33,839 nucleotides of DNA from a virus. Below are positions 1-33,839 of the stretch, piece by piece. The stretch covers positions 1 to 33,839 of IMG/VR virus record IMGVR_UViG_3300035698_027858; one strand, 5' to 3'. Each line of letters starts with the position of its first letter. Positions within the stretch are counted from its first letter, which is position 1. The notes under the pieces were generated by a model. It was given only the letters and a program-made list of their open reading frames with translations. It was not told the origin of the DNA and searched no databases. The position numbers and the translations under genes were made by a program.

Positions 1-2
1 TG

Positions 3-362
3 GAAGTTTTGCCAGAAGGCGAGAAAGTCATCATCAGAGACAGAATTTATATCATGACACCAGAGGGGAAACTTAAGGAGAAGTCAGAGTCAGAATTAGA
101 GATACAGAGAAGGTTGCTTCTCGAGAGAATTATAACCTGCGAGAGCGGATGGGATGCAGAGGTTTGCAATAAGGGATATGGATGTGAAAGCGGAATGGGA
201 TTGGCTCAATTCATTCCAGATACTTGGGATTATGTGATGAGAGAGATGGAGACAGATGGAAATCCTTTTAATGCTGAGTTAAATTACCAAGCCGCCTTGT
301 ATTTATTAAAAATTGAAGGGAGCCAGCACTGGGAACAGAGTAAAGCGTGCTGGAGAAAATAA
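3..362 (+). CDS. Lytic transglycosylase/lysozyme-like protein, 5'-truncated by window edge
   Basis: The frame is open to the left edge, so the N-terminus is missing; TTG at 9 is only an internal codon. The visible 120 residues hold a lysozyme-like goose-type/SLT signature: a catalytic-type Glu in CESGWD, then GMGLAQFIPDTW, which matches the family's G-[LM]-[MA]-Q-[FI]-x-P-x-T-W block, then NPFNAELNYQAALYLL, the usual helix that follows. The predicted role is cleavage of the glycan strand of peptidoglycan during phage entry or release. Two cysteines flank the catalytic segment. It is the first of four peptidoglycan-active genes in the window. The stop codon overlaps the AAAGGTCGA motif at 361. 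Fold assignment is fairly sure; the role (virion-bound or lysis) is inference. Confidence 0.7.
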   Translation, partial: EVLPEGEKVIIRDRIYIMTPEGKLKEKSESELEIQRRLLLERIITCESGWDAEVCNKGYGCESGMGLAQFIPDTWDYVMREMETDGNPFNAELNYQAALYLLKIEGSQHWEQSKACWRK

Positions 363-369
363 AGGTCGA
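361..369 (+). repeat. AAAGGTCGA intercistronic motif, copy 1
   Basis: The motif overlaps the TAA stop of the transglycosylase-like gene (stop at 360-362) and lies 32 bases before the next ATG at 402. The following leader is almost free of G and has no Shine-Dalgarno site. Confidence 0.7.
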
Positions 370-401
370 AAAAACTAATTAAAGAAATAAAGAAAAAAAC
401 A

Positions 402-701
402 ATGAATGATAAAATTACAGAACTTTTAGAAACCATTCTAAAAGCAATTGTCACTAAGCCGGAAGAGGTAAAGGTGGCAAAAACAACTGATGAGATGGGG
501 GTTTTGCTTTCGGTCAAACTTGGCGAAGGCGACGCGGGAATGGTTATCGGACGACAAGGAAAAACCATTCAAGCCATCAGAGTAGTGATGGCAGCAATAG
601 GAGCGAAGAATCGGGCCAGATTAAATATCAAGTTAGAAGTGCCAGATCAACCAGCGAGCCGCATCGGGAAAGATTCAGGGTTAGATAATTTAGACATCTA
701 A
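402..701 (+). CDS. KH-domain RNA-binding protein, KhpA-like
   Basis: This 99-residue protein has the size and layout of the bacterial KhpA (YlqC/UPF0109) family: an N-terminal helix, a short beta-rich segment (GVLLSVKLGEGDAGMVIG), then the KH GxxG loop as GRQG at residues 50-53 inside GMVIGRQGKTIQAIR, and a closing strand (ARLNIKLEV). In cells KhpA binds RNA, often with KhpB, and affects small-RNA stability and cell division genes. A copy in a phage structural region is unusual. The ATG at 402 follows an A-rich leader without a Shine-Dalgarno site. A strongly folded RNA (709-791) begins right after its stop and is an obvious candidate ligand, but this link is inference. Confidence 0.8.
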   Translation: MNDKITELLETILKAIVTKPEEVKVAKTTDEMGVLLSVKLGEGDAGMVIGRQGKTIQAIRVVMAAIGAKNRARLNIKLEVPDQPASRIGKDSGLDNLDI

Positions 702-708
702 AGGATTC

Positions 709-791
709 ACCCAGGCCGTTTCTGTTAGGTCGACCCTCTTCGACCTTTTGAAAATAAAGAACTGAGGGATAAAGACAGAGGCGGCCTGGGT
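709..791 (+). ncRNA. Compact structured RNA element with 17-bp closing stem and possible pseudoknot
   Basis: The arms 709-725 and 775-791 are complementary over 17 positions (15 Watson-Crick pairs and two G-U pairs at 719-720/780-781). Inside is a hairpin AGGTCGA (727-733)/TCGACCT (740-746). Five bases of its six-base loop (CCCTC, 734-738) can pair with GAGGG at 764-768, which would make an H-type pseudoknot with a 17-base A-rich linker. The hairpin arm carries the core of the AAAGGTCGA motif in both orientations. It fills the gap between the KH-protein gene and the gene at 824. Transcription from the upstream operon is assumed; function is unknown. Confidence 0.55.
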
Positions 792-823
792 TGAAATCGA
801 TATGTCAATAGAATTGTAGAATT

Positions 824-1117
824 ATGAAAACCAGACGACAAGTTTTAGAAATAATTCACAGCTCGGTTTTAGAAGATAAAATTAGACATGAGATAGCAAT
901 TAAAACGCTGGATGATAAACCAGACGACTACGTTTTGGTAAAAAAGCGTATTCTGGATGAAGAAAAGTCAAAATTAATGGGACAGCCAGTTTTTAAAGAT
1001 GAAGTCGAAACTAAAAAAGATACGGTACTTAAATATCAAGAGGATATCACAAAACGAGAGAAGTCACTTAAAATTATCAAAAAACTACTTAATGAAGAAA
1101 ATGGAAAAAGAAACTAA
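824..1117 (+). CDS. Hypothetical helical protein
   Basis: I do not recognise this 97-residue protein. It is charged and lysine/glutamate-rich, contains no cysteine and looks wholly alpha-helical, with a likely coiled coil in its second half (residues 55-95). The ATG at 824 has no Shine-Dalgarno site; the 32 bases after the folded RNA at 709-791 form its leader. Its 3' end overlaps the next gene's start (ATG at 1101) by 17 bases in another frame, so the two are probably translated together. Being a small charged protein upstream of phage methyltransferases, it could be a DNA- or RNA-binding accessory, but nothing in the sequence proves that. Confidence 0.6.
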   Translation: MKTRRQVLEIIHSSVLEDKIRHEIAIKTLDDKPDDYVLVKKRILDEEKSKLMGQPVFKDEVETKKDTVLKYQEDITKREKSLKIIKKLLNEENGKRN

Positions 1118-1394
1118 AAAAGAGAAAGAGGAAAGAAGACGTAAGATGGGATTAAATAATCCCGCTAAAGATCGGTGGGCGAGAAGAAAGAATCAAGATA
1201 GATTAATTGGCGGGACTTATGTTAGCTCTGCGTTATTAGCCGAAGCCCAGAGGCGAAGGATATCAAAGATGAAAAGAGAAGTAATAAGCCGAATCTATGG
1301 ACGGATTCCTCTATGGTCAAGAATTTGGTTAAGAATTAAATTTAGGTCTAAAACATTATGGCGAAAATTAATCAAACAAACTATCCAGAGATAG
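1101..1394 (+). CDS. Hypothetical very basic protein
   Basis: This 97-residue protein is not recognised. It is extremely basic: an N-terminal Lys/Glu/Arg-rich stretch (residues 2-16), then GLNNPAKDRWARRKNQDR and a C-terminal tract rich in Arg, Trp and Ile (SRIWLRIKFRSKTLWRK). Such composition fits nucleic-acid binding or peripheral membrane contact. The frame is open further upstream inside the preceding gene, but ATG at 1101 (or 1092) gives the least overlap and is preferred. Its end overlaps the ParB-methyltransferase start by 37 bases, which suggests coupled translation. Function unknown. Confidence 0.5.
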   Translation: MEKETKKEKEERRRKMGLNNPAKDRWARRKNQDRLIGGTYVSSALLAEAQRRRISKMKREVISRIYGRIPLWSRIWLRIKFRSKTLWRKLIKQTIQR

Positions 1395-2635
1395 AAATAA
1401 AGAAGTTAAAGTTAGCTTACTATAATCCCAGAGAAATATCAGAAAAGGAATATGAGTCGCTCAAAAGGTCAATGAGAGAATTTGGATGTGTAGAGCCGAT
1501 AGTAATAAACAAGCGTAAGGGCAGAGAAGATATCGTAGTCGGTGGCAATATGAGAGTTAGAGCAGTAACAGAACTGAACTGGAAGAAAATCTCCTACATA
1601 ACAGTGAATCTGTCAGAAGAGAAAGAAAAACTTCTTAATTTAGCTTTAAACCGAATCAAAGGAGATTGGGACGAGACCAAATTAGCAGAATTGGTCCATA
1701 ACCTAAGTCGAGCAGATGCTGATTTAAATTTAAGCGGATTTAATGAAGTAGAAATTAGCAATCTATTAGATACACAAATGTTGCGAGACGAAGAAGAATC
1801 AGAAACAGAAATAGAAAAAGAGCAAGGGATGCTAAAGAAAAAACCCAAATCAAAATATGGTGAGATTTATCAGTTGGGCAGGCATAAACTAATGTGCGGC
1901 GATTCTACTAAGACAGAAGATATTAAAAAACTAATGGGCAAAGAACAAGCAGATATGGTTTTCACTGATCCACCTTATAATGTATCTCATGTTAGTCATG
2001 AGAAAAAAGGGAAATTCCCGACTGAAAAAGGGAAGATCCTTGGAGATCAGCAAAGCCAAGAAGAATTCAGTAAATTCACCGAGAAGTTTTTTAATAATTA
2101 CAATCAGCTTCTAAAACCGGGCAAAACAATCTATATCTGTACGGGCTATACATCCTATCCGTTATTTTATTATCAAATGCTTAATGTAGGATTTGAGTTT
2201 TCAACCACAATCGTTTGGGTCAAGCCATCATTCTCAATGGGCTGGGGGGATTACAAGAAGCAATACGAACAAGTGATGAAAGGCAAAAGAGGAAGAAGTA
2301 GGAGTAAAGCACAACCAATTATTTACGGCTGGAAAAAAGGCCAAAGGCATTATTTCTACGGTGACTTAAATCAGAGCGATGTTTGGGATATGCCTAGAAA
2401 AGCCATTACCAAGATGCTCCATCCAACCGAGAAACCAGAGTGGCTTGTAATGAAAGCGGTAAAAAACTCAAGCAGGGTTGGGCAATTAATAGTGGACTTA
2501 TTTGCGGGCTGTGGCTCGACTTTAATGGCAGCGCATAAGATGGAAAGAACGGCTTACTTAATGGAATTGGATCCGTGTTGGTGTGATGTAATTCGTCAGA
2601 GATGGACAAGGATCAGTCAATTACCCAGAAGGTAG
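1358..2635 (+). CDS. ParB-like N-terminal domain fused to DNA N6-adenine-type methyltransferase
   Basis: Residues 10-110 form a ParB/Srx-like domain: YYNPREISEKEYESLKRSMREFG, then PIVINKR and the GGNMRVRA motif that replaces the GERR motif of ParB. Residues 165-425 are a beta-class DNA methyltransferase: catalytic motif IV TDPPYNV (DPPY at 204-207) and, towards the C-terminus, the S-adenosylmethionine site DLFAGCGST (from residue 380), preceded by HPTEKP. The motif order IV-then-I is that of beta-class enzymes; DPPY usually goes with N6-adenine methylation. Such fusions are common in phages, where they modify phage DNA against restriction or mark sites. The specificity cannot be read from sequence. 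The gene overlaps its upstream neighbour and is followed by a hairpin (2637-2656). Confidence 0.88.
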   Translation: MAKINQTNYPEIEIKKLKLAYYNPREISEKEYESLKRSMREFGCVEPIVINKRKGREDIVVGGNMRVRAVTELNWKKISYITVNLSEEKEKLLNLALNRIKGDWDETKLAELVHNLSRADADLNLSGFNEVEISNLLDTQMLRDEEESETEIEKEQGMLKKKPKSKYGEIYQLGRHKLMCGDSTKTEDIKKLMGKEQADMVFTDPPYNVSHVSHEKKGKFPTEKGKILGDQQSQEEFSKFTEKFFNNYNQLLKPGKTIYICTGYTSYPLFYYQMLNVGFEFSTTIVWVKPSFSMGWGDYKKQYEQVMKGKRGRSRSKAQPIIYGWKKGQRHYFYGDLNQSDVWDMPRKAITKMLHPTEKPEWLVMKAVKNSSRVGQLIVDLFAGCGSTLMAAHKMERTAYLMELDPCWCDVIRQRWTRISQLPRR

Positions 2636-2636
2636 C

Positions 2637-2665
2637 CACACAGAATCGCTTGTGTGCGGTTTTTC
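2637..2665 (+). terminator. Weak hairpin with T-run after the first methyltransferase gene
   Basis: CACACA (2637-2642) pairs with TGTGTG (2651-2656) across an 8-base loop, followed closely by TTTTT (2660-2664). The stem is short, so it is a weak or leaky terminator at best. The block GAATCGCTTGTGTGCG here recurs with one change at 23112-23127. Confidence 0.35.
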
Positions 2666-2692
2666 TGAAAAAGCAGATAATAACCACAACTC

Positions 2693-3979
2693 ATGAAAAA
2701 ACTGCCAACAAACAGAGTTATTTGTGGAAATGCGATAGAAATTTTACGAACCTTTCCAGCAGAAAGCATAGATACAATAATCACTAGTCCGCCTTATTGG
2801 GGGCTTAGGGATTACGGAACGGATCCAATCATTTGGGGTGGAGATGAAAAATGCAAGCACAATTTTAAGATTAAAGAAATATATCTACACAGAGGAACAG
2901 CCAAATCAACCGTTCAGGCCTCTGTCGATAGAAAAGGTGGAATCTCAACAGAGTGGAAGACAAAGGATGGATTTTGTAAGTGTGGCGCGTGGAAAGGAAG
3001 TTTAGGATTAGAGCCAACCTTTGATTTATATACAAAAAACCTTTGTGATATATTCGATGAAATTAAGAGAGTTCTAAAAAAAGAAGGAACTTGCTGGATT
3101 AATTTAGGAGATACTTACTCAGGGAACAAAAAAGGGAAGACAGATAAAAAAGTTAGTGATTACTTAAAAGATAATTCAAAAGGAATACATAAAAAAGCAA
3201 CAATAACTGAAAAATGTCTATGTCAAATCCCATCCCGCTTCGCAATAGAAATGGCAAATAGAGGATGGATACTCCGGAATGAACTAATTTGGCATAAACC
3301 TAATTGTATGCCCTCATCAGTCAAAGACAGATTTACAGTAGATTTTGAAAAGATATTCTTTTTTGTTAAAAGCAAGAAGTATTGGTTTGAAACGCAGTAT
3401 GAATCTTACGTAAAAAATAGTGATATGGCTTATAGAAAAAAATTGAGATGTGGTAGAAAATATGGAGTTAAGAGACCGTATCAAGACAACCAACCACTAT
3501 CGCATTCTAAAACATCAGCAATAGTTAATCCCCAAGGCCGTAACAAACGCTGTGTTTGGAAAATTCCGACCAAGCCATTTTCAAAAGCTCACTTTGCTGT
3601 ATTCCCAGAAGAGCTTATCAAAACTCCAATTAAGGCGGGTTGTCCGGAGTTTGTTTGTAAAAAGTGCGGGAAGGCAAGAAAACCAATCTATAAAAATACA
3701 CAAAAACAACATAGTATTGGTGCCACCTCTGGACTATATCATAAGGAGAGAAATTTTAAGGGAGATAATACGGTTAGAAATATGACCAAGCAAATCGGAT
3801 TAACAAATTGTGGATGTAAAGCAGGATTTGGGCCGGGAATAGTTCTTGATCCATTCATGGGCGCCGGCACAACCGCTTTGGTAGCTCGAAGTCTTGGCAG
3901 AAATTGGGTCGGTATAGAATTGAATCCTGACTATATCAAAATTAGTAAAAGAAGATTAGCTCAACAAGCTTTATTTTAA
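2693..3979 (+). CDS. DNA methyltransferase, SPPY type (probably N4-cytosine), with zinc-ribbon inserts
   Basis: The 428-residue protein opens with the methyltransferase core: GNAIEILRTFP, then motif IV TSPPYWGLRDYG (SPPY at 32-35). The SAM-binding motif I, LDPFMGAGTT, lies near the C-terminus (from residue 385), followed by GIELNPDYIKISKRRL. SPPY is typical of N4-cytosine enzymes, although some N6-adenine enzymes carry it. Two cysteine-rich inserts stand out: CKCGAWKG near residue 100 and CKKCGKARK paired with CGC after residue 320. They resemble zinc ribbons and may read the target or stabilise the fold. It differs from the upstream DPPY enzyme, so the phage appears to carry two modification specificities. 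No restriction endonuclease partner is present, as is usual for phage anti-restriction methylases. Confidence 0.85.
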   Translation: MKKLPTNRVICGNAIEILRTFPAESIDTIITSPPYWGLRDYGTDPIIWGGDEKCKHNFKIKEIYLHRGTAKSTVQASVDRKGGISTEWKTKDGFCKCGAWKGSLGLEPTFDLYTKNLCDIFDEIKRVLKKEGTCWINLGDTYSGNKKGKTDKKVSDYLKDNSKGIHKKATITEKCLCQIPSRFAIEMANRGWILRNELIWHKPNCMPSSVKDRFTVDFEKIFFFVKSKKYWFETQYESYVKNSDMAYRKKLRCGRKYGVKRPYQDNQPLSHSKTSAIVNPQGRNKRCVWKIPTKPFSKAHFAVFPEELIKTPIKAGCPEFVCKKCGKARKPIYKNTQKQHSIGATSGLYHKERNFKGDNTVRNMTKQIGLTNCGCKAGFGPGIVLDPFMGAGTTALVARSLGRNWVGIELNPDYIKISKRRLAQQALF

Positions 3980-3987
3980 AAATCAAT

Positions 3988-4605
3988 ATGACCAAAGGAC
4001 CAATCTTAACAACTTCAAAAATGCCAAAGGAAACCGAGCAGCAATACACAGCTTGGCTTTTGTATTGCGAAGCAGGAAGCATAGATAAATTGCTAAAAAC
4101 CTGGCAAGGGTTGGAACAAGGTGTGACTGAAATGCGACCAGAATTAGAGGGGCTGAGAGAGAGATTAAAAAAGCCACCAGCAAGGACAACGATAGCTAGA
4201 TGGTCAAAAAGTTACCGCTGGGTGGAAAGAAAAGACCAAAAACTAATAGAAGATTTACAAACCCTGCGGGAAAAAACTAAAAAGATTAAGCGGGAAAAAT
4301 TACACAAAATCGCTGAATCATTTGAGCGAATAGCTAATAAAGTTCTTAAACGATTAATAGAAGGAGAGGAGCCAACCATTAACGAATGGAAGCAAGTTTG
4401 GGAAATGTTCCAAGTAGAATTAGGAAAGCCGACGAGTAGGTTCGCGCTCAAAGAGGAACAGAAACCGTTGACTGAAGAAGAGAAAAAAGAAAAACAAAAA
4501 TTAGATGAGGCGCTCAAAATTATCTATGAACAACAAGGAAAAACTAAGTCTTCTATATTGGATACTGGCAAACAAGATAAAAGGAGAAAACGAAAAGTTA
4601 ATTGA
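3988..4605 (+). CDS. Terminase small subunit (probable)
   Basis: This 205-residue protein sits directly before, and overlaps, the large terminase gene, the usual place for the small subunit that recognises phage DNA for packaging. Sequence support: a helix-turn-helix-like segment (PPARTTIARWSKSYRWVERKDQ, residues 63-84) of the type seen in small terminases, where W..RS..W follows the recognition helix, then a long helical region suited to ring assembly, and a charged C-terminus. The overlap with the large subunit is about 80-101 bases depending on its start, which suggests translational coupling. ATG at 3988 lies 8 bases after the previous stop; ATG at 4021 is an alternative. Function rests on position plus the helix-turn-helix, so it is good but not certain. 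Confidence 0.7.
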   Translation: MTKGPILTTSKMPKETEQQYTAWLLYCEAGSIDKLLKTWQGLEQGVTEMRPELEGLRERLKKPPARTTIARWSKSYRWVERKDQKLIEDLQTLREKTKKIKREKLHKIAESFERIANKVLKRLIEGEEPTINEWKQVWEMFQVELGKPTSRFALKEEQKPLTEEEKKEKQKLDEALKIIYEQQGKTKSSILDTGKQDKRRKRKVN

Positions 4606-6058
4606 GTTTATAAAGCATCGGTTCATGTGGAGTATCTATGCAGACGAGACGCCGATTCAAGTGATAATGAAAGCATCACAGATAGGAGCAAGCACGATGG
4701 AAATCTTGAGAACATTGCATAGCGCAAAGTTTTGGGGCATTAATCAGATTTATACTTTACCGACGGTAGATGACGTGGGCGAATTCGTGAAAAGTAAAGT
4801 GAACCGAATAATAAAAGTTAATCCTTCTATCAAAGAAGGCATAGATTCAAAAGACGTAGATTCTGTAGAACAGAAGCAGATCGGTAAAGCATTCATTTTC
4901 TTCAAAGGCACACATACAGAAAAGGAAGCAATAATGTTGACTAGTGACAGAAACATTCATGACGAACTAGATAAGTCAAAGCCAGAAGTAATTCAAGATT
5001 ATACCTCCCGAATGGGCTATTCAGAGATTAGAAGTCAGCACTACTTTTCAACACCGACTATTCCTGATTTTGGAATTGATGCCCTTTTTACTAAATCAGA
5101 TCAGAAATACTGGAGGTTTAATTGTCCTCATTGTAGATACAGACAACATATGGAGTGGGAAAAGAATGTGGATTTTGAACGGCAGATTTATGTCTGTCAA
5201 AAATGTCGGAAAGAAATAACGCCGAAACAAATAAGCGCATTAGGAGAATGGGAAGCAAGATTCCCAGGCGAAACAATCAGCGGCTATTGGATTAGCCAAA
5301 TGATTTGTCCTTGGCGAACTGCTGCGGATTTGATTAAAGAGAGAGAAGATGCAGAGGATGAAGAATACTTCTATAACTTTGTATTAGGGTTGCCTTATTT
5401 ATCTGCTGAACAGAAAATCGAAGCCAGCCTATTTTTAAGAAACATCACCAGTGAAAAAGCAAGCAGAGAAGAATGGAATATAATGGGCGCAGATACAGGC
5501 GAAGTGAACCACGTCATCATTGGTAATAGGAAAGGGATATTCTGGGTAGGAGTATTAAAAGATAGACCAAACAGCACTAGGTGGCAGCAAATGGAAGAGT
5601 TAATTCAATTCTATGATGTGAGAGTGGGGGTCGTGGATGCATTACCTTATACCGAAGAAGCTCAAGTATTAGCAAAGAAATTCCCATACCGAATTTACCT
5701 TAATTTTTTTAAAGATGACCCAAAAATGTTAGAGGTGGTTAGGTTTGGCGATGAAAAAAAGAAAATACCAGAGGAATTCGAGGAAGAGATAAAAGTACTG
5801 ACTTCCAGAAATCGAATCTATGATGACACTATCTCAGCTTTAAGAAAAGGACAAACAAGATTCTCACTGCCCAAAGACAGTCCAACCTTCCAGCTTTTAA
5901 TTAAGCATGCCCAAACTGTCTATGCCAGAACAGTTACCGACAAGCACGGGCAAGAAAAAAGAGAATGGGCAAACTTGGGAGCAGATCATCTCTGGCTAGC
6001 TCTTGTTTATTGGCATATCGCTTTAAAAAAGCGACTCAAATATGAGCCAAATCGTTAA
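4505..6058 (+). CDS. terL: Terminase large subunit, GpA-like
   Basis: This 517-residue protein packages DNA into the prohead. The N-terminal ATPase has a Walker A-like KASQIGAST (from residue 56; deviant, as in GpA-type terminases) and a Walker B-like region RNIHDELD. A zinc-finger-like insert follows, with CPHC (residues 207-210) and CQKC (231-234), which is characteristic of lambda GpA-family terminases. The C-terminal nuclease shows three acidic sites expected of the RNase H fold: GADTG (Asp330), VVDALPY and LGADHLW. It lies after the probable small subunit and ends the left transcription unit. The ATG at 4505 is used here; ATG at 4526 would remove seven residues and reduce the overlap. 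Confidence 0.9.
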   Translation: MRRSKLSMNNKEKLSLLYWILANKIKGENEKLIEFIKHRFMWSIYADETPIQVIMKASQIGASTMEILRTLHSAKFWGINQIYTLPTVDDVGEFVKSKVNRIIKVNPSIKEGIDSKDVDSVEQKQIGKAFIFFKGTHTEKEAIMLTSDRNIHDELDKSKPEVIQDYTSRMGYSEIRSQHYFSTPTIPDFGIDALFTKSDQKYWRFNCPHCRYRQHMEWEKNVDFERQIYVCQKCRKEITPKQISALGEWEARFPGETISGYWISQMICPWRTAADLIKEREDAEDEEYFYNFVLGLPYLSAEQKIEASLFLRNITSEKASREEWNIMGADTGEVNHVIIGNRKGIFWVGVLKDRPNSTRWQQMEELIQFYDVRVGVVDALPYTEEAQVLAKKFPYRIYLNFFKDDPKMLEVVRFGDEKKKIPEEFEEEIKVLTSRNRIYDDTISALRKGQTRFSLPKDSPTFQLLIKHAQTVYARTVTDKHGQEKREWANLGADHLWLALVYWHIALKKRLKYEPNR

Positions 6059-6099
6059 AAGAGTTTTTATATTTTCTTCATTTTTATTTTAATTTTAAT

Positions 6100-6128
6100 T
6101 TGACTTGAAAGGAGTATGCTGGTAATAA
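6100..6128 (+). promoter_or_regulatory. Sigma70-type promoter for the exported-protein pair
   Basis: TTGACT (6100-6105) and TAATAA (6123-6128) are separated by 17 bases. Transcription would start near 6135, leaving a leader of about 120 bases before the ATG at 6255. The upstream 40 bases are T-rich. The leader contains an AAAGGTCGA copy at 6203. A short frame of about 35 codons (6128-6235) overlaps the promoter and is not called as a gene. Confidence 0.6.
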
Positions 6129-6202
6129 TGTTAACTGTGAAAGAAATGTTATCTTCGTCTCGCTGGCTTGTGGATTGGCGCAACGATCAGCATAGAAGAG
6201 AC

Positions 6203-6211
6203 AAAGGTCGA
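6203..6211 (+). repeat. AAAGGTCGA motif, copy 2
   Basis: The copy lies in the leader between the promoter at 6100 and the ATG at 6255, 43 bases before that start. An A-rich, G-poor stretch with repeated AATAAAT follows it, as at other copies. Confidence 0.6.
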
Positions 6212-6254
6212 GAGGATACGGAAAAGAATAAATAAATAAATTAATAAATGGATT

Positions 6255-7052
6255 ATGACAAAAAACAAGTATAAGGTTCTATTGGTAGTAGGAGTATTAA
6301 GCGTGCTCGTAGTCGGAATCGGCAGCGTTCAGGCTATCAGATCGTTGACAAAAGCTGAAGAAGTTCAGCTCAAGCAGGATATGAAGCCCCAAAACGCAGA
6401 GAGGTCAGTTAATCTGATCGGCATCTTCGCTCCTGGATTCGAGCAGGAAACCGCATCAGCAAAAGCCGACTATATTAAAGAGTATGGCGAAGGAAACTTC
6501 CAGATGCTCAAATATAACGGCTATACGCTGATTGTTCCTCCTGTAAAAACTGGGGAGATTGATGACGCAAAAGCGAGAGTCGATGCTATATTGGTCGGAC
6601 AGGAAAAGATTATCCCTTCAGCTGATGTTGAAGCTTCGCAGATTGCCAAAATCCGTGAAGTATTCGGCGTTAAAGGCGATATCGGCTTCAATGCGATATT
6701 CGGAGCATACACTGATGAGAATGGATTCCAATATAATTTCGTAGACAGCGAATTAGTCAGCAAACAGGTAGGGGTCAGTAGTAGTCTGCATGCCAAGTTT
6801 GAGCAAGCATATCCTCATTTGAAGCCAGGCATTGCCCGCACTGCAACGATCACAAACAATCAGGCAAAGGAAGCAGCAAATCAAGTAGTAACAAAAGTCT
6901 TTGCTGATGATCGTGCCGATGCTCTTAAAGCCAGTGCCCAAATCGTTGAATTAGTAGAAGCACGCACTGGGATTGTCTACGGGGATAACGAAGTACAGGT
7001 GCTGGTCGATGATGTAACAGGAGATGTAATCCACTTTAGTAAGAACAAATAA
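6255..7052 (+). CDS. Exported or membrane-anchored protein of unknown function
   Basis: The 265-residue protein begins with two lysines and a hydrophobic segment (residues 7-26, VLLVVGVLSVLVVGIGSVQA) that ends in an AxA-like site, so it is a signal peptide or an N-terminal anchor. The remainder is soluble, without cysteines, rich in Ala, Val, Asp and Lys; the segment NNQAKEAANQVVTKVFADDRADALKASAQIVELVEARTG is helical. I see no catalytic motif and do not recognise the family. Base composition is clearly richer in G+C than the flanking phage genes, and codons such as GAC, GTC and CTG are frequent, which suggests separate acquisition. It is followed after two bases by another exported protein, so the two form an operon from the promoter at 6100. 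Confidence 0.7.
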   Translation: MTKNKYKVLLVVGVLSVLVVGIGSVQAIRSLTKAEEVQLKQDMKPQNAERSVNLIGIFAPGFEQETASAKADYIKEYGEGNFQMLKYNGYTLIVPPVKTGEIDDAKARVDAILVGQEKIIPSADVEASQIAKIREVFGVKGDIGFNAIFGAYTDENGFQYNFVDSELVSKQVGVSSSLHAKFEQAYPHLKPGIARTATITNNQAKEAANQVVTKVFADDRADALKASAQIVELVEARTGIVYGDNEVQVLVDDVTGDVIHFSKNK

Positions 7053-7054
7053 CT

Positions 7055-7588
7055 ATGAACAAGATTAAATATATTGTTCTTTCGCTTCTTATTGCGGTGG
7101 GTGCGTTGACGATAGGATCAGGCGTCGCATATGCTACAGACTATTGTCCCGCTGGTGGAGGCTGGAGTGGCTGGTATGCTTCGTTTTATCCGACCTACAG
7201 GCTATGTGATACATCGTATTACACCTACAACACCGAAGACGGAATTGCAGACGAAGAATCGTGGTATCTGTCCTCACCTCTTTACCAGATTTGTGGCGAG
7301 GCAACACCGCCTTTTGGTCCGACATATTATTACAACATAGGATCAAGAGCATACATCCCGTCGCCTGATGCGTCGCAAACCAGCGATGCCCATTACTATC
7401 TATGGGGCGTGGATGACAGCTATCTTATGATCGGCAATGTCGACCAGTATAACACTTTCGGCTGGGCTAACCTTAGCACCACGACCTGGGAGTGGCATGA
7501 CGGATGGAAAATGACCGACTGGACAGGGGAAGACTTATACGAATACACTGTCGACTTGGACGCCTTCTCTATAACGAACTGTCCGTAA
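7055..7588 (+). CDS. Secreted protein of unknown function, Tyr/Trp/Ser-rich
   Basis: This 177-residue protein has a classical signal peptide: MNKIKY, a hydrophobic core VLSLLIAVGALTIGSGVA, and a likely cleavage after AYA at residue 27. The mature part begins TDYCPAGGGW and is dominated by Tyr, Trp, Ser, Thr, Asp and Gly, a composition typical of beta-rich extracellular domains. Four cysteines are present (CP near the new N-terminus, LCDT, ICGE and a C-terminal NCP) and could form two disulfides. The start lies two bases after the previous stop, so translation is coupled. Like its partner it is GC-richer than the phage genes. A strong intrinsic terminator follows at 7613. Possibilities are a host-surface modifier or superinfection factor; no family was recognised. 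Confidence 0.7.
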   Translation: MNKIKYIVLSLLIAVGALTIGSGVAYATDYCPAGGGWSGWYASFYPTYRLCDTSYYTYNTEDGIADEESWYLSSPLYQICGEATPPFGPTYYYNIGSRAYIPSPDASQTSDAHYYLWGVDDSYLMIGNVDQYNTFGWANLSTTTWEWHDGWKMTDWTGEDLYEYTVDLDAFSITNCP

Positions 7589-7612
7589 AGTCGAAAAGTC
7601 TTTGAGAAGCAC

Positions 7613-7645
7613 AAAAATCTCTGCCAATCCAGAGATTTTTAAGCG
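7613..7645 (+). terminator. Strong intrinsic terminator
   Basis: AAAAATCTCTG (7613-7623) pairs perfectly with CAGAGATTTTT (7630-7640) around a 6-base loop. The stem ends in a T-run, and because both arms are A/T-terminated it can act on either strand. It closes the exported-protein operon. Confidence 0.85.
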
Positions 7646-7666
7646 GATGGATTAGGATCAGAGGTC

Positions 7667-7695
7667 TTGACTTTGTTTGATGGGCAAAAGATAAT
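7667..7695 (+). promoter_or_regulatory. Near-consensus sigma70 promoter for mltG, giving a leaderless or very short leader mRNA
   Basis: TTGACT (7667-7672) and GATAAT (7690-7695) have a 17-base spacer. The expected transcription start at about 7701-7703 coincides with the preferred ATG at 7703, so translation would begin on a leaderless transcript. Confidence 0.7.
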
Positions 7696-7702
7696 GGTAG
7701 TA

Positions 7703-8677
7703 ATGAGTAAAAAGAAGAAAATTGTAATCGTAGGCGGAATGATTTTGATAGTAAGTATCGCTATCCTTATATTCCAATTTAAAACACCTCGAGCAGAACC
7801 AGAACGGTTTGTCATTAATCCAAATACCTCAGAGGGGGAAATAATCGACAAACTTCAATCAGAGGGATATTTAAGAGGATGGTTAAGAAGTCCGACAGTT
7901 TTCAAACTAACTCTAAGTGTCTTTGACTGGCATGATAAAATTGAGCCAGGGGCATATAGAATCTCCAAAGATATGTATCCTTTGATTATTGCTAATATTC
8001 TAATTGAATTTCCTTATCAAAAATGGGTTACCTTACCGGAAGGGCTACGAGAAGAACAGATGGCTGAAATCCTACAAAAGGAACTTGATTGGACAGGTGC
8101 CGAGAAACAACAATTTCTTCTTCAGTCAAAAGAAGGATACTCCTTTCCCGATACCTACTTACTTAATTTAGATTATACGGGATACCAAGTAGGTAAAAGA
8201 TTAAGTGATAGATTTAATGAAAAAGTGACCGATTTATTTAAAAAAGCCGAAGAAAAAAACATTCGTAATGATACTCTGATTATCTTGGCCTCTCTAATCC
8301 AAAGAGAAGCGGCCAACGAAGAACAGATGCCTTTAATTGCAGGGATTATTTGGAATAGATTACTCTACGAGCCGCCAATGAAGCTAGAAATAGATGCTAC
8401 ACTTCAATATATTAAAGGTGAGGCTAACAACTGGTGGCCTAAAATAACTCTTCAAGATAAGCAAATAGAATCACCTTACAATACTTATTTACAACAGGGG
8501 AAACCGTCAGCTCCAATCTGCAACCCGGGGTTGGCGGCAATTGAAGCAGTTATCTACGACCAACCCAGTGATTACTTTTATTACCTACATGATAACAAAG
8601 GACAAATTCATCCTGCTAAAACTTACGAGGAGCATAAGGCGAATATAGAGCAATATCTTCTTAATGCTACAGAATAG
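7703..8677 (+). CDS. mltG: Endolytic murein transglycosylase, MltG/YceG family
   Basis: MltG is an inner-membrane enzyme that cuts nascent glycan strands and so sets their length. The 324-residue protein has a cytoplasmic KKKK stretch, one membrane segment (residues 6-23) and an extracytoplasmic body. Family hallmarks are present in order: a LysM-like region (FVINPNTSEGEIIDKLQSEGYL), WVTLPEGLREEQMAEIL, EGYSFPDTYLL, the catalytic block LASLIQREAANEEQ with Glu at residue 202, AGIIWNRLL, LEIDATLQY, ESPYNTYLQQGKPSAPICNPG and the C-terminal YFYYLHDNKGQIHPAKTYEEH. ATG at 7703 is chosen because the upstream frame overlaps promoter elements. A cellular-type wall enzyme between terminase and portal is unusual and looks like cargo. 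Identity is firm. Confidence 0.93.
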   Translation: MSKKKKIVIVGGMILIVSIAILIFQFKTPRAEPERFVINPNTSEGEIIDKLQSEGYLRGWLRSPTVFKLTLSVFDWHDKIEPGAYRISKDMYPLIIANILIEFPYQKWVTLPEGLREEQMAEILQKELDWTGAEKQQFLLQSKEGYSFPDTYLLNLDYTGYQVGKRLSDRFNEKVTDLFKKAEEKNIRNDTLIILASLIQREAANEEQMPLIAGIIWNRLLYEPPMKLEIDATLQYIKGEANNWWPKITLQDKQIESPYNTYLQQGKPSAPICNPGLAAIEAVIYDQPSDYFYYLHDNKGQIHPAKTYEEHKANIEQYLLNATE

Positions 8678-8704
8678 GGAATCACACAATAATCAAAACA
8701 AAAA

Positions 8705-8730
8705 AAGCCTACTATACTTAAGACAGGCTT
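8705..8730. promoter_or_regulatory. Inverted repeat around a TATACT box, possible operator
   Basis: AAGCCT (8705-8710) and AGGCTT (8725-8730) flank TATACT (8713-8718), a good -10 hexamer, and the next base begins the ATG of the NYN gene. No clear -35 is seen at the right distance. No T-run follows, so it is not a convincing terminator; an operator over a promoter is a plausible reading. Confidence 0.35.
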
Positions 8731-9240
8731 ATGCTACATAAATTCATTAAAGGAAAAGTTTATGTTTTTATAGACGCTGCTAATATATTTTATGCTCAGC
8801 GGACTTTAGGCTGGAAGATATCTTACGAAAAGTTAATGCGATATTTTAAAAAAGAATGTGGTGAGGATACTAAATGTTTTATTTACGCCGCTTATGACGA
8901 AAATAAACAAAGTGAGCAGAAATTCTTGGATATGTTAGATATCAATGGTTATATTCTACGCACCAAAGCCATTAAGAGAATAAAGATAGCTGCTAATCGT
9001 GATAAGCATAAAGGCAATCTTGATATGGAATTAGCTTTTGAGATGGTTGAATTGGTAGATAAATATGATACAGCAATATTAATGTCGGGAGATAGCGATT
9101 TTTCTGTTCCTATTGATCGAATTAAAAAGAAAGGCAAATGGATTATTGTTATGTCAACGAGGGGTCGTATTTCTCGAGAATTATTGGAGAGAGCAAAATA
9201 TATTGACTTGCGCAAACTCAAAAAAGAAATTTCCCAATAA
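8731..9240 (+). CDS. NYN-domain (LabA/DUF88-type) PIN-like ribonuclease
   Basis: The 169-residue protein is essentially a single NYN domain, a PIN-fold nuclease that cuts or processes RNA using a metal bound by acidic residues. Visible motifs: VYVFIDAANIFYAQ (residues 10-23, first Asp and the Asn), KGNLDMELAFEMVEL (the internal Asp, residues 94-108), and ILMSGDSDFSVPIDRIKKKG (the SGDSDF block). The C-terminus (RGRISRELLERAKYIDL) matches the family's end. Length is normal for a stand-alone enzyme. It could take part in host RNA turnover, defence or anti-defence. The start follows a palindrome directly, without a Shine-Dalgarno site, so a leaderless or nearly leaderless mRNA is possible. Confidence 0.85.
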   Translation: MLHKFIKGKVYVFIDAANIFYAQRTLGWKISYEKLMRYFKKECGEDTKCFIYAAYDENKQSEQKFLDMLDINGYILRTKAIKRIKIAANRDKHKGNLDMELAFEMVELVDKYDTAILMSGDSDFSVPIDRIKKKGKWIIVMSTRGRISRELLERAKYIDLRKLKKEISQ

Positions 9241-9245
9241 AGAAA

Positions 9246-9276
9246 ATCTGGAGCTATTCCCGAAAGAATACTCCAG
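9246..9276 (+). terminator. Hairpin after the NYN gene
   Basis: TCTGGAG (9246-9252) pairs with CTCCAGA (9270-9276), with an inner ATTC/GAAT extension. The loop side is compact, but no T-run follows, so termination is uncertain. A second small hairpin TGCTAT/ATAGCA lies at 9279-9302. Confidence 0.45.
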
Positions 9277-9356
9277 AGTGCTATCACATTGTTAGTATAG
9301 CAAAATGAAAAAGCTTGTCAAGGGGAAGAGCTATCCACATACAGAAAAAGGTGATC

Positions 9357-9385
9357 TTGACAGACATTTTGAGAAACGTTAAAAT
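9357..9385 (+). promoter_or_regulatory. Consensus sigma70 promoter of the structural-gene operon
   Basis: TTGACA (9357-9362, perfect -35) and TAAAAT (9380-9385) are 17 bases apart. Transcription would begin around 9392, roughly 250 bases before the portal ATG at 9645. It is the only clear promoter seen before the long run of head and tail genes. Confidence 0.75.
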
Positions 9386-9421
9386 AGAAAGCAAGATAGT
9401 AAGATAGAAATATAAAAATAC

Positions 9422-9516
9422 GGGGCTACAATTTTAGTCCTTGAATCTAAAGAATTCCAAAAATTAAGAACGAGAGAATTCTAAGGAATCAAGAATTAAG
9501 ATTGCAGCCCTGTTTT
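9422..9516 (+). terminator. Large imperfect hairpin with T-run in the structural-operon leader
   Basis: GGGCT-A-CAAT (9423-9432) pairs with ATTG-C-AGCCC (9501-9510) with one mismatch. The enclosed region has further complementarity, including CTTG/CAAG and two GAATTC blocks. A TGTTTTTATTT tract follows immediately. It reads as a long intrinsic terminator within about 125 bases of the promoter. Confidence 0.5.
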
Positions 9517-9542
9517 TATTTGGGCGATTAAAAATTAAGAAA

Positions 9543-9613
9543 AGCATCGCAACCCCTTTGAAGGTTTAGTTTCTTCCTTTAATGGTTCAGCGATGCTCCA
9601 TTAAGGAAGAAAC
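9543..9613 (+). promoter_or_regulatory. Interlocked inverted-repeat element 1 (alternative hairpins)
   Basis: Arm pair A is AGCATCGC (9543-9550) with GCGATGCT (9590-9597). Arm pair B is 9569-9585 with 9598-9613, 16 pairs with one bulged T. The order is A1-B1-A2-B2 with no base between A2 and B2, so the two full hairpins cannot both form in one molecule. The last three bases of B2 belong to the first arm of the terminator at 9611. Confidence 0.6.
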
Positions 9614-9643
9614 CGAGCCTTTAGCAGGGCTCGGTTTTATTTT
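9611..9643 (+). terminator. Intrinsic terminator immediately before the portal gene
   Basis: AACCGAGCC (9611-9619) pairs with GGCTCGGTT (9628-9636) around an 8-base loop, followed by TTTTATTTTA. The portal ATG at 9645 is right behind the T-run. A terminator in this place implies attenuation or antitermination of the structural operon. Confidence 0.75.
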
Positions 9644-9644
9644 A

Positions 9645-11552
9645 ATGACAGAAGAAGAAAAAAAAACTGAACAAAAGACAGTTACCGAGTATAGGCCTTC
9701 AAGCGAAGAGAAAGAATTAGTAGAGAAGTGGAAAAAAAGATTTAAGCGAGCAAAGGAATTTAGAAAGCCGTTTCAGGCTAAATGGTTGCGGATGTATAGG
9801 CTTTATCGGGCTTATCAGAGTAAAAAGAATTACGCTTATCGAACAAGGTTAATGCCCGCAATCGCTTTTGAAATTGTAGAAACAGTGGTTTCAAGATTAG
9901 CCACCGCTAGGAGAAAAATAAGAATTCTGCCGAGAAACAAAGATGATCTGGAATCAGAATCAATGGATTCATGGGATGATTTAGTTAATTACGACTTTGA
10001 TATTATCAAGCTGAAAAAGAAATTGCCGAGATGGTTAAACTCATCAGGGCTGTATGGAAATGGGATAGCGAAGGTAACTTGGCGGACTGACAATGACAAA
10101 AAAACAAATGATAAAGAAGCGGAGAAAAATAGATATGATGATCCAAGTCTTCAAATCGTAGATCTTTGGGATATTCTGCCAGCTCCAGAAACTACAGACC
10201 TGCAAGAAGATTGCCCCTGGCTGATCCACAGAATTGTAAAAACTAAAGACAAAATTGAAAAAGAGGAAAAAGCACGAGAGACAGTCAAAGCTAAAGATGA
10301 AAATGGCGAAGTTCAGAGTGGCAAACTTTACAAGAATTTGGAATCCGTCGAACCGAAAAAAGTAGAAGACTGGAAGAAAGAGCGATATGAAATAAATACT
10401 AAGAAGATGGGACAAATCGCAGGCAGCGATGACAAAGAAGAAGGAGAAACCTTAACAGAAAAAGCAGAGGATGAGAAACAAGTAGAACTTTGGGAAATTT
10501 GGGATTATGAAGAAGGTAAGCTAATAGTTATTGCCAACGAAGAAGTGTTGATTAGGAATGATGAAAACCCATATCAAAATGTGAACAACGGCAGAATATT
10601 TATAGATATACCTGACCATCCGCTTAACTGGGAGTTATGGGCTATGGGGCATGTTGAGCCGGTAGAAACTACTATTCTTGAAATTGCGGATTTGAGAAAC
10701 CAAAGGATGGATGATGTGATTTTGATGCTTGACCCGGTCATTAAGATACGCAAGGACGCAGGTATTTCAAAGAACGATATTATCTTTGCTCCAGGAGCAA
10801 AATGGGAATTAAGACGACACGATGACGCAGTCATAGAAAGACCGCCAGAGATTAGCGCAATGGGGATTACTGAGGATCAGCTAATGAGAAATGAGATAGA
10901 AAGAACATTGGCCATGAGTGAATACATGCAAGGAATACCAAAGAGTAAACAAGAAGCAGCAGAGAAGATTAAAACTCTTCTGGGCCAGGGTAATCTAAGA
11001 TTAAGTCTGAATGCTTTGACAATAGCAGATGCTCTGACTCAATTAGCTAATATTCTTATTCAATTAAATGAAGAATTTATTACTGAAGATAAATATTACC
11101 GAATTGTAGGAGATAAAGTGAGCTTTAAAGAATTCACTGAAAAAGACAGAGAAGTAAAAGTGGATGCCATTGTAGAAGTTGAGCCAGTTATTCCACCAGA
11201 TAAGGAAGCTAGGTTGAATCAGATTCTTCTACTTTATAACAAATTTGTAGCTGAAGATAAGCCAGACCAGAATAACGAAAATGAAGTAAAACAATGGCAA
11301 AAGAGAAAGAGAGAATTGCAAAAAATGTTGTTAGAAGAATTAGGTAAAGAAGCCTACGAGGAAGTTTTACTGGGCAAAGAAGAAAAAGAAATTACGCTTA
11401 AAAAAGAAAAAGAAGTTGAGAAGATCGTTCCAACAAAATTACCAGAAGTCAATCCTCCAACAGAAACAGAGGCAATGCCACCGGTCCAATCACCGGGGAT
11501 TATAAGGCGGATAATGAATAGAATTCCTCTCTTACGGAAAATAGGAGAATAA
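9645..11552 (+). CDS. Portal protein
   Basis: The 635-residue protein is a podovirus/P22-like portal: an N-terminal basic helical region (FRKPFQAKWLRMYRLYRAY), a clamp/wing region with YRTRLMPAIAFEIVETVVSRL, SSGLYGNGIAKVTW, an insert rich in Lys and Glu, DIPDHPLNWELWAMGHVEPVETTILEIADLRNQRMDDVILMLDP, and the GLTI-like helical crown region ISAMGITEDQLMRNEIERTLAMSEYMQG. The portal forms the dodecameric DNA entry ring of the head. The frame is open further upstream to an ATG at 9582, but that codon lies within the inverted repeats; ATG at 9645, just after the terminator hairpin, gives the natural start MTEEEKKTEQ. The gene follows terminase and cargo, as in many phages. No Shine-Dalgarno site. 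Confidence 0.88.
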   Translation: MTEEEKKTEQKTVTEYRPSSEEKELVEKWKKRFKRAKEFRKPFQAKWLRMYRLYRAYQSKKNYAYRTRLMPAIAFEIVETVVSRLATARRKIRILPRNKDDLESESMDSWDDLVNYDFDIIKLKKKLPRWLNSSGLYGNGIAKVTWRTDNDKKTNDKEAEKNRYDDPSLQIVDLWDILPAPETTDLQEDCPWLIHRIVKTKDKIEKEEKARETVKAKDENGEVQSGKLYKNLESVEPKKVEDWKKERYEINTKKMGQIAGSDDKEEGETLTEKAEDEKQVELWEIWDYEEGKLIVIANEEVLIRNDENPYQNVNNGRIFIDIPDHPLNWELWAMGHVEPVETTILEIADLRNQRMDDVILMLDPVIKIRKDAGISKNDIIFAPGAKWELRRHDDAVIERPPEISAMGITEDQLMRNEIERTLAMSEYMQGIPKSKQEAAEKIKTLLGQGNLRLSLNALTIADALTQLANILIQLNEEFITEDKYYRIVGDKVSFKEFTEKDREVKVDAIVEVEPVIPPDKEARLNQILLLYNKFVAEDKPDQNNENEVKQWQKRKRELQKMLLEELGKEAYEEVLLGKEEKEITLKKEKEVEKIVPTKLPEVNPPTETEAMPPVQSPGIIRRIMNRIPLLRKIGE

Positions 11553-11559
11553 AGGTCGA
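11551..11559 (+). repeat. AAAGGTCGA motif, copy 3
   Basis: The copy overlaps the portal stop codon (TAA at 11550-11552) and lies 26 bases before the ATG at 11586. The leader between them is pure A/T apart from three bases. Confidence 0.7.
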
Positions 11560-11585
11560 CAAATTAATTTAATAAGATAACAAAA

Positions 11586-12017
11586 ATGCCAAAAGAATTA
11601 AGACAAAATTTTTCAAAATCAATTAGCATTCCAATTCAGATAATTCCTAGCACTGGATCGCTGGATGGAAATGCGGTTGACACTTATCTTGCTGATAGTT
11701 TTGCGCTTGACACTGCCATGGCTTTTATAGAAATCGGAAATATTACAGGAGCTCCGACATCAGTAAAAGTGAAAGTCGAAGAAGATGATGATAGTGGATT
11801 TGGAGGCGCCAGTGTGGTAGATGGCGGAGCAGAGATAACTGTAGCCCAGGATCATAGTTACACCATGGAGATTAGGAGAATGAAAAGATATTTAAGAATA
11901 GTGGTAACAACAGCTGGTGGATCGACCCCAACCGTTGAATGTTTTGGAGCATTCATTTTATGGAATGCTGTAAAGCCCTTTCCGCGCTTAAGCGCAGACG
12001 ATATAGATAATTCGTAA
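11586..12017 (+). CDS. Small virion protein, probable head decoration or minor structural protein
   Basis: The 143-residue protein looks all-beta: alternating hydrophobic residues, glycine-rich turns (GGASVVDGGAEITV), and a C-terminal strand block (RRMKRYLRIVVTTAGGSTPTVECFGAFILW). No signal peptide or catalytic motif. Proteins of this size and type between portal and scaffold are often head decoration or cement proteins; similar YLRIVVT...AFILW endings occur in such small capsid-associated proteins. The specific role is inference from position and fold type. It starts after the AAAGGTCGA motif and an AT-only leader, and the next motif copy (AAAGGTCAA) follows its stop, so it sits in a motif-bounded cistron. 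Confidence 0.55.
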   Translation: MPKELRQNFSKSISIPIQIIPSTGSLDGNAVDTYLADSFALDTAMAFIEIGNITGAPTSVKVKVEEDDDSGFGGASVVDGGAEITVAQDHSYTMEIRRMKRYLRIVVTTAGGSTPTVECFGAFILWNAVKPFPRLSADDIDNS

Positions 12018-12026
12018 AAAGGTCAA
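12018..12026 (+). repeat. AAAGGTCAA motif, one-base variant copy
   Basis: It begins right after the TAA stop at 12015-12017 and lies 23 bases before the ATG at 12050, the same arrangement as the exact copies. Confidence 0.55.
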
Positions 12027-12049
12027 ATAATCAATTATTATTTAAAATC

Positions 12050-12346
12050 ATGTCTGAAAAAAAAGACGAAAAACAAACAAAAGGAAATGTTGTTTTGGAT
12101 AAGTTTCGTCAAGACCAAAGTAGAGAGAATAAACAAAAGAAATGGAATGTAGTGGACGATGCTGTTCGAGTGGCCCGGCAAGCTTATATTGGGAGTTTTG
12201 AGCCGAGAGATACAGAGAAAACAGTGAGTTTTGAGAAAGCAATTGGGGATTTAATGGAAGTCTTGCAGAAAATTGAAAAGGGTGAGTTTAAGTTAGGCGG
12301 ACTTGGACTTGGAGAAGAAAAAGAAGGAATAGCAATTGAAGGGTAA
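12050..12346 (+). CDS. Hypothetical protein in head-gene cluster
   Basis: This 98-residue protein is not recognised. It begins with a Lys/Glu-rich disordered part (SEKKDEKQTKGN), followed by a helical segment (NVVDDAVRVARQAYIGSF) and an amphipathic helix (KAIGDLMEVLQKIEKGEFKL), with a short Gly-rich tail. No membrane segment. It stands at the head of three tightly packed small genes (gaps of 2 and 1 bases) between the putative decoration protein and the scaffold-like gene, so a head assembly accessory role is likely but unproved. Confidence 0.55.
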   Translation: MSEKKDEKQTKGNVVLDKFRQDQSRENKQKKWNVVDDAVRVARQAYIGSFEPRDTEKTVSFEKAIGDLMEVLQKIEKGEFKLGGLGLGEEKEGIAIEG

Positions 12347-12348
12347 TT

Positions 12349-12603
12349 ATGTCTGAGACAAATGAAGAAAAATTTGAAGAAGGATTAGCTATTTCGGAAA
12401 TGACCAGAATGAAGGGATGGCGAATCCTTGCGGCTCGAATTGGAAAAGAAATTGAAATAGAAGTCAATGAGATTTTGGATTGTGAGCCAGACCAATACGT
12501 TCAGCATAGGGAATCCATTCGAGCTTATAAAAAAATCCTCAATATGGTAGAGACTGCTCTTCAGGAAAAAGAAGAGGCAGCCGAAGCCATGAGGGAAAAA
12601 TAA
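12349..12603 (+). CDS. Hypothetical helical protein in head-gene cluster
   Basis: The 84-residue protein is entirely helical by composition, with MKGWRILAARIGKEIEIEVNEIL and HRESIRAYKKILNMVETALQEKEEAAEAM. Small proteins with a W-[KR]-x-L helix followed by a YK.ILN-type helix are frequently found next to scaffold and capsid genes of phages, but their function is mostly unknown. The start ATG at 12349 is two bases after the preceding stop, so translation is coupled. No signal, membrane or catalytic features. Confidence 0.55.
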   Translation: MSETNEEKFEEGLAISEMTRMKGWRILAARIGKEIEIEVNEILDCEPDQYVQHRESIRAYKKILNMVETALQEKEEAAEAMREK

Positions 12604-12604
12604 T

Positions 12605-12820
12605 ATGCCATATGGAATTAAAGGCAAAACTAAAAAATGGGAAAACGGAACTAAACTTGGTCAGAAAATAGACCGACGGATTGAAGAATGCGTTAATACT
12701 TTAGTAGCTGATCCAGATTTCAAACCCAAAGATAAAAAGGATAGTAAGAAAATAGCAGCTATAAAGATCTGTAAATCTACAATAACCAGAAGTAAGGAAT
12801 TTAGAAAAAAATTAGAATAA
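12605..12820 (+). CDS. Hypothetical basic protein in head-gene cluster
   Basis: This 71-residue, lysine-rich protein begins MPYGIKGKTKKWENG and ends KICKSTITRSKEFRKKLE. It includes two cysteines separated by most of the chain (ECVNT and KICKS), a pattern reminiscent of small phage proteins that read IAICK(S)... near their C-terminus, but I cannot name the family. It begins one base after the preceding stop, and its own stop overlaps an AAAGGTCGA motif. Confidence 0.5.
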   Translation: MPYGIKGKTKKWENGTKLGQKIDRRIEECVNTLVADPDFKPKDKKDSKKIAAIKICKSTITRSKEFRKKLE

Positions 12821-12827
12821 AGGTCGA
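12819..12827 (+). repeat. AAAGGTCGA motif, copy 4
   Basis: It overlaps the TAA stop at 12818-12820 and stands 32 bases before the ATG of the scaffold-like gene. The intervening leader has no G after the motif. Confidence 0.7.
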
Positions 12828-12859
12828 ATCCATTTAAACAATTAAAATCAATTAAAAAA

Positions 12860-13723
12860 ATGACAGATGAAACAAAGGAGTTAGAAAATCTTCTCAATGC
12901 TTCACCTAAAGAAGAAGAGGAAAAGGACGAAAACGAAGAAAATCAAGAGGTAGAAACCGAAGAAAACGAAGAGGAAAATAAAGAAGATATCGAGGAAGAA
13001 GAAACTGAAGAAAAAGAGGAGGAAAAAGAGGAAGAAGAAACTAAAGAGGAAACTGAAGAAGCCGAAGAAGAAAACGAGGCTTCCAAAAAAGAAAAAGATA
13101 GATGGCACGGTAAATCAAGAGAAGAAGTCATTAAAGCCCACGAGGAATTAGAAAAGAAAAACGAAGAATTAGGAAATAAATTAAAAGAAGGTGAAGAGGA
13201 AGAAGGAGAGAAGGAAAAAGAAGAAGAGGAAGGAAAAGAGGAAGAGGCAATAGAGATTCCGGAAGATGAGGAAATGGCAAAGATGACTCCCAGAAAATTC
13301 GCCATGTGGATTTTGGGGAAAATAGACGAGAAAGTCAGTAAAACCTACGAAGAAAAGAGCGCGGCCAGAGATGTAGTAACTAAAGAAATCAGAGAAGCCC
13401 AAAAAGGCCATCCTCTTCTTAAGACCAATCCAGAATATCGGGAATTGGTTCTGGCTGTAATAGATGCCTCGGCTTCTAATGGTAAAGCAATGCCCTTAAA
13501 AGAAGCTTGCCAGAAAGTTGACGCTTTTGCTGGTAAAGAAAAGGGCGAAGAAGAAATTTCTGAAAAGGAAAAGAGCCGTCTTAAGAAAGCAAAAGCTCAA
13601 GTTGAGAGCGGAGCAGGTGCTCCGTCTTCACCAGGCAAGGAGCCAGGCAAGGAAACAAAGAGAATTCAAAAAGCTCTTGAACCCTCCGCATCAGACTCGC
13701 CTTTAGGTGGGTTAGGAGTATAA
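12860..13723 (+). CDS. Scaffolding/capsid assembly protein (probable)
   Basis: The 287-residue protein is placed directly before the major capsid gene. Residues 5-135 are a highly acidic low-complexity region (long runs of Glu broken by Lys, Asn and Thr), likely disordered or helical. The rest is more ordered: DEEMAKMTPRKFAMWILGKIDEKVSKTYEE, GHPLLKTNPEYRELVLAVIDASASNG and a C-terminal tail with Gly/Pro/Ser. Acidic, helical, repetitive proteins in this position are typical scaffolding proteins, which guide capsid assembly and leave the head before DNA entry. The GA-rich sequence makes long open frames on the opposite strand, which are not genes. The role is inferred from position and composition. 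Confidence 0.7.
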   Translation: MTDETKELENLLNASPKEEEEKDENEENQEVETEENEEENKEDIEEEETEEKEEEKEEEETKEETEEAEEENEASKKEKDRWHGKSREEVIKAHEELEKKNEELGNKLKEGEEEEGEKEKEEEEGKEEEAIEIPEDEEMAKMTPRKFAMWILGKIDEKVSKTYEEKSAARDVVTKEIREAQKGHPLLKTNPEYRELVLAVIDASASNGKAMPLKEACQKVDAFAGKEKGEEEISEKEKSRLKKAKAQVESGAGAPSSPGKEPGKETKRIQKALEPSASDSPLGGLGV

Positions 13724-13728
13724 AAAAG

Positions 13729-13838
13729 GGAGAAGCAGTAGCCCTGTTCTCCAATCGAGAACCCTGTCAGTAAATCTGCAGACAGTTCCGCAAGTTGGTG
13801 GCTAAAAACTCTTGAGAGAGCTTAGTCGAATCTCTCAA
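13729..13838 (+). promoter_or_regulatory. Structured leader upstream of the major capsid gene
   Basis: Three hairpin units are visible. GGAGAA (13729-13734) can pair with TTCTCC (13747-13752), while the same middle strand, GTTCTC (13746-13751), can instead pair with GAGAAC (13757-13762). CTGTC (13764-13768) pairs with GACAG (13781-13785). TTGAGAGA (13812-13819) pairs with TCTCTCAA (13831-13838), 8 bp. The capsid ribosome binding site follows at 13848. Confidence 0.5.
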
Positions 13839-13847
13839 TAGTAATTT

Positions 13848-13854
13848 AAGGAGA
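13848..13854 (+). promoter_or_regulatory. Shine-Dalgarno site of the major capsid gene
   Basis: AAGGAGA lies 9 bases before the ATG at 13864. It is one of very few strong ribosome binding sites in the phage part of the window, fitting the high output needed for capsid protein, and it decides the start. Confidence 0.7.
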
Positions 13855-13863
13855 AAACAAAAA

Positions 13864-15030
13864 ATGCCTTCAGCAACAGGAATTAGAGGAACTGGTAATT
13901 TAGGTGTGAGTCGGAAATATGATATAGCCGATGTGATTTCGCTATTGGATGTAAATCGTTATCCATTATTGGCAATTTTGACTAACGCTGGTAAAGACCC
14001 GGTGACTAATCAAGGAAAGGCAATGAAAAAGAGAGAGACCACTGACCCGACATTTAAATGGTTTGAAGATGAATACGGCAAAAGGAAGTTAACTGGTTCA
14101 GGAACGGTTGATCCAGATGGCGGAAATCTTACTATCACGGGACAAAGCCAATATTGTCAAGTTGGAGATGTAGTTTTAGTGGCGCTTCAGAAATGGGTAT
14201 TTGAAGTTACGGCTATCGTGGATGCTAATACTGTTACAGTCGGAGCGGAAAAAGGTGGAGCGACTGGAGCGGCTGCAAGCGCCGTAGGTGATGTCTGGAT
14301 TATCGGTAATGTCAACGAGGAAGGTGCCGGATTGAGAGATATTAAGACAACTACAATTAGCCAGCCATATAACTATTGTCAGATTTTTAGAACTCCAATC
14401 GGAGTTACTGAAACCGCCAGAAATACCAAAGGGTGGACTAAGGAAAACGATTTTGATTATCAGAGAAGGAAGAAAGCAATTGAGCATATGATAGACATTG
14501 AAAGAGCGTTTATATTTGGGAAAAGGAATGAAGATACTAGCGGAACTCATCCCAAGAGATTCACCGACGGAATGATAGATAAGATTTCTACTTACGCTAC
14601 GGCTAATGTGGATACGGAAGCTGAATTTGAAAGTTGGTTAGAAAGCGCCTTTGCCCATGGAAATGTAGAAAAGTATCTATTTGCGGCAGCTGCTGTAATT
14701 TCAATGGTAAATAGTTGGGCCAAAGGGAAATTACAGGTGGTAGATAAAGCCAAAGCTTACGGATTGCAGATTATAGATTATATTTCACCGCACGGACTTG
14801 TTCATATGATTAAGCATCCACTATTGGCTGGAACAACCTATGGTAATTACGCTGTTATGACAGACATGGAAGCTCTGACTTATTGTTATTTGAGTAATCG
14901 AGACACCAAACTGTTAACTAACCGACAGGCTCCAGGCGAGGATAGCCGAGTAGATGAATATTTAACTGAATGTGGACTTCAAATGGAACAAGAATCACGT
15001 CACGCCATAATGAGTAAAGCTGCCTTATAA
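13864..15030 (+). CDS. Major capsid protein, SU10/DUF5309-type HK97 fold
   Basis: The 388-residue protein resembles SU10-family major head proteins. The N-terminus (KYDIADVISLLDVNRYPLLAILTNAGKDPVTNQ) matches the family's opening helix plus 'sPllaii' strand. An inserted beta-rich segment (residues 75-145) includes TVDPDGGNLTITG and a Gly/Ala loop. Then come GLRDIKTTTISQPYNYCQIFRTPIGVTETARNT, where the family has its 'fr....vs.t' block, the spine helix DYQRRKKAIEHMIDIERAFIFGKR, and a C-terminal axial domain ending RVDEYLTECGLQMEQESRHAIM, a strong family signature. It makes the head shell. Flanking structured leaders and a good Shine-Dalgarno site suggest dedicated control of its expression. Confidence 0.88.
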   Translation: MPSATGIRGTGNLGVSRKYDIADVISLLDVNRYPLLAILTNAGKDPVTNQGKAMKKRETTDPTFKWFEDEYGKRKLTGSGTVDPDGGNLTITGQSQYCQVGDVVLVALQKWVFEVTAIVDANTVTVGAEKGGATGAAASAVGDVWIIGNVNEEGAGLRDIKTTTISQPYNYCQIFRTPIGVTETARNTKGWTKENDFDYQRRKKAIEHMIDIERAFIFGKRNEDTSGTHPKRFTDGMIDKISTYATANVDTEAEFESWLESAFAHGNVEKYLFAAAAVISMVNSWAKGKLQVVDKAKAYGLQIIDYISPHGLVHMIKHPLLAGTTYGNYAVMTDMEALTYCYLSNRDTKLLTNRQAPGEDSRVDEYLTECGLQMEQESRHAIMSKAAL

Positions 15031-15093
15031 CCAGTTCTAAATTCTGAATAAGATTCCGAGCTTTCTTGGTGCTTGTGAACAGAAATCCGAGAA

Positions 15094-15169
15094 CGCTATA
15101 TCCTTGTAGCGAAGTTGCTCGGCTGAAACGGCTCTCCGGATTAGCCGAGCAGGAGAGCCTGCTACAGGG
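15094..15169 (+). promoter_or_regulatory. Interlocked inverted-repeat element 2, downstream of the capsid gene
   Basis: Pair A: TGCTCGGCT (15116-15124) with AGCCGAGCA (15143-15151). Pair B: GGCTCTCC (15130-15137) with GGAGAGCC (15152-15159). A2 and B2 abut with no spacer, so the hairpins exclude each other. Outside them CCTTGTAGC (15102-15110) pairs with GCTACAGGG (15161-15169), nine pairs with one G-U, and a small hairpin CGCTA/TAGCG (15094-15098/15107-15111) competes with that outer stem. Confidence 0.6.
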
Positions 15170-15172
15170 TTA

Positions 15173-15181
15173 AAAGGTCGA
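15173..15181 (+). repeat. AAAGGTCGA motif, copy 5
   Basis: It follows element 2 directly and lies 29 bases before the ATG at 15211, with an A/T-rich leader between. Confidence 0.7.
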
Positions 15182-15210
15182 ATAAAGTTAAATTAAGACT
15201 CAATAAAATA

Positions 15211-15627
15211 ATGGATACAAAAAAACAAAAGACAAAATACATTTCAAAATACCACAATCTTAAGTTGGTTAATAAGGCTTCTTATAGTAAAGAGGTAGGT
15301 GGTAAGGTAATGGTTGTCCAAGGAAGCGCCATCCAGTTTGAAAATGGCGTCTATAAGACTAACAATAAAGACGAGATTGCATTTTTAGATAATCATCCAA
15401 ACTGTGGCAATGTCTTTATTAAGGTTGAAAAGAATGCAACAAAAGAAAGAGCCAAGATGTTGGAAACATTAGAAGAAAGAGAAGTCAAACTTAAAGCCAG
15501 AGAGAAAAAAGTAGCGAAAAAAGAAATGAAGCTGAAAGGACAAGGCAAAGAAGAAGGAGAAAAGACCTCTACTAAAGGAATTAAAGGCACAAAGTCAACT
15601 AAGGAGACAAAAAAGCCTAAGTTCTAA
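15211..15627 (+). CDS. Hypothetical virion-cluster protein with charged C-terminal tail
   Basis: The 138-residue protein has a small ordered N-terminal part (residues 10-70: YHNLKLVNKASYSKEVGGKVMVVQGSAIQFENGVYKTNNKDEIAFLDNHPNCGNVF). Short proteins with this 'G.v......I.F..G.y.T.d..ei.fL..h...g..F' pattern are commonly found just after capsid genes in phages. The second half is a Lys/Glu coiled coil (EEREVKLKAREKKVAKKEMKLKG) ending in a Lys/Thr-rich tail. The role is unknown; a head-completion or connector function is possible from its place. Its stop codon falls inside an intrinsic terminator. Confidence 0.6.
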   Translation: MDTKKQKTKYISKYHNLKLVNKASYSKEVGGKVMVVQGSAIQFENGVYKTNNKDEIAFLDNHPNCGNVFIKVEKNATKERAKMLETLEEREVKLKAREKKVAKKEMKLKGQGKEEGEKTSTKGIKGTKSTKETKKPKF

Positions 15628-15650
15628 GCAATTAGGACTGAGCTTTTTAT
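15610..15650 (+). terminator. Intrinsic terminator after the post-capsid gene
   Basis: The inner stem AGTTCTAA (15620-15627) pairs with TTAGGACT (15632-15639) around GCAA with one G-U. The outer stem AAAAAGC (15610-15616) pairs with GCTTTTT (15642-15648). A T-rich tail follows. It marks a partial stop between capsid and tail genes and is followed at once by a motif copy. Confidence 0.75.
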
Positions 15651-15651
15651 T

Positions 15652-15660
15652 AAAGGTCGA
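15652..15660 (+). repeat. AAAGGTCGA motif, copy 6
   Basis: It lies three bases after the terminator's T-run and 56 bases before the ATG at 15717, the longest spacing of the set. Confidence 0.65.
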
Positions 15661-15716
15661 TGAAACAGAATGCAAAAGAATTTGCGTTCCGATTAGGTTA
15701 ATTAAACAAAACAAAG

Positions 15717-16034
15717 ATGCCAGTAGAAAGCAGACCAAATTTTACTACAGGTGAAAAAGACTGCGCAGCTGATGTAAATAGCGGTGGGGCTTGGAGTAAT
15801 TACTATTCATTGGCAACAGCTCAGAGAATCGGTAATGCCTGTGAAATAGTGGTTAAAGCCAAGAAAGCGAATACAGGCAAGATTTACATAGCCGCCGATG
15901 TCTACGCCTCAAAGATTCATCCATTCAGATTAGAGCCGAATGAATCGGTCAGTCTCCGTATTGACTCGCCAGACAAAATTCTTGTCGGAGCAGAAATAGC
16001 AGGAGAGAGCGTGGAATACATAATGGAGTTATAA
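15717..16034 (+). CDS. Small beta-rich virion protein (hypothetical)
   Basis: The 105-residue protein appears to be a single beta-sandwich: NACEIVVKAKKANTGKIYIAADVYASKIHPFRLEPNESVSLRIDSPDKILVGAEIAGESVEYIMEL. The pattern 'a..i.v.a...NtG.iyia......hpf.L.pGesv.l.i......i...' is common in small phage structural proteins beside tail or adaptor genes. No signal or catalytic residues. It begins a close-packed run (gaps of 1-4 bases) that continues to the adaptor and nozzle genes. Structural role is inferred. Confidence 0.55.
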   Translation: MPVESRPNFTTGEKDCAADVNSGGAWSNYYSLATAQRIGNACEIVVKAKKANTGKIYIAADVYASKIHPFRLEPNESVSLRIDSPDKILVGAEIAGESVEYIMEL

Positions 16035-16038
16035 ACTT

Positions 16039-16635
16039 ATGGCTAAATTTATTCCATCAAGCCAAGACTTAAGAAGGTTTTTTCAGAGTTTGCACATTAT
16101 TTTAAATAGCGACGATGGCGAGGAAGATTACGATACTACTTGGTACGAAGACGGCTATGCAGGAAACGGGATTACTGTAGGACATGATAGTACAGGTAGT
16201 TGTGATACGGGCCTGCGATTTTTGAGACCCAATCTTCCTAATAACTGCGAAATTGTTTCAGCGAAATTAAGAGTAAGGGCAAACGCCAACGCAAGTTTTA
16301 CTCCAGTTAATCTGAAAATTAAAGGAATTAAAGAAGCCAGTCCGAACACTTTTGCCGCAAATGGTAGTGATAGGCCTTCAACTAGAGCAAAGACTACAGC
16401 CGTAGTGGATTGGGATATTACTGGGGCTTGGGCAGAAGGCGATTGGTTTGAATCCCCAGACATTAAAGATATCATCCAGGAGCTTATAGAGCAGCCCGAA
16501 TACGGTGGCAAGGCCATTGCCTTAGTCATTGAAGACGATTCAAGCGCCAGCGGGAAATACAAAATTATCTCTGATAGCAGCGCAGGGACAGGAAAAGAAG
16601 TTCAGTTAATTCTAAAACTAAAACCGGTAATCTAA
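16039..16635 (+). CDS. Single-domain beta-sandwich virion protein, paralogue of the tail amidase repeats
   Basis: The 198-residue protein is one copy of a domain that occurs twice more in the next gene. Shared landmarks are DDGEEDYDTTWYEDG near residue 30, N-x-ITVGHD, an R/K-L-R strand (IVSAKLRVRA), LKIKGIKEASPNTF, RPSTRAKTTA, W(A)EGDWFESPDIKDIIQELI and IALVIEDDSS. The arrangement resembles carbohydrate-binding, galactose-binding-like sandwiches that are found on phage tails. It probably is part of the tail or its receptor-contact apparatus. The gene stops two bases before the amidase gene starts. Function is inferred from the domain type; family not named. Confidence 0.6.
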   Translation: MAKFIPSSQDLRRFFQSLHIILNSDDGEEDYDTTWYEDGYAGNGITVGHDSTGSCDTGLRFLRPNLPNNCEIVSAKLRVRANANASFTPVNLKIKGIKEASPNTFAANGSDRPSTRAKTTAVVDWDITGAWAEGDWFESPDIKDIIQELIEQPEYGGKAIALVIEDDSSASGKYKIISDSSAGTGKEVQLILKLKPVI

Positions 16636-16636
16636 A

Positions 16637-18280
16637 ATGCCAAAATATCAGGTCTTAAAATTCAAAGCTGTCATCAGTCAAAACAATGACGACGGTAGAG
16701 AAAAGAATAACGAGACCTGGCATTCAGAGGGCAACACAGGGAATACCATAACATTCGGCAAATACGATGCAGTAGTCCAGCACGCCGCTTTTAGATTTAG
16801 AGACGTCAATATTCCCAAAGACGCAAAAATAATGCTGGCACGATTGAAATTGAAACCAGCTTACACCGACAGCGTAGATCCAGATGTGAAATTAATCATC
16901 AAAGGAATTAAAGAAGTAGATACAAAGCCGTTTGGCCAAGTCAGCAGACCAAGCCAAAGAGATAAGACTGTAAATAGTAAGGCATGGCATATTATCAAAA
17001 AGTGGGAAGTTCACGAATGGACGCAAACTCCGAATTTGCATTTGATTGTAGAGGAAATCGTTGCTCAAGCCGACTGGAAACCAGGAAACGCTATAGCTTT
17101 TGTCATTGAAGATAACGGTTCAACGGATGGACAAACCGAGACCTGCTGGGACAAAAGTAAAGGCGAAGGATATCAAGCAGAATTAGAAGTTTGGTATTTC
17201 GACCAAGAAGTAACCATTGGTTATTTGGCGGCTAACGACAGAGACGGCGAAGAGGATTATAAAACGACCTGGTATGGAGATGGGTTTGGGAATGCAATTA
17301 CCATAGGAAATGACGGGAGTGGTTTTTGTGACGGCGGGTTCATTTTTAGCGGAATAGATATTCCCAAAGGGGCAAGAATTATTTCAGCAGTATTACTATT
17401 AACTCAATCAGATCAGAACAACGCCTATCCTAATTTACTCATTAAAGGATTTGCCGAAGATAATGCCGCGCCATTTCAAATAGATGGGTCAAACAGACCA
17501 TCAATTAGGGATAAAACTATAGCTCAAGCAGAATGGTTTATCGGGGGTGGAGAAGGAGGCGTGATAGTAGGAGAACATTGGTCAGCAAATAGCATCTACG
17601 AATCACCAGAACTAAAAGAAATCATTCAAGAAATCATAGACAGGTCGGGCTGGACAAAGGGAAATAAAATCGGGCTGGTGATAGAGGACTGGAAAAGTCA
17701 CAACGGGAATTTCAAACTGCCATGGGATCATAACAAAAATAGCGGCGAGTTCCCTGCCAAATTAGTCATTGCTTGGCAAAGAAAAAGAATGGTTCAGACA
17801 ACGAAAAAAGATGTAGAAGGCTGGGAAAAAGCAAACTATCCAGAATTTATTATTGTCCACCATTCAGCCACCGCTAGAGATACCACTTATTTTGTAACTA
17901 TTAAGAATAACCACATTGGTTATGGTTGGGGAAATATTGGTTATCATTGGTGGATAGCAGGAGCGGATAGGGACGGTGAGTTAATACAAGGAAGACCAGA
18001 GAATAAAATTGGGGCTCATTGTTCAGCTAATAAAATGAACTATCGAAGTATAGGTATCTGTCTAAGCGGGGATTTCGAAAGCGCAGGATTAAATGAAAAT
18101 CCATCGGCTGCTCAGCTGGCAGTATTGCAAATAGCATTGGATGACCTTCGAAAGAAAAAAGGTATTCCAAAAGAGAAAGTGTTTGGACACGGTGAAGTGC
18201 CAGAGGCAACCACAGATTGTCCAGGCGATAACTTTCTGCCTTATATCCAGCAATATAGGAGAACGGGCAGTTTAACTTAA
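16637..18280 (+). CDS. Tail-associated N-acetylmuramoyl-L-alanine amidase with two N-terminal beta-sandwich repeats
   Basis: This 547-residue protein has three parts. Residues 5-190 and 195-385 are two repeats of the domain in the preceding gene (for example DDGREKNNETWHSEG, DRDGEEDYKTTWYGDG, KGIKEVDTKPF, SNRPSIRDKTIAQ, EIIQEIIDRSGW). Residues 390-540 are an Amidase_2/PGRP-like zinc amidase: FIIVHHSATA (zinc His about 408-409), GYHWWIAGADRDGELIQGR, GAHCSANKMNYRSIGICLSGDFE, and HGEV (His518) with TDCPGD (Cys528) as further zinc ligands, the T7-lysozyme-type H/H/C set. It cuts the bond between muramic acid and the stem peptide. Its place among the tail genes and the binding modules suggest virion-associated wall penetration rather than late lysis. 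Confidence 0.87.
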   Translation: MPKYQVLKFKAVISQNNDDGREKNNETWHSEGNTGNTITFGKYDAVVQHAAFRFRDVNIPKDAKIMLARLKLKPAYTDSVDPDVKLIIKGIKEVDTKPFGQVSRPSQRDKTVNSKAWHIIKKWEVHEWTQTPNLHLIVEEIVAQADWKPGNAIAFVIEDNGSTDGQTETCWDKSKGEGYQAELEVWYFDQEVTIGYLAANDRDGEEDYKTTWYGDGFGNAITIGNDGSGFCDGGFIFSGIDIPKGARIISAVLLLTQSDQNNAYPNLLIKGFAEDNAAPFQIDGSNRPSIRDKTIAQAEWFIGGGEGGVIVGEHWSANSIYESPELKEIIQEIIDRSGWTKGNKIGLVIEDWKSHNGNFKLPWDHNKNSGEFPAKLVIAWQRKRMVQTTKKDVEGWEKANYPEFIIVHHSATARDTTYFVTIKNNHIGYGWGNIGYHWWIAGADRDGELIQGRPENKIGAHCSANKMNYRSIGICLSGDFESAGLNENPSAAQLAVLQIALDDLRKKKGIPKEKVFGHGEVPEATTDCPGDNFLPYIQQYRRTGSLT

Positions 18281-18282
18281 AT

Positions 18283-18897
18283 ATGCAATTACAAGAATTT
18301 TTACAAGACCTAAACGCCAGAATGTCGGCTTCAAAGACGACAGGGTTTTGGAGCGAAGAAAATAAAAAGGGATGGATAAATAAATCTATTGTCAGAGTGT
18401 GCAACTTTGCCAGATGGAAATTCCTAAGAAAACCTTCCACCATTAACACTGAAAAAGACAAAGAAGATTATTACCTACCCTTTGATTATAAGTCAATGAT
18501 TTCTTTAAAAGTAGACGGTAACATCTATTATCCAACAGACCCAGAGGATTATCAAAGCGGAAACTATGTTTGGGAAAGGGTTTATACGATTATGGGAGAT
18601 CAGTTTTTAATCAATCCAACCATAGGAGAAGACAACAAAACTATAGATATTTATCATATTAGAAGACCAATAAGATTAGTAGACCCGACTGATGAGCCGA
18701 TTACGCCAGAGGAAATGGATGAGCCAATTGTTAAATTAGCTCTAGCCATTTGTCTAAAAAAAGAGCCAGGACGAAGAAATGACGCAAAAGATGAGATTCT
18801 GGAAGCCAATTCTATGCTTCAAGAGATAAAAAATAGGGGAGATGAAGAACCTTCCAGTGTCTATAAAGGACGGGCAATAAGCTCAAGGCAGCTTTAA
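18283..18897 (+). CDS. Head-tail adaptor protein (probable)
   Basis: This 204-residue protein begins with LQEFLQDLNARMSASKTTGFWSEENKKGWINKSIVRVCNFARWKFL, an opening typical of phage adaptor/head-completion proteins (helix, then 'W....l..WiN.ai..i...'). It continues with a beta-rich middle (YYLPFDYKSMISLKVDG...YTIMGDQFLINPT) and a helical end (EPIVKLALAICLKKEPGRRNDAKDEILEANSMLQEI). Such proteins sit under the portal and bind the tail nozzle. The gene is two bases after the amidase and five before the propeller protein, consistent with tail assembly. Identification rests on pattern and order. Confidence 0.62.
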   Translation: MQLQEFLQDLNARMSASKTTGFWSEENKKGWINKSIVRVCNFARWKFLRKPSTINTEKDKEDYYLPFDYKSMISLKVDGNIYYPTDPEDYQSGNYVWERVYTIMGDQFLINPTIGEDNKTIDIYHIRRPIRLVDPTDEPITPEEMDEPIVKLALAICLKKEPGRRNDAKDEILEANSMLQEIKNRGDEEPSSVYKGRAISSRQL

Positions 18898-18902
18898 AAT
18901 TT

Positions 18903-20348
18903 ATGCCATTGAACGCTTATAAAATTCAGGGGTTTCGTGGTGGAATTGCCGACGACGCCTATAAGGGAGTAAAAGGGGCATTCAGGTTCGGCTATGGGTT
19001 AGATATCCGTTCGGGCGGAGACACTCTGAAATGTAACCAAGCACTGAAAAAAGATTCAGAGGAGATAGTAACTGATTTGATTCTATTTTTCGTGCCAGCC
19101 ACAAACGGCAAACTCTACGGATTCGGAGATTCGGGCAAAATTTACAGCAAAGACACGCCGGCTTCAGCCTGGGAATTAAAATATACTGATGCAAACGGCA
19201 AGATAACAGGAGCAGGCGAATATACGAATAATGATGGAGCAAGTAATTATGTAGCTTATTTATATTGGGCGACTGAAACTAAAATAAGCAGAATAAAACT
19301 TACAGGTGATTGGACAACCGATGTAGAGCATAATTGGGGTAATCTAAATGGCGATCCCGCTTGGCATACGATGAGAATGGCTTGTGGAGTGCTGATGATT
19401 TGTGATGGCAGATACATTGCAATGGTAGATTATGAAGGGAACTTTAACAATCAGGCCTTAGATTTAATTCCAAGCAATCGGGCAAAATGTTTATTGGACA
19501 CAGACCAGTTGGTCGTCATTGGTTCAACCAAAGGCGACAAAGTGGAAGAGGGATGGCTTTGGACTTGGGATAAGATAGAACCGTCTTGGATTCAAAAGAG
19601 AATGATAGCTGAAAAAGGAGTTAATGCAATACTGGATTCGGAGTTTATTATCATTCAGGCAGGGGTAAATGGCGGGCTTTATTTCTGGGACATGGCAAGT
19701 CTGATTCGGATTAAACAGCTTCCAGGTGGAGGTTGGGTCAATCCGCAGGGCATAGCCAATATGAGAGGCCTCCCAATTTTTGGGCTAATTGGGTCAGACA
19801 AATGTGGAGTTTATTCCTATGGCAGATTAAACAGGAATGATCCCTACGCTTTAAATTTAGAATACATTCCGTCGCACGGAAAAATGGAGGATGTCAAAAT
19901 AGGGGCAATCGTGATGTATAGCGACAAGTCATATATTTCATGGAAAGATGGCACAGATTATGGAGTAGACACTATAGATGAAGATAATAAAGCGGAAGCC
20001 AGATATGAAGGATTAGTATTTGATGCTGACGAGCCATTCGTTCAGAAAGGATTTCGGCACATTAAACTTCTGACCAAACCTTTGTCTAAAAATTGCAGCA
20101 TAGAGGTTTACTACCGATTAAACGAACAAGAAAGCTGGAAAAAAGCAACCATGCAAGACGGAGCAGAACAATTTGATAAACAAGGAATGACCAAAGCAAT
20201 CTTCACTATTGAAACAGGCGACGAAGAAGGAGAAGAAAAAGGTAAGGGCGAAGAGTTTGAAATTGCCTTGAATTTTCATCCGGCAGGAAATGAGACCCCA
20301 GAAGTAATAGCTATTGCCAATTATTTTGAATCATTGGGAATTCTCTAA
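18903..20348 (+). CDS. Beta-propeller tail protein, nozzle/stabilisation-like
   Basis: The 481-residue protein reads as a repetitive all-beta protein with many short 'G.lY.wg...I.k' blades: NGKLYGFGDSGKIYSKD, YVAYLYWATETKISRIKLTGD, TMRMACGVLMICDGRYIAMVDYEG, LVVIGSTKGDKVEEGWLWTWD and GGLYFWDMASLIRIKQLPGGG. The N-terminus (FRGGIADDAYKGVKGAFRFGYGLDIRSGGDTLKCNQAL) is the typical start of P22 gp10-like nozzle or stabilisation proteins, and the C-terminal part is a sandwich with FRHIKLLTKPLSKNCSIEVYYRL. It would lie between adaptor and fibre in a short tail. Good but not certain. Confidence 0.65.
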   Translation: MPLNAYKIQGFRGGIADDAYKGVKGAFRFGYGLDIRSGGDTLKCNQALKKDSEEIVTDLILFFVPATNGKLYGFGDSGKIYSKDTPASAWELKYTDANGKITGAGEYTNNDGASNYVAYLYWATETKISRIKLTGDWTTDVEHNWGNLNGDPAWHTMRMACGVLMICDGRYIAMVDYEGNFNNQALDLIPSNRAKCLLDTDQLVVIGSTKGDKVEEGWLWTWDKIEPSWIQKRMIAEKGVNAILDSEFIIIQAGVNGGLYFWDMASLIRIKQLPGGGWVNPQGIANMRGLPIFGLIGSDKCGVYSYGRLNRNDPYALNLEYIPSHGKMEDVKIGAIVMYSDKSYISWKDGTDYGVDTIDEDNKAEARYEGLVFDADEPFVQKGFRHIKLLTKPLSKNCSIEVYYRLNEQESWKKATMQDGAEQFDKQGMTKAIFTIETGDEEGEEKGKGEEFEIALNFHPAGNETPEVIAIANYFESLGIL

Positions 20349-20349
20349 T

Positions 20350-21486
20350 ATGTTAAAAAAACTAATTGAAAAAATTTTCATAAATAAGGAAATAGATGAC
20401 CAGCCATTTCCAGAAACAATTCCGCACACTCATGACGGCAAGAATTCGCCAATGCTTGCTCCATTGTCAATAAGAAGTGTTCAAATAGCTTCAGGGGCAG
20501 TGGGAACTACAAAAATAGAAGATGAAGCAGTTTGGACTCAACATCTAAAAGCGCTGGCAGTAACCGAACAAAAGTTAGCCGATGCAGCCGTAGCCACCCA
20601 GAAAATAAAGAATGGAGCAGTGGATGCCCAAAAGTTGATTCAGAGCGAAGCAGTAGTTACATTGTCAATTCAGGTAGACGATGCAGTAATTCAATCAGCT
20701 CATATTGGCACAGGCCAGATTCTAAATGCTCATATAGGAAATTTACAAGTAACTAATGCAAAAATTGCCAATAGCACAATTCAGGACGCTAAGATTGCCA
20801 ATTTAAGCGCTGATAAAATCACTACCGGAATTTTAACAGGAAGAACAATCAGAACATCCGCTACTAAGCCAATGGTCATATTAGATAGCACAAACTTTCT
20901 GCAATGCTACGATGCAACTTATCTGAGGGTAAAATTGACCACTGAAGCCCTACATTTCTACGATGCCAATGGCGTGACCAGAGCCATAATCTATGGCGAT
21001 TCCGTAGGAAGCGTGTTCAAGATAGAAGCAGCCGATATTAGTTTAGGAGTAAATATCAACTCAAGCGTTACCATCGAAGGAGAAGTGATGGCTTTAGGCG
21101 GTGGCAATAATTCAATCGGGGCTGACGGCACTCATATTTATATCAATGGTCTGTCCAACGCGCATTTTGTCCCAGACAGCAGTTTAAGTAATTCAGCTCA
21201 ATTAGGCATAGCGACTAATTATTGGTATTCAGTTCACTACGGTACAGGTGGTCTGGTTGCTCATTCTCAACCTTTAATGGATGAGAAAAAAGCAATAGAT
21301 GTCATCAGAAAACTAAAGAATAAGCCAGACAATATCAGAGTCAACCCGAGTAGTATGGCAACAGAACTTAAAGACGGGAAGGGGAAAAACCAGGGGATGA
21401 GAATGGATACATTAATCTTAGCTTCGGTTGGGGCAATAAAAGATTTAGATGAGCGACTATCAAAAATAGAAAGCTCAATAACTTAA
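20350..21486 (+). CDS. Tail fibre protein with imperfect repeats and C-terminal coiled coil
   Basis: This 378-residue protein is a trimeric fibre type. Residues 45-160 are a degenerate repeat of about 10-13 residues built on 'A-V-x-T-x-K-I-x-x-G-A-V/L' (SGAVGTTKIEDEAV, TEQKLADAAVATQKI, KNGAVDAQKLI, NAKIANSTIQDAKIANLSADKITTG), a pattern that makes a narrow beta-shaft. Then a globular beta region, NYWYSVHYGTGGLVAHSQPLMDEKKAIDVI, and a C-terminal segment LILASVGAIKDLDERLSKIESS, a coiled-coil-like end found on fibres with a chaperone tail. ATG at 20350, one base after the previous stop, is chosen although the frame is open to 20314. It is the likely receptor-binding protein. It carries no DGR variable repeat. 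Confidence 0.78.
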   Translation: MLKKLIEKIFINKEIDDQPFPETIPHTHDGKNSPMLAPLSIRSVQIASGAVGTTKIEDEAVWTQHLKALAVTEQKLADAAVATQKIKNGAVDAQKLIQSEAVVTLSIQVDDAVIQSAHIGTGQILNAHIGNLQVTNAKIANSTIQDAKIANLSADKITTGILTGRTIRTSATKPMVILDSTNFLQCYDATYLRVKLTTEALHFYDANGVTRAIIYGDSVGSVFKIEAADISLGVNINSSVTIEGEVMALGGGNNSIGADGTHIYINGLSNAHFVPDSSLSNSAQLGIATNYWYSVHYGTGGLVAHSQPLMDEKKAIDVIRKLKNKPDNIRVNPSSMATELKDGKGKNQGMRMDTLILASVGAIKDLDERLSKIESSIT

Positions 21487-21496
21487 AAATAAAACA

Positions 21497-21724
21497 ATGT
21501 TTTCAAAAAAATTAGACAAAACAGATTTAGAGGAACTAAGGAAACGGGTTGAATTAATCAACCAATATCTTTTAATTGCTCAAGCCTTAGAGACCCAAAA
21601 GCAGACTTTTTTATTGAATAAATACTCAAAATATAGATTGGATGCCAGTAAAATTTACGATATTGACTTAATCACTGGCAGAATCAAAGAAGTAAAACCA
21701 TTAAAGGTCGAGAAAAAACCATAA
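21497..21724 (+). CDS. Hypothetical small helical protein
   Basis: The 75-residue protein has an N-terminal coiled-coil segment (KTDLEELRKRVELINQYLLIAQALETQKQTFLLNKY) and a short tail (ASKIYDIDLITGRIKEVKPLKVEKKP). Its GRIKEV ending is common in small phage virion-associated proteins, but the family is not recognised. Unusually, its last codons encode the AAAGGTCGA motif in frame, so here the motif lies inside the coding region. Small helical proteins between fibre and ejection proteins could be chaperones or minor internal proteins; this is a guess. Confidence 0.55.
   Translation: MFSKKLDKTDLEELRKRVELINQYLLIAQALETQKQTFLLNKYSKYRLDASKIYDIDLITGRIKEVKPLKVEKKP
21703..21711 (+). repeat. AAAGGTCGA motif, copy 7 (inside coding region)
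   Basis: The copy reads K-V-E in the 3' end of the preceding gene, about 11 bases before its stop and 17 bases before the ATG at 21729. It keeps the usual spacing before the next start even though it is within a gene. Confidence 0.6.
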
Positions 21725-21728
21725 AATC

Positions 21729-23063
21729 ATGCCAACAAATTACACACCAATTTCACAATTGCCAATGACTTTAGGAGAAGTATTCAAGCCAAAAACAAAG
21801 ACAAAACCAAAGCAAAAACCTTATGTTAGATATCAGGGAAGTCCGCATGTATTCGAAAAAACAACAAACAGATATATTCCTCATGCAGAAGCCCAAGCAG
21901 GAAATATCTGGGGGCAGATTGAAAATGCTCCAGGGGCAATGCCAGCAGGATACCAAGCCAAAGTGCCAAGCGGATGGAATAAGTCAACAGAGAACGAGCC
22001 GGCTAAGAAAAATGCTGTGAGTTATGATAATCTCGCAAGTCAGTATGGAGCAGTAAAAGAAATAACTGCAGAACCAAAAACCAGCGTTACAGGTGGTGCT
22101 TATGATATCCCTAAACTACAGACAGATATAGAGAATACTAAAAGTCAATTAGAATCAGCGCAAGGCGCTTTGACAGGATATCAGACAAAACGATACGAAG
22201 AAGAATATAGTAGCAAAGAACTGACAGGTATCAAGGACAAGATTGCTAAAAAAGATGACCAGATAGCAGGCGAGAAGAATATTAGAGATGTTTCAATCAG
22301 CAAAGTCAGAAGAAATCCCTATTACTCGGCAGCTAATATTACGGGCGAAGCGTCAGAGATAGAAAAATTAACCAATACCAAAATCAATAATCTGATAAAT
22401 CAGAGAAACGGATTGGCAGATTCCTACAACACTACTTTAGATGAAATAACTAAAAAGATAGCAATGGAAACTTCAGATAAACAGCAAGAAGTTCAGAACA
22501 TGCAACACAACCTTAATTGGTTGACTAACCAATTAACTACTTATCAAACTATTAGGAGTCAGGAACTGGCAACGGGAACAGAACAGGAGAGATGGGAGAT
22601 GGATTTTGCTCGAAGGTTAACTGAAGCAGAAGAAGAGAGAAAGAGGTGGGAAGACCAACAGGAATTAGATTGGTACAAGGTCCAACAAAATGAAGGGACT
22701 GAAGGATATAAGCCACCTACTTCTTATCAAGAATGGCAATTAGCGGGCGGAGAAGTCGATACAGGAATGACTTATATGGAATGGCTGACGGCAAAAGAAG
22801 AGGGACGCACTCCCACTCAGGAGCGAACTGCAGATAGGGAGAAGAAACTTTTAAGTGACTATATTAGTAAATATAAGACAAAATGGGCAGAAGAAGGTGA
22901 TCAAGGAGCAAGCACAAGAGAAGAATTTGCAATAGAAATGATCGGAGAATTGACAAATCTTACTCCAGAAGAGGTCAGCAATGCAGTATACACAGAAGTT
23001 TCAGATGAGTGGTTGGCGACAAACGAGCCAAAATCATGGTGGGCTCGCTTGTGGGGGAAATAG
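21729..23063 (+). CDS. Internal virion/ejection-type protein, coiled-coil (hypothetical)
   Basis: The 444-residue protein starts with a Pro/Lys/Thr-rich segment, then long helical coiled coils (residues 135-190 and 225-330, for example KLQTDIENTKSQLESAQGALTGYQ and DEITKKIAMETSDKQQEVQNMQHNLNWLTNQLTTY) with Glu/Gln/Arg-rich parts, and two short tryptophan-centred motifs (YQEWQLAGGE and MTYMEWLTAKEEGR) that resemble the 'y.eW..aGg...T.yeyw' repeats of small phage virion proteins. The end WWARLWGK is amphipathic. It lies just before the giant internal protein, so it is a likely member of the ejection complex. Family not recognised. Confidence 0.6.
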   Translation: MPTNYTPISQLPMTLGEVFKPKTKTKPKQKPYVRYQGSPHVFEKTTNRYIPHAEAQAGNIWGQIENAPGAMPAGYQAKVPSGWNKSTENEPAKKNAVSYDNLASQYGAVKEITAEPKTSVTGGAYDIPKLQTDIENTKSQLESAQGALTGYQTKRYEEEYSSKELTGIKDKIAKKDDQIAGEKNIRDVSISKVRRNPYYSAANITGEASEIEKLTNTKINNLINQRNGLADSYNTTLDEITKKIAMETSDKQQEVQNMQHNLNWLTNQLTTYQTIRSQELATGTEQERWEMDFARRLTEAEEERKRWEDQQELDWYKVQQNEGTEGYKPPTSYQEWQLAGGEVDTGMTYMEWLTAKEEGRTPTQERTADREKKLLSDYISKYKTKWAEEGDQGASTREEFAIEMIGELTNLTPEEVSNAVYTEVSDEWLATNEPKSWWARLWGK

Positions 23064-23090
23064 TCTTCTGAATCACTGGTCTTAGCTAAT

Positions 23091-23135
23091 TTGTCGCAAA
23101 GTGACGCCACTGAATCGCCTGTGTGCGACGATTCA
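23091..23135 (+). promoter_or_regulatory. Interlocked inverted-repeat element 3, before the giant gene
   Basis: Pair A: TTGTCGCA (23091-23098) with TGCGACGA (23124-23131), eight pairs with one G-U. Pair B: TGAATCG (23111-23117) with CGATTCA (23129-23135). A2 and B2 overlap by three bases, so both full hairpins cannot coexist. The block GAATCGCCTGTGTGCG within it repeats one at 2643. Confidence 0.5.
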
Positions 23136-23170
23136 AAAGCGAGACGACCCATTACTCATCTATTATTACT

Positions 23171-26100
23171 ATGCCAAGTTTTTGGGAGCAAATTACATCT
23201 CCATTCAAGAATGTGAGTAAAACCATTGGCAAATGGTTCAAACCAAAGCCCGAAAATAAGGCGATGACTTTTGAAGTGGGAACAGGATTGACGCCAGGAC
23301 AAAGAATGACAGCCGAGAAAAAAATAGAAGAGATGACCAAACCGATTACGCCTTTGAAGCATGAAACTACCAAGCAATTATTTGGAGTTGGGGAACGAGT
23401 GAGCCCAATACCAGAAGCAACCACTGGAGCATTAAAAGGAATGGCTACAGGAGCGGTCAAAGGTTTAACATTGGGCTATTGGTTTCCTAAGTTCAAAAAA
23501 ACAGAGATTGAAGAAAAAGCGGCTAAGCTCACTAGACCAATTGGCGAATTAGAATCATGGTTGATTCCATTTGGAGCAGCAGAGAAAGGATTGGCGCTTA
23601 TGGGGAAGTTGGCGCTCAAAGCGCCCAAAATAGCTAAAATAGCAAAAATAGGAACGAAAGTTACTCCAGGCCTGATTAAAAAGATGGCGAAAGTAGCATT
23701 GCCATTTGGCGCTATCAGCGCATTAGAAAGACCGGCTGAAGGACAAACCAGAGAAGAGGCAATGATACATGGAGCATTGTTTGGAGCGGCCTTCCCATTA
23801 ACTGGGGCAGCTTTGAAACCAATCACTAAACCAATGATGAAAGTAGCAGGTAAAGTTCTGAAAAGATTAGCCAAGAAGCCAGCCACAATCATAATAAAGG
23901 AATTACCTAAAGAAGAGCAGGACATTCTGAAGACATTAGGGATAAAAGGAGAAACATTGGCTAAAGATATTTACGAGAGAGCATTGCGAGTGACCGCTGG
24001 AATAAAAGAGGTAGCTGAGAAAACAAAACCAAAAGCAGTAGTCTCGCCAATCAAAAAAGAAACCAGAAGAGTAGTCAATCCAGAAATAGAAAAAATCGTC
24101 AGAAAGAAAGGAGAAGTAATAACTATTCCAAGCAAAATTTCCTTAAAAGCAGGAGAAAAAGCAATTGCCATTGACGAAGTGAAAAAAGCAATTGAACCTT
24201 ATATGAAAATAGAGGGGGGTTACGGATTCATTAATCAAGGCAAAAAAGAAGGCACAATTAAATTGGCTAAAGAAATTGCTGATTTAGGTTATAAGCCTCA
24301 AATTGTTTCTCACCCAGCAATCAAAATTACTTACACAGTCAGACCATATAAGCTGGGATACGGGTGCGACGGTTCAACTTCAGGTAATGTGGTTTTGCTA
24401 GCTAAGGATATGGCAAAGAAGAAGGGTTTGGATTTCGAAGCTATAGCTAAAAAGGTTTATCCAGACGAACCTCAACTTAAATTTATAAAGGACTTAGAGA
24501 AGAATTTTGCAAAAGAAACTATCATTCCAGAAACATGGGGCAAAAAAGAAATAGAGATGGTCATTAGAGACTTGCATGAAATAAACTATCATAGCCTCGC
24601 AGACACATTAAAAAAGGCGGTCAAAAAAGCGCCGAAAATAAAGCCACCGACAAAATCAAGTGTTAAACCTATTGCCTATACGCCAGGCGGTATTCCTGTC
24701 TATGCTGGCGAACTAAAGATAAAACCAAAAGTAAAATCAGCAGAGAAATATATTCATTCCGAGAAATTAGAGGAAGAATTAGAAACAGCATATAGAACAT
24801 TTGAACGAGTTGACACTACATCAAAAGATGTCATCAATGCTGGTAAAATTGGGAAATTTATTACTGATCCAAAAGTTAGAAAACAATATAAAGACGTTTT
24901 AGATACTACGCTATATATTAAGCCACAACATCATATGAGGAAAAATGTGCTTGGGACTTTGTCTGTTGATCCTAAAGGGAATCCAGCAATAGTGTTAAGC
25001 GATGGGATAGTGGCAGATAGTTTAGACAGAACATTAATAGAAGAACTTACTCATGCCAAACAATATAAAAAAGGTATTAGACCTACGAAGGATGTTCCTT
25101 ATAAAGAAATGCCAGAAGAGATAAGAGCCAAAAAAGCCGCTAAACACTTTGCTCCGAGAACAACAATAGAAGATGTTATAGAGGCTAAGTCAAAAGTAAA
25201 ACTAAAGGCAGAAGCAATGAAACCAACAGGCGAATGTTACGAGCAGGGTTTTGATTACATAAGGAAGCATATGGATGATAAATCTCTTCGTCTCGTTCAC
25301 GGGAATGTTACTGGACAGGGGAAAATTAAGGGCGTGAGATATGGACATGCTTGGGTTGAAAAGGGAGATATCGTTATTGATGTCAGTAGAGGAAATAAAA
25401 AGTATCCCAAGGACTTTTACTATGCTTTAGGGAAAATTAAAGAATCAGAAGTTAGAAGATATGCTCCTAAACAAGTTATGGAAATGGCAGTAAAAATAAA
25501 ACATTATGGTCCTTGGGAAGTACCAGAGCCAAAAGCTAAACTAAAAGCAATCTCTCAAAAACTCCAGCCATTAGCAAAAGAAGCAAGGAAGTATAAAAAT
25601 GTGGAGGAGTTTGTGGACAATATACAAAACAAGGGTAGTATTGTATTTCATCAAACGGGAGATATTCAAGCAAATAAAATACTTAAAGAAGGATTTCAGA
25701 CTGGCAAAGACTTAAATATAGGTGAAAGGAGGGGGGCAATCTATGCGGCAGGAAATAAAGTTAATGATAAATTATATAGTAGGACTGGAGTTAGAGAAAT
25801 ATTTGAAGGACAAAAGCCAGCCAAGATTGCTATAAATATTGAAGGTCTAAAATTATATAATGCTACTGCACATGACATTGAAAGTAATATTGGTTCAGCA
25901 ATAGTAAAGGGCGATTTATCGAAACTACCAAAAGGCTTTGATGGTTCAATCCAGTATTTAGAAAATGGTGATATTTATCAAATTGCATTACCGCCAAGAT
26001 TAGCAACAAAAAGGATTATAAACCTCACCGACTTCTACAATCAAGCAGTTAGAGAAATAGAGAGGGTTGCTCCTAAGGAATTAGAATCATTGGTTAAGGG

Positions 26101-29100
26101 AACAGGGAAGTTTAAGAGTGCGGAGGAGTTTGTGAAGGGAGTTGATATTACATTAAAAGAGAAGCCAATCACTTTATTTAAGGGAATTGGTGGTGACCAA
26201 CCAAATATAAATATAATGGCTCGTGGGACTCATTTTGCTGATAATCCAAATGTCGCTCGTAAATATGCAAGAACACCAGACGATATTCGTGTTATGACCT
26301 TACGAGATAGCGCTAAAGTAGCAAATTTAGATGCGATTAAAGTATTTCTTAGAGAAAAAAGACAAATAGCAAATACAGAACAAATAACAAAAGCTCTTAG
26401 AGATAAAGGATATGATGTCGCACGAGGGAGCTTACCGACTGGTGATTTTGAATATATTGTATTAAATAATAAAGCCCTTAAGTCATTATACGATCCACGA
26501 GGCAAAGGAATAGCACAACTTTTGAAAATAGAATCTTTTGATACACCCGTCATAAAAAAAGCTCAAAAACAATTAAGACAAGCTAAAGGAAAGGCAAATC
26601 AAGGATTTTTTGAACAAAGAATTATTGCCTTAAGAGAAGGAGCCCTTGCTGAACAACAACTATTGCCACCAGTATTGTCGAAAGCCAGGTCAGAAAAAAT
26701 TCCAAAAGACGATTTTATAGAATCGCTTAAAGAAATAATGAAGCCCGATGAGTTTACTAAAGCAGCCGGAAAGACAGCCGAAAAAGAACTAGTAATAATG
26801 GACAAGATTCCCAAAGGCGGAAAAGCGATCAGGTCAAAGCCATCGGCTGTTTCAATAAAGAAGTTGGCTCGTGATGTAGAAGCCCTTGGCGGTTTAAAAG
26901 AAATAGATATTAAAGAGTTAAATGAACTTGGCGGCTATAATTTCAGTAACATAAAGGAATTAAAACGGACTTTAGGTAAGACAACAGAGAAAATTAGCAG
27001 AAAAATATTAAAAGAATCAGAGCCATTAACGGCAACAGAAGAAAAAATAATGGAAAAGATGTTTGAGAAAGAATTTCAAAAAGTGAAAAAGACAGCCGAA
27101 GGTGAATTGTTTAGCAGTATTAAAGCATTAGGCGGAATCAAGCCATATCAAAAAAGGTTTTTAGTAGAAGAAATGTCAGGCATCCCGCCAGAATTACTCA
27201 ATAAAAAAGGCGGCGGATCTGTCATAGACGAATTGATGACAGAACTTAATGAAGTCGGCGGATACAATTTTGCCAGCGAGGCGGAATTGATAGAAGCCAT
27301 TAAGAGTATCAAAACTGTCGCAGAAAAAGTCAGCACGAGAGCCAAAGAGAAAACATTGAGATTGATTGGCAAAGCGCTGCCTAAGAAAGAAAAAGCAGCT
27401 AAGATATCGCAGCGCCTTTTGAATAAGCTGCATAGAGCAAGATACGAATACATACCTGCCGAAGCAAAAGCTATTCGCAGGGTAATGGAAACAGGAAAAT
27501 ATAAACCAATAAGAGAATGGCTACCCCGACCGACCAAACCATACAGAGAAGGGAAAACCCCGCCTGCTATAGCCAAATATGTCTCTGGCAAAATTGCCGA
27601 AACACTAAAGCCAAAAGCCAGATTCATTAAAGTATTCAAAGACCAGAAAGAAACGCTTAAGTTTCGTCCCGACACGATTAAAAGCGCAATTAGTAGATAT
27701 GGCAACATTATTCCAGAAAGTGAGCTGTATGATTACGAAATAGCTTATGCTCAAAAACAGCTTAGAAAAGTCAAAGGATACACTTCCAAAATAATCGCCA
27801 GCTTGAAAAATTCTGGTGTGAGAGATGAGATTGTTAATCAGTTAAAGGTAGAAAATAAATATCTAAAGAACTTGGTGAAAGTGAAAAGAGAAGAGACAGG
27901 CGAGATTAGCGCCACCATTTCACAAAAGGCATTGGATTATATTAAGAGAACCAGGCAATTTAAAGTGTCAGATAAAGAATGGATTAAAAAAGTTAGCTTT
28001 GAAAATATTGGTAAGGAAACAAAAAATATCATCCAGGGATACGAAACTGGCAAGAGATTCTTTAGAAGATTAGGAAAAGGATTTGAAGAATTGATTTTCA
28101 ATCCTATTAGGCGGGGTGAACGATTGGCCAAAGAGCGAGAGGTGTATTTGAAGAATATAAGATTAAGATCCGTTTTTAATTTATCAAAAAAGGAAGCTAA
28201 AGAACTATTTGCTTTTACAGCTAACAAGCAGGGTAGAAAGATTGAAGCTAAGTCCTGGTCCGAATTAAGTCCAAAAGTCAAAAAGGCCTATACGGACATC
28301 AGGCGAACAACCGAAGAATTGTACCCAGAAGTTAAAAGAGTGACCATTCTGCGAGGCAGGGAAATTGGCGAGGTCAAAAATTATAGTCCGCTCTACACAA
28401 CAAGAGACATCAAACGACTTGATGAAGGTGGTTTGTTTGATTGGTTGCGCAAAGATCCTTACTTCGGTTCAATAAAAGAAAGGATAGAAGAAGTGCCGAT
28501 TGGAGTTTACGAGCAGGATTACCGCAAGGTTATTGACCAATGGATACATGGAGTATCCCGTTATATAGACATCGGTAAAAGGACTGTGCCGGTTAAATAT
28601 CTAATTGACAGCAAGGAATTCCAAGAGATTGCTGGCAGCGAAACGCATAAAGCCATAATGGAATGGTATCGCTATATAGTTAATCCTCCTAAAGTAGAAG
28701 GAGCTTGGAAGGGATTAAGAGTTTTAAGAAACTTGCAGGCCTCGGCAATTTTAGGGCTTAGATATACCGTTCCTCTAAAGCAGTTTATCAACTTAGTGGA
28801 TTTTTGGACGGTAAGTGGAATAAGGAACTTAGCCAAAGGTGGATGGAAGATTCTAAGGAAATCGCCATTGGCCAGATTAGCCAAGACATCTGGCAGTATT
28901 CAAGAAAGAACAATGGGACTAACTATCCAAGATTTGAAGAATACTATTATTAGATGGATGAGAAAACCGCCCGAATACACAGATAGGTTAACTGCCCGAA
29001 TGGGAAAGGTGGCTTTAATTGACCAGCAGTTAGCGAGGATAGAACAAGAAGGCAAAAGGATAACGCCTAAGCTTCTAAAGAACGCAGAGAAAAAGCAGAT

Positions 29101-29110
29101 GATGTCATAG
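23171..29110 (+). CDS. Giant polyvalent internal virion protein with ADP-ribosyltransferase-like and papain-like segments
   Basis: The 1,979-residue protein is of the large polyvalent type injected with phage DNA. Parts in order: a Gly/Ala-rich amphipathic region (residues 75-230); a metallopeptidase-like segment with LIEELTHAKQ (E624, H628; the first His of HExxH is Glu here); a papain/NlpC-like segment with GECYEQG (Cys689), GHAWVE (His726) and VIDVS (Asp737); an ADP-ribosyltransferase-like segment from about residue 822 (VFHQTG, ILKEGFQTG, RGAIYAAG); a second one from about 1000 (ITLFKGIGG, RGTHFADNPNVARKY, FEYIVL); helical linkers; and a C-terminal membrane-interacting region (LQASAILGLRYTVPLKQFINLVDFW). 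A GTG at 23123 is possible but ATG at 23171 follows the folded leader. The last part continues in the -1 frame after a G-AAA-AAG site at 29089. Confidence 0.75.
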   Translation: MPSFWEQITSPFKNVSKTIGKWFKPKPENKAMTFEVGTGLTPGQRMTAEKKIEEMTKPITPLKHETTKQLFGVGERVSPIPEATTGALKGMATGAVKGLTLGYWFPKFKKTEIEEKAAKLTRPIGELESWLIPFGAAEKGLALMGKLALKAPKIAKIAKIGTKVTPGLIKKMAKVALPFGAISALERPAEGQTREEAMIHGALFGAAFPLTGAALKPITKPMMKVAGKVLKRLAKKPATIIIKELPKEEQDILKTLGIKGETLAKDIYERALRVTAGIKEVAEKTKPKAVVSPIKKETRRVVNPEIEKIVRKKGEVITIPSKISLKAGEKAIAIDEVKKAIEPYMKIEGGYGFINQGKKEGTIKLAKEIADLGYKPQIVSHPAIKITYTVRPYKLGYGCDGSTSGNVVLLAKDMAKKKGLDFEAIAKKVYPDEPQLKFIKDLEKNFAKETIIPETWGKKEIEMVIRDLHEINYHSLADTLKKAVKKAPKIKPPTKSSVKPIAYTPGGIPVYAGELKIKPKVKSAEKYIHSEKLEEELETAYRTFERVDTTSKDVINAGKIGKFITDPKVRKQYKDVLDTTLYIKPQHHMRKNVLGTLSVDPKGNPAIVLSDGIVADSLDRTLIEELTHAKQYKKGIRPTKDVPYKEMPEEIRAKKAAKHFAPRTTIEDVIEAKSKVKLKAEAMKPTGECYEQGFDYIRKHMDDKSLRLVHGNVTGQGKIKGVRYGHAWVEKGDIVIDVSRGNKKYPKDFYYALGKIKESEVRRYAPKQVMEMAVKIKHYGPWEVPEPKAKLKAISQKLQPLAKEARKYKNVEEFVDNIQNKGSIVFHQTGDIQANKILKEGFQTGKDLNIGERRGAIYAAGNKVNDKLYSRTGVREIFEGQKPAKIAINIEGLKLYNATAHDIESNIGSAIVKGDLSKLPKGFDGSIQYLENGDIYQIALPPRLATKRIINLTDFYNQAVREIERVAPKELESLVKGTGKFKSAEEFVKGVDITLKEKPITLFKGIGGDQPNINIMARGTHFADNPNVARKYARTPDDIRVMTLRDSAKVANLDAIKVFLREKRQIANTEQITKALRDKGYDVARGSLPTGDFEYIVLNNKALKSLYDPRGKGIAQLLKIESFDTPVIKKAQKQLRQAKGKANQGFFEQRIIALREGALAEQQLLPPVLSKARSEKIPKDDFIESLKEIMKPDEFTKAAGKTAEKELVIMDKIPKGGKAIRSKPSAVSIKKLARDVEALGGLKEIDIKELNELGGYNFSNIKELKRTLGKTTEKISRKILKESEPLTATEEKIMEKMFEKEFQKVKKTAEGELFSSIKALGGIKPYQKRFLVEEMSGIPPELLNKKGGGSVIDELMTELNEVGGYNFASEAELIEAIKSIKTVAEKVSTRAKEKTLRLIGKALPKKEKAAKISQRLLNKLHRARYEYIPAEAKAIRRVMETGKYKPIREWLPRPTKPYREGKTPPAIAKYVSGKIAETLKPKARFIKVFKDQKETLKFRPDTIKSAISRYGNIIPESELYDYEIAYAQKQLRKVKGYTSKIIASLKNSGVRDEIVNQLKVENKYLKNLVKVKREETGEISATISQKALDYIKRTRQFKVSDKEWIKKVSFENIGKETKNIIQGYETGKRFFRRLGKGFEELIFNPIRRGERLAKEREVYLKNIRLRSVFNLSKKEAKELFAFTANKQGRKIEAKSWSELSPKVKKAYTDIRRTTEELYPEVKRVTILRGREIGEVKNYSPLYTTRDIKRLDEGGLFDWLRKDPYFGSIKERIEEVPIGVYEQDYRKVIDQWIHGVSRYIDIGKRTVPVKYLIDSKEFQEIAGSETHKAIMEWYRYIVNPPKVEGAWKGLRVLRNLQASAILGLRYTVPLKQFINLVDFWTVSGIRNLAKGGWKILRKSPLARLAKTSGSIQERTMGLTIQDLKNTIIRWMRKPPEYTDRLTARMGKVALIDQQLARIEQEGKRITPKLLKNAEKKQMMS

Positions 29111-29118
29111 ACGCGGTC

Positions 29119-29829
29119 ATGGGAGCAATGTCTAGAGCAGAGACGCCACGATATTTTAAAACCGAGTTAGGCAAAAATATCAATATGTTTTACTCCCAGC
29201 TTAATTCTAAGATGCAATACTATGTCAGTGATATTTTCGCCAAGCAATATCCAGAATTAACTAACTTTCTAAAAACAGGAAATAGAAAAAAGTTATTAGC
29301 CAAAGCGATTACAGCGCTGATAATAGGTGGTTATATAGAAACATCTATTAATAAATTGGCTTTCATAGACGATCCCAAAGAAATAGGGAAAGATACATTG
29401 AAAGCAATCGCAGGAAACTTTCCGCTTGTAGGTTCGGTTGTATTTGCTTTAACCACGGAACAGCCGTATTCACCTATGCCTATACTAGGAAATACTACCA
29501 AACTGATGCAGAACATAGCGCAAGGAAGAACAGAAGAAGCTATTTGGACAGGGACTGGTTTTTTGGGAATGCCTCAACAAATAAAAAAAACAACTCAAGG
29601 AATAAAAGCCGTCAAAGAAGAAGGGGTAACAACGAAGGAAGGAAGATTAAAATATCCTGTGAAAGGATTTTGGGAACAATTTAGAACAGTATTGGCAGGG
29701 AAGTATGGGTCAAAAGAAGCCAGAAAATATTTCAGAGAAAAAGATAAAAAAGACAAAAGCGAATTTGATTACCTATATGATCAGACTAAAAGAAAAACAA
29801 GTAATAAATTTGATTATTTATACAGATAA
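29119..29829 (+). CDS. C-terminal part of the giant internal protein, in the -1 frame
   Basis: The frame is open from 29071, and the residues before the ATG at 29119 read KADDVIDAV. Joined to the preceding frame at lysine codons 29090-29095 this gives NAEKKADDVIDAVMGAMSR, the normal continuation of large polyvalent proteins (a helix with A-D-x-V followed by an F-x-x-Q-x-N helix, here MFYSQLNSKMQYY). The 236 residues include two hydrophobic stretches (KAITALIIGGYIETSI, GNFPLVGSVVFALT), YSPMPILGN and a lysine-rich tail with two copies of FDYLY. So this is probably the real C-terminus of a protein of about 2,220 residues. An independent restart at 29119 is an alternative. Neither a homopolymer error nor programmed frameshifting can be excluded. 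Confidence 0.6.
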   Translation: MGAMSRAETPRYFKTELGKNINMFYSQLNSKMQYYVSDIFAKQYPELTNFLKTGNRKKLLAKAITALIIGGYIETSINKLAFIDDPKEIGKDTLKAIAGNFPLVGSVVFALTTEQPYSPMPILGNTTKLMQNIAQGRTEEAIWTGTGFLGMPQQIKKTTQGIKAVKEEGVTTKEGRLKYPVKGFWEQFRTVLAGKYGSKEARKYFREKDKKDKSEFDYLYDQTKRKTSNKFDYLYR

Positions 29830-29843
29830 TCGAATCAAGTTAT

Positions 29844-30035
29844 ATGAATGAATTAACTTCATTAGCTCAATATGGATTAACAGGCATAGCGATAGCGCTT
29901 ATTGTCGCCATTGTTGTTATTGTTAAAGTGTTTATGAATTTTGTAAAAAATCATATGCAGCATAATACCAGAAGCAATCAAAGATTGGCAGATATGATTG
30001 AGATGCTTGTTGATTTCTTAAAAAATCATAAATAA
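29844..30035 (+). CDS. Holin (probable), single membrane segment
   Basis: The 63-residue protein has a short N-terminus, one hydrophobic segment (residues 9-32, QYGLTGIAIALIVAIVVIVKVFMNF) and a charged helical tail (MQHNTRSNQRLADMIEMLVDFLKNHK). This is the layout of class III-like small holins that form membrane lesions so that endolysin reaches the wall. It is the first gene of a compact lysis cassette and is followed by a motif copy and the amidase. Function follows from size, topology and context. Confidence 0.72.
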   Translation: MNELTSLAQYGLTGIAIALIVAIVVIVKVFMNFVKNHMQHNTRSNQRLADMIEMLVDFLKNHK

Positions 30036-30042
30036 AGGTCGA
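30034..30042 (+). repeat. AAAGGTCGA motif, copy 8
   Basis: It overlaps the holin stop (TAA at 30033-30035) and lies 23 bases before the endolysin ATG. Confidence 0.7.
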
Positions 30043-30065
30043 ATAAGTAGAAAGCTAAAATTATT

Positions 30066-30632
30066 ATGAATATTGAATTCATACCTTCAAAAAACTTTTT
30101 TTCAAGAAGTGGTCATAAACCAGAAATCATCGTCATTCACATTATGCTCGGTTCAATGAATGGTACGATTTCGTGGTTTAAGAATCCCAATTCTCAGGTT
30201 TCAGCTCATTATCTTGTGAGTAAAGATGGTCGGGTGGTCCAGATGGTCAAAGACGAAAATGCGGCTTGGCACGCTGGCAGAATATATAAACCAGCAGAAA
30301 GAGTAAAAAGAATTCTGAAAAAGAACATTTGGGGAAGATACATTAATCTCAATAAATACTCGTTAGGGATTGAATGTGAGGGTCAGGACGGCGATCATTG
30401 GACAGAACCACAAATGAAATCGTTAGTTGAGTTAATGAGAATCCTTTGCGCCAAATTTAATATTTTTCAGGATCGTTTACATATCACTGACCATCAAGAC
30501 ACCACCTCATACAAGCCACAGCTCGATACTTGGGTTATTGAAATCATTAGACGTCTTCATCAGCCAGAGGTCGAAGAAGATAACCGAGAAAAAATTAAAG
30601 AGCAAATAATTGAATTAGTTAAAAAATTATGA
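30066..30632 (+). CDS. Endolysin, N-acetylmuramoyl-L-alanine amidase (Amidase_2)
   Basis: The 188-residue protein is a single Amidase_2 domain with a short helical tail. Features: IIVIHIMLGSMNGTISWFKNPNSQVSAHYLVSKDGRVVQMV, where His25 is the first zinc ligand; ENAAWHAGR (His69); SLGIECEGQ; and ITDHQDTTSYKPQLDTW with His143 and Asp154 as the other ligands (compare the usual GH....rKxDPG). It cleaves the amide between muramic acid and L-Ala, releasing progeny. The C-terminal 25 residues are a charged helix without a known wall-binding repeat. It lies between the holin and a second small membrane protein, whose ATG overlaps its TGA by four bases. Confidence 0.9.
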   Translation: MNIEFIPSKNFFSRSGHKPEIIVIHIMLGSMNGTISWFKNPNSQVSAHYLVSKDGRVVQMVKDENAAWHAGRIYKPAERVKRILKKNIWGRYINLNKYSLGIECEGQDGDHWTEPQMKSLVELMRILCAKFNIFQDRLHITDHQDTTSYKPQLDTWVIEIIRRLHQPEVEEDNREKIKEQIIELVKKL

Positions 30633-30835
30633 GTACACCACAAAAACAAGCATTAAAACATTTATTAATTGTCTTTGCTTATTCAGGAGCTTCCTCAATT
30701 CTGCCAATAATAATAGCGTGGATACAGAATGACACACGCTGGGTAATTTTGATCCCGATAATCAACTCTATCTGGTATGCAGTAACGAGATATTTAAAAG
30801 AAAAGAAGTTGATTGAGGGTGAGGTTGCCAATTAA
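30629..30835 (+). CDS. Small two-segment membrane protein of the lysis cassette (second holin or antiholin-like)
   Basis: The 68-residue protein has two hydrophobic segments: HLLIVFAYSGASSILPIIIAWI (residues 10-31) and WVILIPIINSIWYAVTRYL (38-56), with a short loop NDTRW, and a charged C-terminus. It starts within the endolysin stop (ATGA overlap), so expression is coupled. The topology is that of class II holins or antiholins. With the one-segment holin at 29844 it could form a holin/antiholin pair; which is which cannot be decided. It is the last clear phage gene before the DGR. Confidence 0.65.
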   Translation: MSTPQKQALKHLLIVFAYSGASSILPIIIAWIQNDTRWVILIPIINSIWYAVTRYLKEKKLIEGEVAN

Positions 30836-31110
30836 CAGATTAGTTGCTAAACTCAATATGAAAGTAGGCTACTGTATCTCGATTCACGGATCGAGGTCGC
30901 CGAAATCCTAAGTCTCTAAAATTGCCAGAATCATAGTAATTACGGTTACTATGAGCGTGCAAGAGAGATTTTAGATACTACTTACTGGTTCTTGGAGCGG
31001 GTGTCTTTTTTGACTGCCGCCAGATTAAATACAGGGAGTTTGAGTATATAGGGCTTTTTGCCAGTAAACCTCTGCTTCCAGTGACATTGGATGAGAATCA
31101 GTAAAATTAG
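30836..31110 (+). other. Non-coding TR leader with structured RNA
   Basis: No gene is supported in this 275-base stretch. It contains a hairpin CATAGTAA (30932-30939)/TTACTATG (30946-30953), flanked by TCTAAAAT (30914-30921) and ATTTTAGA (30967-30974), which could form an outer stem. The 12-mer AGTCTCTAAAAT at 30911 returns at 31231, just past the template repeat. The stretch likely is the 5' part of the DGR template RNA; no convincing promoter was found. Confidence 0.5.
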
Positions 31111-31234
31111 GGTTCCCGCTACAAGAACGCGGACAAGGTGCCGAATGTCTACCTCAATGACGACAAGCCGAAGCTCAATTGGAACAACGCCGACAACTCG
31201 AATGACAGGTGGGGTTCCGCCTCGTGTCGTAGTC
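31111..31234 (+). repeat. DGR template repeat (TR)
   Basis: The 124 bases align without gaps to 33127-33004 on the - strand. There are 17 differences, 15 at TR adenines (33 A in TR), plus G31208 to T and T31227 to C in the variable copy. The TR is rich in AAC, AAT and AAG codons in the target's frame, which allow wide diversity when A is replaced. The A-free 3' block 31210-31230 has the character of an IMH-star. It is preceded by an in-frame stop, so it is not itself translated. Confidence 0.93.
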
Positions 31235-31253
31235 TCTAAAATCATAATTTACA

Positions 31254-31284
31254 AAAAAGCGTCCAATTGGAGGACGCTTTTAAT
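31254..31284. terminator. Bidirectional terminator between TR and avd
   Basis: AAAGCGTCC (31256-31264) pairs with GGACGCTTT (31272-31280), with an A/T-rich flank on both sides (TTTTAATTT on +, a T-run on -). It ends TR transcription on the + strand and avd on the - strand; the avd stop codon (TAA, - strand 31282-31280) lies in it. Confidence 0.75.
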
Positions 31285-31639
31285 TTAGAGACCTGATCCA
31301 GCCGCCGAGCATTCGGCCGATTTCCTGAATCTTTTCTTCTAGATTTAGGTATTTTTTATTATCCAGCATCTTAAACTCTCGGGCCATCCTAAGTAAAACC
31401 TTTAAAAGATCAAACTTATTGTTTGCTTCTAATAGTTTTGCCTTTTTCTCTTGCTTATACGAGCTGACTGCGGATAATATCAATTCCATAAAATCAATAA
31501 TATTTTCCTCGCATTTCTTGCCCAGCATGTGTTGATCTTTTTTAGGAAAGGTTTTTAAACACTCATAAAATTCCTTATAAAGATCAGTAGTTTTTTTAAG
31601 GATTGGCGCTTCGCTTTGAATTTGGTCTAAATTTTGCAT
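31280..31639 (-). CDS. avd: Avd-like four-helix accessory protein of the DGR
   Basis: This 119-residue protein is the accessory variability determinant. Family signs: PILKKTTDLYKEFYECLKTFPKKDQHMLGKKCEENIIDFMELILSA, the FPK[KR]D-x-x-x-L-G-x-[RK] block of S23/bAvd proteins, a helix AKLLEANNKFDLLKVLLRMAREFKML, and the ending KKYLNLEEKIQEIGRMLGGWIRSL, which is nearly diagnostic. Avd forms a basic pentameric barrel that binds the reverse transcriptase and template RNA and is needed for mutagenic copying. Its strand is opposite to the reverse transcriptase, with only two bases between the two start codons, whereas in many DGRs they lie in one direction. No Shine-Dalgarno site is visible, so leaderless start or a promoter within the other gene is expected. 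Confidence 0.92.
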   Translation of the reverse strand: MQNLDQIQSEAPILKKTTDLYKEFYECLKTFPKKDQHMLGKKCEENIIDFMELILSAVSSYKQEKKAKLLEANNKFDLLKVLLRMAREFKMLDNKKYLNLEEKIQEIGRMLGGWIRSLN

Positions 31640-31641
31640 AT

Positions 31642-32691
31642 ATGAAGATTTATAAAAACATTTTTAAGGATATAATTTCAATGGAGAATTTGCTTTTGGC
31701 TTGGGATGAGTTTAAGAAAGGCAAAAGAGAAAAGCTGGATGTTCAGGAATTTGAATTTCATCTGGAGGATAATTTATTTGCCCTTCATCAAGAATTAAAA
31801 AGTAAGAGATACAAGCACGGCGAATATGTTGATTTTTATATCAATGACCCGAAAAGAAGGCATATTCATAAAGCGACAGTCAGAGACAGAATCGTCCATC
31901 ATGCTATCCATCTAAAACTCTATTCTATTTTTAATCCGACCTTTGTTTATACTTCCTACTCATCCCGTAAAGAAAAAGGAACCCACCGGGCAGTTATTAA
32001 ACTGGATAAGATGTTAAGGACTGTTTATCAGACTTATGGTAAATGTTTTGTATTAAAATGCGATATTAAGAAATTCTTTCCAACTATTGATCATAAAGTA
32101 TTAATGAAAATTATTGCCAAACGGATTAAAGATAAAGATGCTTTGTGGCTGATAAAAAAGATTGTCAAAAGCTTTGAGTCGGAATTTACCACCAAGAGAG
32201 ATAAAAAAGGAACCCCAATTGGCAATTTGACTTCTCAAATTTTGGTTAATATTTATATGAATGAAATGGATCAATTTATTAAAGACCAGCTCAAAGCAAA
32301 ATATTATGTCCGTTATGCTGATGATTTTATTGTTGTTCATCGTAACCAGGATTATTTGCTGAATTTAAAGAGTCAGATTCAATCTTTTCTCAAAAAGAAT
32401 CTAAAACTATCACTTCATCCGGGCAAAGTCACTATTCGTAAATACTACCAAGGGGTTGATTTCTTGGGTTATGTAATCTTGCCCAAAGCCATTGTTTTAA
32501 GAACTAAAACTAAACAGAGAATTTTTAGGAAATTGAGACAAAGAGTAAGGGAATATAAACAAGAAAAAATAGATGAGAAAACCTTACTGCAATCGTTTAA
32601 TTCTTATCTGGGAGTATTGAGTCACGCCAAGAGCTACAAGCTTGAGCAAGAACTAAAACACAAAATGTGGGAGTGGCTTAAAGAAGATTGA
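31642..32691 (+). CDS. DGR-type reverse transcriptase
   Basis: The 349-residue enzyme copies the template RNA into cDNA with errors opposite adenines. The N-terminus (MKIYKNIFKDIISMENLLLAWDEFKKGKR) and LEDNLFALHQELKSKRYKHG match DGR reverse transcriptases. Motifs: RDRIVHHAIHLKLYSIFNPTFVYTSYSSRKEKGTHRA, FVLKCDIKKFFPTIDH (first catalytic Asp), GTPIGNLTSQILVNIYMNEMDQF (motif 4 with GNLTSQ from residue 194; the Q in SQ is typical of DGR enzymes), YYVRYADDFIVVHRN (YADD at 225-228), HPGKVTIRKYYQGVDFLGY and a thumb domain. A TTG frame extends to 31603, but ATG at 31642 fits the family length. It lies on the same strand as the TR, with avd inverted between. Confidence 0.95.
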   Translation: MKIYKNIFKDIISMENLLLAWDEFKKGKREKLDVQEFEFHLEDNLFALHQELKSKRYKHGEYVDFYINDPKRRHIHKATVRDRIVHHAIHLKLYSIFNPTFVYTSYSSRKEKGTHRAVIKLDKMLRTVYQTYGKCFVLKCDIKKFFPTIDHKVLMKIIAKRIKDKDALWLIKKIVKSFESEFTTKRDKKGTPIGNLTSQILVNIYMNEMDQFIKDQLKAKYYVRYADDFIVVHRNQDYLLNLKSQIQSFLKKNLKLSLHPGKVTIRKYYQGVDFLGYVILPKAIVLRTKTKQRIFRKLRQRVREYKQEKIDEKTLLQSFNSYLGVLSHAKSYKLEQELKHKMWEWLKED

Positions 32692-32700
32692 AATAAAAAA

Positions 32701-32843
32701 AGGGACAGCCGAGACCTGCTGCCCACATTGACTGAAACCCCAAAGGGCTCCAATTGTGGAGGACCAGCTGCCCCTTTCAGTCCACAATTGGACTAAAAAG
32801 AAACAACGGCCCATTGGTGGTATTCCCAATCAATGTAGGCAGC
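32701..32843. other. Folded intergenic domain between DGR reverse transcriptase and target, with interlocked element 4
   Basis: No gene is present in 32692-32995. The outer stem 32718-32731 pairs with 32830-32843 (14 positions, one C-A mismatch, one G-U). Within it, pair A GACTGAAA (32730-32737)/TTTCAGTC (32775-32782) and pair B TCCAATTGTGGA (32749-32760)/TCCACAATTGGA (32781-32792, perfect) are interlocked, with A2 and B2 overlapping by two bases. A further hairpin ATTGG/CCAAT lies at 32813-32830. An alternative GGG-CAGC/GCTG-CCC hairpin exists at 32702-32724. Confidence 0.55.
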
Positions 32844-32879
32844 GCTTTTATTGTACTATAAAGATTATTAAAAATAAAG

Positions 32880-32907
32880 AAGGGTAGATCATTTTTGATC
32901 TACCCTT
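32880..32907 (-). terminator. Strong intrinsic terminator of the DGR target gene
   Basis: AAGGGTAGATC (32880-32890) pairs perfectly with GATCTACCCTT (32897-32907) around a six-base loop. Read on the - strand it is followed by TCTTTATTTTT, a good T-tract; on the + strand no T-run follows, so it serves the target gene. Confidence 0.85.
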
Positions 32908-32911
32908 TAGG

Positions 32912-32953
32912 TGCGCGTTTAGCGCAAAAATTTGTAGCGGTCGCCTTCGGCGA
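32912..32953 (-). other. Pair of small GC-rich hairpins downstream of the variable repeat
   Basis: TCGCC (32941-32945)/GGCGA (32949-32953) makes a five-base stem with a three-base loop, and TGCGC (32912-32916)/GCGCA (32922-32926) a second. They lie 51 and 78 bases past the end of the VR. DGRs often need a short GC-rich hairpin or cruciform just downstream of VR for retrohoming; the first one is a candidate. Confidence 0.5.
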
Positions 32954-32995
32954 AAACAAGGAACAAGAAACCAAAAGGTCCAAAGTGCCAAGAGC

Positions 32996-33724
32996 CTAAG
33001 CCCGACTACGGCACGAGGCGGAACCCCACATGCCATGCGAGCTGTCGGCGTAGTGCCAAAGGAGCCTCGGCCAGTCGTCATAGAGGTAGACAATCGGCAC
33101 CTCGTCCGCGTGCCTGTAGCGGGAACCCGTGCTCCAGAGATAGTGATCTGACAACATATCTGTGTGAACACAGACAGCGATGTCTTCGTCTGTAATGTGG
33201 CGCAGACGGTTCTGCTTCTTGATGATCTTCTCCGCGTCTTCTGGCGATTTACCAAGAGTGGCTTTCCCGGGCTCAACATCGTAGATGAAATACGGATTCT
33301 TCGGAATTTCTTCATTGTCGGTCATCTCATTCGGATCAAGATAGGTATAACCTATCTTATCGTCATTGCGGACCATAGGCATGAGTCCGTAGATACCCAG
33401 ATAGGAATGGGGTATCACTGGTACGAACGGGATGTTTCCTTCGGGAATTTCCATCTCGGCCGCTTTGGAGAGTACCTCACTCTTTTTGTTCTGGAACGCT
33501 TCCAGAATGGCTTGAGGACAATTCCGGGATTTCAATGTTTCCATCTGGCCGTCAAACAGCTTAACTAATCCATTTTTGCGATCCTCAATCGTTTCGGCGT
33601 TGGCTTGCTTCTTGGCCTCTGCCACCACATCATCGATTACTTCGACTCCCAAGCCTTTAAAAAAGGCCGTCAACTTGGCAATCAACCCTTCTCGCTGATC
33701 CTTGCACAAATCTTTCTTTGTCAT
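32996..33724 (-). CDS. DGR target protein, DUF5701-like, with variable C-terminal domain
   Basis: The 242-residue protein has a helical N-terminus (KDLCKDQREGLIAKLTAFFKGLGVEVIDDVVAEAKK), a conserved middle (MEIPEGNIPFVPVIPHSYLGIYGLMPMV, YFIYDVEPGKATLGKSPEDAEKIIKKQNRLRHITDEDIAVCVH) and a C-type-lectin-like variable end from residue 200: GSRYRHADEVPIVYLYDDW to WGSASCRSRA. The GSR..VP....PxLxW..A....WGSAS pattern is shared with DUF5701 proteins. No signal peptide or membrane segment is visible, so a cytoplasmic or released protein is expected. Base composition is richer in GC than the phage genes. AAGGAGG (33732-33738 on the - strand) with seven bases to ATG fixes the start, and a consensus promoter precedes it. 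The name DUF5701 is from memory of the family's pattern. Confidence 0.85.
   Translation of the reverse strand: MTKKDLCKDQREGLIAKLTAFFKGLGVEVIDDVVAEAKKQANAETIEDRKNGLVKLFDGQMETLKSRNCPQAILEAFQNKKSEVLSKAAEMEIPEGNIPFVPVIPHSYLGIYGLMPMVRNDDKIGYTYLDPNEMTDNEEIPKNPYFIYDVEPGKATLGKSPEDAEKIIKKQNRLRHITDEDIAVCVHTDMLSDHYLWSTGSRYRHADEVPIVYLYDDWPRLLWHYADSSHGMWGSASCRSRA
33004..33127 (-). repeat. DGR variable repeat (VR)
   Basis: The 124 bases at the 3' end of the target gene are the diversified copy of TR 31111-31234. Thirteen codons carry A-directed changes (for example AAG to TGG and AAT to CTT with two each). The target's stop lies five bases beyond the VR. The A-free end TGGGGTTCCGCCTCGTG acts as the presumed IMH; its single T-to-C difference from TR fits IMH versus IMH-star divergence. 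Confidence 0.93.
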
Positions 33725-33731
33725 GACAATA

Positions 33732-33738
33732 CCTCCTT
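33732..33738 (-). promoter_or_regulatory. Shine-Dalgarno site of the DGR target gene
   Basis: AAGGAGG on the - strand, seven bases before the ATG at 33724. It is a full-strength site, unlike the leaders of the phage genes. Confidence 0.9.
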
Positions 33739-33805
33739 GTTGGATTTTGGTTTAAAGAATATTCTTATTTCAAGGTCCAAATTTATTCAGTTTTACCTTG
33801 TTGCT

Positions 33806-33834
33806 AATATATCATAATGTAGTACTTTTGTCAA
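33806..33834 (-). promoter_or_regulatory. Consensus sigma70 promoter of the DGR target gene
   Basis: On the - strand, TTGACA (33834-33829) and TATATT (33811-33806) are separated by exactly 17 bases. Transcription should start near 33799, giving a leader of about 75 bases. The promoter is at the window's right edge and points back towards the reverse transcriptase. Confidence 0.8.
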
Positions 33835-33839
33835 GAAAA

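Follow-up and report, generated by a model that had tools for sequence, protein, structure and literature searches.

To our knowledge, all functional work on diversity-generating retroelements (DGRs) concerns a single system, that of the Bordetella phage BPP-1 (NC_005357), in which a reverse transcriptase (bRT) and the protein bAvd accompany a template repeat (TR) and a variable repeat (VR), the latter within the gene mtd. These components lie on one strand, in the order avd–TR–Sp–RT, where Sp is the spacer. Synthesis of cDNA in this phage is primed by an adenine internal to the spacer (PMC12875486), and VRs of the BPP-1 type are followed by a hairpin with a GRNA loop (PMC3240598). According to the sections of a further paper drawn on here (PMC8144416), DGRs are enriched in Patescibacteria, and those of DGR clade 2 are almost entirely cellular, with targets that typically possess no recognizable domains; the same sections describe no RNA architecture for the clade.

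We analyzed a DGR cassette on a virus contig, the whole of which, all 33,839 bases, we call the window (Table 1). The window encodes a terminase, a portal/adaptor, a major head protein, tail-fibre and lysis genes, with the cassette directly after the last of these, at the contig end. (It also encodes two separate Amidase_2 proteins, one of 547 aa in the structural region, at 16637–18280, and one in the lysis cassette, at 30066–30632.) As a DGR, the element is of a known kind. What appears to be new is a permuted, splint-type template RNA, together with a different homing-site element, belonging to the Patescibacteria lineage. The unusual part of the cassette—the structured RNA upstream of TR, the inverted avd gene and the missing spacer—is absent from an earlier, sequence-only reading of this DNA. 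We did not find the permuted RNA described in the open papers searched, a set that included neither the 2017 survey of CPR nor the cryo-EM study of BPP-1.

Table 1. Features of the DGR cassette and its carrier (positions are those of the window)
Feature	Position	Strand	Remarks
Virus record IMGVR_UViG_3300035698_027858	33,839 bases		DGR cassette at contig end
Promoter-like site, TTGCCA-17-TAAACT with TG extension	30825..30853	+	A single site, where shuffles would give 0.8; weak by itself
Predicted template RNA: folded 5' domain, then TR, a short tail and the terminator	30862..31281	+	Ends approximate
Helices P1/P2, YUACGG-type loop	30864..30903	+	Covariation helices 1, 2
Helices P4/P5, second YUACGG-type loop	30922..30962	+	Covariation helices 3, 4
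Splint strand	30967..30993	+	Ha 30967-30975 (pairs with 31235-31243), Hb 30977-30981 (with 31229-31233), Hc 30982-30993 (with 31093-31104)
Helix P6	30994..31023	+	Covariation helix 6
Helix P7	31034..31079	+	Covariation helices 7, 8
TR 5' flank	31093..31104	+	12 bp with Hc
TR	31111..31234	+	124-nt gapless alignment with VR
TR 3' end and tail	31229..31243	+	TR 3' end 31229-31233 pairs with Hb, tail 31235-31243 with Ha
Terminator-like hairpin, then T run	31256..31280	+	-12.6 kcal/mol
avd	31280..31639	-	119 aa, bAvd PF22296; convergent with TR
DGR reverse transcriptase (RT)	31642..32691	+	349 aa
CTT(TT)G array	32957..33003	-	Period about 8 nt; directly downstream of VR
Target gene	32996..33724	-	242 aa; DUF5701 (PF18959) C-terminal domain
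VR	33004..33127	-	In frame at target C terminus

That the cassette is a DGR with adenine-directed variation had been proposed already, and is borne out. The coordinates given for TR and VR, their gapless alignment, the 33 adenines of TR and the 17 differences were all reproduced exactly. Fifteen of these differences fall at TR adenines (P=1.3e-8 for 15 or more, hypergeometric test), six being A to G, five A to T and four A to C. The two non-adenine differences, G31208T and T31227C, had been counted correctly, but they are best read as mutations of TR that arose after the last homing, because the TR of L019, a closely related chromosomal cassette, has A and C at these sites. The A-free block that had been described is real (31208–31230) and lies near the 3' end of TR. 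The assertion that substitution makes no stop codons is mistaken, however: four AAG codons of TR can become TAG.

The element had also been called active-looking. On an evolutionary time scale this is supported, judging from L019, the VR of which has diversified independently. All 24 differences between TR and VR in L019 are at adenines, and the two VRs differ from each other at 20 of the 32 positions where both TRs have A, but at none of the 82 where both share another base. Differences confined in this way to TR adenines indicate that the two lineages were each mutagenized on their own. Very recent homing in the window itself is less well supported, since its VR predates two TR mutations and has thus not been overwritten after them. 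No second VR was found in the 33,839 bases of the record. Two other loci, L072 and L084, each have one TR with two VR candidates.

Both proteins of the cassette were recognized in the sequence-only reading, and both are clear. RT matches RVT_1 (2e-26) and phrog_1423 (4e-117) and belongs to the DGR RT group; Avd matches bAvd PF22296 (1e-23) and phrog_3206 (7e-23). RT matches in Patescibacteria genomes are often split at residue ~181–188 (G133:C3, G026:C1 and G154:C11, for example), which suggests an insertion there in a subgroup of RTs. The VR stops a few codons short of the end of the target gene, in frame, and so occupies the C terminus of its protein, as it does in BPP-1. As to a C-type lectin or similar fold, the target has no PDB match, and its predicted model, built from a shallow alignment of five sequences, has a pLDDT of 41.6; no relatives of the target were found in viral contigs. 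We considered DUF5701 as a general DGR target and rejected the idea: its best non-DGR relatives (G225, G252) occur in genomes without a matching RT, which suggests a domain that was recruited, instead. Between RT and the target, at 32700–32840, the window contains short inverted repeats (CCAATTGTGGA / TCCACAATTGG) and repeated words (CAGCTGCCC/CTGCTGCCC).

In this cassette, and in about 60 relatives, TR is predicted to form the 3' portion of a structured non-coding RNA of ~420 nt. Upstream of TR lies a conserved, non-coding 5' domain of ~250 nt, the 5' half of which is shortened in some subgroups. The homology of this RNA to L019 begins at 30858, and a TATAAT-like box is found in many relatives at about the same place as the promoter-like site of the window. 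RNAalifold, applied to 16 aligned sequences, gave 62 consensus pairs, 48 of them with compensatory changes. By direct count, 94.0% of cells are paired, compared with 71.9% in shuffles and no more than 48.6% when the partners are slid, and 243 cells are double changes, compared with 78 in shuffles. None of 4227 Rfam models matched the stretch 28000–33839 at E values up to 1. The YUACGG-type loop has the same sequence in two hairpins of the window (30884–30889 and 30940–30945), as it does in most relatives; these twin loops are possibly twin protein-binding sites.

Two further pairings tie the 5' domain to TR. The strand that follows a conserved ACUNCUU anchor pairs with the sequence directly 5' of TR (Hc, 12 bp; native versus swapped partners, z=-16.8, 62 loci). 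The partners of the strand immediately upstream of that anchor are the 3' end of TR and the tail beyond it (Hb and Ha; z=-11.8). Other stretches tested for pairing with the TR 3' end gave z values from +1.6 to -5.0, and the one at -5.0 overlaps the splint. Our permutation tests preserve the make-up of columns but not the full phylogeny; nevertheless, the size of the z values and the want of signal elsewhere argue against mere relatedness as their cause. When the window sequence is folded alone and unconstrained, Ha and Hb are kept but Hc is not (optimum -129.7 versus -128.3 kcal/mol). Taken together, the alignments show what is predicted to be one continuous splint, with TR as a loop of ~125 nt that would bulge from a single long helix.

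BPP-1 and the window share RT, Avd, and an adenine-specific TR/VR pair, and in both a splint strand pairs with the 3' end of TR and with its 5' flank. In BPP-1 this strand is in Sp, 3' of TR, whereas in the window it is 5' of TR. The predicted partner of Sp 48–54 is the TR 3' end, and that of the stretch from Sp 57 onward is the 3' end of avd, which forms the TR 5' flank; between them lies A56, which we take to be the priming nucleotide. Among loci of the BPP-1 type (n=46), the second stretch covaries with the end of avd (z=-10.8), but the duplex of Sp 48–54 with the TR end displays little covariation of its own (z -1 to -2), and for this reason the case for permutation leans more heavily on the second stretch and on where the primer is known to lie. 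The Patescibacteria template RNA looks, then, like a circular permutation of that of BPP-1: the geometry is the same, but the order along the RNA is different.

What lies on the other side of TR also differs. Nearly all close relatives are arranged TR(+), avd(-), RT(+), avd and TR converging, unlike BPP-1, where avd is not inverted; in distant relatives avd is on the plus strand, upstream of TR. Inversion of avd removes the usual spacer. The hairpin that the sequence-only reading had noted downstream of TR is present, but it resembles a terminator between the convergent TR RNA and avd rather than a homing hairpin. A first, loose scan for terminators was uninformative (57/62 loci, against 54% in shuffles); an energy-based scan, used in its place, found a hairpin with a T run at least as strong as -8 kcal/mol in 49/62 loci but in only 1/62 shuffles, at a median of 12.5 nt after TR. 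The TR RNA of the window would end ~45 nt after TR, unlike that of BPP-1. A terminator so soon after TR, coupled with a convergent avd, leaves no room for a priming spacer of the BPP-1 type, and the window cassette has no structured spacer 3' of TR on the same RNA, between TR and RT. Could these nonetheless be ordinary DGRs of the BPP-1 type, the RNA reading through the hairpin into a spacer antisense to avd, and the upstream RNA a leader for transcription or stability? BPP-1, the known functional system, does prime from a downstream spacer (PMC12875486), and in 13/62 loci the terminator is weaker than -8 kcal/mol. But most loci have a terminator-like hairpin ~13 nt past TR, avd ends within tens of nucleotides of TR on the other strand, and compensatory changes support a specific pairing of the upstream RNA with each end of TR, something a mere leader would not need. 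We consider this explanation very improbable.

It seems to us quite likely, instead, that DGRs of the Patescibacteria type make their own template RNA of ~420 nt, with a continuous splint that pairs with both TR ends and with priming close to the Hb/Hc junction. The template would be transcribed as a separate RNA comprising the folded 5' domain of ~250 nt, TR, a tail of ~20 nt, and the terminator. RT and Avd would bind the folded 5' domain, and cDNA synthesis would begin on the TR 3' end. Its primer would be a 2'-OH in or close to the Hb/Hc junction (30981–30983), where, by analogy with the spacer adenine of BPP-1, the primer should be; synthesis would end at the Hc helix. The nucleotides at this junction are C and U in the window, not A; the priming nucleotide must therefore differ from that of BPP-1. 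There is no conserved adenine at the junction, and this is one of the points in favor of another possibility, namely that the splint organizes the RNA and stops the cDNA, but that the primer is a different molecule or end, such as nicked target DNA or the 3' end of a cleaved RNA. The polarity of the strands would equally suit a 3'-OH released by cleavage at the Hb/Hc junction, and a 2017 PNAS paper cited in PMC12875486, going by its title, reportedly has priming by a nicked template RNA. We regard a primer of this kind as unlikely, however, because BPP-1 primes from an internal spacer adenine (PMC12875486) at the equivalent junction.

The VRs are marked differently, too. A GRNA-loop hairpin occurs within ~34 nt after VR in 45/56 loci of the BPP-1 type, but in 0/62 of the Patescibacteria type, the window included. 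CTT(T/TT)G motifs follow the VRs of the latter, instead, spaced mostly 7–8 nt apart, although at some loci the array is missing. Their density after VR is 2.97 per 80 nt, versus 0.64 in shuffles and 0.42 after TR, and among the 13 arrays of at least four motifs in 587 kb, 11 come directly after VR; as the motif was chosen after the sequences had been seen, these figures are descriptive. A hairpin with a CTTG-type loop after VR, considered as a substitute for the GRNA hairpin, was discarded: such hairpins occur in 27/62 loci versus 11 in shuffles when the stem is at least 4 bp, but the excess fades at longer stems. One locus, L046, has a five-motif array at 3128 (+), outside the VR that we used; perhaps it follows a second VR. 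Adenine-mutagenized cDNA would home into the VR of the DUF5701 protein, where a TR-like 3' block and the array of CTTG motifs would mark the site. The fuller proposal—a circularly permuted RNA in Patescibacteria DGRs, with a 5' splint that both sets the two cDNA ends and primes, and a CTTG array as a different homing-site element—we think probable, though less firmly so than its core.

To survey the distribution of these elements we used a covariance model, R1, that covers the RNA from the splint to TR. R1 matches loci left out of its building, with scores of up to 95.8 bits; a search of 18 loci of the BPP-1 type gave no hit. Across 287 genomes of the phylum R1 has 69 hits, in 55 genomes, and 56 of these hits are 472–595 bp upstream of RT, on the same strand; RT itself is found in 84 of the genomes. 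In the RT tree, the permuted type occupies one side of a branch (91/91). The closest relatives of the virus contig lie in Patescibacteria, and the RTs closest to that of the window are likewise from Patescibacteria or from MAGs of that kind, as in DGR clade 2 (Roux et al. 2021; Patescibacteria/CPR), to which we assign the window DGR by taxonomy rather than by placement of its RT in the tree of that study. Clade 2 is mostly cellular, to judge from the sections cited above (PMC8144416), but the window copy is on a viral contig.

Whether it is properly a phage gene is another matter. L019, in a Patescibacteria MAG (JAHJOV010000034.1), is 86% identical to the window over 2995 bases, from the RNA start to the contig end (RT 90%, target 87%), but its flanks are unrelated and look chromosomal, between LCP-type and signal-peptidase-like genes (annotated by eye). 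What the two share is confined to the cassette, from 30858 to the end of the contig. Its place at the contig end follows directly on the lysis genes, RT is missing from three related viral records, and in one, L209, an integrase follows the endolysin, all of which would suit a cassette that is host DNA beside the end of a prophage, the window spanning a prophage–chromosome junction. The break, however, falls precisely where the template RNA begins, which is unlikely for an attachment site, and a 62-kb viral contig, L004, has a DGR of the same type ~2.7 kb from a major capsid gene, such that phages do carry this type. We think a host origin possible, but somewhat doubtful. On L004, and on another viral contig, L003, a VWA-domain gene and then an AAA_5 (MoxR/CobS-like) ATPase lie upstream of the DGR.

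The mechanism of DGRs is known from one phage of Proteobacteria, and the RNA that primes there cannot, as placed in that phage, exist in the cassettes of Patescibacteria. The permuted RNA offers a testable second solution to how DGRs start copying, and it supplies the exact nucleotides to mutate. It also points to a template RNA of ~420 nt that is compact and self-contained, and the R1 model finds DGRs of this kind independently of RT. A splint that holds both ends of TR is probably essential; the position of the splint is probably not. If we are right, then what is conserved in the initiation of these elements would be a geometry in which TR bulges as a loop from a splint helix, and not the order of the RNA.
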